Origin: Austropuccinia psidii
Lineage: Eukaryota; Basidiomycota; Pucciniomycetes; Pucciniales; Sphaerophragmiaceae
Direction of reading: 5' to 3'
NCBI GenBank assembly: GCA_023105745.1
Contig: JALGQZ010000004.1
Location: forward strand, 38,020,437-38,084,436
Length of the DNA stretch: 64,000 nt
Part shown: positions 1-64,000 of the stretch, one piece after another
Numbering within the stretch: position 1 is the stretch's first letter
Layout: each line of letters opens with the position of its first letter
Program-made: the position numbers and the translations under genes
The notes under the pieces: model-generated
Databases searched by the model: none
The model's input: only the letters and a program-made list of their open reading frames with translations
What the model was told of the DNA's origin: nothing

Positions 1-75
1 AAAACAGAGGACTGGAAGGATAAGGACCAAGTCATTCAGCTCCACCACCTTCTCAAAGACCTTTTTTAATTGAGC

Positions 76-543
76 ATGGACAACAAGAGGTTCAACCTGG
101 CATCCCACTTGGCTGAAATTGGAGCAAGTTGCCAGAAGATCTGTCTCAAAGAGATATACTTCAGAGAACTTATGGTAATCCCCAAATGTTGGAATCCTAC
201 CAGGCAGTTCAGACTCCTGGAGGTGAGGGAAAACAGGATAAGGGAGAATCAAACCACTATCCAAGCTATAGAAGAACAACTGACCCAGGCAGGGCATACA
301 CAGATTCCTGCAGGCTCAAAAGGAGCAGGCCAAAAAAGCTCTCCAGTGGCTTCACACCATTCAGAAACCAACAGATCAGTAGCCAAGAGCCAAAATTCTT
401 CACAATCCCAGGAAGTTTCCAGGAGAAGACAAGAATACAAGGGTAAAAACAAGACCACCAGCAGCCAGAGGGAGAGAGAGTCAGACCCAATGATCCATAA
501 GCTGTTGGATTTGGTGAAAGAAGTGCACAAGAACCAGAAGTAG
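76..543 (+). pseudogene. gag: gag N-terminal part of G1
   Basis: About 155 codons read openly from the ATG at 76 in a hydrophilic, Lys/Gln/Glu-rich protein. The segment NKRFNLAS...KEIYF...NPTRQFRLLE recurs in the gag fragments of G2 (17559-17825, minus) and G4 (47982-48182, minus), which identifies it as the N-terminal domain of this gag family. It would be a structural protein of the cytoplasmic virus-like particle. The frame closes at 541-543, whereas the family protein continues, so the gene is broken here. I see no catalytic motif and no membrane segment. Confidence 0.8.
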
Positions 544-653
544 TTTTAAATAACTCTAGAAGCAGTAGTCCTATTAATAGAAATATTATCCCCAATCAGA
601 TTGAACATATTTTTGTCACACCTGATAGTAACTTAAACAGTGATGCACTGTGG

Positions 654-1950
654 TTGCAAAGGTCCCAATTTTCTGAGAAAACTCAAAAGTTTTCAGAACT
701 TGAAGCAAGCCACCAGAGGATGAAAGCATCAACAGCCTTAATGGAAAAAATTGTTAAAATGCTTCAAGAAGGACATGGTAAATTGAGCAAAGCCTCTGAA
801 GAAACCAACAAAAAACTGAATATAGTCTTTGAAGAACAACACCACAGCAAAAGGGACAGGAATTGTCTGGATCAAGACATAAACCAAATGTTTAATTTCT
901 ACCATAGCTTGAACCCCCAACCACAAGGCCATGTTACGGATAATACATATCACCAAGAGGACATCGAAACAGATGCCATGTTGGTGAATAAGACAAGATC
1001 TCCATCTCAATACCACAATGGAGATAACATGTCTTCTTCTCAGATGGAACACTTAAAACAGATTGCTAAGGTCTCAATCTGGCCCAAATTCTCTGGTACA
1101 GGAGAATATGATCATATGAAACTGATAGATTATATTGATGGAATCTTCATGGATGTACCAAGCATACCAGACTTCTGGATTACTGTTAGAATTAATACAG
1201 CATTTCAAGGACATGCTAGGATTTGGTACACAGCAAGGAAAGAAATCCATGGCAGGAGAAACTGGCCATGGTGGAAGATTCAAATCATCCAAAAGTACAG
1301 TAGTGGTACTTGGATATGGCAAAAGACCATATCTTTGAAAATGATAAGTATCCAGTGAACAAAGATCCATATGAATGGTGTCTTAGAAATTCTAAAAGAC
1401 TTCAAGCCATTCATCCCCAATTGAAATATCAGATGAGGAATCACCAACTCCTGACACAAATGCCAGGAGAGCTAGAACATGCAGTACAATGTAGATGGAA
1501 CCAAAATTGCACTCTAGATGACATTGAAACTACCATACAAGATGTAAGGAAAAGAACTAATATAGGGAAATAGTCCCCATACAAAAGCAGTGGTTCCAAA
1601 GGGGAACAACCTTTCAGGGGGGAGTTCAAAGAAAAACTCAAAGAAAGAGTGGCAGAAGTGACTAAGCAGGAAAATTAATGTAACAATTGGGTTCAACAGA
1701 GCACTATGCCAACAACTGTCCAAAGAAAAAGGAAAAAGTCTATGCCATTGAGAAATTCCCAGAGGAGGAATCCCCCACAGATGATTCTGAATTGAACTGT
1801 ATGGGAGATGCCATCAGAGAACAATCTGATAAAGAAAAACACGCAAGAGAAGAATTTATAGTGGAATACCAAGAGGAAAAACTACTACAAATCCAGGACA
1901 TACAGTTGGAAGCAGGAATGAAACAAGACATTGCCAATATAAACTTGTGA
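654..1950 (+). pseudogene. gag: gag middle and C-terminal part of G1 (capsid-like, zinc-knuckle remnant)
   Basis: Three partly overlapping frames (about 654-1358, 1310-1573, 1687-1950) continue the gag. The first has a Lys/Glu-rich, coiled-coil-like N-terminus and then a capsid-like stretch around 1060-1260 (KFSGTGEYDHMKLIDYIDGI, IWYTARKEIHG) that is shared with G2 (YDHMELIDYIYG at about 16700) and resembles G3 (EEYDHREFIRGID at about 39280). Near 1690-1730 the residues GSTEHYANNCPKK are the second half of a CCHC zinc knuckle; the leading Cys-x2-Cys is lost beside an upstream stop. At least two frameshifts and one stop break the gene. Confidence 0.82.
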
Positions 1951-2583
1951 AAATATACACAAGATGCACAAACATTCGTGGTCACACCAACCAAAGGAAT
2001 GGCATACATACATGGGACAGCCAAAAAAATGACTGTTTGCATTGACAATTCTCAGCACCCATTTATGATTGAGAGTGGGGCACTCTTCTCCATAGTTGCC
2101 AGAGATTATTTGGAAAACCACTTCCCACATTGGGAAAAATGACTCTTGGCAATCAAGACAAAGAACTTTGAATTTTCTTCAGGGAAGATGACTTCCATTG
2201 GGACAATTATCAAAGATATAATTATACCCCACAGGAAGGGTAATATCAGACTCAACCCAGAGTTTTTAGTGCTTGAAAATGCCCACCTCCAAGGGTTCTT
2301 GCTGGGGACAGATTACCAGAGGATGTATTTTATTGATAGTTACAATAGTAAAAACAGGCACATTACCCTTGGTACCAACAAGGAAAAGAGATTTTCGCTT
2401 GATATATATCAAATATCTGCCCAGGATCCACTAGAAGAACTGCTGAACAAATTGAGAGAGGGCCATTTCAGTATTACCCTCACCAGTAAACAGAAACTAA
2501 GTTTGCTGAAGATGCTGAGGAAAAATAGACCAGAATTTGCCATTGTTGGAAAATCATTAGGCAAATTAAAGGAAATGATATAG
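1951..2583 (+). pseudogene. pol: Aspartic protease region of G1 pol
   Basis: The frame around 1975-2142 contains FMIESGALFSIVARDYL, which aligns with the retroviral-type aspartic protease active site D-S/T-G-A; the catalytic Asp is Glu here. A stop at 2140-2142 interrupts it, and 2146-2583 continues with the protease C-terminal half and the linker to reverse transcriptase (VLENAHLQGFLLGTDYQRMY, also visible in G2 at 15501-15899). This enzyme would have matured the Gag-Pol polyprotein inside particles. The active-site change and the stop make it non-functional. Confidence 0.8.
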
Positions 2584-3352
2584 AGCTATATCTAGATGTG
2601 GAAAGACATTATCCACCCATGCTCAGGAGACCTGCATACCAGCAAGTCCCGAGACTAGCAAAGAAATTGAAAAACACATCAAAGAACTCCTAGACTTGGA
2701 TGTCATCAGAAAGATTGGACAAAATGAAATAGTGGAAACCACCACTCCTGTCCTAATCACCTGGAATGATGGCAAATCTAGGCTGTGGGGAGATCTCAGA
2801 GCCCTGAATAACTACCCCAAAGCTTACAGGTACCCTATACCCAGGATACCCCATGCCTTAGACAAACTGGAAAAAGCCAAATACATAACCAAAATGGATT
2901 GTATGAAAGGCTTCCACCAGAATGGAGTTAAACCAAACTCCATGAAATTACTCATAATAATATGCCATAAGGGCATATATGAATACACCAGGATGGCATT
3001 TGCCATCAAGAATGCACCACCTCACTTCCAAAGGATGATGGACACAATAGTTCAATAAGAAATATTGGAAGGCTGGATGGTAGTATATATTAATGACATC
3101 ATTATATACTCAGAGACATGGGAAGACCATGTGCATTACATAGACAGAGTTCTAAGTAGATTCACAACCATTAATCTGAAAATTTCACTAAAAAAGTGCA
3201 ATTTTGGCCAACAAGACCTACGAGCTCTAGCAAATAAAGTCTCAGGTCTCAGTCTGGATATATACCAGAAGAAAGTAGCAGCAGTACTGCAAAAGCCAGT
3301 ACCAAAAAACATCAAAGAGATGCAATCTTTCCTTGGGTGTTCCAGCTACTAG
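2584..3352 (+). pseudogene. pol: Reverse transcriptase region of G1 pol
   Basis: Two frames (2696-3058 and 3065-3352) give a recognisable gypsy reverse transcriptase: TTPVLITWNDGKSRLWGDLRALNNY, then a fingers/palm stretch ending FAIKNAPPHFQRMMD, then VVYINDIIIYSETWEDH in place of the YxDD catalytic box. The first catalytic Asp of the box is Asn, and a stop at 3056-3058 separates it from the N-terminal palm. The thumb side (KVAAVLQKPVPKNIKEMQSFLG) is conserved up to a stop at 3350-3352. The copy cannot encode an active polymerase. Confidence 0.9.
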
Positions 3353-3901
3353 AGAAGCCACATCACAGATTTTTCCCACATAACTAGTAGTCTGTACAAG
3401 TTATGTTCAAAAGATGTAGATTATGAGAGGATTCAAAATGAACTCACAAATGCACCTCTTCTCATATTACCTGACTTTGAACTAACATTCAAGTTGTACA
3501 AAGATGCAGCATGTAGCCAAGGAATAGGGGCAGCCCTTCACTAGAGACAAATTGTGGATGTTGAACCAAGATAAGGAGTAATATGCTACATCTCTAGGCA
3601 ACTGAAAGATTCAGAAGCCAGGTATGGGGCAACACAGACTGAATGTCTATGCTTAGTCTGGGATCTAGAGAAACTCCACTATTATTTGGAGGGTGCATTC
3701 TTTGAAGTGTACACAGACTACACAGCCTTGAAGTCTTTACTGAACAGGAAGACTACCAATAGAGACACGTCAAGGTGGCAAATAGTCTTCCAAGAGTATA
3801 GGGGAAATATGACCATCATATACAAAGAAGGTAAAAGTCATACCAATTCAGATGGCCACTGGATAATGTCAAAAGAAACCCAGCTTATGACCCTGAAGTA
3901 G
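3353..3901 (+). pseudogene. pol: RNase H region of G1 pol
   Basis: After a stop the reading continues with the gypsy RNase H domain: NAPLLILPDFELTFKLYKDA, YGATQTECLCLVWDLEKLHYYLEGAFFEVYTDYTALKSLL and [27 protein letters not shown]. The Glu of TECL and the Asp of YTDY, two usual metal ligands, are present; the first ligand appears as LYKDA. In-frame stops fall at about 3541-3543 and 3571-3573. The domain would degrade the RNA strand during reverse transcription. The fold order matches G3 (34491-35011, minus). Confidence 0.82.
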
Positions 3902-3924
3902 AATCCAAGATCCCTATCCATTTC

Positions 3925-5613
3925 ATGGAAATATATAGGAGGAGAAACTTCAGATTTTCTGAATGCGCACCGGAAGGTGGTACCCCAAACAGTGTAGACA
4001 ATGATTCAGAAAGAACAGAGACTTACATACTGGGAATCAGTTCCTCAGAACTGCATAATGTATTCTTCAATGCAGTGATGAAGACATATGTCAAACAGAA
4101 ACTGTGTGGCATATTGTTGCAACTCCCTCAACAAAAATACAGGTTCCCAGAGCTGGAATACCAGTTAGAGGAACCCTGGTTGAGGGACTATAAGGATAAG
4201 AAGTTCTTCCTTATAGATGGCCTGATCTACCATAGAGAAAAGCTCAATAGTGCACTCACCATAGTAAAAAGGGACCACAAATCCTTGATCCTACAAGAAT
4301 GCTATGACTACCCCCATATGGGATGCATGGGTGAGGACAGAACTAAGGGGAGGTTAGCAACAACAGATTGGTGGCCCAAATGGGAACAAGAGTTGAGTCA
4401 AAACATCAACACTTTTGAAAGATTCCAAAAGGCAAATAGAAAAAATGGGAAGACGTATGGGTTACTTAAACACATAGAAAAACACAAGCACCCATGGGAA
4501 ACCATCAACGGGGCCTGGGTTGCAGGACTTGTACCAGGAGGTAAAGAGAACTTCAATGGCAGTGTGATCATTGTTGATAGGTTCATAAAGAGTGTAAGTT
4601 GCCTACCATGTCACAAATAGGATACAGCCATGGATACTGCACTGTTATTTTGGAATAACATAATATCCACCTGTGGAGTCCCTAAGATTACCTTTAGTGA
4701 TAGGGACTCAAAATTCACATCAGAATTTTGCACAAACCTCTATGACATTCTGGGTACTAATCTTTCTTTTTCTACAACTTACCATCCACAAACAGATGGA
4801 TTAGCTGAAAGGATGATCCAAATAATGGAAGACATCCTTAGAACATTGTGTTCCTATGGCATGGAATATAAGGAGCATGAAGGTTATGCCCATTACTTGG
4901 ATACCCTTCTACCAGCAGTCCAGCTGGCTTATAACACAAGCCGGCGCTCTACCACAGGAAAAACACCTTCACTAGTAGAGAAAGGGTGGAATCCCCTATT
5001 AACTGTGGATCACTTGAAGAAGAATCTTCTAACTATCCACCCCACAGCCAAGGACTTCCATTATATGTGGAAGAAAACTTGTGTCACAGATGGCAAATGC
5101 ATATCTGAGGCAAAAGAATACAACAAACAGAGGTGGGACAAATCACACATGGAACCTGACTTTAAAGAAGGGGACCAAGTGTTAGTGTCTACACTGAAAT
5201 TTAATAATCTCAAAGAACCTGAGAAAATGAGAGACTCATTTTTAGGGCCCTTCATTATCATTATAATGATAGCGGAAAATGCAGTGGAAGTCAAACTTAC
5301 AGAGGAATTTTTTAGGAAACACCCAGTCTTTCCAGTGAGTTTAGTCAAGCCATACCTCCAGACAGAGGAGGATAAATTCCCCTCCAGGAAGAAAAACCTC
5401 ACCCCACCAGAGATAGTGGAAGTGGAAGGCTCCCCTGGACCAGTGAGGAAAATCATAAACGCCATGAAGATGAGACTTAATGGTAAAGACCAAAGACAAT
5501 ACTTGGTCAGATTCAAAAGCCAGAAAGCTGATAAAGACAAATGGTTGGCAGAGGATGCCATACCAGATGGGAACCTTCACTTGAGAAGATTCAGAGCCTC
5601 AAGGAGGACTTAA
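3925..5613 (+). pseudogene. pol: Integrase and chromodomain-like tail of G1 pol
   Basis: Two long frames (3925-4620 and 4630-5613) encode the gypsy integrase. The N-terminal zinc region is degraded (ECYDYPHMGCMG, then FERFQKANRK where Cys-x2-Cys is expected). In the catalytic core the first Asp is lost (NGAWVAGLVPGG), the second is kept ([12 protein letters not shown]) and the Glu is kept ([18 protein letters not shown]). A GPF-like module ([10 protein letters not shown]...[12 protein letters not shown]) follows, then a chromodomain-like tail ([10 protein letters not shown]...[22 protein letters not shown]). It would have integrated the element's cDNA. The lost Asp and the stop at 4618-4620 indicate inactivity. 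Confidence 0.9.
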
Positions 5614-5633
5614 CAGTCTCATGATTATGAGCC

Positions 5634-5651
5634 TTTTTTGGAGGGAGGGTA
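5634..5651 (+). other. Polypurine tract of G1
   Basis: A T run followed by GGAGGGAGGGTA lies directly before the 3' LTR start and 20 bases after the integrase stop. This is the normal place and composition for the plus-strand primer of reverse transcription. Confidence 0.75.
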
Positions 5652-8491
5652 TTTCAGCCTGTTACTAAAACCCATAACACAAGCATGACAGCCAAATACC
5701 ATAAATCAATGGTATAGCCAAGATACCACCAAAAGATAGAGCCAATCCAAATCAGCTCCAAAGGTATCAAAAGAAAGAGGAATCTCACAACTTTCCAAAT
5801 ACACAAGTCCCATCAGCATAGGACAAATAATAACAAAGTTATTCCTGCGCAAAGTTTTTTCTGAGAATAAACCTTAATTCTCACCTCTCATCTAACATAC
5901 AGGGGAAGAGGCTTAACCCCATAAAATGGGTATTCAAAATGGAGCTCTAATTCAGGGCTATGCAATGGTACTGGCCAAACTGAGCTGGCACCAGAATTAC
6001 AAAATTTATTACCAAAACAAGGTCAAATAACAGTGATTAAAATATTCACCTCTCATCTAACTCCTACAGTTTTAGTGTGTGGCAGCCTATGACTCAAACC
6101 CAGAGCACAAGCATGACAGCCAAATACCATAAACCAATGGTAAATCCAAGATACCACCAAAACATGGAGCTGAGCCAAATTAACTCAAAAGGTATCAAAA
6201 GAAAGAGGGAGATCACCTCTTTACAAATATACAAGTCTCATCATCATAGGACAAAGAATAACAAAGTTATTACTGCTCAAAGCTATTTCTGAGCATAAAC
6301 CTTAATTTTCACCTCACATCTGAAATCCAGAGGCAGAGGATTAACCCCATCAAATGGTCATTCAAATTGAAGCTCTAAGTAAGGCCTATCTAATGGTACT
6401 AGCCAAACTGAGATAGCACCAGAATTACAGAGGTTATGACCAAAATAAGGTCAAATAAGGGTGATTAAAATATTCACCTCTCATCTAACTTCTACAGTTT
6501 TAGTGTGAGATACCTAAATTGGGGTCTTTTTGGAATGAAAAAATTAGGGCTATCTAATGGTGCCATTCATTTCCCCATATCGTATCTAGAAAAAAAGATA
6601 TGTAGCAAACAAGTTCCATACAGTTTTTGGACAAATCATAAATGTGTACAAGAAAACTTGTACTTTGAATAACTTTTCCATATTCAATGATAACCATAGC
6701 AAATGGGGGTACCATGGTGTATATCACATCCAGGGCTACACAATGAACCAATTTTGAGCTCAATATCTTCAAAACAGACAAAGGTATAGCAGCTTTAAGG
6801 TTAAAATCTCACGGTTTGGCCAATACAGCCTTACAGTGGGATACTATCCTATAAGTATGATTATGAGGTGTCCAACAAACAAAGAAGCTTGTATTTGCTT
6901 CAATATCTCATAGTTAAGTCAAATACAGAGGTCCATACAGGTTCTGTACAGCTTCTGACGTGTCAGAAGCACCAGAACACACCTGTAAACTCCATTGGTG
7001 AAAACCTTCACCCTGTATAGGGTAAAAATGACTACTTGTGGTTCTAAAACCACATGTCCACCCAATACTAGTCTGTATTGAGTGTGTAGAACCACAAATC
7101 AGCCCACAGTAGTGAAAGGTTTAACTCTGTGGTTGTATGCAGAGGTAAACCACCTCTCACTACCCCAGAACAAGATGAAAGGAGGCTTTTCCTCACCAGG
7201 AAGCTAATCCAGCATCCTGTTCTTGATATTCTTATGTGGTATAACTTCTTAAATGAAGTGTTACCCTTAGAATCTAACAGGTTATAATTCCAACTTGTAA
7301 TTATTGTAGGGTTTGTTATTGTAAACCAACAGGCAAACACTGCACGCAGGGCTATCAGCAGCACTCACCATCACTAAATTATCTTAGTATAGCCCTTTTA
7401 CTCATATTCTCACGTAAATATCATCATTATTTTTGTGTCACACTCAGAGTTATAGCTTTTATTATCACTTTGAAGTTATATCATAGAGTCACCCTAACAG
7501 TGTGAGATACCTAAAGTGGGGTCTTTTTGCAAAGGGCACAATCAGGGCTATCTGATGGTGCCATCCATTTCCCCATATCCCATCTAGAACAAAAGATATG
7601 GACTAAACAAACTCCATACAGTTTTTGAGCAAATCATAAATTTGTATAAGAAAGCTTGTACCAGATTTAACTTTTCCATATTGAATGCTAACCATACCAA
7701 ATGATGTACCATTGTGTAGAACACATCTAGGGCTACTCAATGAACCAACCTTGAGCTTGATATATCACAAAATGACAAGTTTATGGCAGTTTTAAGCTCT
7801 AAATTCCCCAATTAGACCAATACAGTCTTACTGTGGGATATTCTTCCATAAGTATAATTATGAGGTGTCAAACAGAAAAAGGAGCATTTTTATACTTCAA
7901 TAACTCATAATACATTCAATACTGGGGTCCCATACAGGTTCTGTACAGCATTCTACGTGTAATACACGTTAGAAGAGGGCTGTGTGGTCCCTAGGAAAAA
8001 ACCTTTCCCCTGTATTGGTAAAAGCTCCCCAGATGTGGTTTCAAAACCACATCTGAGCCTAATACAGAGCATACAGGCACTATGTAAACCACAAGCCAGT
8101 ACTCTGAAGCGAAAAACTCTTCACTTCCTCTATGTGGATGCTCTAGAAGGTCAGTCCACCACATTTTAGGATAAAGGGAGGCCTTTTCTCCAACAGAGAA
8201 GGTTTCCTCATCCTGCTCTTAAATTCCTATGTAGCAAAACTGTCAAAAACAGTTATACTCTTGGAAGATAATCAGGTATAATTCTAATCTTAAGTACTGT
8301 AGTCTTTATTATAATAATAAAATTGGTAAAGCTGCACCCAGGGCTCTCAACAGCGCTCACCACCACTAAAATTCCTTTAGTAAGGCCCTTATATTTTAAA
8401 TAAAACCTTTTTTATACTCATTATCTGTGTCACAGTCATAGTTTAGGTTGTAAATAGCATTATTATCACCTCTTCATAGACTCAGCCTGAA
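5652..8491 (+). repeat. 3' LTR of G1 (family LTR-A), split by a nested LTR
   Basis: The left part (5652-6079) starts TTTCAGCCTG, a mutated form of the family start TGTCAGCCTGTGACTC. The right part resumes at 7505 with AGATACCTAAAGTGGGG, ending near 8491 at CCTGAAA (family end CCAGACA). The join reproduces the uninterrupted order seen in the LTR at 8778-10216. Without the insert the LTR is about 1.41 kb. No credible gene is present; short open frames here are chance. Confidence 0.85.
6080..7499 (+). mobile_element. Solo LTR-A nested in the G1 3' LTR
   Basis: This 1,420 bp LTR starts TGGCAGCCTATGACTC and ends CACCCTAACA. It is flanked on both sides by GTGTG (6075-6079 and 7500-7504), a 5 bp target-site duplication that proves a separate insertion followed by LTR-LTR recombination. 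Around 6951-6971 the arms GCTTCTGAC and GTCAGAAGC form a near-perfect inverted repeat. Confidence 0.92.
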
Positions 8492-10266
8492 ACTCATCAT
8501 TCATCATTTTTCAAGAAGAAGAGCTTTATTGCCTTCTTTTTGGGATACAACAAAAGGCAAAGCAATGAAATAAAAGCTTTCTTAATGAAGTCATAGGAAT
8601 ATCATAATCTCAAAGCTTGCATGTATTTACTCAAGGAAAAGGGCAAGGATAATTTAATGAAAGATGACAAGGCAGAAGAAAAGAGGTATTTTCAGGAGAA
8701 GGAGAGAGGGAAAGAAAATTAAAAGCAAAAAGTGTAAAAATAATGGGGGATATTGAGATGCCACTCAACAGTGGCAGTGTCAGCCTGTGACTCAAAGCCA
8801 GAGCACAAGCATGACATCCAAAATACCATAAACCAATGGTATAGCCAAGATACCACCAAAACATGGAGCTGAGCCAAATCAGCTCAAAAGATATCAAACG
8901 AAAGAGGAAACTCACCCCTTGAAGGATATACAAGTCCCATCATCATAGGACAAAGAATAACAAAGTTATCCATGCTCAAAGTTATTGCTGAGCATAAACC
9001 TTAATTTTAACCTCTCATCTGAAATACAGAGTAAGAGGTTTAACCCCATCAAATGGGTATGGAAAATGAATTTCCAAGTCAGGGAAATCCAATGGTACCA
9101 GCCAAACTGAGCTAGCACCAGTATTATAGAAGTTTTGGTCAAATTCAGGCAAAATAAGAGTGAACAAAACATTCACCTCTCATCTAACTTCTACAGTTTT
9201 AGTGTGAGATACTTGTGGTGGGGTCTTTTTGGAGAGAGAAAAATTAGGGCTATCTGATGGTGTCATCCATTTCCCCATATCTCAACTACAGCAGAAGTTA
9301 TAGGGCAAACAAGCTCAATACAGATTTTTGCCTAAAACACGCATATGTACAAAAATCTTGTACATGGCATAACTTTGCCATATTTAATGATAACCATATC
9401 AAATAAGGGACCATTGTGTAGAAATCATACAGGGCTACACACTGGTTCAGTTTTGAGGTTGATATCTCAAGAACTGACAAAACTAAAGCTGTTTTAAGGT
9501 CAAAATCTCACATTCTGACCAATACAGCCTTACCATGGGATAATATCCCTTAATCATGAATATGAGGTGTCAAATAGACAAAGAAGCTTGTTTTTACTTC
9601 AATATCTCATATTTCAGGCAATACTGGGGTCCCGTACAGCTTCTGTACAGCATTCTATGGGTCATACACGTCAGAATCAGGCTGTGAGGTCCCCAGATGG
9701 AAATTTTCACCTGTTATTGGTGAAAACTGCCCAGATGTGTTTTCAAAACCACGTCTGAGACCAATACAGGTTGTACAGGCTGTTTGAAAACCACAAGCTA
9801 TTACTAGAGAGTGAAAAATCTTCACTTCCTCTATGTAGAAAGGTCTAGCACCCTTTCCACCCCATTTCAGGATAAAAAGGAGGCTTTTCACAGCCAGAAT
9901 TGTCTCCTCATCCTGCTCTTGAATAACCTATGTAGTAAACTGTCAAAAACAGTTTTACTCTTGGTTAATAATCAGGTATAATTAAAAATCTTAATTATTT
10001 TAGTCTCTTATTATTGTAACCCAACAGATAAAGCTGCACCCAGGGCTTTCAACAGTGCTCACCACCACTATATTATATATAGTAAAGCCCTTTTAATCTT
10101 AAATCCAATCATCTTCAGCTCTTATAAATCTTTTTTGAACCATTTTCACCGTGTCACAAACATAGTTAAAGTTGTAACTAGCCTATTTACACCTTTATCA
10201 TAGTTTCATCCAGACAGGCAGGGTATTATGGCATTCAGGAGCCCACCAGTTTCAAGAGGGGAATAT
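8492..10266 (+). mobile_element. Remnant 3' internal end of an LTR-B element (+), interrupted by LTR-A
   Basis: The stretches 8492-8777 and 10222-10266 match the reverse complement of the last internal bases of CV1 (52439 to about 52640): a purine-rich run, GGGGATATTGAGATGCCACTC, then GTATTATGGCATTCAGGAGCCC and the polypurine tract AAGAGGGGAATAT. The part upstream of about 8492 was replaced by G1. No coding sequence survives, so only the 3' untranslated end and the LTR of this older relative of CV1 remain. Confidence 0.8.
8778..10216 (+). mobile_element. Solo LTR-A
   Basis: A 1,439 bp LTR runs from TGTCAGCCTGTGACTC to TTTCATCCAGACA and is flanked by the 5 bp duplication GGCAG (8773-8777 and 10217-10221). 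It is the clearest family member and serves here as the reference for LTR-A ends. It sits inside the tail of an older LTR-B element. No gene is present. Confidence 0.94.
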
Positions 10267-11030
10267 TGTAACAACCACTATTCAGGGGTAATGAAATTCA
10301 ATATTAAACCCACTGAAACACCCCAAACAAGAAAACTAATTGTGTGTATCAGTTGTGAGTCTCGGAAATCTTCCTTTATTAAACATGCATACACGTTGGC
10401 TCCTCAATAAAGACTGTCAACTCCTGTACTGGTTGCATTTCCCCAATACAGTTTTGGATTCACAAGTATGTATCTTTATGATTACTTAATACCACCCCAC
10501 CTCCTTTACAGATCCTGTAGAGCCTTACAGGACCTGTATTATTCAAACTCAATTCAATAATCAATTCCTCACACGAAAATTTGCTGTCTGGATCAGGGCT
10601 GGTGATTCTCACATATAACAGCCCCTCTTTCTCCCCTCTGGGGACTTTTCCCAGTTAATGCATTTAGTTGATTTCTTATTTTATGGATATGCTTACCCTT
10701 ATTTTTGAGTATTAAATTTATTGGTATTAATTTAGTCTTTGCATTTTTTCTTTTCCTGTACAGTATGAGTTTTGGTGGCCATATCCTTATTAACCCTTCT
10801 CTTTCCTTCTGACAGGTTGAAAAAAGGGCCTTGGACTTTTTTGTGGCTGGCTCTTTTATTTCTTACTCTTATTTTTTGTTTCTTCTTTTTCTTATATTTA
10901 ATTTAAAAGAAATTATACTCTTATCACACTCTTAAGTGTACCCTGAATTATTCTATTTTTGAGCCCTCCATAAGTAAGTCCCAGTTTAATGGGTTCTGAG
11001 CCCTCTTCACTTAGAAGACCTTCTGTGACA
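10267..11030 (+). repeat. LTR-B copy, diverged, plus orientation
   Basis: It starts TGTAACAACCACTATTCAGG and ends AGACCTTCTGTGACA, matching the reverse complement of the CV1 LTRs end to end at a similar length (764 against 762 bp). Divergence from CV1 is far greater than between the two CV1 LTRs. A polypurine tract (10252-10265) precedes it, so it is a 3' LTR; the rest of its element is lost. Confidence 0.88.
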
Positions 11031-12600
11031 CACAAGCCCTCTTTCACATAACATGCATGTAGTTGCATTTGAAGTGGATATGCAGAATATTTTTCTTCAA
11101 GTTATCCACAGACATTAAAGGATTACACCCTTTCTCTACCAGTGAGGATCATTTTCCTATGGTAGAGTAATAAGGTTTGTCTATGAATCTCTTGATAATA
11201 GTAACAAATATCAAGAGTACTATGACTGTCCTCAGTAAAGAATATTATATAATTATTATAATAATTATATATAAAAAGAGAAATTTAATCATGATCAAAT
11301 AGTAAAATAATGAAAAAAAAATTATAATTATAAGAAATTATAATTATTATTATTCTATTATTTTTATAGGCACTGACAGTTTTAACAATAATAAGTGTAA
11401 ATCTCTTAATGAGACAATTACATGTGGAAAATATTAATATTTGTCCACATATAAAGAATATAAGAATATTATTTATAAAAGAAATCATCACACACACTGT
11501 GTGGAGATAATTCTTATAAAAAAACTAACACTACATAGAAAAATACAGAACTTTAAACAAAACTGACTTATAATATTTCTTTAATACAACAAGTCAAAAA
11601 ACAAATGTTATTACACTAAATAATTATTATAAGTTAAAAACACGCCAAAAATCACCATTTTAAAAGATATAACAACATTTTATGATAAAAAATATGATTT
11701 AAAATTTTTTAAGAGGAATTTGTGGATTTTGCAAGATATTTAACACAATAATTTTATGTGATAAAATATTTTATTGGTGATTACAACAATAATCTGAATT
11801 CTATGATTTCAATTCTTTAATTTTTAAACTTAATAAAGAATAAAAAAAATTAAGAATTACCTTAATAATGGGATTTCATATTTAGTAAAACTTTACCTGT
11901 GTAAATGTCTAATATGATTGGCATGATGATGAGTGATGGACAAAAACATTGATGAATAGACTATTTTTAGGTCTACAGAGCAACTCTCATAATAAATAAT
12001 AGATATAGAGGGCTTGCTCAGGTAAAAACTGCAAAACCATACTTAAAAATAAGTCTATTAAATTAGGATAATTTATTTTTAATTCCAATTTATAACTACC
12101 AGTGTTATTCTTAACTCCAAGTATCTTTAATCCTCTTTTGGATTAATTATTTTAAGATTTAATATAAATTGAGTTAATTTACATTAAAGTTGATCAAATG
12201 AACAACTTCAAAATATAGTTACAACCAAAAATCTCTAAAAATCAACTTTTAATTAATTTTTAAAGAAGTCTCAATTATCTTTAATCATAATTGGAATAGT
12301 AAATTTATAGGTTAATTACCAATAAAGCCTTTTTATAAAAGTAAATGACAATTGCATTTACACACAGATAGAATTAATTTTTGAGCTGTGTTAGAACTTC
12401 AAGCAAATCCATTAAGAATTGGATTTTTAATGAATTTATTAAATTATTGCTATTTTTCCACGTAAAATAGCAATATACACCAAACCTTAGCTTTTGATAA
12501 GGTTTTAATGCTTGTAAGTTTAAAATTTTAAGCTTATTTACGCTTTGACAGTTCTTAAAACCTTAATTTCAAGCTTGCATATTGTGATTTACCCTTTTGC
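11031..12600 (+). other. AT-rich stretch with no gene seen
   Basis: Very AT-rich, with runs such as ATTATTATAATAATTATATATA near 11245. I find no convincing open frame, RNA gene or transposon boundary on either strand. Part of the right side may belong to the diverged LTR-F that follows, because the left end of that LTR cannot be placed by eye. Confidence 0.5.
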
Positions 12601-14563
12601 AGCTTTAAATTCCTGTCCAAATTAGGATAAAACCAGTTTAAACTTTAATGTTGAATCAAATTCTGATCTTAAAGCTTAAATGAGTTTTTAAATCCTCCAA
12701 TACAGGTGGACGGCCTTAATTGAATACTTGAATATTCAAAAAATTAGGTACCCCAGCTCTGTTTGGTTTTTTGCCTTTGCCCCACCTGTTTGAGCCAATT
12801 TTGCCCTTTTATTTATTTAAAGCCATATTTTGGCCTTAAAACCTCTTAAATTGAGATCATGCAGAATTTACATTCTATATGGAAAATCCTTAGCCAATTC
12901 AGTAAGTATACACAACACCTTAATTTTGACCAAAATTTTGGTATGTTTGCATAAACCTTATGAAACTATAACTTTAAGCTTATTTGAGCATAAATTTAGA
13001 AATTTTAAAAAAATGTTAAAAGAATTGCAATTGTTCTTTGAGATTCTTAAATCTTCTAATAAATTAAAAAATATTCATTTTTGGGTATAACACCCTATAG
13101 GTTATTTTTGGAGTAGAATCCAAAAGCGAATTGGAAAGATTAAATTTGGGGGGGAAGAGGAACTCCAGCTCTAAGGGGGGGCTAGACCAACAAAATCCTT
13201 GCTAACAGGCATGTGGTGTCAAAATTCATGCAAAGGTTCATCACTTTTGGCCTGGAATTGAGTTACAGGGTCTGTGGACTCAATTGATGATGAGGATTTG
13301 ATACCAACTGGGGTAGTTTTAGCTGTTCCCAAGAGGGTAAAACTACCCTTAAGATAAAACAAGCATATTAAAAACAGTTTTAACTGGTTTATACGTCTCT
13401 TACACACATTCTTACATGTTTTGAAGGCTCTAGAACAGGTATTGCTATAGTAATGGCTGATTTAAGGGTCTAAAATGGCTAAAAATGGCTTAAACCAGCC
13501 CTTTTTTTGGTCTAAACCAGGGTTCAATGATGCCATAATTGGCTTTTCTGTTTTCAGACTGTTTTTCACGACTGAAAAGAGTACATTTTACTTTTTTAGT
13601 AAGAAAATTGATGGCTATAAAAGAATTTCTTCTTTGCCCCACTTTCCTCTTCATGTTAGAATCTTTTCCTTTTATAATTAGTTTAAACACTGTTAAACCA
13701 ATCAATAAAAGATCCCAACCACCTTTTTTAAATAATTTTAAACCTTTTAACCACGTGAAAAAATCATTATAATCATTGTTTGTAACTCTTATAATCATTT
13801 TTACCCCTGAGCCACCCCAAAAGTGAATTAAAGCATCTTTCATCACTGTAAACTTTGTCACGTGGTTTCCAAACTCACTCTGGTCACTTTTGGGCGTGTT
13901 TTCTCTTTAATATTCTTTTTAAAGAATCTATTCTTTAATTCATTTCTTTCAGTTTATCCCTCAATTGATTCCAATTGAAATTGCTCTTGAAGAAATTTCT
14001 TTTGTAGCCTTAAAATATGTCTTGTAGAGTATTTTTTGGATAAATTTTTATTGTTGGTAAAACAATAAATCTTTATAATATTATTGTTTTATACTAATAA
14101 AGATATAAAAAATAAAATTGGAGTGTTTCCTCTTCAAAATAATATTTTTTACTATTTTTAATTGATTTTTACGTTATACAAATTTTGAGGACAGGAAAAG
14201 TCCTTCATTTTTAATCAAAGTTTCATATCCACACCTTACAATTTTTGAAGACTTTGTTCTTATATTAATTTCCTGCAGCTCTTTTCTCACTTAATTTCAA
14301 TTTAAATTGCTCTTCAAGAAATTCTTTTTGTAGCCTTAAATATCTCTTGTAGAGTATTTTTGGATAATGTTTTATTGTTGGTCAAAAAATAAATCTTTAT
14401 AATGTTATTGTTTTAGAATAAGAAATTTTAAAAAATAAATTTTCTGTTTCTTCTCTTAACAATATCAAAATTTACTATTTTTAATTGAATTTTACCTTAT
14501 AAACATTTTCAGGACAGGAAAAGTAGTTGATTTTTAATCAAAGTTTCATATCCACACCTTACA
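12600..14563 (+). repeat. Diverged LTR-F, plus orientation, with duplicated 3' end
   Basis: From about 13100 onward this is the reverse complement of the G3 LTRs (19249 onward and 41134-42526). Shared landmarks are the AGCTCTAAGGGGG block, the long stretch around 13490-13880 and the end CATATCCACACCTTACA. The last 320 bases occur twice in tandem: one copy ends at 14240 and the next at 14563. The left limit is approximate. No gene is supported; the open frames at 13475-13861 lie inside LTR sequence and recur in non-coding copies. Confidence 0.72.
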
Positions 14564-14639
14564 CTTCTACTTTGTTCCTTATTTTGGCCAGGGTAAGGCC
14601 TGAGAGTTTATGTCCCAGGCCCAATACTTCTTGTTAGCC

Positions 14640-15330
14640 AAAATAGACTTATTAAGTGAAATTTTCATATATATGGGTGTTGATTTACTCAAGACTCTGT
14701 CTATGTACCAAAAATGGTCTTCCCATGATTCTAAGTATATGATTATTTAGCTAATAGATACTACCATCCAGCCTTACAATCTTTTGTCTTGAAATATTGT
14801 GTCAATCATTCTTTGGGAGTGGGCTTGTGCATTTTTGATGCCAAATGACATCCTGGTATACTCATATATACCCATGTGTCATATAACTCTGAGTAATTTC
14901 ATGCAGTTTGGTTTAACTTGATTGTGGTGGAAGATCTCATACAATCCATCTTTTTGATGTCTTTGTATTTTTCCAGCTTTTCTATTGAATGCGGTAACTT
15001 TGGTATAGCATACCTGTCAGATTTGGTGTAGTTGTTCAGTATTCTGAATTTGCCACAAAATCTAGACTTTCCATCATTCCAAGTGATAAAAACAGGTGTG
15101 GTTACTTCAACTATTTCATTGTGTCCTATCTTCCTGATGAAATCCATGTCCAGTAGTTAATTGACATGTTTTTCAATTTCTTTCTTATTTCCCATACTTG
15201 CTGGGTATGGAGTCCTCTAAGCATGGGTGGATAAGGTCTTTCCACATCTAAATATATCTCTATGGCATTCCCTCTCATTTTGCCTAAGGGTTCTTCCCCT
15301 ATTGCAAGATCTGGTCTATTTTCTGTCAAG
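14640..15330 (-). pseudogene. pol: Reverse transcriptase N-terminal region of G2 pol
   Basis: The minus frames 14899-15147 and 15126-15329 contain TENRPDLAIGEEPLGKMRGNAIEIYLDVERPYPPMLR and then DFIRKIGHNEIVEVTTPVFITWNDGKSRFCGKFRILNNY, the N-terminal reverse transcriptase of this gypsy family. The palm continues in a degraded form to about 14640, including the region around 14760 where the catalytic box is expected. A frameshift separates the two frames and the C-terminal half of pol is absent. Confidence 0.82.
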
Positions 15331-15500
15331 TTTTTTAGTAAACTGAATTTCTGTTTAATAGTTAGGCTAGCACTGAATCGTCCCTCTTTGAATTAATTAA
15401 GTGATTCTTTTATCGCATTTTGGATAGACAACTGGTATATGTCATATGAAAACTTCTTTTCCTTGTTTGTACCTATGGTAATGTGCATGTTTTTACTATT

Positions 15501-15899
15501 TTAAATATTAATTCCATACATTATTTGGTAGTCTATTTCCAGTAAAAAACCTTGGATGTGGGGATCTCCAATCCCTACAAACTCTGGGTTGATTCTGATA
15601 TAACCTGTTCTGTGGGGTACAATTAGCTCTTTGATAATAGTCCCAATGGCTTTTACCTTTCCTGATGCAATTTGAAAATTCTTTGCCTTAGTTGGAAAGA
15701 GTTTCTTCTCCCAATCTTGGAAGCTTTTGTCCAGATGCTCTCTGGCCACTATTGAGCAGTGTGCACCACCGTCAATGATCAATGTATGTTGATAATTGTC
15801 AATGAAAACTGTCATTTTAGTGGCTATACCATGAATGTATGTTGTTCCTTTAGTTGGTGTCAATAAGAACTTCTGTGCATCTTGTGTGTATTTGCACAA
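15501..15899 (-). pseudogene. pol: Aspartic protease region of G2 pol
   Basis: This open minus frame of 132 codons carries TVFIDNYQHTLIIDGGAHCSIVAREHL. The motif D-G-G-A stands where D-S/T-G-A is expected, so the Ser/Thr that supports the catalytic Asp is Gly. It continues with GTIIKELIVPHRTGYIRINPEFVGIGDPHIQGFLL, the same protease-to-RT segment as in G1. It would have processed Gag-Pol; activity is doubtful with this active site and no intact neighbours. Confidence 0.8.
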
Positions 15900-16797
15900 A
15901 TTCTACTTTCAGTCGCCTGTAGTTGGCCCACTTCAAACTGTATGTCCTGAAGTTCTTTTTCTGTTTCCTCTTGGTACTCCACAAGAAATTCCTCTATTGG
16001 ATATTTCTCATCTTCAGAGTTATATCTGATGTCAACACCCATGGAGTCAGATTCACAATTTTCTCCTTGAGTTTCTTCCTCTTGGGCTTTCTCAATAGCA
16101 TATATCTTTTTTGTTTCCTTTGGACAGTTGTTAGCATACTGGTCTGTTGACCCAAAATTGTGACACGAGTTCTTCTTCTTGGTCACTTCTGACAATGTTT
16201 CTCTAGTTTTGTCTTTATTGTAAACCATAAAAGGCTGTGTCTCTCTGAAACTGCTCCCTTAATATGGGAAATATATTCCTATATTTGTCCTCTTCATTAC
16301 GTCTTGCAAGGTGTTGGCAATTTCATCTATATTGAAGTTCTGATTGCATCTTCATTTTACTGAATGCTCTATTTCTCATGGCATTTGTATCAAGAGTTTG
16401 TGATTCCACATTTAAATGTTCATATGAGGATCAATGGCTTTAGGTCTTTTAGAGTGTTTAAGACACCACTCATAAGGATCTTTGTCCACTGAGTATATTT
16501 TATTATCAAATGGAATGGTCTTGTGCCATATCCAAGTACCAGTAGTTTATGTTTGGATTTTTTGAATCTTCCACCATGAATTTCTTTCATTTCTGTGTAC
16601 CAGATACTAACATTTCCTTTGAATTCTGTATTTAGGCTGGGTTTAATCCAGTAATCTGGTATACTGGGCAAATAAATGTACAGTCCATAAATATAGTCAA
16701 TGAGCTCCATATGATCATATTCTTTTACACCATAGAATTTTGGCCAACTTGAGGCCTCTGGAATCTGCTTAAGTTCTTCCTTCTCTGAATAAGTCAT
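15860..16797 (-). pseudogene. gag: gag middle and C-terminal part of G2
   Basis: The minus frame 16420-16797 holds the capsid-like stretch WPKFYGVKEYDHMELIDYIYGLY...IWYTEMKEIHGG, and 15860-16228 holds the C-terminal part with a damaged zinc knuckle, CHNFGSTDQYANNCPK (second Cys replaced by Phe), followed by an acidic linker. Frameshifts and stops lie between them (about 16228-16420). The product would bind element RNA and form particles. Order and residues match G1 segment for segment. Confidence 0.83.
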
Positions 16798-17558
16798 GTT
16801 ATCTCCATCTTGGTATTGTCATGGAAATTCTGACTTCTTCTCCAATAAGGAATCTGTTTTTATGTCTTGTTGGTGGCATGTATTATTCTCCAAAACATTG
16901 GCTGATTATTGAGGCTTGATGTTTTGGCAGAAATTGAAAAAAGAATTTCATTTCTTGATCCAGACACTCCCTGTCCCTTCAGCAGTCGTATTGCTCCTCT
17001 AAGAATTTGTTTAGTCTTTTGTAGGCCTCCTCTGAGGCTTAGTCTAGTTTAGTATATCCTTCTTTAAGAGTTGGATGGTTTTTTGTTGGAAGATTGTCAA
17101 TTATTATGACCTTAAATCATTTTCTTGGATCTTTGCAAACTTTCCTTGGGCTTGCTCTGCAAATTGGTATATTTTTAAACACAATTCATTTCTGTTTATG
17201 TTACTCTCAGGTGTAACAACACTATGTCCATTCTGAGTGGGGGTAATATTTCTATGAGCAGGGCTTATGATTCTATTAGAAGTATCTACAGCTATTTCTG
17301 GCTCTTGTGTACTTCTTTCATCAAGTCCAACCTCTTCTGAATCATGGGGTCTGACTCTTTCTGCCCCTTGTCGAATGAAGTCTTGTTTTTCCCTTTTTAT
17401 CCCTGTCTTCTCTTTGAAAGGACCTGGGTTCTTGAAGAATGGTGACTCTTGGTCAATTATCTACTGGTTCCTAAATGGTTTGAAGCTACTGGGGAGTCTG
17501 GCTGTTTTACTTCTTATCAGACTTAAAGGATCAGAGTATGATCTATATGGTTCAGTTT

Positions 17559-17825
17559 TTATTCTATTGCTTGAATAGTGGCTGGATTCTCCCTTATCTG
17601 GGCTGCCCTTTGCTCCAGGAGTTTGAACTTCCTATTGGTATTCCATACTTTGGTGATTACCATCATATTTTTGAAGGGTATCTCTTTGAGACATATTGCC
17701 TGGAAGCCTGTTTGAAGTTCTTCCCAGTTTGAAGCTAGGTTGAACCTCTTATTATCTATTCTCAATTGAAATAAATATTTGAGGAGTTGGTGGAGCTTAA
17801 GGACTTGATCCATATCTTTCCACAC
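17559..17825 (-). pseudogene. gag: gag N-terminal part of G2
   Basis: An open minus frame of 88 codons starts MWKDMDQVLKLHQLLKYLF and contains NKRFNLASNWEELQTGFQAICLKEIPFKNMMVITKVWNTNRKFKLLE, the same domain as at the left end of G1 and in G4. Degraded gag sequence continues leftward to about 16800 with several stops. The ATG at 17823-17825 is a plausible original gag start because the 1.1 kb leader begins immediately upstream. Confidence 0.8.
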
Positions 17826-18461
17826 CTCTGGTTTAATTTTTGTGTTGAAATGAAAGGTGAATGGCAGTGTGGGTATGATTTAGCTCCGTCTTCTGTCATC
17901 CACTATGGTGTCCAGACACTAATCTCCTGGTTCTGAACATTCCTTGTCTGTCCTCTACCTGGTTCCTTAGAGTTCCAAGGCTCCTGAGGTGTACAGGGCA
18001 CATTTTAGTGTTTGCAAGCAGTTCAAAACTTGATGTTATCAGGCTATTTACCTTTGACTGTTCCTTGTACAAAGTTGTTATCTAATGCTTTGGGAAATTT
18101 CCTTTAGAGGTTAAAACTGGTTTTATTACTGTAATCTTCCCTCTACAAGTTATCAAGGTTGTTTTACCCTTTGTTGATTCAAAGTTTCATGGTTTTTGAC
18201 TTCTCTTAGTGGAAATTAGTGCTACTTCTTGTTGATTATGAATCTTTCAATGGACCTCTTCCCTTTTCCCTTTTGCACTTCTGTGTCCAAGGGTGCCACA
18301 GGTGTTTTGCTGTGTGACTGCCTCCAAAGTAGTATAAAGTTGTTTTCTTCTGAAACAGTAGGATGAGGGCTTATTTCAGTCAAGAGTTGTCAAAATGCTA
18401 TTTTCACATCTAGGAATGCCCTCTCATACAGGAGATTTCTATATTATACCCTTTTATTATT

Positions 18462-18490
18462 ATGTGTAATTGAAATTATCAATTACACAT
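18462..18490 (-). promoter_or_regulatory. Conserved hairpin in the G2 leader
   Basis: Two perfect 12-base arms (ATGTGTAATTGA and its complement) are separated by the 5-base loop AATTA. The same structure with 13-base arms occurs in G4 at 50312-50342. The function is not known; a dimer-initiation or packaging role is only an inference. Confidence 0.6.
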
Positions 18491-18945
18491 CAAAACATAC
18501 TGGCTTGTGGATGTATGATCTACTATTTGTATTCAAATATCCCACAGATTAACTTTTAATTAACAAGTTTAATCATATAAACAGTTCCTGAAGGGAAAAT
18601 TGAAATTATCAATATATCCAACCAGGCCTCTGTAACTCTTATTTAAAGTAGCAGGATCTTCTTCTTATGAAAAAAACACAAATTTAGAAGGGAATTAGTG
18701 TTTGACAAAAGTCAAGCCCAATTATGCTGTTTCTGATGAAATTATAATCAAAACTTTTCAAACATTCATGAAAAAAAACATAGTGGTATAAGTTATATAC
18801 CACTTGAAAAAATAATAATATATTATGTTTTGAAATATTAACCTTATCAAAAGAGTATTTTCACGTAGAAAAAAAGATTATCAAGAGAAATATAAGAGAA
18901 AAAGTAAAGAAATACTTACTATTTAAGCCCAAAAAGTCCCAAAAA

Positions 18946-18961
18946 CAAGGCCAGGACCCCA
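18946..18961 (-). other. Primer-binding-site-like motif of G2
   Basis: On the minus strand the sequence after the LTR reads TGGGGTCCTGGCCTTG. It starts with the TGG needed to pair with a tRNA CCA end and lies two bases from the LTR. G4 (50796-50811) and G3 (41116-41131) have related TGGGGGCC motifs in the same place. The matching tRNA was not identified. Confidence 0.6.
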
Positions 18962-18963
18962 AG

Positions 18964-19248
18964 TTTTGAGGTTAATACTATGATAAAGTAATTATAAAGG
19001 TATTTACACATTTGAATAGACTGTAACATGCATAATAATCATAAAAAAACAGTTTAATAATAATATTCAGGGGTGTACTATTGAGGAATTGTCGTGGTGA
19101 GCATTGTTGAAAGCCCTGGGTCTAAATGTATCAATTGGCCTATTATCATAAATACTACAATAACTAATATTTTGGTTATACCTGATTATTTACCAAGGGT
19201 CTAAATGTTGGTAAGCAGTGGTACTATGTAGGAATTTAAGAGAAGGAT
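18964..19248 (-). repeat. 5' LTR fragment of G2 (LTR-A type)
   Basis: It shows the LTR-A end region in reverse, including the block around GAGCATTGTTGAAAGCCCTGGG at 19097-19118. It is cut at 19248 by the start of LTR-F of element G3. The right-hand remainder of this LTR is not found beyond G3, so it was deleted or lies outside the window. Confidence 0.8.
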
Positions 19249-21043
19249 TGTAAGGTTTGGATATGAAACTTTGGTTAAAAATCAAGTACTTTTCCTGTCC
19301 TCAAAATTTGTATAAGGCAAAAGATGAATAAAAAATTGTATGAAATAGTATTTTTAAGAGAAAACGCACCAATACCATATTTTTCAACTTTATAAGTATT
19401 AGAAAATAATTTTATAAAGATTTATTGTTTTACCAACAATAAACATTTATCCAAGAATACTCTACAAGAGATATTTAAGGCTACAAAAGAAATTTCTTCC
19501 AGAGCAATTTCAATTGGAATTGATTGAGCAAAGAACTGCAAGCAATTAGTTAAAGAAAAAATCCTTCCACAATATATTTAAAGAGAAAACACACCCAAAA
19601 GTGACAAGAGTGAATTTGGAAACAAAGTGACAATGTTAACGGTAATGAAAGATGCTTTCATTACCTTATGGGGTGGTTTGAGGGGTAAAAAAGATTATAA
19701 GAGTTACAAAAAATGATTATAGTGATTATTTAAGTGGGTTAATGATTAAAATGATATAAAAACGTTGGTTGGAACCTTCTATTGATTGGTTTAACAGTGT
19801 TTAAACTAATCATAAAGGGAAAAGATTTTAACATGAAGAGAAAAGTGGGGCAAAGAAGACATTCTTTTATAGCCATCAATTTCCTTACTCCAAAAGTAAA
19901 ATTTACTCTTTTCAGTCGTGGAAAACAATCTGAAAACAGAAAATCCACTTATGGCATCATTGAACCCTGGTTTAAACCAAAAATGGCTGGTTTTAGCCAT
20001 TTTTGGCTATTTCTAGCCATTTTAGACCCTTAAATCAGCCATTAGTATAGTACTACCTGTTCTAGATCCTCCAAAACATGTCAGAATGTGTGTAAGAGAT
20101 GTTGAAGCCAGTTAAAACTGTTCTTACTAAGATTGTTTTAGCTTAAGGGTAGTTTTACCCTCTTGGCAACAGGTAAAACTTTCCTGGTTGGTATCAAAAG
20201 CTCATCATGAATTGAGACACAGACCCTGTGACTCAATTCCAGGCCAAAATTGATGAAATTTTGTGTGGATTTGGACATACCACGCCTGTCAGCGAGGATT
20301 TTGGGGGTCTGGCTACCCCTTGGAGCTAGAGTACCTTTCCCCCCAGAATTAATCTTTCAAATTTATTTTTTCTTTAAATCCTTATCATGTAATACACTTG
20401 TAATTTACACATAAAATTCAATTGAGTTCTTACAGTACACAACGGTAATAATTGATACCTCAAATGTAAATTACAGTTCTCTTATGTAATTAATGCGCAC
20501 ATTTTTACATTTCAATTGAAAATACTTCAATTCCTCATAACTTCTAAACTACACACCACACCTCAATTTTAACACACAGATTGATGGTTAAAACCACATG
20601 GGGTGAGAATTAAATTAAGGTTTTCAGGATTTTCAACTTTTGTACAGAAGATACTCAAAACTTAATTTAAGCTTATTCAGAGTTGAGTTACAGAAATTTC
20701 AACCAGAGGTGACCCCACCTTATTTTTTATGAAGAATCCAATGGTGTAGTAATTTTCTTATTTTGATTTATTGGATAAAAACTTATAATATATTTTATGT
20801 AACGTTTTACCAAAAATATTCTGATTTCATTAATTTTATTCAAAATTCATTTTTACTTAATTTTTTCAAGTAAAAATGTTTTTTCATGATTTTAAAATTT
20901 AATGTAATTTTTATTTTGAATTATAATTGAATTCTTATTGTTGTATATGAATTTGTATTTATATTTTAATTCTTTTTTTTTTAATATGTATAAATTCATT
21001 TTATTCATATTTGTATCTTATCTTGTTATTTGTGGTCTTTTGG

Positions 21044-21089
21044 CACCAGGGCGAATCTCGCGTCAATCGTCGGCGATTGACTTCACGTC
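21044..21089 (+). repeat. Left terminal inverted repeat of the CACTA-like element
   Basis: 46 bp, identical to the reverse complement of 30386-30431 except at one base. It contains an inner dyad, CAATCG-TCGG-CGATTG. Confidence 0.9.
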
Positions 21090-21165
21090 AAGCAAACGTC
21101 AAGCAGGATAAAAGTCAAGCTCACGTCAAGCAAAAATCAAGTGAACGTCAAGCACACGTCACACT
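21080..21165 (+). promoter_or_regulatory. Subterminal ACGTCAAGC repeats
   Basis: Just inside the left end the motif ACGTCAAGC occurs four times exactly, with further variants (AGTCAAGC, AATCAAG, ACGTCAC). The right end (30275-30312) has related CTTGACG and TGACGTGACG motifs. Clustered subterminal repeats are the usual transposase-binding sites of CACTA elements. Confidence 0.65.
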
Positions 21166-21649
21166 CTTGTCTTACACCAAATCCTGTGACATCCACCAAT
21201 ATTGGTTCCCCTTTGCCTTCAAGTCAGTTTCCTCACGACCTGATCGTCCCGCAACTGTCCGATGGTTGGTAAAACTCACACAAGACCCGCCTGTTTTCAC
21301 AAACACACATATAAGAGGTCATTCACCCAGTCTTCATGTAGGTGCAGGTTTGGCTTCACCAGGTCATCCATGAAAGTACTCCGCCTCAGCAGGCGACACT
21401 GGTGGAGTCTGCCACACAATCCCCCAGGTGCAGGTGTGTGTGTGTGACACACAAACCACGGACAAATTATGTATTGTCTTAATTTTGTGTAGCCATGAAT
21501 CAGCTCAGCATGAGCGGGTGACATTGATTGAGCCCTCTGCACAATGCAGCGGGTTTAGGTGCCATTTGCACACAAAGGCAAAGCATGTGAGGGCCTAATG
21601 TGAACTGGAATTTACCATTTGCATGTGACACATATGGAACTACTGTTGG

Positions 21650-23480
21650 TGTGTGGGTGCGGGTTCGGGTGCAGGTGCTTGTGCAGTGTTGTGTGCGGGT
21701 GGGGGTGCTTGTGCAGTGTTGTGTGTGGGTGCAGGTGCTTGTGCAGTGTCATGTGCGGGTGCGGGTGCTTGTGCAGTGTCGTGAGTGGGTGTGGGTGCTT
21801 GTGCAGTGTCATGTGCGGGTGCAGGTGCTTGTGCAGTGTCGTGTGCGGGTGCAGGTGCTTTTGCAGTGTCATGTGCGGGTGCTGGTGCTTGTGCAGTGTC
21901 GTGTGCGGGTGTGGGTGCTTGTGCAGTGTCGTGTGTGGGTGCAGGTGCAGGTGCTTGTGCAGTGTCGTGTGCGGGTGCAGGTGCTTGTGCAGTGTCATGT
22001 GTGGGTGCGGGTGCTTGTGCAGTGTCGTGTGCGGGTGTGGGTGCTTGTGCAGTGTCGTGTGCGGGTGCAGGTGCTTGTGCAGTGTTGTGTGCGGGTGCAG
22101 GTGCTTGTGTAGTGTCATGTGCGGGTGCAGGTGCTTTTGCAGTGTCGTGTGCGGGTGTGGGTGCTTGTGCAGTGTCGTGTGCGGGTGTTGGTGCTTGTGC
22201 AGTGTCGTGTGCGGGTGCAGGTGCTTGTGCAGTGTCGTGTGCGGGTGCAGGTGCTTGTGCAGTGTCATGTGCATGTGCTGTGTGTGGGTGTGGGTGCTTG
22301 TGAAGTTTCGTGTGCGGGTGCAGGTGCTTGTGCAGTGTCATGTGCGGGTGCGGGTGCTTGTGCAGTGTCGTGTGCGGGTGTGGGTGCTTGTGCAGTGTCG
22401 TGTGCGGGTGCAGGTGCTTGTGCAGTGTTGTGTGCGGGTGTGGGTGCTTGTGCAGTGTCGTGTGCGGGTGTTGGTGCTTGTGCAGTGTCGTGTGCAGGTG
22501 CAGGTGCCTCTGCAGTGTTGTGTGCGGGTGCAGGTGCTTGTGCAGTGTCATGTGCGGGTGCGGGTGCTTATGCAGTGTCGTGTGCATGTGCGGGTGCGGG
22601 TGCAGGTGCTTGTGCAGTGTTGTGTGCGGGTGTGGGTGCTTGTGCAGTTTCGTGTGCGGGTGCAGGTGCTTGTGCAGTGTCATGTGCAGGTGCGGGTGCT
22701 TGTGCAGTGTCGTGTGCGGGTGTGGGTGCTTGTGCAGTGTTGTGTGCGGGTGTGGGTGCTTGTGTAGTGTCGTGTGCGGGTGTTGGTGCTTGTGCAGTGT
22801 CGTGTGCGGGTACAGGTGCTTGTGCAGTGTCATGTGCATGTGCGGGTGCTTGTGCAGTGTCATGTGCGGGTGCAGGTGCTTGTGCAGTGTTGTGTGCGGG
22901 TGTGGGTGCTTGTGCAGTGTCGTGTGCGGGTGCAGGTGCTTGTGCAGTGTCGTGTGCATGTGCGGGTGCTTGCGCAGTGTCGTGTGCGAGTGCAGGTGCT
23001 TGTGCAGTGTCGTGTGCGGGTGTGGGTGCGGGTGCAGGTGCTTGTGCAGTGTCATGTGCGGGTGCTTGTGCAGTGTTGTGTGCGGGTGTGGGTGCTTGTG
23101 CAGTGTTGTGTGCGGGTGCAGGTGCTTGTGCAGTGTCGTCTGCGGGTGTGGGTGCTTGTGCAGTGTCAAGTGTGGGTGCAGGTGCTTGTGCAGTGTCGTG
23201 TGCATGTGCGGGTGCTTGTGCAGTGTCGTGTGCGGGTGTGGGTGCTTGTGCGGTGTTGTGTGAGGGTGTGGGTGCTTGTGCAGTGTCGAGTGCGGGTGCA
23301 GATGCTTGTGCAGTGTTGTGTGCATGCGCGGGTGCTTGTGCAGCATCGTGTGTGGGTGCAGGTGCTTGTGAAGTGTCGTTTGCGGGTGCGGGTGCTTGTG
23401 CAGTTTCATGTGTGGGTTAAGGTGCTTGTGAAGTGTCAAGTGTGGGTGCAGGTGCTTGTGAAGTGTCAAGGATGGGTGAT
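21650..23480. repeat. 30 bp minisatellite, about 60 units
   Basis: The unit is close to GTGCTTGTGCAGTGTCGTGT plus a ten-base variable part (GCGGGTGCAG or GCGGGTGTGG). Units differ mostly at three or four positions, with a few irregular lengths such as near 22275 and 23030. Because 30 is a multiple of three and the unit lacks stops, long frames stay open on both strands (10-residue repeats such as TLHKHPHPHT on the minus strand). I regard these as by-products of the repeat, not genes. Confidence 0.92.
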
Positions 23481-23689
23481 TGTGGAGGGGCAGTGGCAGG
23501 TGTGGAAGCATATCTTGGCTGCTGGAAGAGATGATTAGTAGATGGTGCAGAAGCCAATTCATGTGTGAGAGTAGGCATGGTAAAGGGGTTAGATTATCAG
23601 GCAGGAGGGGAGGATTCAGACAAATGACAAATATGAGGATGCCAAATTGCTTCCTTGCACATCAAGATGTAATTACCCAAAAATGGTGA

Positions 23690-24830
23690 ATGGTGTGGGT
23701 GTGTGACTTCCCCAGCTAAGCTATGAATAAGCTCAGCATGAGCGGGATTGATAATATGCAGGTGACATGGGTGGAGCCCACCGCACAATGCAGTGGTTGC
23801 ATAAGTGTGATACACACACAAAGGAAAAAAGCATGAAATGCCTTCATGACTAGTGGTATTGGCAATTGAAAGGTGTGGGAGCCTAAGTGTCACACGTGCA
23901 CACCATGGCTAAAGAATGTGAGGGCCTAATTCATGTTAAGCAGCATCAACAATTTTCAGGTGACAGGTGCGGCAGTTGCATAAGTGTGACACACATACCC
24001 AAAGGCAAAAGCATTTGTGGGTGACATGTGTGAATCCTGTCACACCCTGTGCCAACTGTGTAAGGGTGACAGGCACACAAGCACCAAAGGAGGTGTAGGC
24101 CTAATATCAAGAGGCATGGAAATTTGCGAGTGACAGGTGTGAAGGCAGCTGCACCCTGTGGGTGGTGTGTAAGTGTGACACATGCACATGCAGGCAAAAG
24201 CATGTGTATTCATGAATCCACTTGGAACAAGTGGGGGAAATGGGCAAAGCCAGCCCCATCATGCTGTTGGTGTGGGTGTGTAAGTGGGAAACACGCACAT
24301 GGAGGCAAAATCATGTGCAGGCCCAAGTTAATGTAACTATGAATAGTCTCAGCACAAGTGGGAATGACAATTTGTGGGTGAAATAGGTGGAGGCAGTCCC
24401 ACAATGCTGCGGGTGTAGCATTGTAAGGGTGACACACACATACAAAGGCAAAAGCATGTGCAGGCGTGACTTTTTGTAGTAATGAATCCACCCATCAATG
24501 AGCAGGAGATGATGAGGTGTATGTGTGGAAGTGTAAGTATGGTAACTTGCGCAGATGATGAAGTGGATATGTGGAACCATAAGATTGGTAAATTGTAGAG
24601 ATGATGAGATGGATGTGTGGAAGTGTAAGCATGTTAAATTTTTGAGATGATGAGGCAGGGGTGTGGGAGTGTAAACATGGTAAATTGCAGAGATCATGAT
24701 GAGGGGGAAGTTACAAAGACAAAATTTGTGTGAGTGTAATGATTGTAAATTTCAGAGATAATGAGCAGTTGGTGTGCAACCCGATTCTTGCATGAGTAAT
24801 GGCTGTATAGGGCAGAGGTGTGATGTGAAG
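23690..24830. repeat. Degenerate long-unit subterminal repeats
   Basis: Loose repeats of roughly 110-130 bp share the landmarks AATGAATC...CTCAGCATGAGCGGG, a GTGACAGGTG-like block, GTAAGTGTGACACACACAC and AGGCAAAAGCATGTG. Another copy lies before the minisatellite at 21490-21600. No gene is supported; the small open frames follow the repeats. This is typical filler of CACTA subterminal regions. Confidence 0.6.
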
Positions 24831-25027
24831 TCAATCACTGGAAATTGACATGAAAGTTTCCCTAATAAGTGTATCCACTGATTGAATGTGATAAAAGAAC
24901 ATTGGAATCATGTGTGACTCACATTGACACCAGAAAGAACCAAATCTGGATGCCATGTTTTGGCAGACACAATTAAATACAAAAATGGCAGAGGAAAGGA
25001 AGAGAAAATATTTGATAAACATAACTC

Positions 25028-25361
25028 ATTTTTTTTCTTCTTTCAAATACTTTGCTTCCACCATACCCCATTTGCAAGTGGTGGGGCATTTCATGTACGG
25101 TGGCATGCCACTGAACTTGTGGCTTGCCACTTTACACCTTGTGAACAGGCCAATGTTCAACTGGTAAGCATAAAGCCATGTGGATAACCAAATGGCCTTG
25201 ACTAGTGTGAAACCGACTAAAGTCAAGTTTTGTCCATCCAGTTTCCATGATGGCCACTTTCAGCTCCGGACTTCCACCCTGCAGATAGGGGGAATCGAAC
25301 CAAGTGCTTAGCTCAAAGTTCAAAACAGATAACTGACCCTTGACCACTAAGCTAGTGTGCT
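25028..25361 (-). mobile_element. tRNA-derived SINE
   Basis: On the minus strand the 5' part contains an RNA polymerase III A box, TAGCTTAGTGGTCAAGG (25338-25354), and a perfect B box, GGTTCGATTCC (25291-25301), about 53 bases apart. A roughly 250 bp unrelated body follows and ends in an A-rich tail (25028-25043). The tRNA-like part does not fold into a proper anticodon arm, which argues against a working tRNA and for a SINE. It lies about 40 bp downstream of the secreted-protein gene. A clear TSD is not visible. Confidence 0.65.
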
Positions 25362-25399
25362 TTTGACAAGAAAGGACATTATCAGTATATGATGTACCC

Positions 25400-25798
25400 T
25401 CACATGCAACAGTACAATTTTCTGAAAAATTTAGGGAAACACCAAATACAATAAATGATTCCTGTACAGTACGACGCAGGCGGCTGGTAAGCAGCACACG
25501 TAAAGTCATGGTTGGCACCACAGCCCAGGGAGCCCAGTTTATAAGAATGCGTTATTGTACCCTCCGCGGGACAATCATTAGACTTCCATTCCGAGAGGGA
25601 TATTCTGTTGTTGCACGGTTTACTATCATCCCCACATCCCGTGAAACTGCCCACTTGTCCGCATTTTATCATGTTCCCCGCTTTCGGGTTGATGTTTGAA
25701 CTTGTGCACAAGGTGCATTTTAACTCACCCCCCTCCAAAAGTGCATGGCAAGAGCTGGCCAAAATAAGGAAAGCACTGAACAACTTGATTGACAACAT
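25400..25798 (-). CDS. Small secreted cysteine-rich protein (candidate)
   Basis: An open frame of 132 codons starts with an ATG at 25798. Residues 1-19 (MLSIKLFSAFLILASSCHA) are a typical signal peptide, with probable cleavage after CHA. The mature part is rich in Cys (residues 28, 31, 46, 55, 62, 76, 93, 101 and 111, with more near the C-terminus), suggesting disulfide bonds and action outside the cell. I do not recognise the family. Fungi, rusts in particular, encode many such proteins, some acting as effectors, but that role is inference. A possible 46 base intron near 25440-25490 would end the protein at about residue 110, so the C-terminus is uncertain. It lies inside the CACTA-like transposon and may be captured cargo. 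Confidence 0.55.
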   Translation of the reverse strand: MLSIKLFSAFLILASSCHALLEGGELKCTLCTSSNINPKAGNMIKCGQVGSFTGCGDDSKPCNNRISLSEWKSNDCPAEGTITHSYKLGSLGCGANHDFTCAAYQPPASYCTGIIYCIWCFPKFFRKLYCCM

Positions 25799-26530
25799 TG
25801 CGAATGTTGAGGATAGGCTGGTGTGGTGAAGACTTTATCTAGATAAAACAAAGTGATTTGCCTTTGAGCAAGAGAATCATTACTTGGAAAACCGTTTTTC
25901 AAAATCACTAACCTAAGGTATATAACCTTCTCACACAAAAGAAATAAGCTAAATGGAGGGCTAAGCTTCTATAGTCTTGCCACTTCCACCACAGCTCAAA
26001 TAGAAAGCAGACAGTTATATTAAAGAGTAACTATTTAATCTATGCACTCAAAACTGGAAGCTATTTTGCCTAGGTGATGAGGGGGACTCAGCTGAACAAG
26101 CTCGCTCTTTATGCCTTCGCGAGGTCTGTCTTGCTTCTGATTCAATTTGAAAGCTTTCTTAAGGAGTCTGACTTGTTTAAGCGAGGTATCATGTCAAGGA
26201 ATCCAACAGCTGATCCAATGTCATATTTTGTTACAGTGCAACCAATTGGATTTGAATTGATTATTTATTTGTTGTGAGCTGAACCTTTGTTGAATTAACG
26301 TTTTTTCCATTATCAACAAGGATCTGCAAAACACAACTACTGTCGCAAGCCTGGTATGTTCTTGAGATTGCAGTCATATTTTTACAAAATCCTTTCGCAA
26401 TATGAATATCACAAATTTGGCAAAGTATGAAACCACGCCAAATGACTTGAAGTGTTTAAGTTAGCTAGCAACATATTCTTCTTATCAAAAATTGTGACTG
26501 ATGATCATGTGCACCTCTCAGAGGTCACCC
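25799..26530. other. Spacer upstream of the secreted-protein gene, nothing recognised
   Basis: Single-copy-looking sequence between the start of the secreted-protein gene and the poly(A) end of the LINE. It presumably holds the promoter of the minus-strand gene, but I see no distinctive TATA or repeat signal that decides this. Open frames are short and not supported. Confidence 0.4.
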
Positions 26531-26689
26531 TTTTTTTTTTTCTGTTAGGTTATGGTTCAGTTGTGTCCAGTGCCTCGGCTTCCGTCTATTCCTGTACAGG
26601 GGTGTATATTTCATTGGTTGTTTGTTTCTATCTGTTCAATCTTCTTCGCATTATTATTAATTGGGTTATCTTGTTACAATTTAATGCCT

Positions 26690-27277
26690 TTATTTGTCCA
26701 TCTTGTCTCTGTATTCCTTGAAGAATCCAAACCGTCTCGTGCCACCAATGTATTCGATTAAGATTGGGATCGCTCTTGGGTTATCTAATAATTTAACTAG
26801 GTTTTGGTCATCGTATGCTATCTTCTCTCTTCGTAATGTTTTCTTCATTTTCTTTCTTTGCGATTTATACCTTCTGCAGTATGTCAAATAATGTTTAACT
26901 GATTCTGGTCTCTGACATGTTTCACAGAGAGGATCTCCTCGTTCCCGGATTCGGAAAAGATGGTCATTTAGCGTGCTGTGTGCGCTTTGTAGCTGGTGAA
27001 TTACCGATGTGTGAGCTCTTTCCCATTTGTTCAGCTTGATCAGTAGTAGTTTTGGGTTTCCCTTGAATTTCACTCGTTGCTGTTCTTCATTAGTTAATTT
27101 TGGGTTTTTGTTTTTGGATCTTATTAATTGATTTAACTTGGCAATGCTTGGGTGCGTTGGGTAGTGTTGAATTAAATAGTTTTCTGCTGCTCTCTTTGCA
27201 ACCTCATCTGCTAATTCATTTCCTTCAATACTGCTGTGACTTGGGCATTGCCAAAGGTTCACTGGATATTCTTTCAA
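26690..27277 (-). pseudogene. RNase H domain and CCHC knuckle of the LINE
   Basis: The open minus frame (about 195 codons) begins in the RNase H C-terminal region, LWQCPSHSSIEGNELADEVAKRAAENY, where the usual motif is H-S-x-I-x-G-N-E-x-A-D. About 100 residues later CETCQRPESVKHYLTYC matches the Cys-x2-Cys-x7-His-x4-Cys knuckle found at the C-terminus of many Tad1/I-like LINEs. The stop is near 26690 and a 3' UTR with A tail follows. The start of the RNase H domain is missing because of the deletion that joins it to the RT fragment. Confidence 0.85.
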
Positions 27278-27851
27278 AAATCTTACCTACAGTGCTTAGA
27301 AGAGCTATCGGGCGATAGGCTGATGGGTCAGAATAATCTTTCTTATTCGCTTTCTGAATAATGATTGTTGAGGCTTTCTTCCAATGTCTGGGGAAATATC
27401 CTATTTGTAGAAAGGCATTAAACAGTTTGTGAAGGTCATTGAGAAGTACATTACCTAGGATGTTAAGTAGCTCATTTGGAATTTGATCCAGCCCTGGTGC
27501 TTTCTTATTGGGCAGTTGGCTGATGCTTGTTTTGATTTTGTTTAGTGTGATTTTTTTAAAGTTTTTCTCAAGCGCTAGTGGTGCCTCAGGGATGTTGCTT
27601 AGGTCTACTCTTTTGCCTGCCTGAGCAAACATTTCAAATAAAAGTTCAGTTTGTTCCTTTTTATCATTAGTTATCTCTCCTGTTTGTTTTCTCAGTGGTT
27701 TCACTTTGCTTGAGGATTTAATCTTGGTGAATTTCAGTGCTTTGAAGGCATGATTGGGTTCCTGTGATGCAATGAATTTTCTCCAATTATGTCTTTTCAT
27801 CTGCTCTACTGTTGTTCTAAATTCTTCTTGCAATTGTTGGTAGGTGCTTCT
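27225..27851 (-). pseudogene. Reverse transcriptase N-terminal part of the LINE
   Basis: The minus frame contains SQLPNKKAPGLDQIPNELL, FPRHWKKASTIIIQKANKKDYSDPSAYRPIALLSTVGKIFERI, the conserved RT blocks 0-2 of non-LTR elements. Immediately after GKIFERI the sequence jumps, in another frame, into RNase H; the block with the F/YADD catalytic motif is absent. The N-terminal side is interrupted by the copia-like LTR. It is inactive. Confidence 0.87.
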
Positions 27852-28411
27852 TGTTGAAATTCATGCAACATGCTGATGCGCATGTGACAATCAATTCACA
27901 TGCGATGCAAGCACTTGTGATCTTAAACTAAGAAAGTCCGTTAGCTATGAAATCATATCTAACTGACCTAATTGACCCACAGCGTATTTATCAGACATAT
28001 AAAAAGACCATCATGTACCACTATCTCTGTTCCCCTTTTCTTCGGAGAACTCCTTTATTAAACTACCTACGCCAATTCTTTCATACTACTACTGTATTTA
28101 ACTATCTCATTATTGTTACTATTATCTTTGTTCTCCCCGGTTAACGTCACCTTAAGACTGTTTTATCATCAGAAGAGGTGTAGCCAGGTAGCACTTTTTC
28201 TCACTCAGCAAAATTATATTAATTACTTATTAACTACTTGTTTCGTAGTTTCAAAATCAGACACTATTGCTTATCTATTCACTTATATAGGTTATAGATT
28301 AAAGTGGTGTCCACCTTTAGATAGATCTTAGCTTATCTTTGTCATAATATCATACATTTAGACATGTCATAGTTGATGAAATAAAACACACCTTTAGTTT
28401 GATTTCTTACA
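27852..28411. mobile_element. Solo LTR, copia-like, 560 bp
   Basis: It begins TGTTGAAATTCATGCAACATG and ends GATTTCTTACA, flanked by the 5 bp direct repeat CTTCT (27847-27851 and 28412-28416). Removing it joins the two LINE halves. The TGTTGAAAT start and short length are common in Ty1/copia LTRs; the assignment is tentative because no internal sequence is present. Confidence 0.8.
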
Positions 28412-28416
28412 CTTCT

Positions 28417-28845
28417 TGCTTCCAGTGATCTAGTTAGTAAGTAGTATCTGCGTGCTCTATTCCGTTCTGTCATGATTGGGGCTCACACCTTCTTATTCCA
28501 CCAGGGTTTCTCTTTTGTTGTTCTTGTTCTGAATTCTTTACCTTGTTTTATATATTCTTCATAAATTATTTTGCCTATTTGTTTTGTTCTTTCATCTATC
28601 TCTTGCTGATCTTTTAGCTTGATTCTGGTGTTCAGAGTCTTTAGTCATGTTGTAAAATTGATAATGTATTCTTTTTCATTGAGTTTGTCTAATCTCATGT
28701 TGATGTGTGATTCTTTTGTTTGGATAGCTGTCTCGTCTAGGTTTAGGTTGAGGATTATTGAATGATGATCTGATGAGTGATTTTCAAGTTGTGTTCTACT
28801 TGAGGAAAGTAGCTTTGGTGCCTGGTTATTGGCACCCAACCAGTT
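28417..28845 (-). pseudogene. Endonuclease tail and linker of the LINE
   Basis: The minus frame 28645-28839 reads GANNQAPKLLSSSRTQLENHSSDHHSIILNLNL. The SDH motif is the C-terminal catalytic signature of APE-type endonucleases carried by LINEs. The linker toward the RT continues to 28417 with stops. Everything upstream of the endonuclease tail is missing, which is the normal 5' truncation of such elements. Confidence 0.78.
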
Positions 28846-29600
28846 TCAAGAAGGACACCAAGCTGGCATTATAAAATGAATTGGAAGAAACAAGGGATTT
28901 TTATGACCTGAGAAAATCTTCTGATGAGACTGGTCAATCAGCCCAAACAGGAAATCCCTTGGCTTACCAACTATGGAGAAACATTGAAAAATGTTTTGGA
29001 GGTGTTGTAACCCCCACCTAGCTTTTTATGAGATGAGGGCCCCAAAGGAAAGGAGCTCATGATAATCTTGGAAGAATCTGCCCACTGCACTGAATTGGAT
29101 TGTAAGGTGTTTTTACTGCCTACTAGATGCGTCCAGGGTAGCAAAGACAAGGTGGATTATGTATCATTGGGAGAACAGTAGTTGTAGTAAGCTTTACAAA
29201 GGATCTAATTTGTTTCCAGTAAAACAAGAAATTCTCCACATTGGGCTCAATATTTGTTTAAATGACTATTTAGATTGAATTGAACAACAAGTAAAGTCAA
29301 TATTCCAATCAAGAAGAGGATACTTTAATTTCCCTACAGCTTATGAAGAGCAAGTGGAGCTATTGAGATTGGTTCTTGAAATCTCCATAGGAATCTTTTC
29401 AACAAAGCTCTTTAGAAAATGATGGAATGAAGATGTAGAAAGGTTTGAGAATGGATCAGGAAGTGATTTGATTTGATCTCAGAGGCTGTAGTACCAATCT
29501 TGGAAGACCTTGTGAGCTTAAAATGCAGAGAATAAATGATTAAAAGTGTGAAACATACTTCATTGACAATGGTGTGGAGGGATATATTTAGGGCGCTGCG
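28846..29600 (+). other. Unassigned, possibly decayed coding sequence
   Basis: Between the LINE and the right subterminal repeats the + strand reads in part like a broken protein (NELEETRDFYDLRKSSDETG, NPLAYQLWRNIEKCFGG around 28870-29010) with many stops. I do not recognise the family. It could be a relic of the transposon's own gene or of another element. Confidence 0.35.
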
Positions 29601-29736
29601 GGCAGGATAAGAATGGTAAGCAGCAGGGGTGCGGAAGTGTAAGGAGTGGTGAGGGCAGAGATGGGGGGCGGTACAGGAGCGTAAGGATCATAAGCGGCAT
29701 TGAGGATTAAGCCAGTGTGAGGGCAGTGTTGGAGGC

Positions 29737-30080
29737 ATGTCGGGAGGGCTCTCCACAAGCATAAGGTTTGTAAGTGGTGTTGGAGGCATGTTGGGAGGGC
29801 TCTCCACAAGCGTAAAGATTGTAAGTGGTGTCGTAGGCATGTTGGGAGGTCTCTCCACAAGCGTAAGGATCATAAGTGGTGTCGGAGGCATGTTGGGAGG
29901 GATCTCCACAAGCGTAAGGATTGTAAGTGGTGTCGGAGGCATGTTGGGAGGGCTCTCCACAAGCGTACGGATCATAAGTGGTGTTGGAGGCATGTTGGGA
30001 GGGCTTACCACAAGCGTAAGGATCGTAAGTGGTGTCGGAGGCATGTTGGGAGGGCAGTACACAAGCATAAAGATGGTAAG
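29737..30080. repeat. 51 bp minisatellite, about 6.5 units
   Basis: Direct units of 51 bp read on the + strand as 17-residue repeats of the form MLGGLSTSVRIVSGVGG. Units differ by a few substitutions. More degenerate relatives lie at 29590-29736 and up to 30190. They form the right subterminal region of the CACTA-like element. I do not treat the open frames as genes. Confidence 0.85.
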
Positions 30081-30385
30081 GGTGGGTGTGTGAAAGCGTA
30101 ACAAGTGGTGAGGGCGGAGATGGGAAGGCAGTGTTGGAGTCTCATCTGGAGGGTGGTGCGGGCGCATAAGCATGCAAAGCATCAGGGATGCGGAAGCCAA
30201 TGAGGTGAAATTACCCGAACATTGTGAATAGTGTTGGAATGGGCTTGGGCTTTGAGTGACATTCTCATGTGACACATGTGACGATTGACGTTGTCTTGAC
30301 GCTGACGTGACGTGACCCACTAAATCCAGTGACTATAAAGTGACACTAATGGGACTGAAGCAAGATTTTATACTGACAGCAGTAC

Positions 30386-30431
30386 GACGTGAAGTCAATC
30401 GCCGATGATTGACGCGAGATTCGCCCTGGTG
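30386..30431 (-). repeat. Right terminal inverted repeat of the CACTA-like element
   Basis: 46 bp inverted copy of 21044-21089 with a single mismatch (A for G at the twenty-sixth base of the repeat), followed by the TSD TGG at 30432-30434. Confidence 0.9.
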
Positions 30432-30462
30432 TGGGTATGTGCAAATACTTCTAAGACTTATA

Positions 30463-30478
30463 TTGCCTCCCCCTAAAA
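30463..30478 (-). other. Polypurine tract of G3
   Basis: On the minus strand TTTTAGGGGGAGGCAA lies directly before the 3' LTR start, in the usual place of the plus-strand primer. Confidence 0.75.
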
Positions 30479-30483
30479 GAATA

Positions 30484-31828
30484 TTACTTTGTAATATTGT
30501 TATTCCTAGTGTGTCTGAGCCTTCTGAGAAGTTTAGTAGCTTCATGTATGTACTTTTCTGCTAACCATTCATCTTCACAAGCTGGGTCACTGTACCTGAC
30601 AAGGTATTCCCTTACTTTATTGTTTCTCAACTTTCTTGCTTTCAGGACTTTGGTAATTTGTTTAATACCAAATGATTCAATAGGAGGTATAGCTTGGGGA
30701 ACTTTATTCCTCAAAGGGAATTTTTCAGCATCACTGGATTTATATGGCTTTATCAAGCTCACTGGAAATGTAGGATGCTTATTGCTAAATTCTTCAGATA
30801 ATTCTACTTCAACAGCATTTTCTCAATGGAGGGCCTTAATAACAAAAGGTCCTGCAAAGGATTCTTTGAGCTTTTTACATCCTTTGATGTTATTGAAGTT
30901 AGTGGTGGATACAAGTACTAAATCCCCCACTTTAAAATCTAGAGTGGCATGTGATTTGTTCCATTTGTCCTTAGCATAGGCAAAAGAATCTTCCATGCAC
31001 CTCACTGAATTCTGTCTAGTTTTGTCTAGCATTCCTTTGAAGCTAGCAGCTGTAGGATGTATCTCAACCAAATTTTTCCTCAAGAAATCTTGAGGTAATT
31101 TGGGATTCCATCCTTCTTCCAGAATAGCAGGAGTTTCATTTGTACTGTCATTGATGGATGTCTTATATGCCAATTCAAGTTCTGGTGAAGGAGTACAGCA
31201 ATCATTGGTAAGTCCATCACAATCTTTGAATTCAAGGCCATATGCACAAAATCTTCTTTACATGTCTTCCAATTTTTTCATCAACCTTTCAGCCAGACCA
31301 TCAGTTTGTGGGTGGTAGGCTGTAGAGAAGTATATTTTTGTCCCAAATAGTTGGTGAAGATTTGTCCATAGTGCTGCGGTGAATTTGGGATCTCTGTCAC
31401 TGATTATTTTTTTGAATATGCCAGTCCATGATACTACTCTATTTCATATCAGAAGAGCTGTATCCATGGCTGTATCATCCTTGGGGCATGGTAGAAAGAT
31501 TGGAGTCTTACTAAATCTGTTAACAATCACTAGGCAAGAACTATAACTTCTATCACCCCCTGGTGGGAGGCCAGTTACCCAATTCATATGGACAATTTCC
31601 CAAGTTCTACTGGGTTCTTGGATCTTGATCATATTTCCAAGTGTTTTGCCAGTGGATTTATTTGCTTTTTGACATCTGTCACAGGTTTTTCAATATTCTG
31701 AAACATATTTCTGCCACATTGGCCACCATATGAAGGTTTTCAATTTTTCTCTTGTTCTGTCTTCAGACAGATGTCGTGAGAAAGACCTTTCATGGCATTC
31801 TTTAAGTACAAGATTGATTAAGGACCTG
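30484..31828 (-). pseudogene. pol: Integrase and chromodomain-like tail of G3 pol
   Basis: Minus frames at 31444-31632, 30823-31173 and 30484-30762, with a degraded link between them, give the integrase. Residues include IVHMNWVTGLPPGGDRSY (first catalytic Asp replaced by Asn), the second Asp in an SDRDPKF segment near 31390, and the Glu in the [10 protein letters not shown] block near 31290. A module ending SLIKPY and a chromodomain-like tail (ITKVLKARKL...REYLVRYSDPACEDEWLAEKYI) follow. The zinc-finger side (CDRCQKANK near 31675) has an adjacent stop. An LTR-A is inserted at 31829, separating the domain from RNase H. Confidence 0.88.
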
Positions 31829-33467
31829 TGTCAGGTTGAGTCTATGTAGAAGTAGTAATTAGGCTATTTACAGCTTTAAATGTGACTGTGACTGGTGATA
31901 AAATATTTAAAATAAAGGTATTGATAGAGGATAATGATTTGACAATAAAATTAAAGGGCTTTACTATTATGAAATAGTGGTGGTGAGTGCTGTTGAAAGC
32001 CCAGGGTGCAGCTTTACCTGTTGGATGGCAATAATAAAGACTACAATAATTGAGATTATAGTTATACCTGGTTATTTTTCAAGAGTATAACTGTTTTGAC
32101 AGTTCTAATACATAGCAATTTAAGAGCAGGATGTGGAAAGCTTTTCTGGCTGTGAAAAGCCCTCCTTTTATCCTGAAATGGGGTGGAAAGGCTACTAGAC
32201 CTTTCGATGTAGAAGAAGTGCAGATTTTTCACTCTCTGAGACAGGCTTGTGGTTTTAAAAAGGCCTGTATAGCCTGTATTGGGCTCAGATGTTGTTTTGA
32301 AACCACATCTGGGCAGTTTTCACCAATACAGGGTGAAAATCTTGATCTGGGGACCACATAGCCTTCCTCTGACATGTATGACGCATAGAATGCTGTAAAA
32401 AAACTGTATGGGACCCCACTATTGACTTACTTATGAGGTATTGAAGTATAAACATGTTTATTTGTCTTTTTGACACCTCAAACTCATGGTATGGGATATT
32501 ATCCCATGGTAAGGCTGTATTGGCCAAACTGTGGGATTTTTACCTTAAAGCAGCCATACCTTTGTCAGTTCCTGAGATATCAACCTCAAAGTTGGTTTGG
32601 TGTGTATCCCTGTGTGTGCTCTACACAGTGGTACCTTATTTGATATGGCTATCATTGTTTATTTGTCTTTTTGACACCTCAAACTCATGGTATGGGATAT
32701 TATCCCATGGTAAGGCTGTATTGGCCAAACTGTGGGATTTTTACCTTAAAGCAGCCATACCTTTGTCAGTTCCTGAGATATCAACCTCAAAGTTGGTTTG
32801 GTGTGTATCCCTGTGTGTGCTCTACACAGTGGTACCTTATTTGATATGGCTATCATTATATATCGCAAAGTTGTCTCATGTACAAGATATTTTGTACATA
32901 TGCATGTTTTATGCTAAAGCTGTATTGGGGTTGTTTGCCCCATAGATTTTGTTCTAGTTGAGACATGATGAAATGGATGACACCATCAGATAGCCCTGAT
33001 TGTGCCCTTTTTAAAAATACCCCACTTTAGGTATCTCACACTAAAACTGTAGAAGTTAGATGTGAGGTGAATGTTTTGTTAACCCTTATTTGGCCTGAAT
33101 TTGGTCATAACTTCAGTAATACTGGCACTAGCTCAGGTTGGCTGGGACCATTGGATATCCCTGACTTAGAGCTTAATTCGAAAGACCCATTTGATGGGGT
33201 TAAGCCTCGTACTCTGTATTTCAGATGAGAGGTGAAAATTAAGGTTTATGCTCAGCAACAACTTTGAGCAGGAATAATTATGTCATTTTTTGTCCTATGA
33301 TGTTGATACTTGTATATTTGGAAAGGGATGAGTTTCCCCTTTCTTTTGATACCTTTTGAGCTAATTTGGCTCAGAACTCCATGTTTTGGTGGTATCTTGG
33401 CTATACCATTGGTTTATGGTATTTTGGCTGTCATGCGTATGCTCTGTTTTTGAGTCACAGGCTGAAT
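31829..33467 (-). mobile_element. LTR-A inserted in G3 integrase, with an internal 201 bp duplication
   Basis: In reverse orientation it runs from TGTCAGGTTGAGTC to GAGTCACAGGCTGAAT. It is 1,639 bp, about 200 more than other LTR-A copies because 32455-32655 is repeated exactly at 32656-32856. No matching TSD is visible at the ends, so terminal rearrangement is possible. The open frame at 32454-32945 exists only because of the duplication. Confidence 0.85.
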
Positions 33468-33599
33468 GTCCACATGTTCATGAAACATGTATGCTTAGTT
33501 CTGTATTAAATCATACCATCCAGTAAGTGCAATCTTCCTTCATCATATTATTGTTTCCATATCCCATCTAAGGAAGGTATAAAAGAATTGGCTTTACAG

Positions 33600-35011
33600 T
33601 CCTTAGTAAGTAACTTGCATGAAATGCTACACTTCTTATCCTGAGCATAACTGTTTCTTTCCTAGTCAAAGAAAGCTGTGTGCAGTTCTGTAACACTGAT
33701 TCCTTTTATGGGGATTTGTGGGGAAGCTTCTTCTGGCACATAAGCAGGATTATCAATATTATTTTTTAGTGGCCATCTGCTCAGTCCATTGCCATTTTTA
33801 TGGATATTTCCATCTTTGTGAACAAAAGTGTCACAGGGGCTCTTCAAAGTGAAGAGGGCCTGGCACTCAGTAAACTGGGACTCACTTTTGGAGGGCTCAA
33901 GGATATGGGAAGATTAAAGACACTTAAGAGTGTAAGGAATGAATTACTATAATAAAGATATGAGAAAAGCAGCAACAAAGAAATAAGAATAAGAAATAGA
34001 AGAGCCAACCACAAACAAGTCCAAGTCCACTGTTTCAACCTGTCAGAATGGAAAGAGAAGGGTTAATAAGGATATGGCCACCCAACTCATACTGTACAGG
34101 CAAAGAAAGAAATGCAAAGACTAACTTAGAATTAAATAATTATAATACCCAAAAAAAAGGATAAGAATAATTATAAAATAATAAATAAAGTGAATTCATT
34201 AACTGGGGAAAATTCCCCAGGGGGGAGAAAGAGGGGCTGGTATATGTGAGAATCACCAGCCCTGATCCAGAGGAAGAATTTTCATGAGAATAATTGATGA
34301 TTGAATTGAGTCTGGCCAATACAGGTCCTTTGCAGCTGTACAGAGCCTGTACAAGAGGTGTGATGTATTTGAGTGATCATACAGCTTCATACTGGTGTAT
34401 TGAAACTGTATTGGGTGAATCCAACCTGTACAGGTATTGACAGGCTGTATTGACGTACCAAACTGTATACATGTTTCAGAATGAAGATTGCTAAAACTGA
34501 ATGCTTATGCAGATACTGGATTTGCTGATTTGAGGTGTTTGAGAGGGTATATGAATGAATACCCTTACCCCTGATGGATGGTTGTTACAAAAAGTCATAT
34601 TTCCCCTATACTCCTGTATGGCTATTTGCCATTTGAGCATATTTCTGTTAGGTGTCTTCATGTTTAAAAGTGACTTAACAGTGGTACAATCTTTTATCAC
34701 TTCAAAATCACATCCTTCCAGGAAGAAATTCAATTTTCCAAGGCCCAGACAAGGCATAAACACTCCATCTGACTTGCTCTATATCTGGCTTCAGTTGGTT
34801 TGATTTTCCCTGTTATGAAACATATAGGTCCTTCCACAGGTTTATCATTTATAATATGGACTTGATGAAGTGCAGCACCCATCCCATCCCCTGATGCATC
34901 AATATATATTTTAAAAGTCAGCTTAAGTTCTTGCATCAGTAAGAGCGGAGCAGTGGTCAAGGCTTTGCCTCTGTCAACAGTCATTTCAAATATGGTGTTT
35001 TTGTCACACAA
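33600..35011 (-). pseudogene. pol: RNase H region of G3 pol, split by a solo LTR-B
   Basis: The minus frame 34730-35011 reads [37 protein letters not shown] and [25 protein letters not shown], and 34491-34763 continues [22 protein letters not shown] and IQEYRGNMT. The first two acidic ligands (YIDAS, MECL) are present; the third position is KDC. After the LTR insertion the domain resumes at 33662-33828 with HKDGNIHKNGNGLSRWP, where the last ligand Asp of a D-G-L-S motif is Asn. The pieces join exactly across the solo LTR. Confidence 0.85.
33829..34589 (-). mobile_element. Solo LTR-B in G3 RNase H
   Basis: A 761 bp LTR starts (reverse orientation) TGTCACAGGGGCTCTTC and ends ATGGATGGTTGTTACA, flanked by AAAAG on both sides (33824-33828 and 34590-34594). 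It is nearly the same as the two LTRs of CV1, so a CV1 relative inserted here and was removed by LTR recombination. Confidence 0.94.
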
Positions 35012-35857
35012 TTTATAAAGAGGTATTGCTATGGATGCAAAATCTTTAATATGTTGCCTTTAATATCCTGTGAACCCAAAAAACTACTGAACTTCTTTTT
35101 TGTTCTGAGGCATGGGTTTCAGCAATACTGCTGCAACCTTGGTTTTGTCAATTCCAAGGGATAAACCAGATACTACATGTCCCAGTGCTTTGAGCTCTTT
35201 AGATCCAAAATTGCACTTCTTTAAAAAAATCTTCATGTTCACAGATTGGATTTTTGTCAAAACTCTGGATAATCTGTACATATGTTCTTCCCAAGTTTTG
35301 GAACAGACAGTAATTTTATTAATGTAAATAATTAACCATCCTTCCAAAAGTTCTTCAGGGAAGATTTCATTCATCATTCTTTGGAAGTGTGAAGGTGCAT
35401 TCTTTATACCAAAAGGCATCCTCAAATATTCATATACTCCAAAATGTACAATAACTCTCAAGTATTTTATTGCCCTTGGTGTCACCACATTCTGATGAAA
35501 TCCTTTAAGGGCATCCGTAGTGGTTATATACACTTCTTGAGATATCTGGGTGGGGGCAATTTGGATTTTTGGTATTGGGTACCTGTCTGGAACAGTGTAA
35601 GTGTTCAGAGCTCTAAAGTACCCAACCATTCTAGATTTTCCATTATGCCATGCCACTATGAGTGGTGTAGTTATTTCTACTTCCTCATTATTTCCAACCT
35701 TTCTCATTACACCAAGGTCTAGAGGTTCTTTAATATGGATTTCCAGATCTTCTCTTGATTTAGGATTTGCTTGATATGCAGGTCTTCTTAAGAGTGGTGG
35801 ATAAGGTCTCTCAATTTTAAGGATGATATCAGCTTCATGACCAATGATTTCCCCCAA
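35012..35857 (-). pseudogene. pol: Reverse transcriptase region of G3 pol
   Basis: An open minus frame of 257 codons (35084-35857) covers most of the gypsy RT: ILKIERPYPPLLRRPAYQ, EVEITTPLIVAWHNGKSRMVGYFRALNTY, a palm ending FGIKNAPSHFQRMMNEIFP, then IIYINKITVCSKTWEEH in place of the YxDD box. Both catalytic Asp of the box are changed (Asn and Lys). The thumb (ELKALGHVVSGLSLGIDKTKVAAVLLKPMPQNKKEVQ) is intact up to a stop near 35084. It would copy element RNA into cDNA, but this copy is dead. Confidence 0.92.
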
Positions 35858-36562
35858 AGGTTCTTTGTCTGATTCAAATGCTTTTCTGTGGTCATATGAA
35901 AGGGTAGAAAGCTCATTTTACTGTTTGTCAGTCATATGAAGGCTTATTTCAGCTTCATTTAACTGTTCATATTTGAATCTTTCCAAATATAAGTTGACTG
36001 GTGCTAATTTTCTTACCGTAATTTTTCTTTTAAATGGTAAAGAGGCAAATTTCTGATGCTTTTTGTCTCCAATAGTGATGTATCTGTCTTTGTTGTTATG
36101 TAAGACTATGCCATACATGATCAAATATTCATTTCCCAATATATAATGGGTACTAGAGAAATTTTCCATAACAACAAATTCAACAGTGATTCTTAAATTT
36201 TCATTAATATGTGAAAATATGACAGGGGTCTCAAATATTTCCAATGCTTTCATTGGATTACTTGCTTTATTGAATTTTTTGCCATAAATTGGTAACAATT
36301 TGTTTTCAAAATTTTATCAACAAGCTTCAAGAAAAGATTTGCCAACACAAGAGAAAAAGGCTCCTGGGTCATGTAAAGGTTTAGTGGGTTTGATTTCAAT
36401 TACCACTTCTGTTATACAGGCGTTACTATCTGTATACCCTTTTCCCCTGTTTGGTTTGTTCTTCATAAGTTGTGCATCTTGAGCGTTTGACAAATCAAGT
36501 AGACCATTGCTTAATTGTGGCAAGTGGAAATAAGTTTCCATGATGTCCAAGGTGGAATTCAT
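35858..36562 (-). pseudogene. pol: Protease region of G3 pol
   Basis: The minus frame 36317-36562 contains EIKPTKPLHDPGAFFSCVGKSFLEAC, in which D-P-G-A-F stands at the aspartic protease active site; I recall this D-P-G variant as normal for this gypsy family in rusts. The next frame (35918-36298) continues with GKKFNKASNPMKALEIFETPVIFSH and HYILGNEYLIMYGIV, the flap and C-terminal half. A stop or frameshift near 36300 separates them. Confidence 0.78.
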
Positions 36563-36632
36563 ATTTTCTATATATTTTGAAGATTGAGAAAATATTGATG
36601 ACTTATGATTTGAATTTTATTCAATTATATTA

Positions 36633-37079
36633 TCATTTTTTTTTAACATCAGGTTCTTTTTCAATGTCAACTTGATTTATTTTCCCCCTTTTTGGACATG
36701 CATTGGCTAAGTGGGTGGTACTTTGCCAAATATGGCACTTCCTAATTATATCTGCAGATTTATACTTCATATTATTGGAATTTTCTTTGGGATTTTTATC
36801 CACAGAATCTTTCCAGGGCATATTAAACCTTGCTTTGACAATCACCCTACTAGAACCAATTCTGGTTCTGGTGGTTACTTCTTCTAACATATTAATAATA
36901 TCTTCTGCTGAAGATTGTTCAGTAGTCCTGCTTTTAACAGCATGCTCAAAATCAGCTCCACATTGTCTCAGAATTTTCCTGTGGATCATAAATTGTGAGA
37001 TTTCAGGATACAATGCTGTTAATCTTTCTTTGTGTTGGCAAAATCATGGTAAAGCATTGTCTTTATCAGCATTAAATTT
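36633..37079 (-). pseudogene. gag: gag C-terminal part of G3 (zinc knuckle)
   Basis: The minus frame 36633-37013 starts in the C-terminal gag (YPEISQFMIHRKILRQCGADFEHAVKSR) and reaches KCHIWQSTTHLANACPKRGK, a CCHC zinc knuckle whose second Cys is Trp. About 20 more codons to 37079 belong to it but contain a stop. At 37080 the gag is interrupted by a solo LTR and resumes at 39048. Confidence 0.83.
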
Positions 37080-37084
37080 GGCAG

Positions 37085-39042
37085 TGTGAGACTTGAGGTA
37101 TATTTTACATAGCCAAATAGGCCACAATTATGTTAAAAATAAATTCTGAACTATGATTAACCCATAATTCATGAATGTATTCAAAATTCATCTTTTTTGA
37201 TTTCAGAAAAGATGAATAACTTTTTATTGAGTAAGTAAATCCATGGATTTGAGGCCCAATTTGGATGTCACACTATCTTCCACCTAGGGAAGCTCAAATC
37301 AAGTCCTTGAGGTGGTAATATGGAAAATGATTCAAGTCCACATCATCAATACCACATAAAAGATCTGTAAATACTTTTATTTTTCTCAATTTCATCCCAA
37401 AATAATGGGCATGTGAGAAATCCAATGTCACATAAACACTAATAATAGTGTTATGCATGATTGTGGAACTTAATATTATTTTCTTCTTACATGCACCTTT
37501 GGTACACCCATAGTGGATATCTCACTTGAAGCCTTAATTTCTATTTTGACATAAAAAATAGTCAAGGGGGACAAAAGACATCAAAGAGAGCCAGGGTACC
37601 CAGCTTCTGAGGCCTTTGAAGTGTGGAGAGCTCCAAAGCTTGGATGCATGGCTGAAATTGGCCCAATTAGTAAACTAAAGCCTTTTGAGAACATGGTTAC
37701 CAAGTCAAAACTTCATTATATCATAAGAAAATAGCAAATAAGCTGCTATTTTGTTGTGCCAAGGAGGTAAAGAGCAACTTAGACTCCTTTAACCATGTCA
37801 ATTCTTAGAAGGTCTCCATGGATAAACCCCAAAAGAGTAATTAAAACCCTCTTTGGACTAGTATCCATTGATTTACCTCATATAAACCACCCATATACTA
37901 CTATTTGCAATTCTATGTAGAAATGAGGTAAAAACTTCAAAAATGTAGAAATGAGGTAAAAACTTCAAAAATGTATAAATGAGGTAAAAACTTCAAAAAT
38001 TCATTCACAATACAATTCTTGATGAATCTTTCTGAAACTTTCAAGACCAATCAAGAGCTTTATAATTCATATAAAAACAAAAAAAATTATACTTTTATAA
38101 TCAAAATTAAAATTTTTACTTACAGTCCATTTTTGGTGATCACACATGAAATATTGAACCTTTCAAAACTCACAGAAAATATACTCTGTGATTAAATTTA
38201 CAATAACATTGATATCTTTTAAAAATCAATTATTATTTTGGAATAAAAGAAGATTAAGAGTTGTTACTCCTTTTATTCTTAACCATAAAGGGGTTGGAAA
38301 TCATGTAAAAGAACCAATTAAGTAATTATGATAATCTTACATGACAACAAATGATACAATCAATAATCCAAAAAAGATTATTGTTTTCTCACTCACTGGT
38401 TTTCAGTTTTCTTCATGGAACACCTCTGTGAGGTGTTTATAGACTTAAAAGAGGTCTCCTCTTGCTGTTTTTTCCAGATCATCACATTATTCTATTATAC
38501 CTTTATTACCAACAAGTAAGTATTAGTTGAAACTTTTTATTAAGTGTTTTATTCTTTCAAAATGAATCAGAAATACGTGAAATCATAGAAATTAACTATA
38601 TATTGTTGTGATACCGTTATATATCCCTTTTTGATGCCTTAAATCCACAATTATCCATAAAATTTCTCTACTTTTATCTTTGATAAGTTCTTTGGAGTAT
38701 TAGTGACTGATTTATCTTAATTCTTAAAGTTTTTCTCTAGTAATTGTTTTCTTCAAGAATTAAATTCATAATTTTTCTTACATAAGATCATTATATATTA
38801 GAATAATTTTATTATTTGAACAAAAGAAGTTTTATTATTAAGTACTTCTTGCAATTGGTTCTAGTAGGTAATTACTGCTTACTGTTATAATCACTAGTAG
38901 TGTATAACAAGTAAAAGAAAGAATTAATTAAAGAATTATTCAATTGTGGTTATAATAATTTTATTATTATATTTCATAAGAACAGTCATAGTACTGCTTA
39001 TTAATAGTAATATTATCAGCAGCTTCATAGACACATCTTACA
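37085..39042 (+). mobile_element. Solo LTR-F (subfamily F2) in G3 gag
   Basis: A 1,958 bp sequence from TGTGAGACTTGAGG to CACATCTTACA is flanked by GGCAG (37080-37084 and 39043-39047). Its first bases resemble the start of the G3 LTR in the opposite orientation (TGTAAG-like start, then ACATAGCC and GGCCACAA), so I place it in a diverged LTR-F subfamily in + orientation. A 28 bp unit (GTAGAAATGAGGTAAAAACT...) is repeated three times at 37917-38000. No gene is supported in its 2 kb. Confidence 0.85.
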
Positions 39043-39047
39043 GGCAG

Positions 39048-40756
39048 ATTCAAAGGCTGTTTCCACTTTAAACCTACAAGTATCATTTGCCTATTTGTTG
39101 ATAATTTGTGTTTTTCACCAAGTCCAACTTTGGTGTCCATGTGCTTTTCTTAATTTGATATACCCTCTGTGGGCTGATCTGGAAAAAAGGGGTAAAATCG
39201 TTCTGTTACTAATGTGTCCGGTAATTCAAAATCGTCTGTAATCATGTCAATACCTCTGATGAATTCCCTATGGTCATATTCTTCTTCACCACTGAAGTGA
39301 CCCCATTCTTTAAGTTTTGGTACTTCTTTTAAAAGTGCTTGGCCCATTGATAGTTCCAACTTATCAAAAGAAGTGGAAAATTCATTTTTTAACTGCAAAT
39401 TTTTAGCATCCAATACTTGTGGATTGGGGATTCCTCTACCCTCATTTTGATTCAGAGGTGTAGATACTCTTGGTAAGGTGTTAAGTATCTGTTCAATATC
39501 ATTCATTTTACTGTTGCTACACCTTTGGGAATTTCTGAATTCATGTTGGAAGGCTTGTATGAAATTTATTACTTCAATTCTATAAATGTCTTCTTTATGT
39601 TTCAGTTCTTGCCATAACTATGTTTGTATTGTATTATCAGCAGTGACTTGATTAAATTTCATTGTAAATTTTGATACTTCTTCTTGGGGAGCATCAAAGC
39701 ACTTTTTCAAGGAAATTGTATATGTCTTTACTTCAGTAAATGAATTTGAAATGTCATCAAGCACTTTCTTTTTATCTGTCTTGATAATATTTATGGCTTT
39801 TTAATTCTTGTTTCAACTATGTCATCAATATTGAATTTAGAAGATTTGTCTGTTAATTTTTTGATAATGGCAGATTGTTCATTTATTTTATTTCCAAAAG
39901 AATTTGAATTATTAGAAGTTTTAATTGTTCACAAAACTTTCTCAAAACACATAAGTGTTTCATTTATTTGGCTCAGACTTAAGTTTTTTATTTTAAGATT
40001 GTTACAAATGGATGAATGTTTATCAGAAACATGAGTTTTTACATCATTTATAGCTTCATAAAACTCTGGGATAGAATCAAAAATTTCAGAAATCATTTCT
40101 GATATTTTAATCTGGCTTCCTCCTTTTTCTGTAATTCCATCACTTTTCTGGCCATCTGACATACATTTTCCATGGCATCCTGCTGAATCTTTGGGATTCT
40201 GTAACCCTGGCTGTAAGGCTTTGTGGCTGGTGCCTTGCCTTTTCCCATGTTCTGAGCTTGTGGGTGATTTTTCACTTTGGAATGGCTGCTTCTGGCTACT
40301 TGGGCTGTTTTTGGCAATTGCTTGGGTGGTGGTGGGTTGTTTTCCCTGCATGCTGCTGTTAAAAGCATCATGTTCTTATTTTCCATCAATTGATTCCATC
40401 CATTGAGTAACTTGCAAGTGTTGGGATGGCCCAGGAATTTTCTCACAGTAAGGTAAGAATTTGTGCAGTTATTCCGCATATCTGCAAAGATCAGGTACTC
40501 TTTGTGCTGAAATGCATTGTTGTAAGCCTTTTGGCTGGCTTTGTATATGTCCACTAAGGCTTCATGTGGAAGTTTCAGCTTGGTTTGAAGGTGAAAAAGT
40601 ATTTTCAGCTTCATAATGACATAATTTACTATTTTGGAAGTCATAAAATGACCCTTTTCCTTCTCTAACTGATTGTATTATGCCATAATCATGTCTATGA
40701 CCTTTTTGGGAGCTGCGTGAGGGGTTATAGCTAGCTGTTGATCTGCTTGGAGCCAT
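39048..40756 (-). pseudogene. gag: gag N-terminal and middle parts of G3
   Basis: Three minus frames cover it. 40562-40756 starts MAPSRSTASYNPSRSSQKGHR and is the likely protein start. 40093-40644 holds LPHEALVDIYKASQKAYNNAFQHKEYLIFADMRNNCTNSY and a Lys/Pro-rich stretch. 39150-39506 holds the capsid-like EEEYDHREFIRGIDMI and ends at WSDQPT-like residues. It differs from the G1/G2/G4 gag in the N-terminal domain. A frameshift near 40565 and degraded sequence at 39507-39930 break it. Confidence 0.8.
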
Positions 40757-41133
40757 ATTTTATGACTAAAAAGCACAAAATAGTGATGTTGAATTACAAA
40801 ACTTACTATTTGTGTACTATTATGGTCAGAATTCACAGCACTTTCAGGAATATCACTTATTACTGTTGAGACTGTTTCAATATTTTCTTGTCTTACCATG
40901 TTTTCAAACACTAAGATGAATGAAAAAGCCAATTAATTAAATAAAAAAAGATTTTTCAAAAGAGAAATGAAAAATAAAGCCTGACTTATAATGTGAAAAA
41001 AAAAAAACTTTTTATGGATTTTTTGAATTATAAGTATTTTTTATATGTTTTTAAGTTTTTCAATATAAGAAAAAAGATTTAAAAATAGTCAAAATTCATG
41101 TCACAGGGACAATATCACAGCTGGGCCCCCAAA
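40757..41133 (-). other. Leader of G3 with primer-binding-site-like motif
   Basis: AT-rich leader between gag and the 5' LTR. An open minus frame at 40678-40932 overlaps the gag start but matches nothing known. At 41116-41131 the minus strand reads TGGGGGCCCAGCTGTG two bases after the LTR end, a plausible tRNA primer site. Confidence 0.6.
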
Positions 41134-42526
41134 TGTAAGTTGTGGATATGCAACTTTGATTGAAAATCAAGTACTTTTCCTGTGCTGAAAATTTGTATGA
41201 GATAAAAGATGATTCAAAATTAATATGAAATAGTATTTTGAAGAGAAAAAAAGCCAACTTTATTGTTTATAGCTTGATAAGTAGAAAACAATAATATTAT
41301 AAATATTTATTGTTTTACCAACAATAAACATTTATCCAAAAATACTCTACAACGGATATTTAAGGCTACAAAAGGAATTTCTTCAAGAACAATTTCAATT
41401 GGAATTAATTGAGAAAAGAACTGCAATAAATCAATTCAAGAACAAATTCTTTGAAAAGATATTTAAAGATAAAAAATGCCTGAAAGTGATCAAAGTCAAT
41501 TTGCAAACAAAGTGACAAAATTAACAGTGATGAAAGATGCTTTAATTCAGTTATGGGGTGGTTCAAGGGGTAAAAAAGATTATAAGAGTTACAAACAATA
41601 ATTATAATGATTTTTTTGCGTGGTTAAGAAGGTTTAAAAAGATATACAAAAGGTGGTTGGAATCTTTTATTGATTGGTTTAACAGTGTTTAAACTAATCA
41701 TAAAAGGAAAAGATTCTAACATGAAGAGAAAAGTGGGGCAAAGAAGACATTCTTTTATAGCCATCAATTTTTTTACTCCAAAAGGAAAATTTACGCTTTT
41801 CCGTTGTGGAAAAACTCTGACAACAGAACATTCAATTATGGCATCATTAAACCCTGTTTGAGACCACAAAGGGATGGTTTTAGCCATTTTTACCTATTTT
41901 TAGCCATATTAGACCCTTAAATCAGCCATTACTATAGTAATACCTGGTCTAGAGCTTCCAAAACATGTCAGAATGTGTATAAGAGACGTAGAAGCCAGTT
42001 TAAACTTTTTTTACTGAGATTGTTTTCACTTAGGGGAAGTTTTATGCTGTTGGAAACAGTTAAAACTCTCCTGGTTGGTATTAAAGCCTCATCATCAATT
42101 GAGACACAGACATCCCACACCTGTCAGCAAGGATTTTGGGGGTCTGGCTCCCCCTTAGAGCTAGGGTACCTTTTTCCCCCCAGAATTAATCTTTCTAATT
42201 TCTTTTTTCTTTAATTCCTCATCATTTAATACACTTGTTCTTTACACATACAATTTAATTGAGTTCTCACAGTACACAACTGTAATAATTGATAACTCAT
42301 ATGTAAATTACAGTTTATTTATGTAATAAATGTTCACATTTTGACATTTCAATTGAAAATACTTCAATTTCTCATAACTTCTAAACTACACACAACACCT
42401 CAATTTTAACACAAAAATTGATGGTTGACACCATATGTGTTGTGAATTAAGTTAAGGTTTTGAGGTTTTTCAAATTTTGTACAGAAAATACTAAAAACTT
42501 AATTTAAGCTTATTTAGAGTTGAGTT
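41134..42526 (-). repeat. 5' LTR of G3 (LTR-F), truncated by an LTR-A
   Basis: It starts (reverse orientation) TGTAAGTTGTGGATATG and matches 19249-20685 along its length. It stops at 42526, where a plus-oriented LTR-A start follows, so roughly 400 bp of the distal end are missing. No gene is present; small open frames (41624-41887, 41975-42214) are shared with other LTR-F copies. Confidence 0.85.
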
Positions 42527-42868
42527 TGTCAGCCTGTGACTCAAAACAAGAGCACAAGCATGATGGCCAAAATACCATAAATCAATGGTGTAGCCAAGAT
42601 ACCACCAAAACATGAAGCTGAGCCAAATTAGCTCAAAGGGTATCAAAAGAAATAGGAGACTCACCCCTTTCTGAATATATAAGTCCAATCACCACAGGAC
42701 AAAGAATAACAAAGTTATTCCTCTTCAAAGTTGTTGCTTAGTATAAACCTTAATTTTCACCTCTCATCTAAAATCCAGAAGGAGAGGCTTAACCCCATCA
42801 AAAGGGTATTTAAAATGAAGCTCTAACCCAGGGCCACCCAATGGTACTAGCTAAACTGAGCTAGAACC
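42527..42868 (+). repeat. LTR-A fragment, first 340 bp
   Basis: It begins TGTCAGCCTGTGACTCAAAAC and follows the LTR-A reference as far as CTGAGCTAG, then is cut where repeat block R1 starts. Confidence 0.82.
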
Positions 42869-43660
42869 TACTTTTTTTTATTAAGGGCCCCCCATTAGCA
42901 TGTTCTACTTCCACATGAAACAGATTTTATAACAGGACAATGTCTGTTAGTTTTTAATTCCCTGATAAATAAAAAAGAAACAATGGTATTTCACTAATAA
43001 AGGAACTTTCATGTGGTTTTGAATGGAATATATAGTTTGAAATTCTACTATTTTTCTTTTTCAGTCAAAAATAAAACCGAAAAAATCACATGAAAGAATG
43101 AATATTCTTCTTATGCAATGATGACTATCATTCAGAATTCTTAATAATATTATTACCCAGTTATTCCAAGGTATATCAAGTCAGGTTGACATTCCTCCAA
43201 GAGCTTTGTGATATAAAATAGATTCCTGGGAAAGGGTAACATACTACTAGATATGAGGATTGGCTTCATTTTTTTTATCATTGTCTTATATTTTGAGGTT
43301 CATTAAGTCAGAGATCTTTCTCATATCGAAAATTAATCTATTATATACCACCTCAGGCGCTTCTTTAAGCGCTTATCAATGTACTTGTTTATAAAGAGAA
43401 AAATTTCAATATCTAGAATGAAATACGTGCTCAGGGTTAACTGACAAAATTTGCTTCAAAAACCTCGAGATATCTGAGTTAGTTTTAAAATAATTTCTAA
43501 AAGGCGCTGTGATACATTAAGCTGAAATAAATATTTTGGTTCATGAGTTGGGTTGTAAAAATGAAATGAGAATAAGATCAATAGTGATATTTAGAATGGG
43601 AAAAACAACCAACACATACCCAATTCGTCCACCTCCGGCATATATCAGAAGTTACTTGTT
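42869..43660 (+). repeat. Repeat block R1, copy 1
   Basis: From TACTTTTTTTTATTAAGGGC to about CATATATCAGAAGTTA the sequence is a clear direct repeat of 62744-63505. It has no coding potential. It begins in both places close to the truncated or terminal edge of an LTR-A. The type is unknown. A 6-base stem hairpin (GCGCTT/AAGCGC) lies at about 43358-43374. Confidence 0.75.
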
Positions 43661-44786
43661 ACCATAGCAATAGTGATCATATTCTATCAATACTTGATTT
43701 ACCCCCATTATGATTAAGGGTAGTCTGTCTATTTACATAAAATGCGGCTAATAAGTGAGTCGGGTTAGTTGAACTTCTTGGCTTTTTTGTTTTTCAGCTA
43801 TCTAGCCAAGATGATTATAACAAAGAAGTCCCTGGGAACATAAGGGGTGTGTGTTTTGGAGAAGCAATGCCTATTTCAGGGATTTTCCGGAAGGAGAAGA
43901 GAAATACCAACATATTTACATTTGGAGATTAATAATGACTCGAGAGGAAGTTATGAACAGCGACGCAACAGATCTCAATAATGACTTGTTTATCAAGATT
44001 TTACATTTCTTATTTCTCCCAAATTAATACCTTTAAGTAGTTCTTTTTTGTTGAACCTCGAGCAGCTACCAAAATCTGGTATTGATAGTCTTATCCAATT
44101 TCACATGAATACTTTTAGTCTGCTTACCACCTCAGGTTCCAAATCTGTGATACTAAGACTGAATCGCCAATAATTACTAATATCTCTGAAAAGGGAGACC
44201 TCTAAATTCTTCCTGTGAATAATAAGCCTAATAATTAGCTTTTTCATTTATCTGTCACGCCCTTTGGCTTATATATTCCATTATCCCATGATTAATTTTC
44301 CATCTTAATTTTCCCCGGCCAATAAATTCATATAAAAATTACTTAAAATCTCATTAATGGATATTCCAAAGAAAGGGACCCGATTTTAAATATTTAAAGA
44401 ATCGTTGGCCTCCTCACCAAGAAAATAATTACTTCATGGATTCAATGGTGCCATATTATAATCTATGTTACAGTTTCAAATGTGAAGTTTTCATTGTAAA
44501 GTGGATCAAATGGATTCTTAAATATAATACTTAAAATAAATTTAATAATGAAATATTTGCCATTACTTAATTATTAAAGGTATCACCAAGATTTAAAATG
44601 TGAAGGAGGTCTGAGCGATGGGTTATATTGATGTAAAGGGTTTTATCTAGCACTTATTACTGGTCAATCCAAAGGCCCTCTTTATGCCTTATATCAAATT
44701 GGATTTTTGAATAAATGAGGCGAAAAGTATTGCATTAAAAACGTGGGGTTCATAATTGCTCAGAGGGGGTTACCCAATATGGGTCT
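43661..44786. other. AT-rich stretch with no gene seen
   Basis: No convincing open frame, LTR edge or repeat on either strand. It is less repeat-like than the rest of the window and leads up to the tRNA gene. Confidence 0.45.
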
Positions 44787-44873
44787 CCCCCGATAGCTCA
44801 GTGCTAGAGCGTGGGACTGTAATGGATAAGCACTACTATCCCAAGGTTGTTGGTTCAATTCCGGCTCGGGGGG
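44787..44873 (+). tRNA. tRNA-Tyr (anticodon GTA) with intron
   Basis: The acceptor arms CCCCCGA and TCGGGGG pair fully, with C1-G72 as is characteristic of eukaryotic tRNA-Tyr. The D stem (GCTC/GAGC), the anticodon stem TGGGA/TCCCA with loop CTGTAA and A, and the T arm GTTGG-TTCAATT-CCGGC are all visible. A 15 base intron (TGGATAAGCACTACT, 44823-44837) follows position 37, as in other eukaryotic tRNA-Tyr genes. A T5 run (44881-44885) is a polymerase III terminator. Odd points: the D loop AGTGCTA has C instead of G19, and the discriminator is G. It is either a working gene or a slightly decayed copy. Confidence 0.85.
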
Positions 44874-44880
44874 CTTCCTC

Positions 44881-44885
44881 TTTTT
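44881..44885 (+). terminator. Pol III T-run terminator of tRNA-Tyr
   Basis: TTTTT eight bases after the tRNA end. Confidence 0.7.
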
Positions 44886-45929
44886 CTTAATTGCTTTCCA
44901 CCTGTATCTCTCTTTTTCATATACGAGAAATCATGTTTTCATTCTTCTCAAACAATCCTTTTTGGTTATCTAGATTTAATTTTTTAAAATAAAGAGATAT
45001 TCATTATTTCAAATGATTATATTGATTTATTCCCAAGAGGGAATCAAACCAATGTTTCTACACGTAAGTAATGGTTTTGGGGAAAGTCACATTTAAAAGA
45101 ATTTAGAGCAGAATTTTCCTATGTACGATGGAAATATCAGTGTCAATTTCTGTAAGCTTTAGATTCTTAGGCGTTAATTGAACACCTATCATTCCCATCA
45201 ATAAAAAAAGTTCAACTTTATACTAAATATCTAAATAGTTCTTGTTCAATCTTTCAGATTATTATCAGGTAAAGACTATTTCTGGAGGTGCGGTTTAATC
45301 TCAAAAAACTGCAAAATTGAATTTCTTCTCTAATTTATCCTCCATTTTCCTCAAAAAATAGGTTCGAGAATAATAAAAACTATTCCTTTCATTCAATCGT
45401 TTGATCAATCAGAGAAATTGACGGAAAAATATTTTTTAGATTTCATTGTCTGGTATATTGCTAGAATTATTACTTATTTCTTCTCATTTAATAGAGGACA
45501 ATAGATTTCCTGTAAAATAAAAAGAAAATTTATTAAATTCAAAACTTTATTAAAGTTGGTACTTTAATCAGAAACGATTTCATCTTGATAAATTGAGCTT
45601 AAGAGAGTTAATAAATGCGCATTGTATATTTACTCAATCGGATTGAAACAAGCATAAGGAGGGATATGTATATAGAATTACCTGAATGGAGCTAATTATG
45701 ATATCATATAAAAATACACAGAAATATCCAGTCTCATGAACAAACTGAGTTGAATTTCTTAATTTCCTAATATCGAAATCTATTAGGTTATTATTTTCTC
45801 TGAAAGTTACATCAAAAACAAAAAGTCAAAATTCTATATAGAAATCAATCCTAATATGGAAGCTAAAGGAAAATTTTGTGGGAAGGCAAATATAAGCATA
45901 GCCTGTTTCCAAATCCAAATTTTATTATT
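44886..45929. other. AT-rich stretch with no gene seen
   Basis: Nothing recognisable on either strand between the tRNA gene and the 517 bp tandem duplication. Confidence 0.45.
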
Positions 45930-46965
45930 TACACTGATATATCAGGTAAAATAGGTCACATAACAAAGGAATTTACCACCGTTTAAATTTGAAATTCTCA
46001 GACATTTCTTTGTAGGAGTAATCTAATAATCCTGAGATCTAGTCATGAAAGATTGTAAAAAGTATAAAAACCATGATTTATTGATCGTAGGATCTTTTTT
46101 ATTCACTCCTTTATATCAAATTAGGAGAAAAACTAATATGTCATTCAGAGAGGCAAAAAGAAATGCCTTCAAAATAAAGAGAGTTTATCCATCATTTATA
46201 GTGAGATATTTCTCACTTAGCTCACCAGTCCTTTCGTGAAAAGAAAGTATCGAAATTGATGAACATATCTCTTCATGCATTACTGTGCTGGTCACTCATA
46301 AATCTTTGAAAAAATTTCTAAGTAATTTTAAAACCAAAAGAGAATTCCAATAAACATATACTTCAAGATTTCTATTCCTCAAGAACTCCAGGGTCAGATC
46401 TTTAATGAATTAATGAAGATAAGCTATATCACATTTAGTATTTAGCCTACTTGGACATATCAGGCAATATATGTCACATAAAAGAGGAATTTAATACCGC
46501 TTCAACTTGAAATTCTCCAAAATTTGTTTGCAATATTAAGCTCATATTTCTTAAATCTACTCTTGAAAGCATATCAAATGATAAATAACATGATTTATTA
46601 ATTGTAGGCACTTATTTATTCACTCCTTTATATCAAAATAGGAGAAAAAATACTATGTCATTCAGAGAGGCAAAAAGAAATGCCTTCAAAATAAAGAGAG
46701 TTTATTCCTCATTGATAGTGAGATATTTCTCACTTAGCTCAGCAATCCTCTCTTGAAAATAAAAGATCAAAATGAATGAAAATATCTCTCCATGAATGAA
46801 TGTGATACTCACTCAAAAATCCTTAAAAAAATTTAAAAGTAATTTTGAAACCAGATGAGACTTCCAATAAACACATTGTTCAAGATTTCTATTCCTCAAG
46901 AACTTCAGGGTTACCTATTTAATTAATTAATGAAGCTATCCTATAATAAATTCATTCTTTAACCT
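45930..46965. repeat. Tandem duplication, period about 517 bp
   Basis: Two diverged copies lie head to tail (about 45930-46446 and 46447-46965). Most of the unit has many substitutions and small indels, but one core is identical over more than 40 bases (46141 and 46658 onward: TCATTCAGAGAGGCAAAAAG and on through CCTTCAAAATAAAGAGAG). The core holds a small dyad AGGCA/TGCCT, and a second dyad GTGAGA/TCTCAC follows. The 64-codon open frame at 46045-46239 is not kept in the second copy. Confidence 0.75.
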
Positions 46966-47417
46966 ACTTGGATATTGGCCCCTGGAATTTATAATTAATA
47001 TTTCAAATCTCTGTATTTTTCTGCAAACAAGTCCCTGAGCCCATCATAACACATATTTGTGTTACAAAATGATTACATTCCAAGTGCCTCTAAAGATTAT
47101 GGAAAATATCTTAATGCCCACTGCAAGGAATATTCAGAAACATACCATATATTATTTTTTGTTTCAGGATGTTGAAACCTTGATTACTTTTACCAAGTTT
47201 TATGTCTCTTAATCATCCATTTTTTCCCTCCATAATTAAGAAAATTTTGAAGTTGATTTTGATAGCTCTCTCCAGTTTTCCTGGGATACCTATTCAACCA
47301 GTAACATTGGAGTAATTTTAGAATCAAAATTAGGACTCACTGGGAAATAATCCATAATATTTTTCAAGTAAAAAGCCCTTTTCATTTCTTCTCACCAATC
47401 CAGGCCTCAATCCCTTA
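46966..47417. other. AT-rich stretch with no gene seen
   Basis: No feature recognised between the tandem duplication and the gag fragment of G4. Confidence 0.4.
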
Positions 47418-48254
47418 TCCTCTAAGACTTGGTTCAGTCTTTTTTAAGTATCCTCTGAGGCTTTTCCTAGTTTAGAGTAGCCTTCTTGCAGAGTTTGGAT
47501 GGTTGTTTGTTGTAAGGTTGTAAATTATTAAAACCTTACATTGTTTTCTTGGATCTTTGAAAACTTTTCTTGGGCTTGCTCTCAAAATTGGGACATTTGT
47601 AACCACAGTTCATTGCTGTTTATGTTACTCTCAGGTGTGACAACAGTATGTCCATTCTTAGTGGGGGTATTCCTTCCATGAGCTGGGATTCTGATTCTAT
47701 TAGAAGTACTTAAAACTATTTATGGCTCTGGTGTATTTCTTTAATCAATTGCAACCTCTTCTGGCTCATGGGGTCTGACTATTTCTGCCTCTTGTTGAAA
47801 GAAGTCTTGTTTTTCCCTTTTGATCCTTGTCTTGTCCTGGAAAGTACCTGGGATTCTGAAGAATGGTGACTCTTGGTCAATTATCTACTGATGCCTGAAT
47901 GGTATGAAGCTACTGGGGAGTCTGGATGGTTTAATTCTATGAGCCTGAAGGGATCAGAATATGATCTAGCTGGTTCAGTTTTTATTCTATGGCTTGGATA
48001 GTGGCCTGATTCTCCCTTATCCTGGCTTCTCTTTGCTCCAGGAGTCTGCACTTCCTGTTGGGATTCCATACTTTTGTGATTACCATAAGATCTTTGAAGG
48101 GTATCTCTTTGAGAAATATCCTCTGGAAGTATACTTCAAGTTTCTCCCAGTGTAAAGCTAGGTCAAACCTCTTTTTATCCATTCTTCATTGATATAAATC
48201 TTTGAGGAGTTGGTGGAGCTGAAGGACTTGATCCATATCCTTCCAGTCCTCTGG
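47418..48254 (-). pseudogene. gag: gag N-terminal part of G4
   Basis: The minus frames 47982-48182 (MDKKRFDLALHWEKLEVYF, LKEIPFKDLMVITKVWNPNRKCRLLEQREARIRENQATIQAIE) and 47881-48069 match the gag N-terminus of G1 and G2. The degraded continuation reaches about 47418, where it stops against non-homologous sequence. Frameshifts separate the frames. The structural protein it once encoded cannot be made. Confidence 0.82.
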
Positions 48255-49676
48255 TATGAGGCTGCATCTATGATGAAGCTAATAAAGACTAATTACAAGC
48301 TTTAACTATGACTGTGACATGGTGAAAATGATTCAAAAGTTTGTTTTGATTATAATAAAGGTTGATGATGAGGCATAAAGGGCTTTACTATTGAGGAATA
48401 GTGGTGGTGAGCACTGTTGAAAGCCCTGGGTGCAATAATTATCAGTTGGTTTACTATAATAACTACTACAATAGTTGATATTATAGTTATAGCCTGCTTA
48501 TTTCCAAAGACTTTAACTATTTTTGAGAGTTGTACTACATATGAATTTAAGAGCAGGATGAGGCAACCTTTTCTGGTGGGGAAAAGGCCCTTTTCATCCT
48601 AAACTTGGGTGAAAAAGTCTTCTAGACTTTTCCACATAGAGGAAGTGAAGATTTTTCATTTCAAAAGACTGACTTGTCATTTCCAAAAGGCCTTTATAGC
48701 CTGTATTGGGCTCAGATGTGGCTTTGAAACCACATCTGGGCAGTTTTCACCAATGCAGGGTTAAAAGTTTCATCTGGGGACCACATAGCCCTCTTCTGAC
48801 ATGTATTACACATAGAATGCTGTCCAAAGCCGGTACAGCACCCACGTATAGGCCAAAATATGAGGTATTGAAGTATAAACAAGCTCTTTTGTCTTTTTGA
48901 CACCTCATGATCATAGCTATGAGATATTATCCCATAGTAAGGCTGTATTGGTCTAACTGTTGGATTTTGACCTTGAAACTGCCATACCTTTGTCAGTATT
49001 TGAGATATCAAGCTCAAAGCTGTTTCATTTTGAAGCCCTGGATGTCCTCTACACAATGGTACCTCATTAAATATGGCTATCATTTAATATGACAAATCTA
49101 TGCCATGTACAAGACATTTGGTACATATGTATGATTTTCTTAAAAGCTGTATGGAGCTTCTTTTTGCCATAACGTTTGTTCTAGATGAGATATGGGTAAA
49201 TGGATGGCACCATCAGATATCCCTTATTTTTCCCATTGCTAAAAGACCCCACTTTAGGTATCTCACACTAAAACTGTAGACGTTGGATGTGAGGTGAATA
49301 TTTTATTCACCCTTACTTGACCTTATTTTGGCCATACCTCCTGTAGTGCTGGTGCTAGCTACATTTGACTAGCACCATTAAAAAGCCCTGACCTAGAGCT
49401 TCAATTTGAATACCCATTTGATGGGGTTAAGCCTCTTCCTCTGGATTTCAGATAAGAGGTGAAAAATGGGTTTTTTTCTCAGCAACAACTTGGAGTATTC
49501 CTTGTCCTATGATGATGGGACTTGTGTATTTGGAAATTGGTGGGCTTCCTCTTTTATTTGATACCTTGTGAGCGTATTTGGCTCAGCTCCATGTTTTGGT
49601 GGTATCTTGGCTTTACCATTGGTTGATGGTATTAGACTGCCATGCTTGTGTGCTGGTTTTGAGTCACAGGCTGACA
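48255..49676 (-). mobile_element. Solo LTR-A in G4
   Basis: A 1,422 bp LTR in reverse orientation runs from TATGAGGCTGCATC to GAGTCACAGGCTGACA and is flanked by TCTGG (48250-48254 and 49677-49681). In G2 the same site is uninterrupted (CACCTCTGGTTT near 17825), which confirms the duplication. Confidence 0.93.
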
Positions 49677-49681
49677 TCTGG

Positions 49682-50813
49682 TTTGAGGTTTGTGTCAAAT
49701 TGAAAGGTGAATGGCAGTGTGAATATGATTTGCCTCAGTTTTCTGCCATCCACTATGGTTCCCAGACCCTGATCTTGTGGTTCTGAACATTCCTTGTCTG
49801 TCCTCTAGCTTGTTCCTTGGAGTTCCAAGCCTCCAGAGGTGTACAGGGGACATCTTAGTGTTAGCAAGCAGTAAAAAAATTCATGTTCTCATTGTATTTA
49901 CCTTTGACTGTTCCTTGTACTACTTTGTTATCTATTTCTTTGGGAAATTTTCCTTTAGAGGTTACAGCTGGGTCAATTACTGTAACATTCCCTACATAAC
50001 CTTTAAAGGTTGTTTTACCTTTTATTGATGCAGAGTTTCATTCCTTTCTACTTCTTATAGTGGAAATTAGTGTCACTTCTTGTTGATTATGAGGCTTTTA
50101 CTTGGCCTCTTCCCTTTTTACTTCTGCACTTCTGTGTCCAAGAATGCCACAGGTGTTCTGCCTTGTGACTGGTTCCCAAGTAGTATAAAGTTGTTTTCTT
50201 CTGAATCAGTAGGATGAGGGCTTATTTCAGTTAAATGTTCTTAAAATTCTATTTGCACATCTAAGAATGGCCTCTCATACAGGAGATTTATATATTGTAG
50301 CATTTTATTATGATGTGTAATTGAAATTATCAATTACACATCAAAAAATACTGGCTTGTGGATTTATGGTCTACTATTTGTATTCCAATATCCCACAGAT
50401 TAACTTTTAATTAACAAGTGTAATCTTATAAACAGTTCTGTAAGGGAAAATTGAAATTATCAATATATCAAACCAGGCCTCTGTAACTCTTATTTACAGT
50501 ACAAGGGCCTTCTTCTTATGTAAAAAACAAGAATTTACAAGGGACTTAGTGTTTGACAAAAGTCAAGCCCTATTTTGCTGGTGGTGATGAAATTATAATC
50601 GAAAAATTCCAAAAATTCATGAAAAAAACATAGTGGTGTAAATTATATACCACTTGAAAAAATAATAATATATTATGTTTTGCAGTATTATTTTTATCAA
50701 AAGAGTATTTTCACATGGAAAATAATAATATCAAGAGAAATATAAGAGAAAAAGTAAAGAAATACTTACTTTTTAAGCCAAAAAAGTCCAAAAAACATGG
50801 CCAGGCCCCCAAA
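49682..50813 (-). other. Leader of G4 with conserved hairpin and primer-site motif
   Basis: Non-coding leader homologous to 17826-18963 of G2. It contains the 13-base-arm hairpin at 50312-50342 and, at 50796-50811, the minus-strand motif TGGGGGCCTGGCCATG next to the LTR. No gene is supported. Confidence 0.75.
50312..50342 (-). promoter_or_regulatory. Conserved hairpin in the G4 leader
   Basis: Perfect 13-base arms (GATGTGTAATTGA and complement) around the loop AATTA, at the same position in the leader as the G2 hairpin. Confidence 0.6.
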
Positions 50814-51676
50814 TTTTGAGGTTAATCCTATGATAAAGTGATTATAAAGGTATTTACAATTTTAAATCTGACTGTGACATGAATAATATTGATAAAAAGT
50901 GATTCAATAATAATATTCAGGGCTTTAATATTGACCAATAGTCGTGGTGAGCACTGTTGAAAGCCCTAGTTGTAGATGTATGAAATTGGCTTACTATAAT
51001 AAATGCTAAAATAGCTAATATAATGGTTATACCTGATTGTTCACCAAGGGTCTAGCTGTTGGTAAATGGTGGTACTATGTAAGAATTAAAGAGAAGGATG
51101 GTAAATGTTTCTTGGAAAGGGAAAGGTCCCTTTTATGCCTGAAAATATGTCAAAAGGTCCTCCAGACCATTTCATACAGAGGAAGTGAAGGTTTTCAACT
51201 TCCAAAAACTAGATTTTGGTTTTCACCAAGCCTGTATAGCCTTTGTTGGGTTAATATTTGGTCTTGAATCCACATCTGGGTATTTTTCACCAATACAGGG
51301 TGAAAATATTCATCTGTGGACCACACAGCCCTCTCCTAACATGTATGATGTGTAGAATGCTGTACAGAACCAGTATGAGACCCAAGTATTTCAAAATCTA
51401 TGAGATATTGGAGGATAAACATGCACCTTTGTCTAATTTACACCTCATATTCAAGAATATGGCAAGGTATCCCACAGTAAAGGTGTATTGGACCAACTGT
51501 GGGATTTTAACCTTAATACTGCAATAGATTCTTCAATTTTCATTTTATTGAGCTCAAACTTGGTTCACTGTGTAGCCCTGGATTGGGCTTACACAACAGT
51601 ACCTCATTTGATATAGGTAGTATTCAATATGGCAAAGCTGTACAAGGTTTAATTATGCGTATCCAAATATGGATTT
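50814..51676 (-). repeat. 5' LTR of G4, left part (LTR-A type)
   Basis: The LTR starts near 50814 beside the primer site and is interrupted at 51676 by CV1. The last five bases, GATTT (51672-51676), are duplicated at 62076-62080. The remainder is at 62081-62635. Confidence 0.85.
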
Positions 51677-52438
51677 TGTCACAGGGGCTCTTCAAAGTGA
51701 AGAGGGCCTGGCACTCAGTAAACTGGGACTCACTTATGGAGGGCTCAAGGATATGGAAATATGAAAGACACTTAAGAGTGTAAGGAATGAATTACTATAA
51801 ATAAAGATATGAGAAAGCAACAACAAAGAAATAAGGATAAGAAATAGAAGAGCCAACCACAAACAAGTCCAAGTCCACTGTTTCAACCTGTCAGAATGGA
51901 AAGAGAAGGGTTAATAAGGATATGGCCACCCAACTCATACTGTACAGGCAAAGAAGGAAAATGCAAAGACTAACTTAAAATTAAGTAATTATAATACCCA
52001 AAAATAAGGATAAGAATAATTATAAAATAATAAATAAACTCAATTAATTAACTGGGGAAAAGTGCCCAGGGGGGAGAAAGAGGGGCTGGTATATGTGAGA
52101 ATCACCAGCCCTGATCCAGAGGAAGAATTTTCATGAGAATAAATGATGATTGAATTGATTCTGGCCAATACAGGTCTTGTACAGCTGTGCAGAGCCTCTA
52201 CAAGAGGTGTGGTGTATTTGAGTGATCATACAGTTTCATACTGGTGTATTGAAACTGTATTGGGTGAATCCAACCTGTACAGGTATTGACAGGCTGTATT
52301 AATGTACCAAGCTGTATGCATGTTTCAGAATGAAGATTGCTGAAACTGAATGCTGATGCAGATACTGGATTTGCTGATTTGGGGTGTTTGAGTGGGTGTA
52401 TGAATGAATACCCTTACCCCTGATGGATGGTTGTTACA
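51677..52438 (-). repeat. 3' LTR of CV1
   Basis: It starts TGTCACAGGGGCTCTTC and ends GGATGGTTGTTACA (762 bp). About positions 52171-52204 contain clustered GTACAG dyads, better preserved in the other LTR. Confidence 0.95.
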
Positions 52439-52456
52439 GTATCCCCCTCTTGAAAC
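52439..52456 (-). other. Polypurine tract of CV1
   Basis: On the minus strand TTTCAAGAGGGGGATAC lies immediately before the LTR. The same tract precedes the older LTR-B at 10252-10266. Confidence 0.85.
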
Positions 52457-53381
52457 TGGTGGGCTCCTGAACACCATAATACCCTGCCACTGTTGAGTGG
52501 CATCTCAATATCCCCACTTTTTTTCAAAAAAAATTTCTTTTTTAATTTTCTTTTACTCTTGGCCATTATCCTGAAAATCTTTCTTCACTCCTTCTCTGTC
52601 AAACTCAATTGATTCCCCCCCTTTTTTTTCCAAGTTTGAGTAAGTATTCCACTTCAGAATATGCATTTCTTTTCTACTGAATCAATCAACCATGCCCTTG
52701 GAGTGTGGCCTTGGGATATATCCCAGAATAAGGGCCACTGAGCTCTTGTGCTCAAAAAATGATGCCCAATGAGTATATGAAGTGTACTCATTGGGCAAGG
52801 CTTAATCCAATGAATTCTTGAAAAATATTCCTCCAGGAGTCTTGTCCCCATTGTCCATGGAAATGGCCTCAAACAGCCCTCCAAAGTGCTCTGGGCTGTG
52901 GCCTCTCCCCTGAGGAAATCTTGATACCTCTTGATTTTTATGGCCTTTTGGGCCTTTTGGGTGTTTTGGTGAAGTTGGGTAATTCTTTGATTTTTGGCCA
53001 TATTTGGCCTTTTTGCTTGTTTGGGGCCCTACGGTCCGCGGTCCGTGGTCTATGGTCTATGGTCTGCGGTCCGTGCACCGTGCGCTGCGGTCCGCGGTCC
53101 GTGGGGGTTATTGGAGGCCCCCAGGAGCAAAATGGAGCCCCTGGACCCAGGGTGACCAAGGGGCCCAGAAATGGCCCAAATATCACTTTCACCATACATG
53201 GCCTGGACCCATTGATGGGGTCCAGGACCATCAAGATCCTGGCCTCCCCAAAGTTGCAGGGGAGGCCCTGGGTGATGAGTTCAGCCCCAAAGGGGTATGA
53301 ACCTTCACCTTAGAGGCTTTGAGGGGGGGCATAATTGAGTTATGGCCCCCATTTCCTCGAGGTCGAATTCTTTTTCTTGAT
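52457..53381. other. CV1 3' internal region, upstream of the reverse-strand gene
   Basis: Non-coding in the sense direction. It contains C/T-rich and T-rich tracts (52500-52640) and, at about 53029-53107, a GC-rich tract of repeated GGTCCGCGGTCCGTGG-like units. For the gene on the + strand this is the upstream, presumably promoter and 5' UTR, region. Overlapping open frames at 52921-53313 follow the repeats and are not supported as genes. Confidence 0.6.
53029..53107. repeat. GC-rich short repeat tract (CCGCGGTCCGTGG units)
   Basis: Repeated CGGTCCGCGGTCCGTG and GGTCTATGGTCTATGG units form a strongly GC- and CpG-rich island in otherwise AT-rich DNA, about 275 bp upstream of the first ATG of the reverse-strand gene. 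Confidence 0.75.
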
Positions 53382-54618
53382 ATGGAGTGGATTGATTCTG
53401 ACGTCTTGAATCTTCTGCTTGCATATTCTTCAGTTATGAGTTCTAAACTGACTGAGCTCACTGAATCTTCTCCTTCTGTACCGCCACTGTCTGTTATTCA
53501 TGGTTCTGGGGTCTTCAGTCAACTGTCCTCCCCTTCCATGGCGTCTTCTGGCCATTTTGACCCCTCCCAAACCTATGATGGGTTCAGAGCAGTTGAAGTT
53601 CTTGATCCTGCCTGTACTGAATGTTTGGCCAGGGGTAAGGAATGCTTTCAACATTACAATCCTCAATTGTCAAAATGCCACTTTTGCTTTGTTGGGAAGA
53701 AGCCATGTTGTCGTACGGGATCAACTTTGTCCCAGGTCAGGAGACACTTATGGAGCAGGAAAGATGGGCCTTATGGGCAGGAATTCCCCATTCTTCAGGA
53801 ACCTACCCTGATGCAACTTCTGGATTTTCTCAATGTGAGTGATTTGCATATTTTGATTGAATTGGTTCTGATATTTTGATTTAGTGACTGGTTCCAGGCA
53901 GAGGGATGTGGCCAGGTGGACTAATGGTGGAGGGTCCATTCCAATTGGTGGTAGGCCCATACACTATAGCTCAGAAATCCCAATCTCAAGGACCAATGCT
54001 GATGGAGTGGTGAAAGTAGTGAAGAAACTAAGAAGAATTGTTGATTCCCCAACAGATCCAGATGCTGAAGGAAGTGATGAGTTGTATGGTGAAGAAGTTC
54101 AAGTTATTCCTCATTCAATTGGCCATCCATCTAGCAATTCCTCTTCTCAACCTCTTGCCAACACTAGGTTCCAAAGTCAAGTTATTCCCAGCACTCCACG
54201 AACCTTCCAACCAATGCTTGCTTCCATTCCTACAACCCTTCCTCCTCCTTCACCAACTACTTCCCACACCACCAGGCCTGCCTTGAATCCAGCAGTAAGA
54301 CCATCACCAGTTCAACAGTCCAGAAACTCACCCATAAACACCTCCCGTCAACTCCAACCTGTGGCCAGCTCCAGCAGAAGAAGAGATGGATTGTCCCCTT
54401 TTCCGTTTCCTGCCGCTCAAGTTTTTCAAAGAAGAGAACGTTGGCCTATCCGGGTTACCAGAGAAGATCCCAACGTGGCTAGTGAAAGTCAAGATGCTGT
54501 GGCCAGATTGTTCAGGAGGGTTGATAGAAATAGCAGAGAGGTGATTATGTATGCCAATGACAGGACTATTCCAGGTACTGCTTCTGAAGAGATGGCTGCA
54601 AAATTTGCCTGGTATTAA
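53382..54618 (+). pseudogene. Reverse-strand gene in CV1: Zn(II)2Cys6-cluster-like protein, spliced, two lesions
   Basis: The gene lies on the strand opposite gag-pol. Exon 1 (53382-53834) and exon 2 (53885-54618) are separated by a 50 base GT-AG intron. Six Cys codons (53613, 53622, 53643, 53676, 53685, 53706) give C-x2-C-x6-C-x10-C-x2-C-x6-C, which fits the fungal Zn(II)2Cys6 binuclear cluster, a nuclear DNA-binding domain. Exon 2 has an acidic segment, a Ser/Pro/Thr-rich linker and a basic C-terminal part (FQRRERWPIRVTRED, DAVARLFRRVDRNSREV). A one-base loss near 53800 changes frame before the intron, and a TAA at 54616 cuts off a longer reading (DELINDFQRTFDDLGRDN follows). ATGs at 53382 and 53436 are both possible starts. 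I recall similar proteins annotated as hypothetical in Austropuccinia psidii. DNA binding is inferred from cysteine spacing only. Confidence 0.75.
53835..53884 (+). other. Spliceosomal intron of the reverse-strand gene
   Basis: It begins GTGAGT, ends TTTAG and has a branch-like CTGAT at 53868-53872. Splicing joins CAA T to TG ACT and keeps the exon 2 frame open. The 50 base size is usual for basidiomycete introns. Confidence 0.75.
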
Positions 54619-55443
54619 GATGAGTTAATAAATGATTTCCAGAGAACTTTTGATGATTTGGGTAGAGATAACCAGTTTTCCTTTTCCTTGTTTGTGTTTG
54701 GTTTGGCTTCTATCCCCACTCTTATAATACTAAAAAATGAAAAAATAATGGAACCTCCCAATACATGATTTGGGATGGGATGCTGCTGCTTTAAAGAAAT
54801 AAAAGAAAGAAAAATATACAAGTAAATAAAGAAAGAAAAAATTAAAGAATAAGAGAAAATGAGAGTAAAGAAAGAAATAAAGAAAAATCCTGATGGTTAG
54901 TCCTTCCTGTGGTGAGTTGCTTGATTCTGGCCAACAAGTGTCTGAAAAATGAAAACCAAGCATTTGATGCTCACAGAGTGGCCAAGGTAATGTTTTACAA
55001 GAAGTAGAACCCTCATGGATGCATACCAGGAGATGGAACTTACTTTCATAACTTCCACTCCCCACCAAGCACCATAAAATCAAAAAGAATTGCCATAAAT
55101 GACTTCTGAGATGAATTGCCATAAATGACTTCTGAAAAGAATTGCCGTAAATGACTTGAAGTAATGAATGTCTTGAATTATGATGATTGGCATAAATGAA
55201 ATGATAAATAATAGAGAAAGAAAGAAAATTAAAGAAAGAAACATTTGGCCATATCTTGATAAGGTCCAAATCGGAGGGTATTGGTGTTGTAGGCTTCCTG
55301 AACCTGTCCAAAAAATTGACAAGTGCTCACAAAGTGGCCAAGGTGATGCTTACAACAGCATATGGGTAGAATACCCCCTTAAAGGTGCATGCCAGGAAAG
55401 GAACTTACTTTCATAACTTCTTCTCCCCACCAAGCACCATAAA
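54619..55443. other. CV1 spacer between reverse-strand gene and pol, with local duplications
   Basis: It contains purine-rich runs (54795-54890, 55200-55245), a 26 bp unit repeated three times (GAATTGCCATAAATGACTTC..., about 55089-55165), and two diverged copies of a roughly 130 bp segment (about 54970-55080 and 55330-55447). The second copy overlaps the end of pol. This looks like local duplication around the two converging genes, perhaps of their 3' ends. No further gene is seen. Confidence 0.6.
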
Positions 55444-57540
55444 TCAAACTCTTGAGGTATTTGGACCAGGCTTGTCTGGATACAATGAATGGAAATCCTT
55501 GACAAGATCTGGTGAGTTGCTAAGGTTTGAAGCTGGTTCCCAAGTGGTTCTTTCTGGGTCTTCACTGAATCCTTTCCACTCTACAAGATACCATAATTTA
55601 CCTCTTTTGAGTTTTGAGTCCAGAACCTGAGCCACTTCCCATTCTTCTTGCTCCTCCACTAAAACTGGCGGTGGCGGCAATTGATGATGATTTGGGATAG
55701 TTGAATGCTTGACTGGTTCTAATAAGGACACATGGAATTCAGGGTGAACTGTCTTCCATTGCTGAGGCAACTTGAGGTGATATGCATGACTGCCAATCTT
55801 CTTCAGAACTTCAAAAGGTCCCAACCATCTTTCTGATAACTTCTTGGTGGGTCTTGTTGTCTTGATGTTCTTTGAAGCCAGCCATACTTTGTCCCCAGGT
55901 TGGAAATCAGGTGGGATTGCTCTATTTCTATCTGCATACTTCTTGAATCTCCTTATTGCTGACTCTGATTCTTCTTTGACAACTTGCTGTACTGATTGGA
56001 GTTTTGTTGATAACTTTCCAGCAGGTGAGTCTTGAGAAATATGGATTGAGTCAAAGCTGGGATTTCTTCCATAAATGGTGAAAAAAGGTGATTGCTTGGT
56101 TGATGAATGTTCTGCCTTATTATAGGCAAATTCAGCCAGAGGGAGCCAGGTGTACCAGTCATCTTGATGATAGCTGACATACATCCAAAGGTACTGTTCT
56201 AGTATCTGATTTACCCTCTCTGTCTGTCCATCTGTTTCAGGGTGAAAGGAAGTTGAAAGATCTCTTGATATCTTGAGCTGCTGACACAATTGAGTCCAAA
56301 ATGATGAAACAAATAAGGATCCTCTATCACTGACAATACTGACTGGAAGTCCATGCTTGGAAAATACATGACTAATGAAGATTTGAGCTGAGTCCAGAGC
56401 AGTGATTGTTCCATAAGCTGGAATGAAGATTGCCATTTTTGGGAATCTGTCCACAACTACTAAAATTGAATCAAAGTTGTTTGACAGTGGCAATTGATTG
56501 ATGAAGTCCATTGATAATGAATTCCAAGGACCAGAGGGAATTGAAAGAGGGTTGAGTAATCCAAACTTCTTGTGATGAATGTTCTTGTTTCTTGAACATT
56601 GCTGACATGAGGACACATCGTCCTTGATGAATTGATTCATGCCAGCCCAATAAAAATCCCTCTTGATGAGCTTGAGGGTCTTCTCCTGGCCAGGATGGCC
56701 AGCCAATGGTGAGTCATGACGCTTTTGAAGAATATTGAGTTGAAGTTCTTCATTGCTTGGGATTACCACTCTATCTTTGAATAATATTAACTTGGCTTGA
56801 GGTTCAAGAGAATAATCTGGAACTGATTCACCTCTTGCTAGTTGCTTGAGTATTTCTTTATAGTCTTTGTCTTGCCATACTTCTTTTTGAATCTTGTCTA
56901 CTACATCTGAGAAAATCTCCACTTTGATTGAGAGGAATCTTGACTCTTGAATTCCATCTTGCTTAAGTACTGGATGAAAATTTTGAGGATTCTTGCTGAT
57001 GAAGTCCACCCCCCTCTCTGGGTACACGTTGTCCCGACGTGACAAGGCTTCTGGTAAAGTGGCCAGCCTGCCTGGGCGGTAAGTGATAGTGAAGTGAAAT
57101 TCTGAGAGAAATTCAGCCCAATGGGCCTGACGACAGGTAAGAACTTTGGAAGACATGAAATACTGCAAGGAAGAGTGGTCTGTCAAGACCTCAAAAGAAT
57201 TGGAAAGAGAAAGAAGAAATGCTCTCCAGCGCTTGAGAGCCCAAACTATGCCAAGGAGTTCCTTGTCATGAATTTCATAGTTGAGTTCAGCTGGTAAGAG
57301 CTTGTGGCTATCAAATGCAATGGGATGCTTTCCTGAGTCATTCACCTGACTCACCACAGTGCCCAATGCATAATCAGAAGCATCAGTCTCTACAATAGTA
57401 GGTAGAGATGGATTGAAATGGGACAAGATAGGAGCAGAGGTGAAAGCTTCTTTGAGTGCTTGAAACTGACTAAGAGCTTCCTCATTGAAGATAAAGGGAG
57501 AATCTTTTTTGAGAAGGGAATTGAGAGAAGTGATTTTTCG
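55444..57540 (-). pseudogene. pol: CV1 pol, C-terminal part: RNase H, integrase, chromodomain
   Basis: This open minus frame gives RNase H (VETDASDYALG, EIHDKELLGIV, VLTDHSSLQYF; the last ligand of the ADALSR-type motif is Glu in LPEALSRRD). The integrase has its HHCC zinc finger (HDSPLAGHPGQEKTL, CQQC) and a complete D-D-E triad (SMDFINQLP, SDRGSLF, GQTERVNQILEQYL). A chromodomain ends it (WEVAQVLDSKL, LWYLVEWKGF, TTWEPASNL), which in chromoviruses directs integration to histone-marked chromatin. It is separated from RT by a one-base deletion near 57542, so the polyprotein would stop early. Otherwise it is well preserved. Confidence 0.93.
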
Positions 57541-59144
57541 TAATAATTTTTAATGAAACGACAATAAAAATTGGCAAAGCCAAGAAAAGATTGAAGGGCC
57601 TTGATGTTTTTGGGCTGAGGCCAATTGAGTATTTGCTGAACTTTTGAAGAATCCATCTTGAGGCCATTACTTGAAACAACATAGCCCAAGTATTCCACAC
57701 TTGAGGCATGGAATACACACTTGGAGGCTTTGGCAAATAAATTATTTTCTCTGAGTCTTTGGAGGACAGAGGTCACATGTTTGACATGTTCTTCCTCAGA
57801 ACTTGAGAATACCATAATATCATCTAGATAAACCACAACAAACACATCCAAGAAATCTGCAAATATATCATTTACAAGATTCTGGAAAGAAGCAGGAGCA
57901 TTGGTCAAACCAAATGGCATGACCAAATACTCATAACTACCATACTTGGTTCTGAAGGCAGTTAAGTGCTCATCCCCCTCTTTGATTCTCAGAAGGCTAT
58001 ATGCACCATGCAAATCTATCTTGGAGAAGATAGTGGAACCGTTGAATACAGTAAGGAGCTGGTTCATAGGAGGGACAGGGTATCTGTTCTTCCTAGTGAC
58101 AGCATTGAGTTTGCAGTAGTCAACACACAAACAAAGACCACCATCCTTTTTCTTGACAAAAAGGACAGGTGCTCCTGTTGAAGAGGAGCTTGGTCTTATG
58201 AAACCTTTCTCTACATTCTCTGAAATGTAGGCCCGCAGTGTTTCTGACTCTTGATTTGATAATGAGTAGATAACACCAATTGGAGGTAGAAGACCCTCCA
58301 ATTCGATATGGTGATCACAGGCGTGGTGTGGAGGAGGTTTCTCTGCTTTCACCTTGGAGAATACATCCAAATATTGGTGATAAGCAGGAGGGACTACCTT
58401 CAACACAGTTTCAATTTCTTCTGGCTCTTCCTCCTCATCCCACTGCTCCTCCAGGAATGCATGAAAAGATAAGGGAGGAAGGTCCATATCCCCTTGAAAG
58501 AGATGAAGTGAAGATATGGCAATATCTTCTCCAACATCCTTTATCTCTTTGAAGACTTCATCTCTTAATGGAAGTAATGACTGAGAGGGAATGATGGAAG
58601 GGATATTGACAGAAGAAGGAAGGGAAGGTGTCTTAAGTTCACCAACCAGAGCAACACTGTTGACATCAGTGGCTAAGTCATTACTAGTTGAAGGAATAAT
58701 ACCACTAGAATCCTTATGACTAGAATCATAGGTGATCAATCCATTTTTCCAATCAATAATGGGATTAAAATGGTAAAGGAAATCATAGCCCAATATCAGG
58801 TCTTCTCCCTTGGGTGAATCTATGATAAAGAAGTCCCATTCAAAGCTTGGGAAGGAAGGCAGGTCAACTACCCACTTGGTATAATGGGTGATGAACAAGG
58901 CAGGGGATTCATTAGAATCCAAAATGAAAAGAGGAATCTTTTCAGGGAGCTCTGACAGAGTCAATGAGTACTTGAGAACAAAATTCTTTGCAATAAAAGA
59001 GTTTGTAGCACCAGAATCAATGAGAATACTATAGAAAATATCAGAGACAGAAGAGAAAATAAGAAATTTTAAAGATTTCTTGACATTAGTATTCAGAGTG
59101 CACAATTGTGCTCTTGAAGGAAACAAGTGAGAAACATTGAACAC
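57541..59144 (-). pseudogene. pol: CV1 pol, N-terminal part: protease and reverse transcriptase
   Basis: The minus frame begins just after the gag frameshift site and reads openly until the lesion near 57542. Protease: SILIDSGATNSFIAKNFV, a normal D-S-G-A active site. RT: VPPAYHQYLDVFSK, then the palm with KIDLHGAYSLLRI, FGLTNAPASFQ and an intact VVYLDDIMVFS catalytic box, and the thumb ending PKNIKALQSFLGFANFY. Conserved Arg in KKKDGGLxLCVDYxKLN and FYxRF are Cys, and in DLxGAY is His, all explained by CpG transitions. It has no start codon of its own in a good position and is probably made as Gag-Pol by -1 frameshifting. Confidence 0.93.
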
Positions 59145-59171
59145 ATCATGATTCCCACTCAGGCTTTTCCC
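59127..59171 (-). promoter_or_regulatory. Programmed -1 ribosomal frameshift signal between gag and pol of CV1
   Basis: In the gag frame the codons are CAG GGA AAA GCC TGA. The heptamer GGGAAAA (59165-59171) has the X-XXY-YYZ form in the right phase. After a 6 base spacer (GCCTGA) the arms GTGGGAA (59152-59158) and TTTCTCAC (59127-59134) can form a stem of 7 pairs. Pol is open in the -1 frame directly across the site. This fits a -1 frameshift that makes a small share of Gag-Pol. Confidence 0.75.
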
Positions 59172-60520
59172 TGCTTGCTAGGGAAGCCTCTTGATGATGA
59201 CCCAGGCTTGTTCTGAGGTCTCTTGAAGAATTTTTTAATTGGGTGCTTTCCACCACAATAAGTACACAACCCCTCTTTGATCCTCCTCTCCTTTTCAGAA
59301 CCGATTAATTTATTTTCCTTATTGAGGAGAGCGGCATGGGGCTTTTCCTTTGAAGATTGAAATTGCTTGCCCTTCCTGTTCTTCTTCTGGTGAAACCTCT
59401 TTGAAGATGAGTTTTGAGGAGGCCTAGATTGATTGGATCCAATGACTGGAGGCTTCTTCTCTTGATTTCCACCCTTTTCTTTTTGCCTCTCATGATATCT
59501 TGTGTCTAATTCTAAAGTGACATCTATAAGTTCTTGAAGAGTGTCAAAAGTTCCAGGGTGAGAAGCCAACTGATCCAATAATCTTGATGCCAATCCTCTT
59601 CTGTAAACATGGATATAAGCTCTTTCCCCCCAATCTCCAATTCTTGACATCAAGCTTCTGAAATCTGCAATGTACAAGGAAACATGACCACTCTCCTTCA
59701 TCCTGAAATTGTCCAACTCTTGTTCAGCTTTCCTGACTTCATTGGGGTCACCAAACAGAGTGAACAATTGAGATTCAAATAATGGCCAATTATTGAGGAG
59801 GTAGGAAGGGTCTTCATTGGAAATATTTGAGAGATAGGGTTCAATCCACTTTCCAGCTCTACCAGTGAGAAAAGAAGTTGAGTAAAGAACTTTATTCCTG
59901 TCAGAGAAGAAATTTTCTGGATCATTATGGAAGATTAATTGACAGAATTGGATAAATCCTCTCAATTTATGAGCTTGAGTACCATCAAAAGAATCAGGTG
60001 CATTCATGGATGGAGTCTTGAAAGCAGGGGCTTTAGAATTGTCCCTGGGAGCAACTGCTTGAGTGAGTTGCCCCATGAATTGAGTCATCTGCTCCATCAT
60101 CTTGAGGAGACTTGGATCAGTTTGAGAAACAAGAGGTTGACTAGAAAGGGATAGATTAGAACCCTGAGGTACCTCTGGAGCATTTGCCAAGGCATCTGCC
60201 ACTTCAGTTTCCCCAGAATCTTCCTCTTCCACAGACTCTTCCCCCTCTTCATCTTCAACTTCCCCTTTTCTTGCTCTTGCACCTTCAGACATGCCAGGGT
60301 AGCCACCCAAAAGTCCAGAGAAAGATCTTGATCTTCTAGATTTCATTCCACCTCTTCTTGAGGGTGCTGCTCCTTCCATCGGTGTTCCTCTGTCCAAGTT
60401 TGCACTCAGTTGATGAACTGATGGCGTGCGGTCAAGAGGAGCCCTTGCTGTAGGAGTGAGAACAGCTTGAATTCTTTGAGATCTAGTATTTTTGGCTGGG
60501 GGGCTATGCTGAACTGGCAT
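59159..60520 (-). CDS. gag: CV1 Gag (capsid/nucleocapsid polyprotein)
   Basis: A complete 453-codon frame from the ATG at 60520 to TGA at 59159. The N-terminal 75 residues are basic and Ser/Arg/Pro-rich (GGMKSRRSRSFSGLLGGY), followed by a very acidic stretch (EVEDEEGEESVEEED). Residues of about 180-350 are a typical retrotransposon capsid domain (SFDGTQAHKLRGFIQFCQLIF, GRAGKWIEPYLS, LFTLFGDPNEVRKAEQEL). A Lys/Arg-rich nucleocapsid part ends in CTYCGGKHPIKKFFK, a zinc knuckle whose last Cys is Phe. Gag would form particles and bind element RNA. The frame is open, but the damaged knuckle makes full function doubtful. Confidence 0.93.
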   Translation of the reverse strand: MPVQHSPPAKNTRSQRIQAVLTPTARAPLDRTPSVHQLSANLDRGTPMEGAAPSRRGGMKSRRSRSFSGLLGGYPGMSEGARARKGEVEDEEGEESVEEEDSGETEVADALANAPEVPQGSNLSLSSQPLVSQTDPSLLKMMEQMTQFMGQLTQAVAPRDNSKAPAFKTPSMNAPDSFDGTQAHKLRGFIQFCQLIFHNDPENFFSDRNKVLYSTSFLTGRAGKWIEPYLSNISNEDPSYLLNNWPLFESQLFTLFGDPNEVRKAEQELDNFRMKESGHVSLYIADFRSLMSRIGDWGERAYIHVYRRGLASRLLDQLASHPGTFDTLQELIDVTLELDTRYHERQKEKGGNQEKKPPVIGSNQSRPPQNSSSKRFHQKKNRKGKQFQSSKEKPHAALLNKENKLIGSEKERRIKEGLCTYCGGKHPIKKFFKRPQNKPGSSSRGFPSKQGKA

Positions 60521-61313
60521 TTTGAATAAAATGAAATAAACTTGATGGTATGAGAACAGAGATCAAAACTTGGCCAAATCAATCACAATAAAATCTTGAT
60601 GAATCTTGAGGAATCAATTCAAATCTTGAGGTGAAATCAAATTCAGTCAAAAGTCAAATCAATTCAACAATCAACAATCAATTCAAATCAAATATCAATA
60701 ATCTTGAGAAAGTCAACAATCAATCAATATTCAATCAATAATCAACCAATCAATAAATTAGTGTCTTTTATATGAAATCAAGGTCTTGAGGAATCAATCA
60801 ATCAATTTAAAGTCTTCAGAAATCAATTCAATATCTTGATGAGTCAAAATCAGTCAATAATCAAAATCAATTCTTGAGGATCAATAAAATATCTTGAGGA
60901 TTCAAAGTCAATCAATAATCAACATCAGCTCTTGAGGATCAATCAATATCTTGAGAAGTCAAAATTAATCAATCCAAATAAGAATCCTGAGCTGCTGAAT
61001 CAATAACCCAATGAATCCCAATGAAATAATCCAATCAATTAAACCAATAATCAATCCTGAATAAGACCTGAATAAGAACACAGAAAAAAATTGATTTGAT
61101 AAAATGAAATGAAGTGAATGAAATGGTCAGCAATGATTAAGAAAGAAGAAGAATCAATTTCATATGAATGAAATGAATGAGATGAAATTGATGAGAGAGA
61201 AAAATCATAATCATTAAGGATCATTAAGTCATAAAAAGGATCATAATTGATGAATGAGAGAAATGAATATGAATGAATGAATGAAAGAATCAAATATGAG
61301 TTAATTAATTTAA
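60521..61313 (-). other. CV1 leader with TCAATCAA low-complexity repeats
   Basis: On the + strand the sequence is dominated by irregular CAATCAATCAAT and CTTGAGGAATCAA repeats (about 60550-61060) and AATGAATGA repeats (61080-61290). The bases beside the LTR end (61290-61313) do not offer the TGG of a standard primer-binding site. No gene is supported. Confidence 0.7.
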
Positions 61314-62075
61314 TGTCACAGGGGCTCTTCGAAGTGAAGAGGGCCTGGCACTCAGTAAACTGGGACTCACTTATGGAGGGCTCAAGGATATGGAAAGATG
61401 AAGGACACTTAAGAGTGTAAGGAATGAATTACTATAAATAAAGATATAAGAAAGCAGCAACAAAGAAATAAGGATAAGAAATAGAAGAGCAAACCACAAA
61501 CAATTCCAAGTCCACTGTTTCAACCCGTCAGAATGGAAAGAGAAGGGTTAATAAGGATATGGCCACCCAACTCATACTGTACAGGCAAAGAAGGAAAATG
61601 CAAAGACTAACTTAAAATTAAATAATTATAATACCCAAAAATAAGGATAAGAATAATTATAAAATAATAAATAAACTAAATTAATTAACTGGTGAAAAGT
61701 CCCCAGGGGGGAGAAAGAGGGGCTGGTATATGTGAGAATCACCAGCCCTGATCCAGAGGAAGAATTTTCATGAGAATAAATGATTATTGAATTGAGTCTG
61801 GCCAATACAGGTCTTGTACAGCTGTACAGAGCCTGTACAAGAGGTGTGGTGTATTTGAGTGATCATACAGTTTCATACTGGTTTATTGAAACTGTATTGG
61901 GTGAATACAACCTGTACAGGTATTGACAGGCTGTATTAATGTACCAAGCTGTATGCATGTTTCAGAATGAAGATTGCTGAAACTGAATGTGGATGCAGAT
62001 ACTGGATTTGCTGATTTGGGGTGTTTGAGTGGGTGTATGAATGAATACCCTTACCCCTGATGGATGGTTGTTACA
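61314..62075 (-). repeat. 5' LTR of CV1
   Basis: 762 bp, TGTCACAGGGG to GGTTGTTACA, the same length as the 3' LTR. It should hold the promoter for gag-pol on the minus strand. The palindrome TGTACAGCTGTACA (61816-61829) and the flanking inverted pair CTTGTACAG/CTGTACAAG (about 61814-61842) are intact here. Confidence 0.95.
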
Positions 62076-62080
62076 GATTT

Positions 62081-62635
62081 TTCTCAAATCCTGTACAAAA
62101 ATTGCTTGCTCCATGAATTTGGTTCTAGCTGAGTTATGAGAAATGAATGGCTAAATCAGCTATCCCTGATTCTTCTCTTTCCAAAATTAACCCACTTTTA
62201 GGTGTCTCACACTAAAATTGTAGAACTTAGATAAGATGTGAAAATTTTATTCACCATTATTAGGATTTGATTTGGGCATATCTTCTGTAGTATTGATGCT
62301 ACCTCAGTTTGGCTTGTACCATTGGATTTCCCATACTGAGAGATTTAGCTTGGACACCCATTTGGCGGGGTTTTGTTCCCTTCTCTGGACTTTAGATGAG
62401 AGGGGAAAAGTAAGTTTTTCACTTGGTAATTGCTTTGAGCCTGAATAACTTTGTTATTCCTTGCTCTATGATTATGGGCATTGTATATTTGGAAGGAGGT
62501 GGGTTTCTCCTTTCTGTTGATACATTTTGAGCTAGTTTGGATAAGCTCTATGCTTTGGTGGTATTCAATGTACCATTGGGTTTATGGGATTTTGGCTTTC
62601 ATGCTTGCCCTCTGGTTTTGAATCACAGGATGACA
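62081..62635 (-). repeat. 5' LTR of G4, right part (LTR-A type)
   Basis: It continues the LTR interrupted at 51676 and ends GAATCACAGGATGACA, the reverse of the LTR-A start. Together the two parts give about 1.42 kb, the usual LTR-A length. Confidence 0.85.
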
Positions 62636-62743
62636 GAAATATGTTTTTAGGTACTTAACTTTGTATATCTCAAGTTTAGAATATGTGAAAAAACTTTAAT
62701 AAGAAACTTGAGTTTTGAAGAAAAATTCACAGCTCCGAGGGGG

Positions 62744-63505
62744 TACTTTGTTTTATTAAGGGCCCCCCATTGGCATGTTCTACTTCCCCATGAAACAGAT
62801 TTCATAAGAGGATAATATTTTTTAGTTTTGAATTCATAGATAAATATAAAATAAGTGATGTTAGTTCAGTAATAAAGCTACTTTTTAGTGATTTTGAATA
62901 TAATACAGAGTTTGAAATTCTACCCTTTTTCTTTTTCAGTCAAAAATAAAACTGAAAAACCCAGATGAAAGAAGGAAGATTATTCTTTTGCAATGATGAC
63001 TATTATTCACCAGTTATTCCAAGATATATCAAGTCAGGATAAAATTTCTTCAAGAGATTTGTGATATATAATGAATTCCCGTGAAAGGATAACACAGTAC
63101 TAGATATGAGGATTGGCTTCATTTTTTTTATCAAAGCCTTATCTTTTAAGCTTCATTAAGTTTGAGATCTTTCTCATATAAAAAATGAATCTATTATATA
63201 CCACCTGACCCGCTCATTCAAGCGCTTATCAATATAATTGTTTATAAAGAGCAAAATCAAAATATCTAGAATGAAATACGTGCTCATGGTTAACTCACAA
63301 AATTTGCTCCAAAAACCTCAACATATCTGAATTTTTTTTAAAATAATTTCAAAAAGGCGCTGCAATCCATTAAGCTGATTTTGGTTCATGAGTGGTGTTG
63401 TAAAAATGAAACAAGAATAAGATCAATAGTGGAATTTAGCATGGGAAAATCAACCATCACATAGAAAATTCTTCCTCCTCCCACATGAATCAGAAGTTAA
63501 TAGTG
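62744..63505 (+). repeat. Repeat block R1, copy 2
   Basis: Direct diverged copy of 42869-43660, recognisable at TATTAAGGGCCCCCCATTGG and at CACCTGACCCGCTCATTCAAGCG. It is shortened by small deletions. Between 62636 and 62743 nothing is recognised. Confidence 0.75.
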
Positions 63506-64000
63506 TTGTAATTTGGGAAATAAACTAAAAGAATATTATTTAAGTGTTACTAATAGTTTCATAGCTGTAGAGAGAAGAGATTTACCTAAAAGGACAGGTA
63601 CAAAATACAAAGAAAAACAATAGAGATGGCTAGGATGAAATGCTGCAAAAAGGAGATAGGAAAACTTTGAAGCTAAATGATTAGTTGAAAATCCCTATAT
63701 TAGTCGTAGGCATAATCTCAAATTGTGGAACTATGAAAACTGAGTATTTGAGTAGTAGTAAATATAATATTAGTGATGAATAAAATGGTAGTACGATTAA
63801 GAGTACAAGATAAATTACTAAGCGTAGTGACGAAATGAATTGATGAAGATAATTGATAAAAGTAATGAATAAAGTGATTGTTTTTTAAATAAAAGGAATG
63901 AGTTTCTTGAGGGAAAGAGAAGAGGAATAGGGAAATAGGAAGTTGAAATATATAGAGGAGAGCTAAGAGAAAGTAGTCGTGGAAAGAAAAGGTTTTAGTC
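63506..64000. other. AT-rich stretch with no gene seen
   Basis: No open frame, repeat edge or RNA gene recognised up to the end of the window. Confidence 0.45.

What the first reader, a model, noticed from the sequence alone, without database searches (positions are those of the whole stretch)
53382..54618. Retrotransposon-borne reverse-strand gene with a Zn(II)2Cys6-like cluster
Seen: a 1.2 kb spliced reading frame on the strand opposite gag-pol, between the integrase and the 3' LTR, with cysteines spaced C-x2-C-x6-C-x10-C-x2-C-x6-C. Known: fungal GAL4-type DNA-binding domains follow C-x2-C-x6-C-x5-12-C-x2-C-x6-8-C. Inference: the chromovirus carries its own putative DNA-binding regulator, which could act on LTRs, on the host, or against silencing. 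Antisense genes in this position are known in some plant and fungal gypsy elements, but I know of none with this domain.
Basis: partly seen in the sequence, partly recalled or inferred. Interest (0 to 1): 0.92.

Follow-up and report, generated by a model that had tools for sequence, protein, structure and literature searches.

The report
Antisense cysteine-cluster gene in rust retrotransposon
A large family of jumping elements in a rust fungus carries, on the strand opposite its own genes, a spliced extra gene that natural selection has kept, and just upstream of it an unusual array of seven-letter repeats that the encoded protein may recognise.

Summary
Host (inferred): Austropuccinia psidii. 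A Ty3/gypsy chromovirus on the minus strand carries a spliced plus-strand gene between chromodomain and 3' LTR, with cysteines spaced exactly as described.

Corrections: the constrained ORF starts at 53436, not 53382 (18 upstream codons: dN/dS 0.95). The conserved intron is 53835-53884. The window copy is decayed: exon 1 leaves the relatives' frame near its end, and the ORF stops 19 codons before theirs.

The gene is real: dN/dS 0.31 between near and diverged copies; shifted frames give 0.90-1.31. In 27 of 30 diverged loci the antisense pol lies beside it.

The Zn2Cys6 label is unproven: spacing fits, but there is no Zn_clus hit, AlphaFold confidence is low, and cysteine constraint is mixed.

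New here: a CGGTCCG heptamer array 335 bp upstream of the start, variable in unit number, recurring in diverged copies. It packs 11 of the element's 30 CGG/CCG triplets into 70 of 10,399 bases: a candidate target site.

Verdict: new variant of known antisense accessory genes (plant Grande/Retand; Botrytis brtn).

The parts
61314..62075 (-). 5' LTR of the element (762 bp)
   Evidence: 97.4% identical to the 3' LTR; TSD GATTT at 62076-62080 and 51672-51676 (read)
59159..60562 (-). gag
   Evidence: Pfam Retrotrans_gag, Ty3_capsid
57390..59177 (-). protease - reverse transcriptase frame
   Evidence: Pfam RVP_2, RVT_1
55444..57549 (-). RNaseH - integrase - chromodomain frame (different frame from RT: the copy is decayed)
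   Evidence: Pfam RT_RNaseH, Integrase_H2C2, SH3_Tf2-1, Chromo E=2.1e-11; rve 1.6e-06, below its cut-off
51677..52438 (-). 3' LTR
   Evidence: purine-rich tract adjoins it on the inside
53032..53101 (+). array of CGGTCCG-type heptamers, five exact; CpG observed/expected 1.17 for 53020-53110, in an otherwise CpG-poor element
   Evidence: expected 0.07 exact copies in the window, found 5; unit number varies between copies, flanks conserved
   Evidence: dN/dS 0.29 for exon 1; 18 codons before it 0.95. Near its end the window copy is out of frame with relatives
53613..53708 (+). six-cysteine cluster C-x2-C-x6-C-x10-C-x2-C-x6-C
53835..53884 (+). conserved intron (GTGAGT ... TAG)
53885..54618 (+). 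exon 2 to the window copy's stop; relatives read 19 codons further
   Evidence: dN/dS 0.32 for exon 2; C-terminal comparison

Best explanation
This is an accessory gene of a Ty3/gypsy chromovirus family of Austropuccinia psidii, lying antisense between the chromodomain and the 3' LTR. It makes a roughly 390-residue, mostly disordered protein with a six-cysteine cluster near the N-terminus and a constrained C-terminal helix pair. Shown: position and orientation, a conserved intron, purifying selection in both exons, presence with pol in diverged copies, and the heptamer array about 335 bp upstream. Inferred: it is transcribed from a promoter inside the region between its start and the 3' LTR; the intron survives retrotransposition because the genomic RNA is the opposite strand; the cysteines hold zinc; the protein is nuclear and binds the CGG/CCG heptamers upstream of its own gene. 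It would thereby set its own expression and keep the 3' end of the element open against silencing, giving a small self-contained regulatory circuit. The confidence below is for the whole mechanism; that the gene is a real, selected protein gene I put at about 0.95.
For: Selection: dN/dS 0.31 over 2,000 pairs between 40 near and 50 diverged copies (codon-bootstrap 0.25-0.39 on 150 of those pairs); exon 1 0.29, exon 2 0.32. In the distance bins of all 4,005 pairs the true frame gives 0.30-0.59 and the +1/+2 frames 0.90-1.31. N/S is 2.64 on terminal branches, 1.30 on internal ones and 0.94 on branches carrying 4 or more copies (terminal versus internal p=3.4e-17). Intron in frame in 38 of 40 and 34 of 50 copies. 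Pol antisense and 3' of the gene in 27 of 30 diverged loci tested (the other 20 of the 50 were fetched with too short a flank); 3' LTR beside it in 7 of 7 near loci and pol in 6 of 7. Array: 5 exact heptamers in the window against 0.07 expected; 48 of 61 located cores, of 90 copies, are 10+7n bp long (counted); CpG observed/expected 0.94 in near copies against 0.02-0.04 in LTR, flanks, intron and downstream, 0.28 and 0.15 in the exons; same site and flanks in diverged copies. Zn2Cys6 proteins typically bind pairs of CGG triplets (PMC5559640, passages). The most frequent residue is Cys at 6 of 6 positions in both groups, while 72 of 385 columns differ.
Against: No domain-level support for a zinc cluster. 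Cysteine constraint is absent in the codon-tree test (p=0.87). Gal4's CGG-contacting Lys18 (named in PMC5559640) has no counterpart by simple position: the window has Gly there (my reading of the sequence). The array can fall to one or two units and decays in copies, was not parsed in 29 of 90 copies, and folds strongly as plus-strand RNA, so it may act by structure instead. No transcript was seen. Shared branches carry stops (36 internal events, 15 on branches with 4 or more copies), so parsimony or tree errors, or non-autonomous lineages, are present. One reverse-strand frame also gives a low dN/dS, 0.41.
Confidence: 0.4

Rival explanations
1. The gene is real and selected, but the cysteine cluster is not a DNA-binding Zn2Cys6 module: it binds RNA or a protein partner and serves genomic-RNA export, particle formation or counter-silencing, roles that accessory proteins of other retroelements have or are proposed to have.
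For: No Zn_clus hit in 60 of 60 relatives; low model confidence; the most constrained stretch is the C-terminal helix pair (dN/dS 0.13-0.15 at residues 321-370 of P0005) rather than the cluster (0.22).
Against: The cysteine spacing fits the Zn2Cys6 pattern exactly, and the densest CGG/CCG stretch of the element lies just upstream of the gene.
Confidence: 0.35
2. The heptamer array is unrelated to the protein: a minisatellite or hairpin that expands by slippage or template switching and acts, if at all, as RNA or single-strand structure.
For: Units are near-palindromic; core length varies in 7-bp steps (48 of 61); the plus strand folds better than the minus strand in 29 of 31 cores of 40 nt or more (mean z -2.78 against -1.14; 9 of the 31 are diverged copies whose core length is not 10+7n and may be misparsed); window -4.60 against -1.37. 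Plant Retand elements also carry family-specific repeat arrays there, function unknown (PMC11963269 section 12).
Against: The array keeps CpG-rich CGG/CCG units in a genome where transposon CpG is lost (PMC8063080 passages) and sits at one fixed site in diverged copies.
Confidence: 0.35
3. A captured host gene carried as a passenger without function in the element.
For: Other LTR elements transduce host genes (PMC7264820 passages, PMC11963269 section 12).
Against: dN/dS 0.31 between copy groups; present with pol in 27 of 30 diverged loci; the 120 listed homologues (of 685; the rest not shown) and all 4 hits of the long-protein search are A. psidii proteins, and none listed is a known host gene family.
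Confidence: 0.05
4. A chance open frame with no product.
For: 76 of 90 copies have an in-frame stop in the aligned codons.
Against: Frame-specific constraint with shifted-frame controls near 1, reverse frames full of stops (medians 11, 16 and 17.5 per copy against 2 in the true frame), conserved splice sites.
Confidence: 0.02

Closest known systems
[quoted passage not shown]
   Same: Antisense, between pol and 3' LTR, kept in many copies, no clear similarity to other proteins; Retand also has tandem repeat arrays in the same region in about half of its elements and a domain predicted to bind DNA (PMC7264820 passages, PMC11963269 passages and section 12)
   Different: Host is a rust fungus; chromovirus rather than Retand; six-cysteine cluster rather than TRP28; CpG-rich heptamer array. 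No sequence comparison with the plant proteins was run.
brtn of Boty-like (BcGypsy1) elements, Botrytis cinerea
   Same: Fungal gypsy element with one extra antisense gene (title of Zhao et al. 2011 as cited in PMC7264820 and PMC8365987; the paper itself was not read)
Fungal Zn2Cys6 (Gal4-type) transcription factors
   Same: Cysteine spacing; CGG triplets near the gene
   Different: No Zn_clus match, no confident fold, predicted helix pair far from the cluster; encoded by a retrotransposon

Membership tests
Zn2Cys6 (PF00172) proteins | C-x2-C-x6-C-x5-12-C-x2-C-x6-8-C | tested here: met
   Window; Cys most frequent at all six positions in both copy groups. Complete in 28 of 120 annotated proteins, 30 of 40 near and 18 of 50 diverged genomic copies
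Zn2Cys6 (PF00172) proteins | Match to the Zn_clus profile | tested here: not met
   0 hits for the window protein at E<=10; 0 of 60 relatives
Zn2Cys6 (PF00172) proteins | Zinc cluster fold | tested here: inconclusive
   AlphaFold pLDDT 51 for the region, 46 for the whole protein; Foldseek best E 1.8, unrelated
Zn2Cys6 (PF00172) proteins | Coiled-coil dimerisation helix soon after the cluster | tested here: inconclusive
   Long predicted helices only at residues 325-353 and 360-384 of P0005, pLDDT about 53-76
Zn2Cys6 (PF00172) proteins | Zinc and CGG-DNA binding | not testable with these tools
   -
Antisense accessory ORF of LTR retrotransposons (aORF-3R) | Antisense between pol and 3' LTR | tested here: met
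Antisense accessory ORF of LTR retrotransposons (aORF-3R) | Under selection as a protein | tested here: met
   dN/dS 0.31 with frame controls
Antisense accessory ORF of LTR retrotransposons (aORF-3R) | Present in all or most copies of the element | tested here: inconclusive
   27 of 30 diverged loci have pol beside the gene, but loci were found through the gene, so the share of pol copies that carry it was not measured
Antisense accessory ORF of LTR retrotransposons (aORF-3R) | Own antisense transcript | not testable with these tools
   No RNA data; conserved splice sites are indirect support
Chromovirus (Ty3/gypsy with chromodomain) | RT-RNaseH-integrase order with C-terminal chromodomain | tested here: met

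The most novel reading that the evidence does not exclude
An LTR retrotransposon family of a rust fungus encodes on its antisense strand its own zinc-cluster DNA-binding protein together with the matching operator, a CGGTCCG array of variable unit number upstream of that gene: a complete regulator-plus-target circuit inside a retroelement.
Probability: 0.2. Interest if true: 0.8.

Novelty: new variant of a known kind. Interest (0 to 1): 0.55.

Why it matters
Antisense accessory genes of LTR elements are described mainly from plants and their role is unsettled (PMC7264820, passages). Here one is shown to be under frame-specific purifying selection through the history of a very large family (10,265 first-look candidates in a 1.02-Gb genome, of which 115 were scored), with a recurring candidate target site beside it. 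The genome was expanded mainly by Gypsy elements (PMC8063080, passages). If the protein controls the element or resists its silencing, it bears on how rust genomes became so large, and the question is open to direct test by strand-specific RNA, methylation and binding data.

Tried and rejected
Searches without result: Pfam (no significant hit), PDB by sequence, viral contigs, Foldseek on a low-confidence model (disregarded). Homologues in other rusts could not be looked for properly: one search found 685 proteins but shows only the best 120, all A. psidii. The long-protein search (4 hits at E<=10) gave A. psidii only, one of them a model that joins a Copia polyprotein to the C-terminal part of this gene.

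CpG retention in exons as proof of coding was dropped: 9 of 14 retained sites could be lost by one synonymous change. The shared-variant test within near copies goes in the expected direction but is not significant (N/S 2.60 for singletons, 1.48 for variants in 4 or more copies, p=0.07). In that call coding singletons of every class are about half as many as the non-coding rate predicts, so only the ratio was used (2.60 against 2.99 expected). The cysteine test is mixed. Rows dropped: 23 of 121 protein rows that lacked much of the cysteine region; 481 of 2,000 pairs in the start-codon test; 13 of 40 and 29 of 90 copies whose array flanks were not parsed. Paper searches: listings; three failed. 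The pattern search for heptamer arrays elsewhere in the genome did not complete, so it is unknown whether they occur outside this family.

Full report
What is there. The window lies in a 1,015,390,075-base assembly in 84 contigs. The 120 listed homologues of the gene (of 685 found) are Austropuccinia psidii proteins, so that host is inferred. On the minus strand a Ty3/gypsy chromovirus spans 51677-62075: LTRs of 762 bp, 97.4% identical, TSD GATTT on both sides and a purine tract next to the 3' LTR, gag, PR-RT, RNaseH-integrase-chromodomain. RT and RNaseH lie in different frames, so this copy is decayed.

The antisense gene. On the plus strand between chromodomain and 3' LTR there is a frame of two exons. 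Ninety copies were compared codon by codon: a near group of 40 (the window and 39 others at 90-97% identity to it) and 50 more diverged ones. dN/dS between the two groups is 0.31 (exon 1 0.29, exon 2 0.32; 95% 0.25-0.39 by codon bootstrap on 150 of 2,000 pairs). In all 4,005 pairs, binned by distance, the true frame gives 0.30-0.59 and the two shifted frames 0.90-1.31. Of the three reverse frames one gives 0.41 and the others 1.07 and 1.30; all three are full of stops, and I read the 0.41 as the shadow of shared codon positions, which is inference. N/S falls from 2.64 on terminal to 1.30 on internal branches and 0.94 on branches with 4 or more copies; among near copies singletons give 2.60, somewhat below the 2.99 expected from the non-coding spectrum. 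So copies drift nearly freely after insertion, while the lineages that spread kept the protein. The closest pairs still show 0.46-0.54, less than free drift alone would give. Only 14 of 90 copies lack an in-frame stop in the aligned codons.

Gene model. The constrained ORF starts at the ATG at 53436: the 18 codons before it show dN/dS 0.95 and stops in 31 of 89 copies. The conserved intron is 53835-53884, in frame in 38 of 40 near (50 nt) and 34 of 50 diverged copies (51 nt). An intron on this strand is not removed from the genomic RNA, which is the opposite strand; that is why it can persist (inference).

Part of the element. In 7 of 7 near loci with wider flanks the 3' LTR is beside the gene and in 6 of 7 the pol end as well. 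In 27 of 30 diverged loci the integrase-chromodomain frame lies antisense and 3' of the gene; the other 20 diverged loci had too short a flank to tell.

The protein. About 388 residues, mostly without confident structure (mean pLDDT 46), with a C-terminal helix pair (residues 325-353 and 360-384 of P0005), in the most constrained stretch (dN/dS 0.13-0.15 at 321-370). The cluster region has dN/dS 0.22 but no confident fold (pLDDT 51), no Pfam hit for the window protein and only chance-level ones among 60 relatives, no PDB relative and no meaningful structural neighbour. Cysteines: the most frequent residue at 6 of 6 positions in both groups, while 72 of 385 columns differ between them; 10 internal against 85 terminal changes in the protein tree, versus 758 against 2,725 elsewhere (p=0.007; p=0.06 for branches with 4 or more copies, tree of 98 of 121 rows); but 10 against 49 versus 454 against 2,014 in the codon tree (p=0.87), where 4 of the 10 are one loss and three regains at one position. 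The most frequent change is Cys to Phe.

The heptamer array. At 53032-53101, 335 bp upstream of the start, five exact CGGTCCG units stand where 0.07 are expected in the whole window. The array holds 11 of the 30 CGG/CCG triplets counted in the element, ten of them paired as CGG-T-CCG; the other 19 are scattered over 10.3 kb, and the two LTRs have no CGG and one CCG. Near copies differ by whole units (12 lengths among the 27 of 40 parsed, 25 of 27 in one 7-bp register; 48 of 61 located cores of 90 copies are 10+7n bp), between conserved flanks. The same site with the same flanks, with one to more than ten units, is seen in diverged copies; 19 of 50 diverged copies have a core of 10+7n, 9 an odd one, 22 none that could be parsed. 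CpG observed/expected in near copies is 0.94 in the array against 0.02-0.04 in LTR, flanks, intron and downstream, with 0.28 and 0.15 in the exons, in a genome whose transposons are known to lose CpG (PMC8063080, passages read). Zn2Cys6 proteins typically bind paired CGG triplets (PMC5559640, passages), so the array is a natural candidate site; that the protein binds it is inference. A rival is structure: the plus strand folds better than the minus strand in 29 of 31 longer cores.

Compared with what is known. [quoted passage not shown] PMC11963269 passages and section 12), and in Botrytis (brtn, cited in PMC8365987, passages; original not read). In the main texts of the two papers opened on A. 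psidii and rust transposons the word 'antisense' does not occur (PMC8063080 and PMC12210899), and no title or abstract start listed by searches or 51 (at most 20 rows each) names such a gene in a rust element; three further searches failed. I therefore file it as a new variant of a known kind. It is not filed as a member of the Zn2Cys6 family, because the profile test was not met.

Noticed in passing
L009-L047, exons and flanks: Singleton changes in near copies are rich in C:G to A:T transversions: in non-coding flanks C>A and G>T are nearly as common per site as C>T and G>A (0.33 and 0.32 against 0.37 and 0.35). In the annotated proteins this fits many Cys>Phe, Asp>Tyr and Ser>Tyr changes.
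   Followed up: partly
G000 contig C2, about 52.68-53.38 Mb: Five copies of the gene with the same number and type of stops lie about 174-176 kb apart, which looks like a tandem segmental duplication or an assembly artefact.
   Followed up: no
61274-61313: No obvious tRNA primer-binding site next to the 5' LTR; the stretch is AT-rich (by eye).
   Followed up: no
53103-53122: A short GGGGG...CCCCC inverted repeat directly follows the array and is kept, sometimes one pair longer, in many of the diverged copies printed.
   Followed up: partly
array units in located copies: Decayed CpG in array units favours TG over CA (188 to 64) more than in exons of near copies (93 to 69); this may reflect structure, strand-biased damage or amplified unit variants, and units are not independent.
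   Followed up: partly
33829-34589 and 10217-11030: Further LTR copies of the same or a related family in the window, 95% and 79% identical.
   Followed up: no
21660-23505 and 29726-30084: Two tandem-repeat arrays with strong GC skew in the window.
   Followed up: no
P0121 (O181_043849), residues 1209-1342: A Copia polyprotein model runs into the C-terminal third of this gene, probably a nested insertion read as one gene model.
   Followed up: partly
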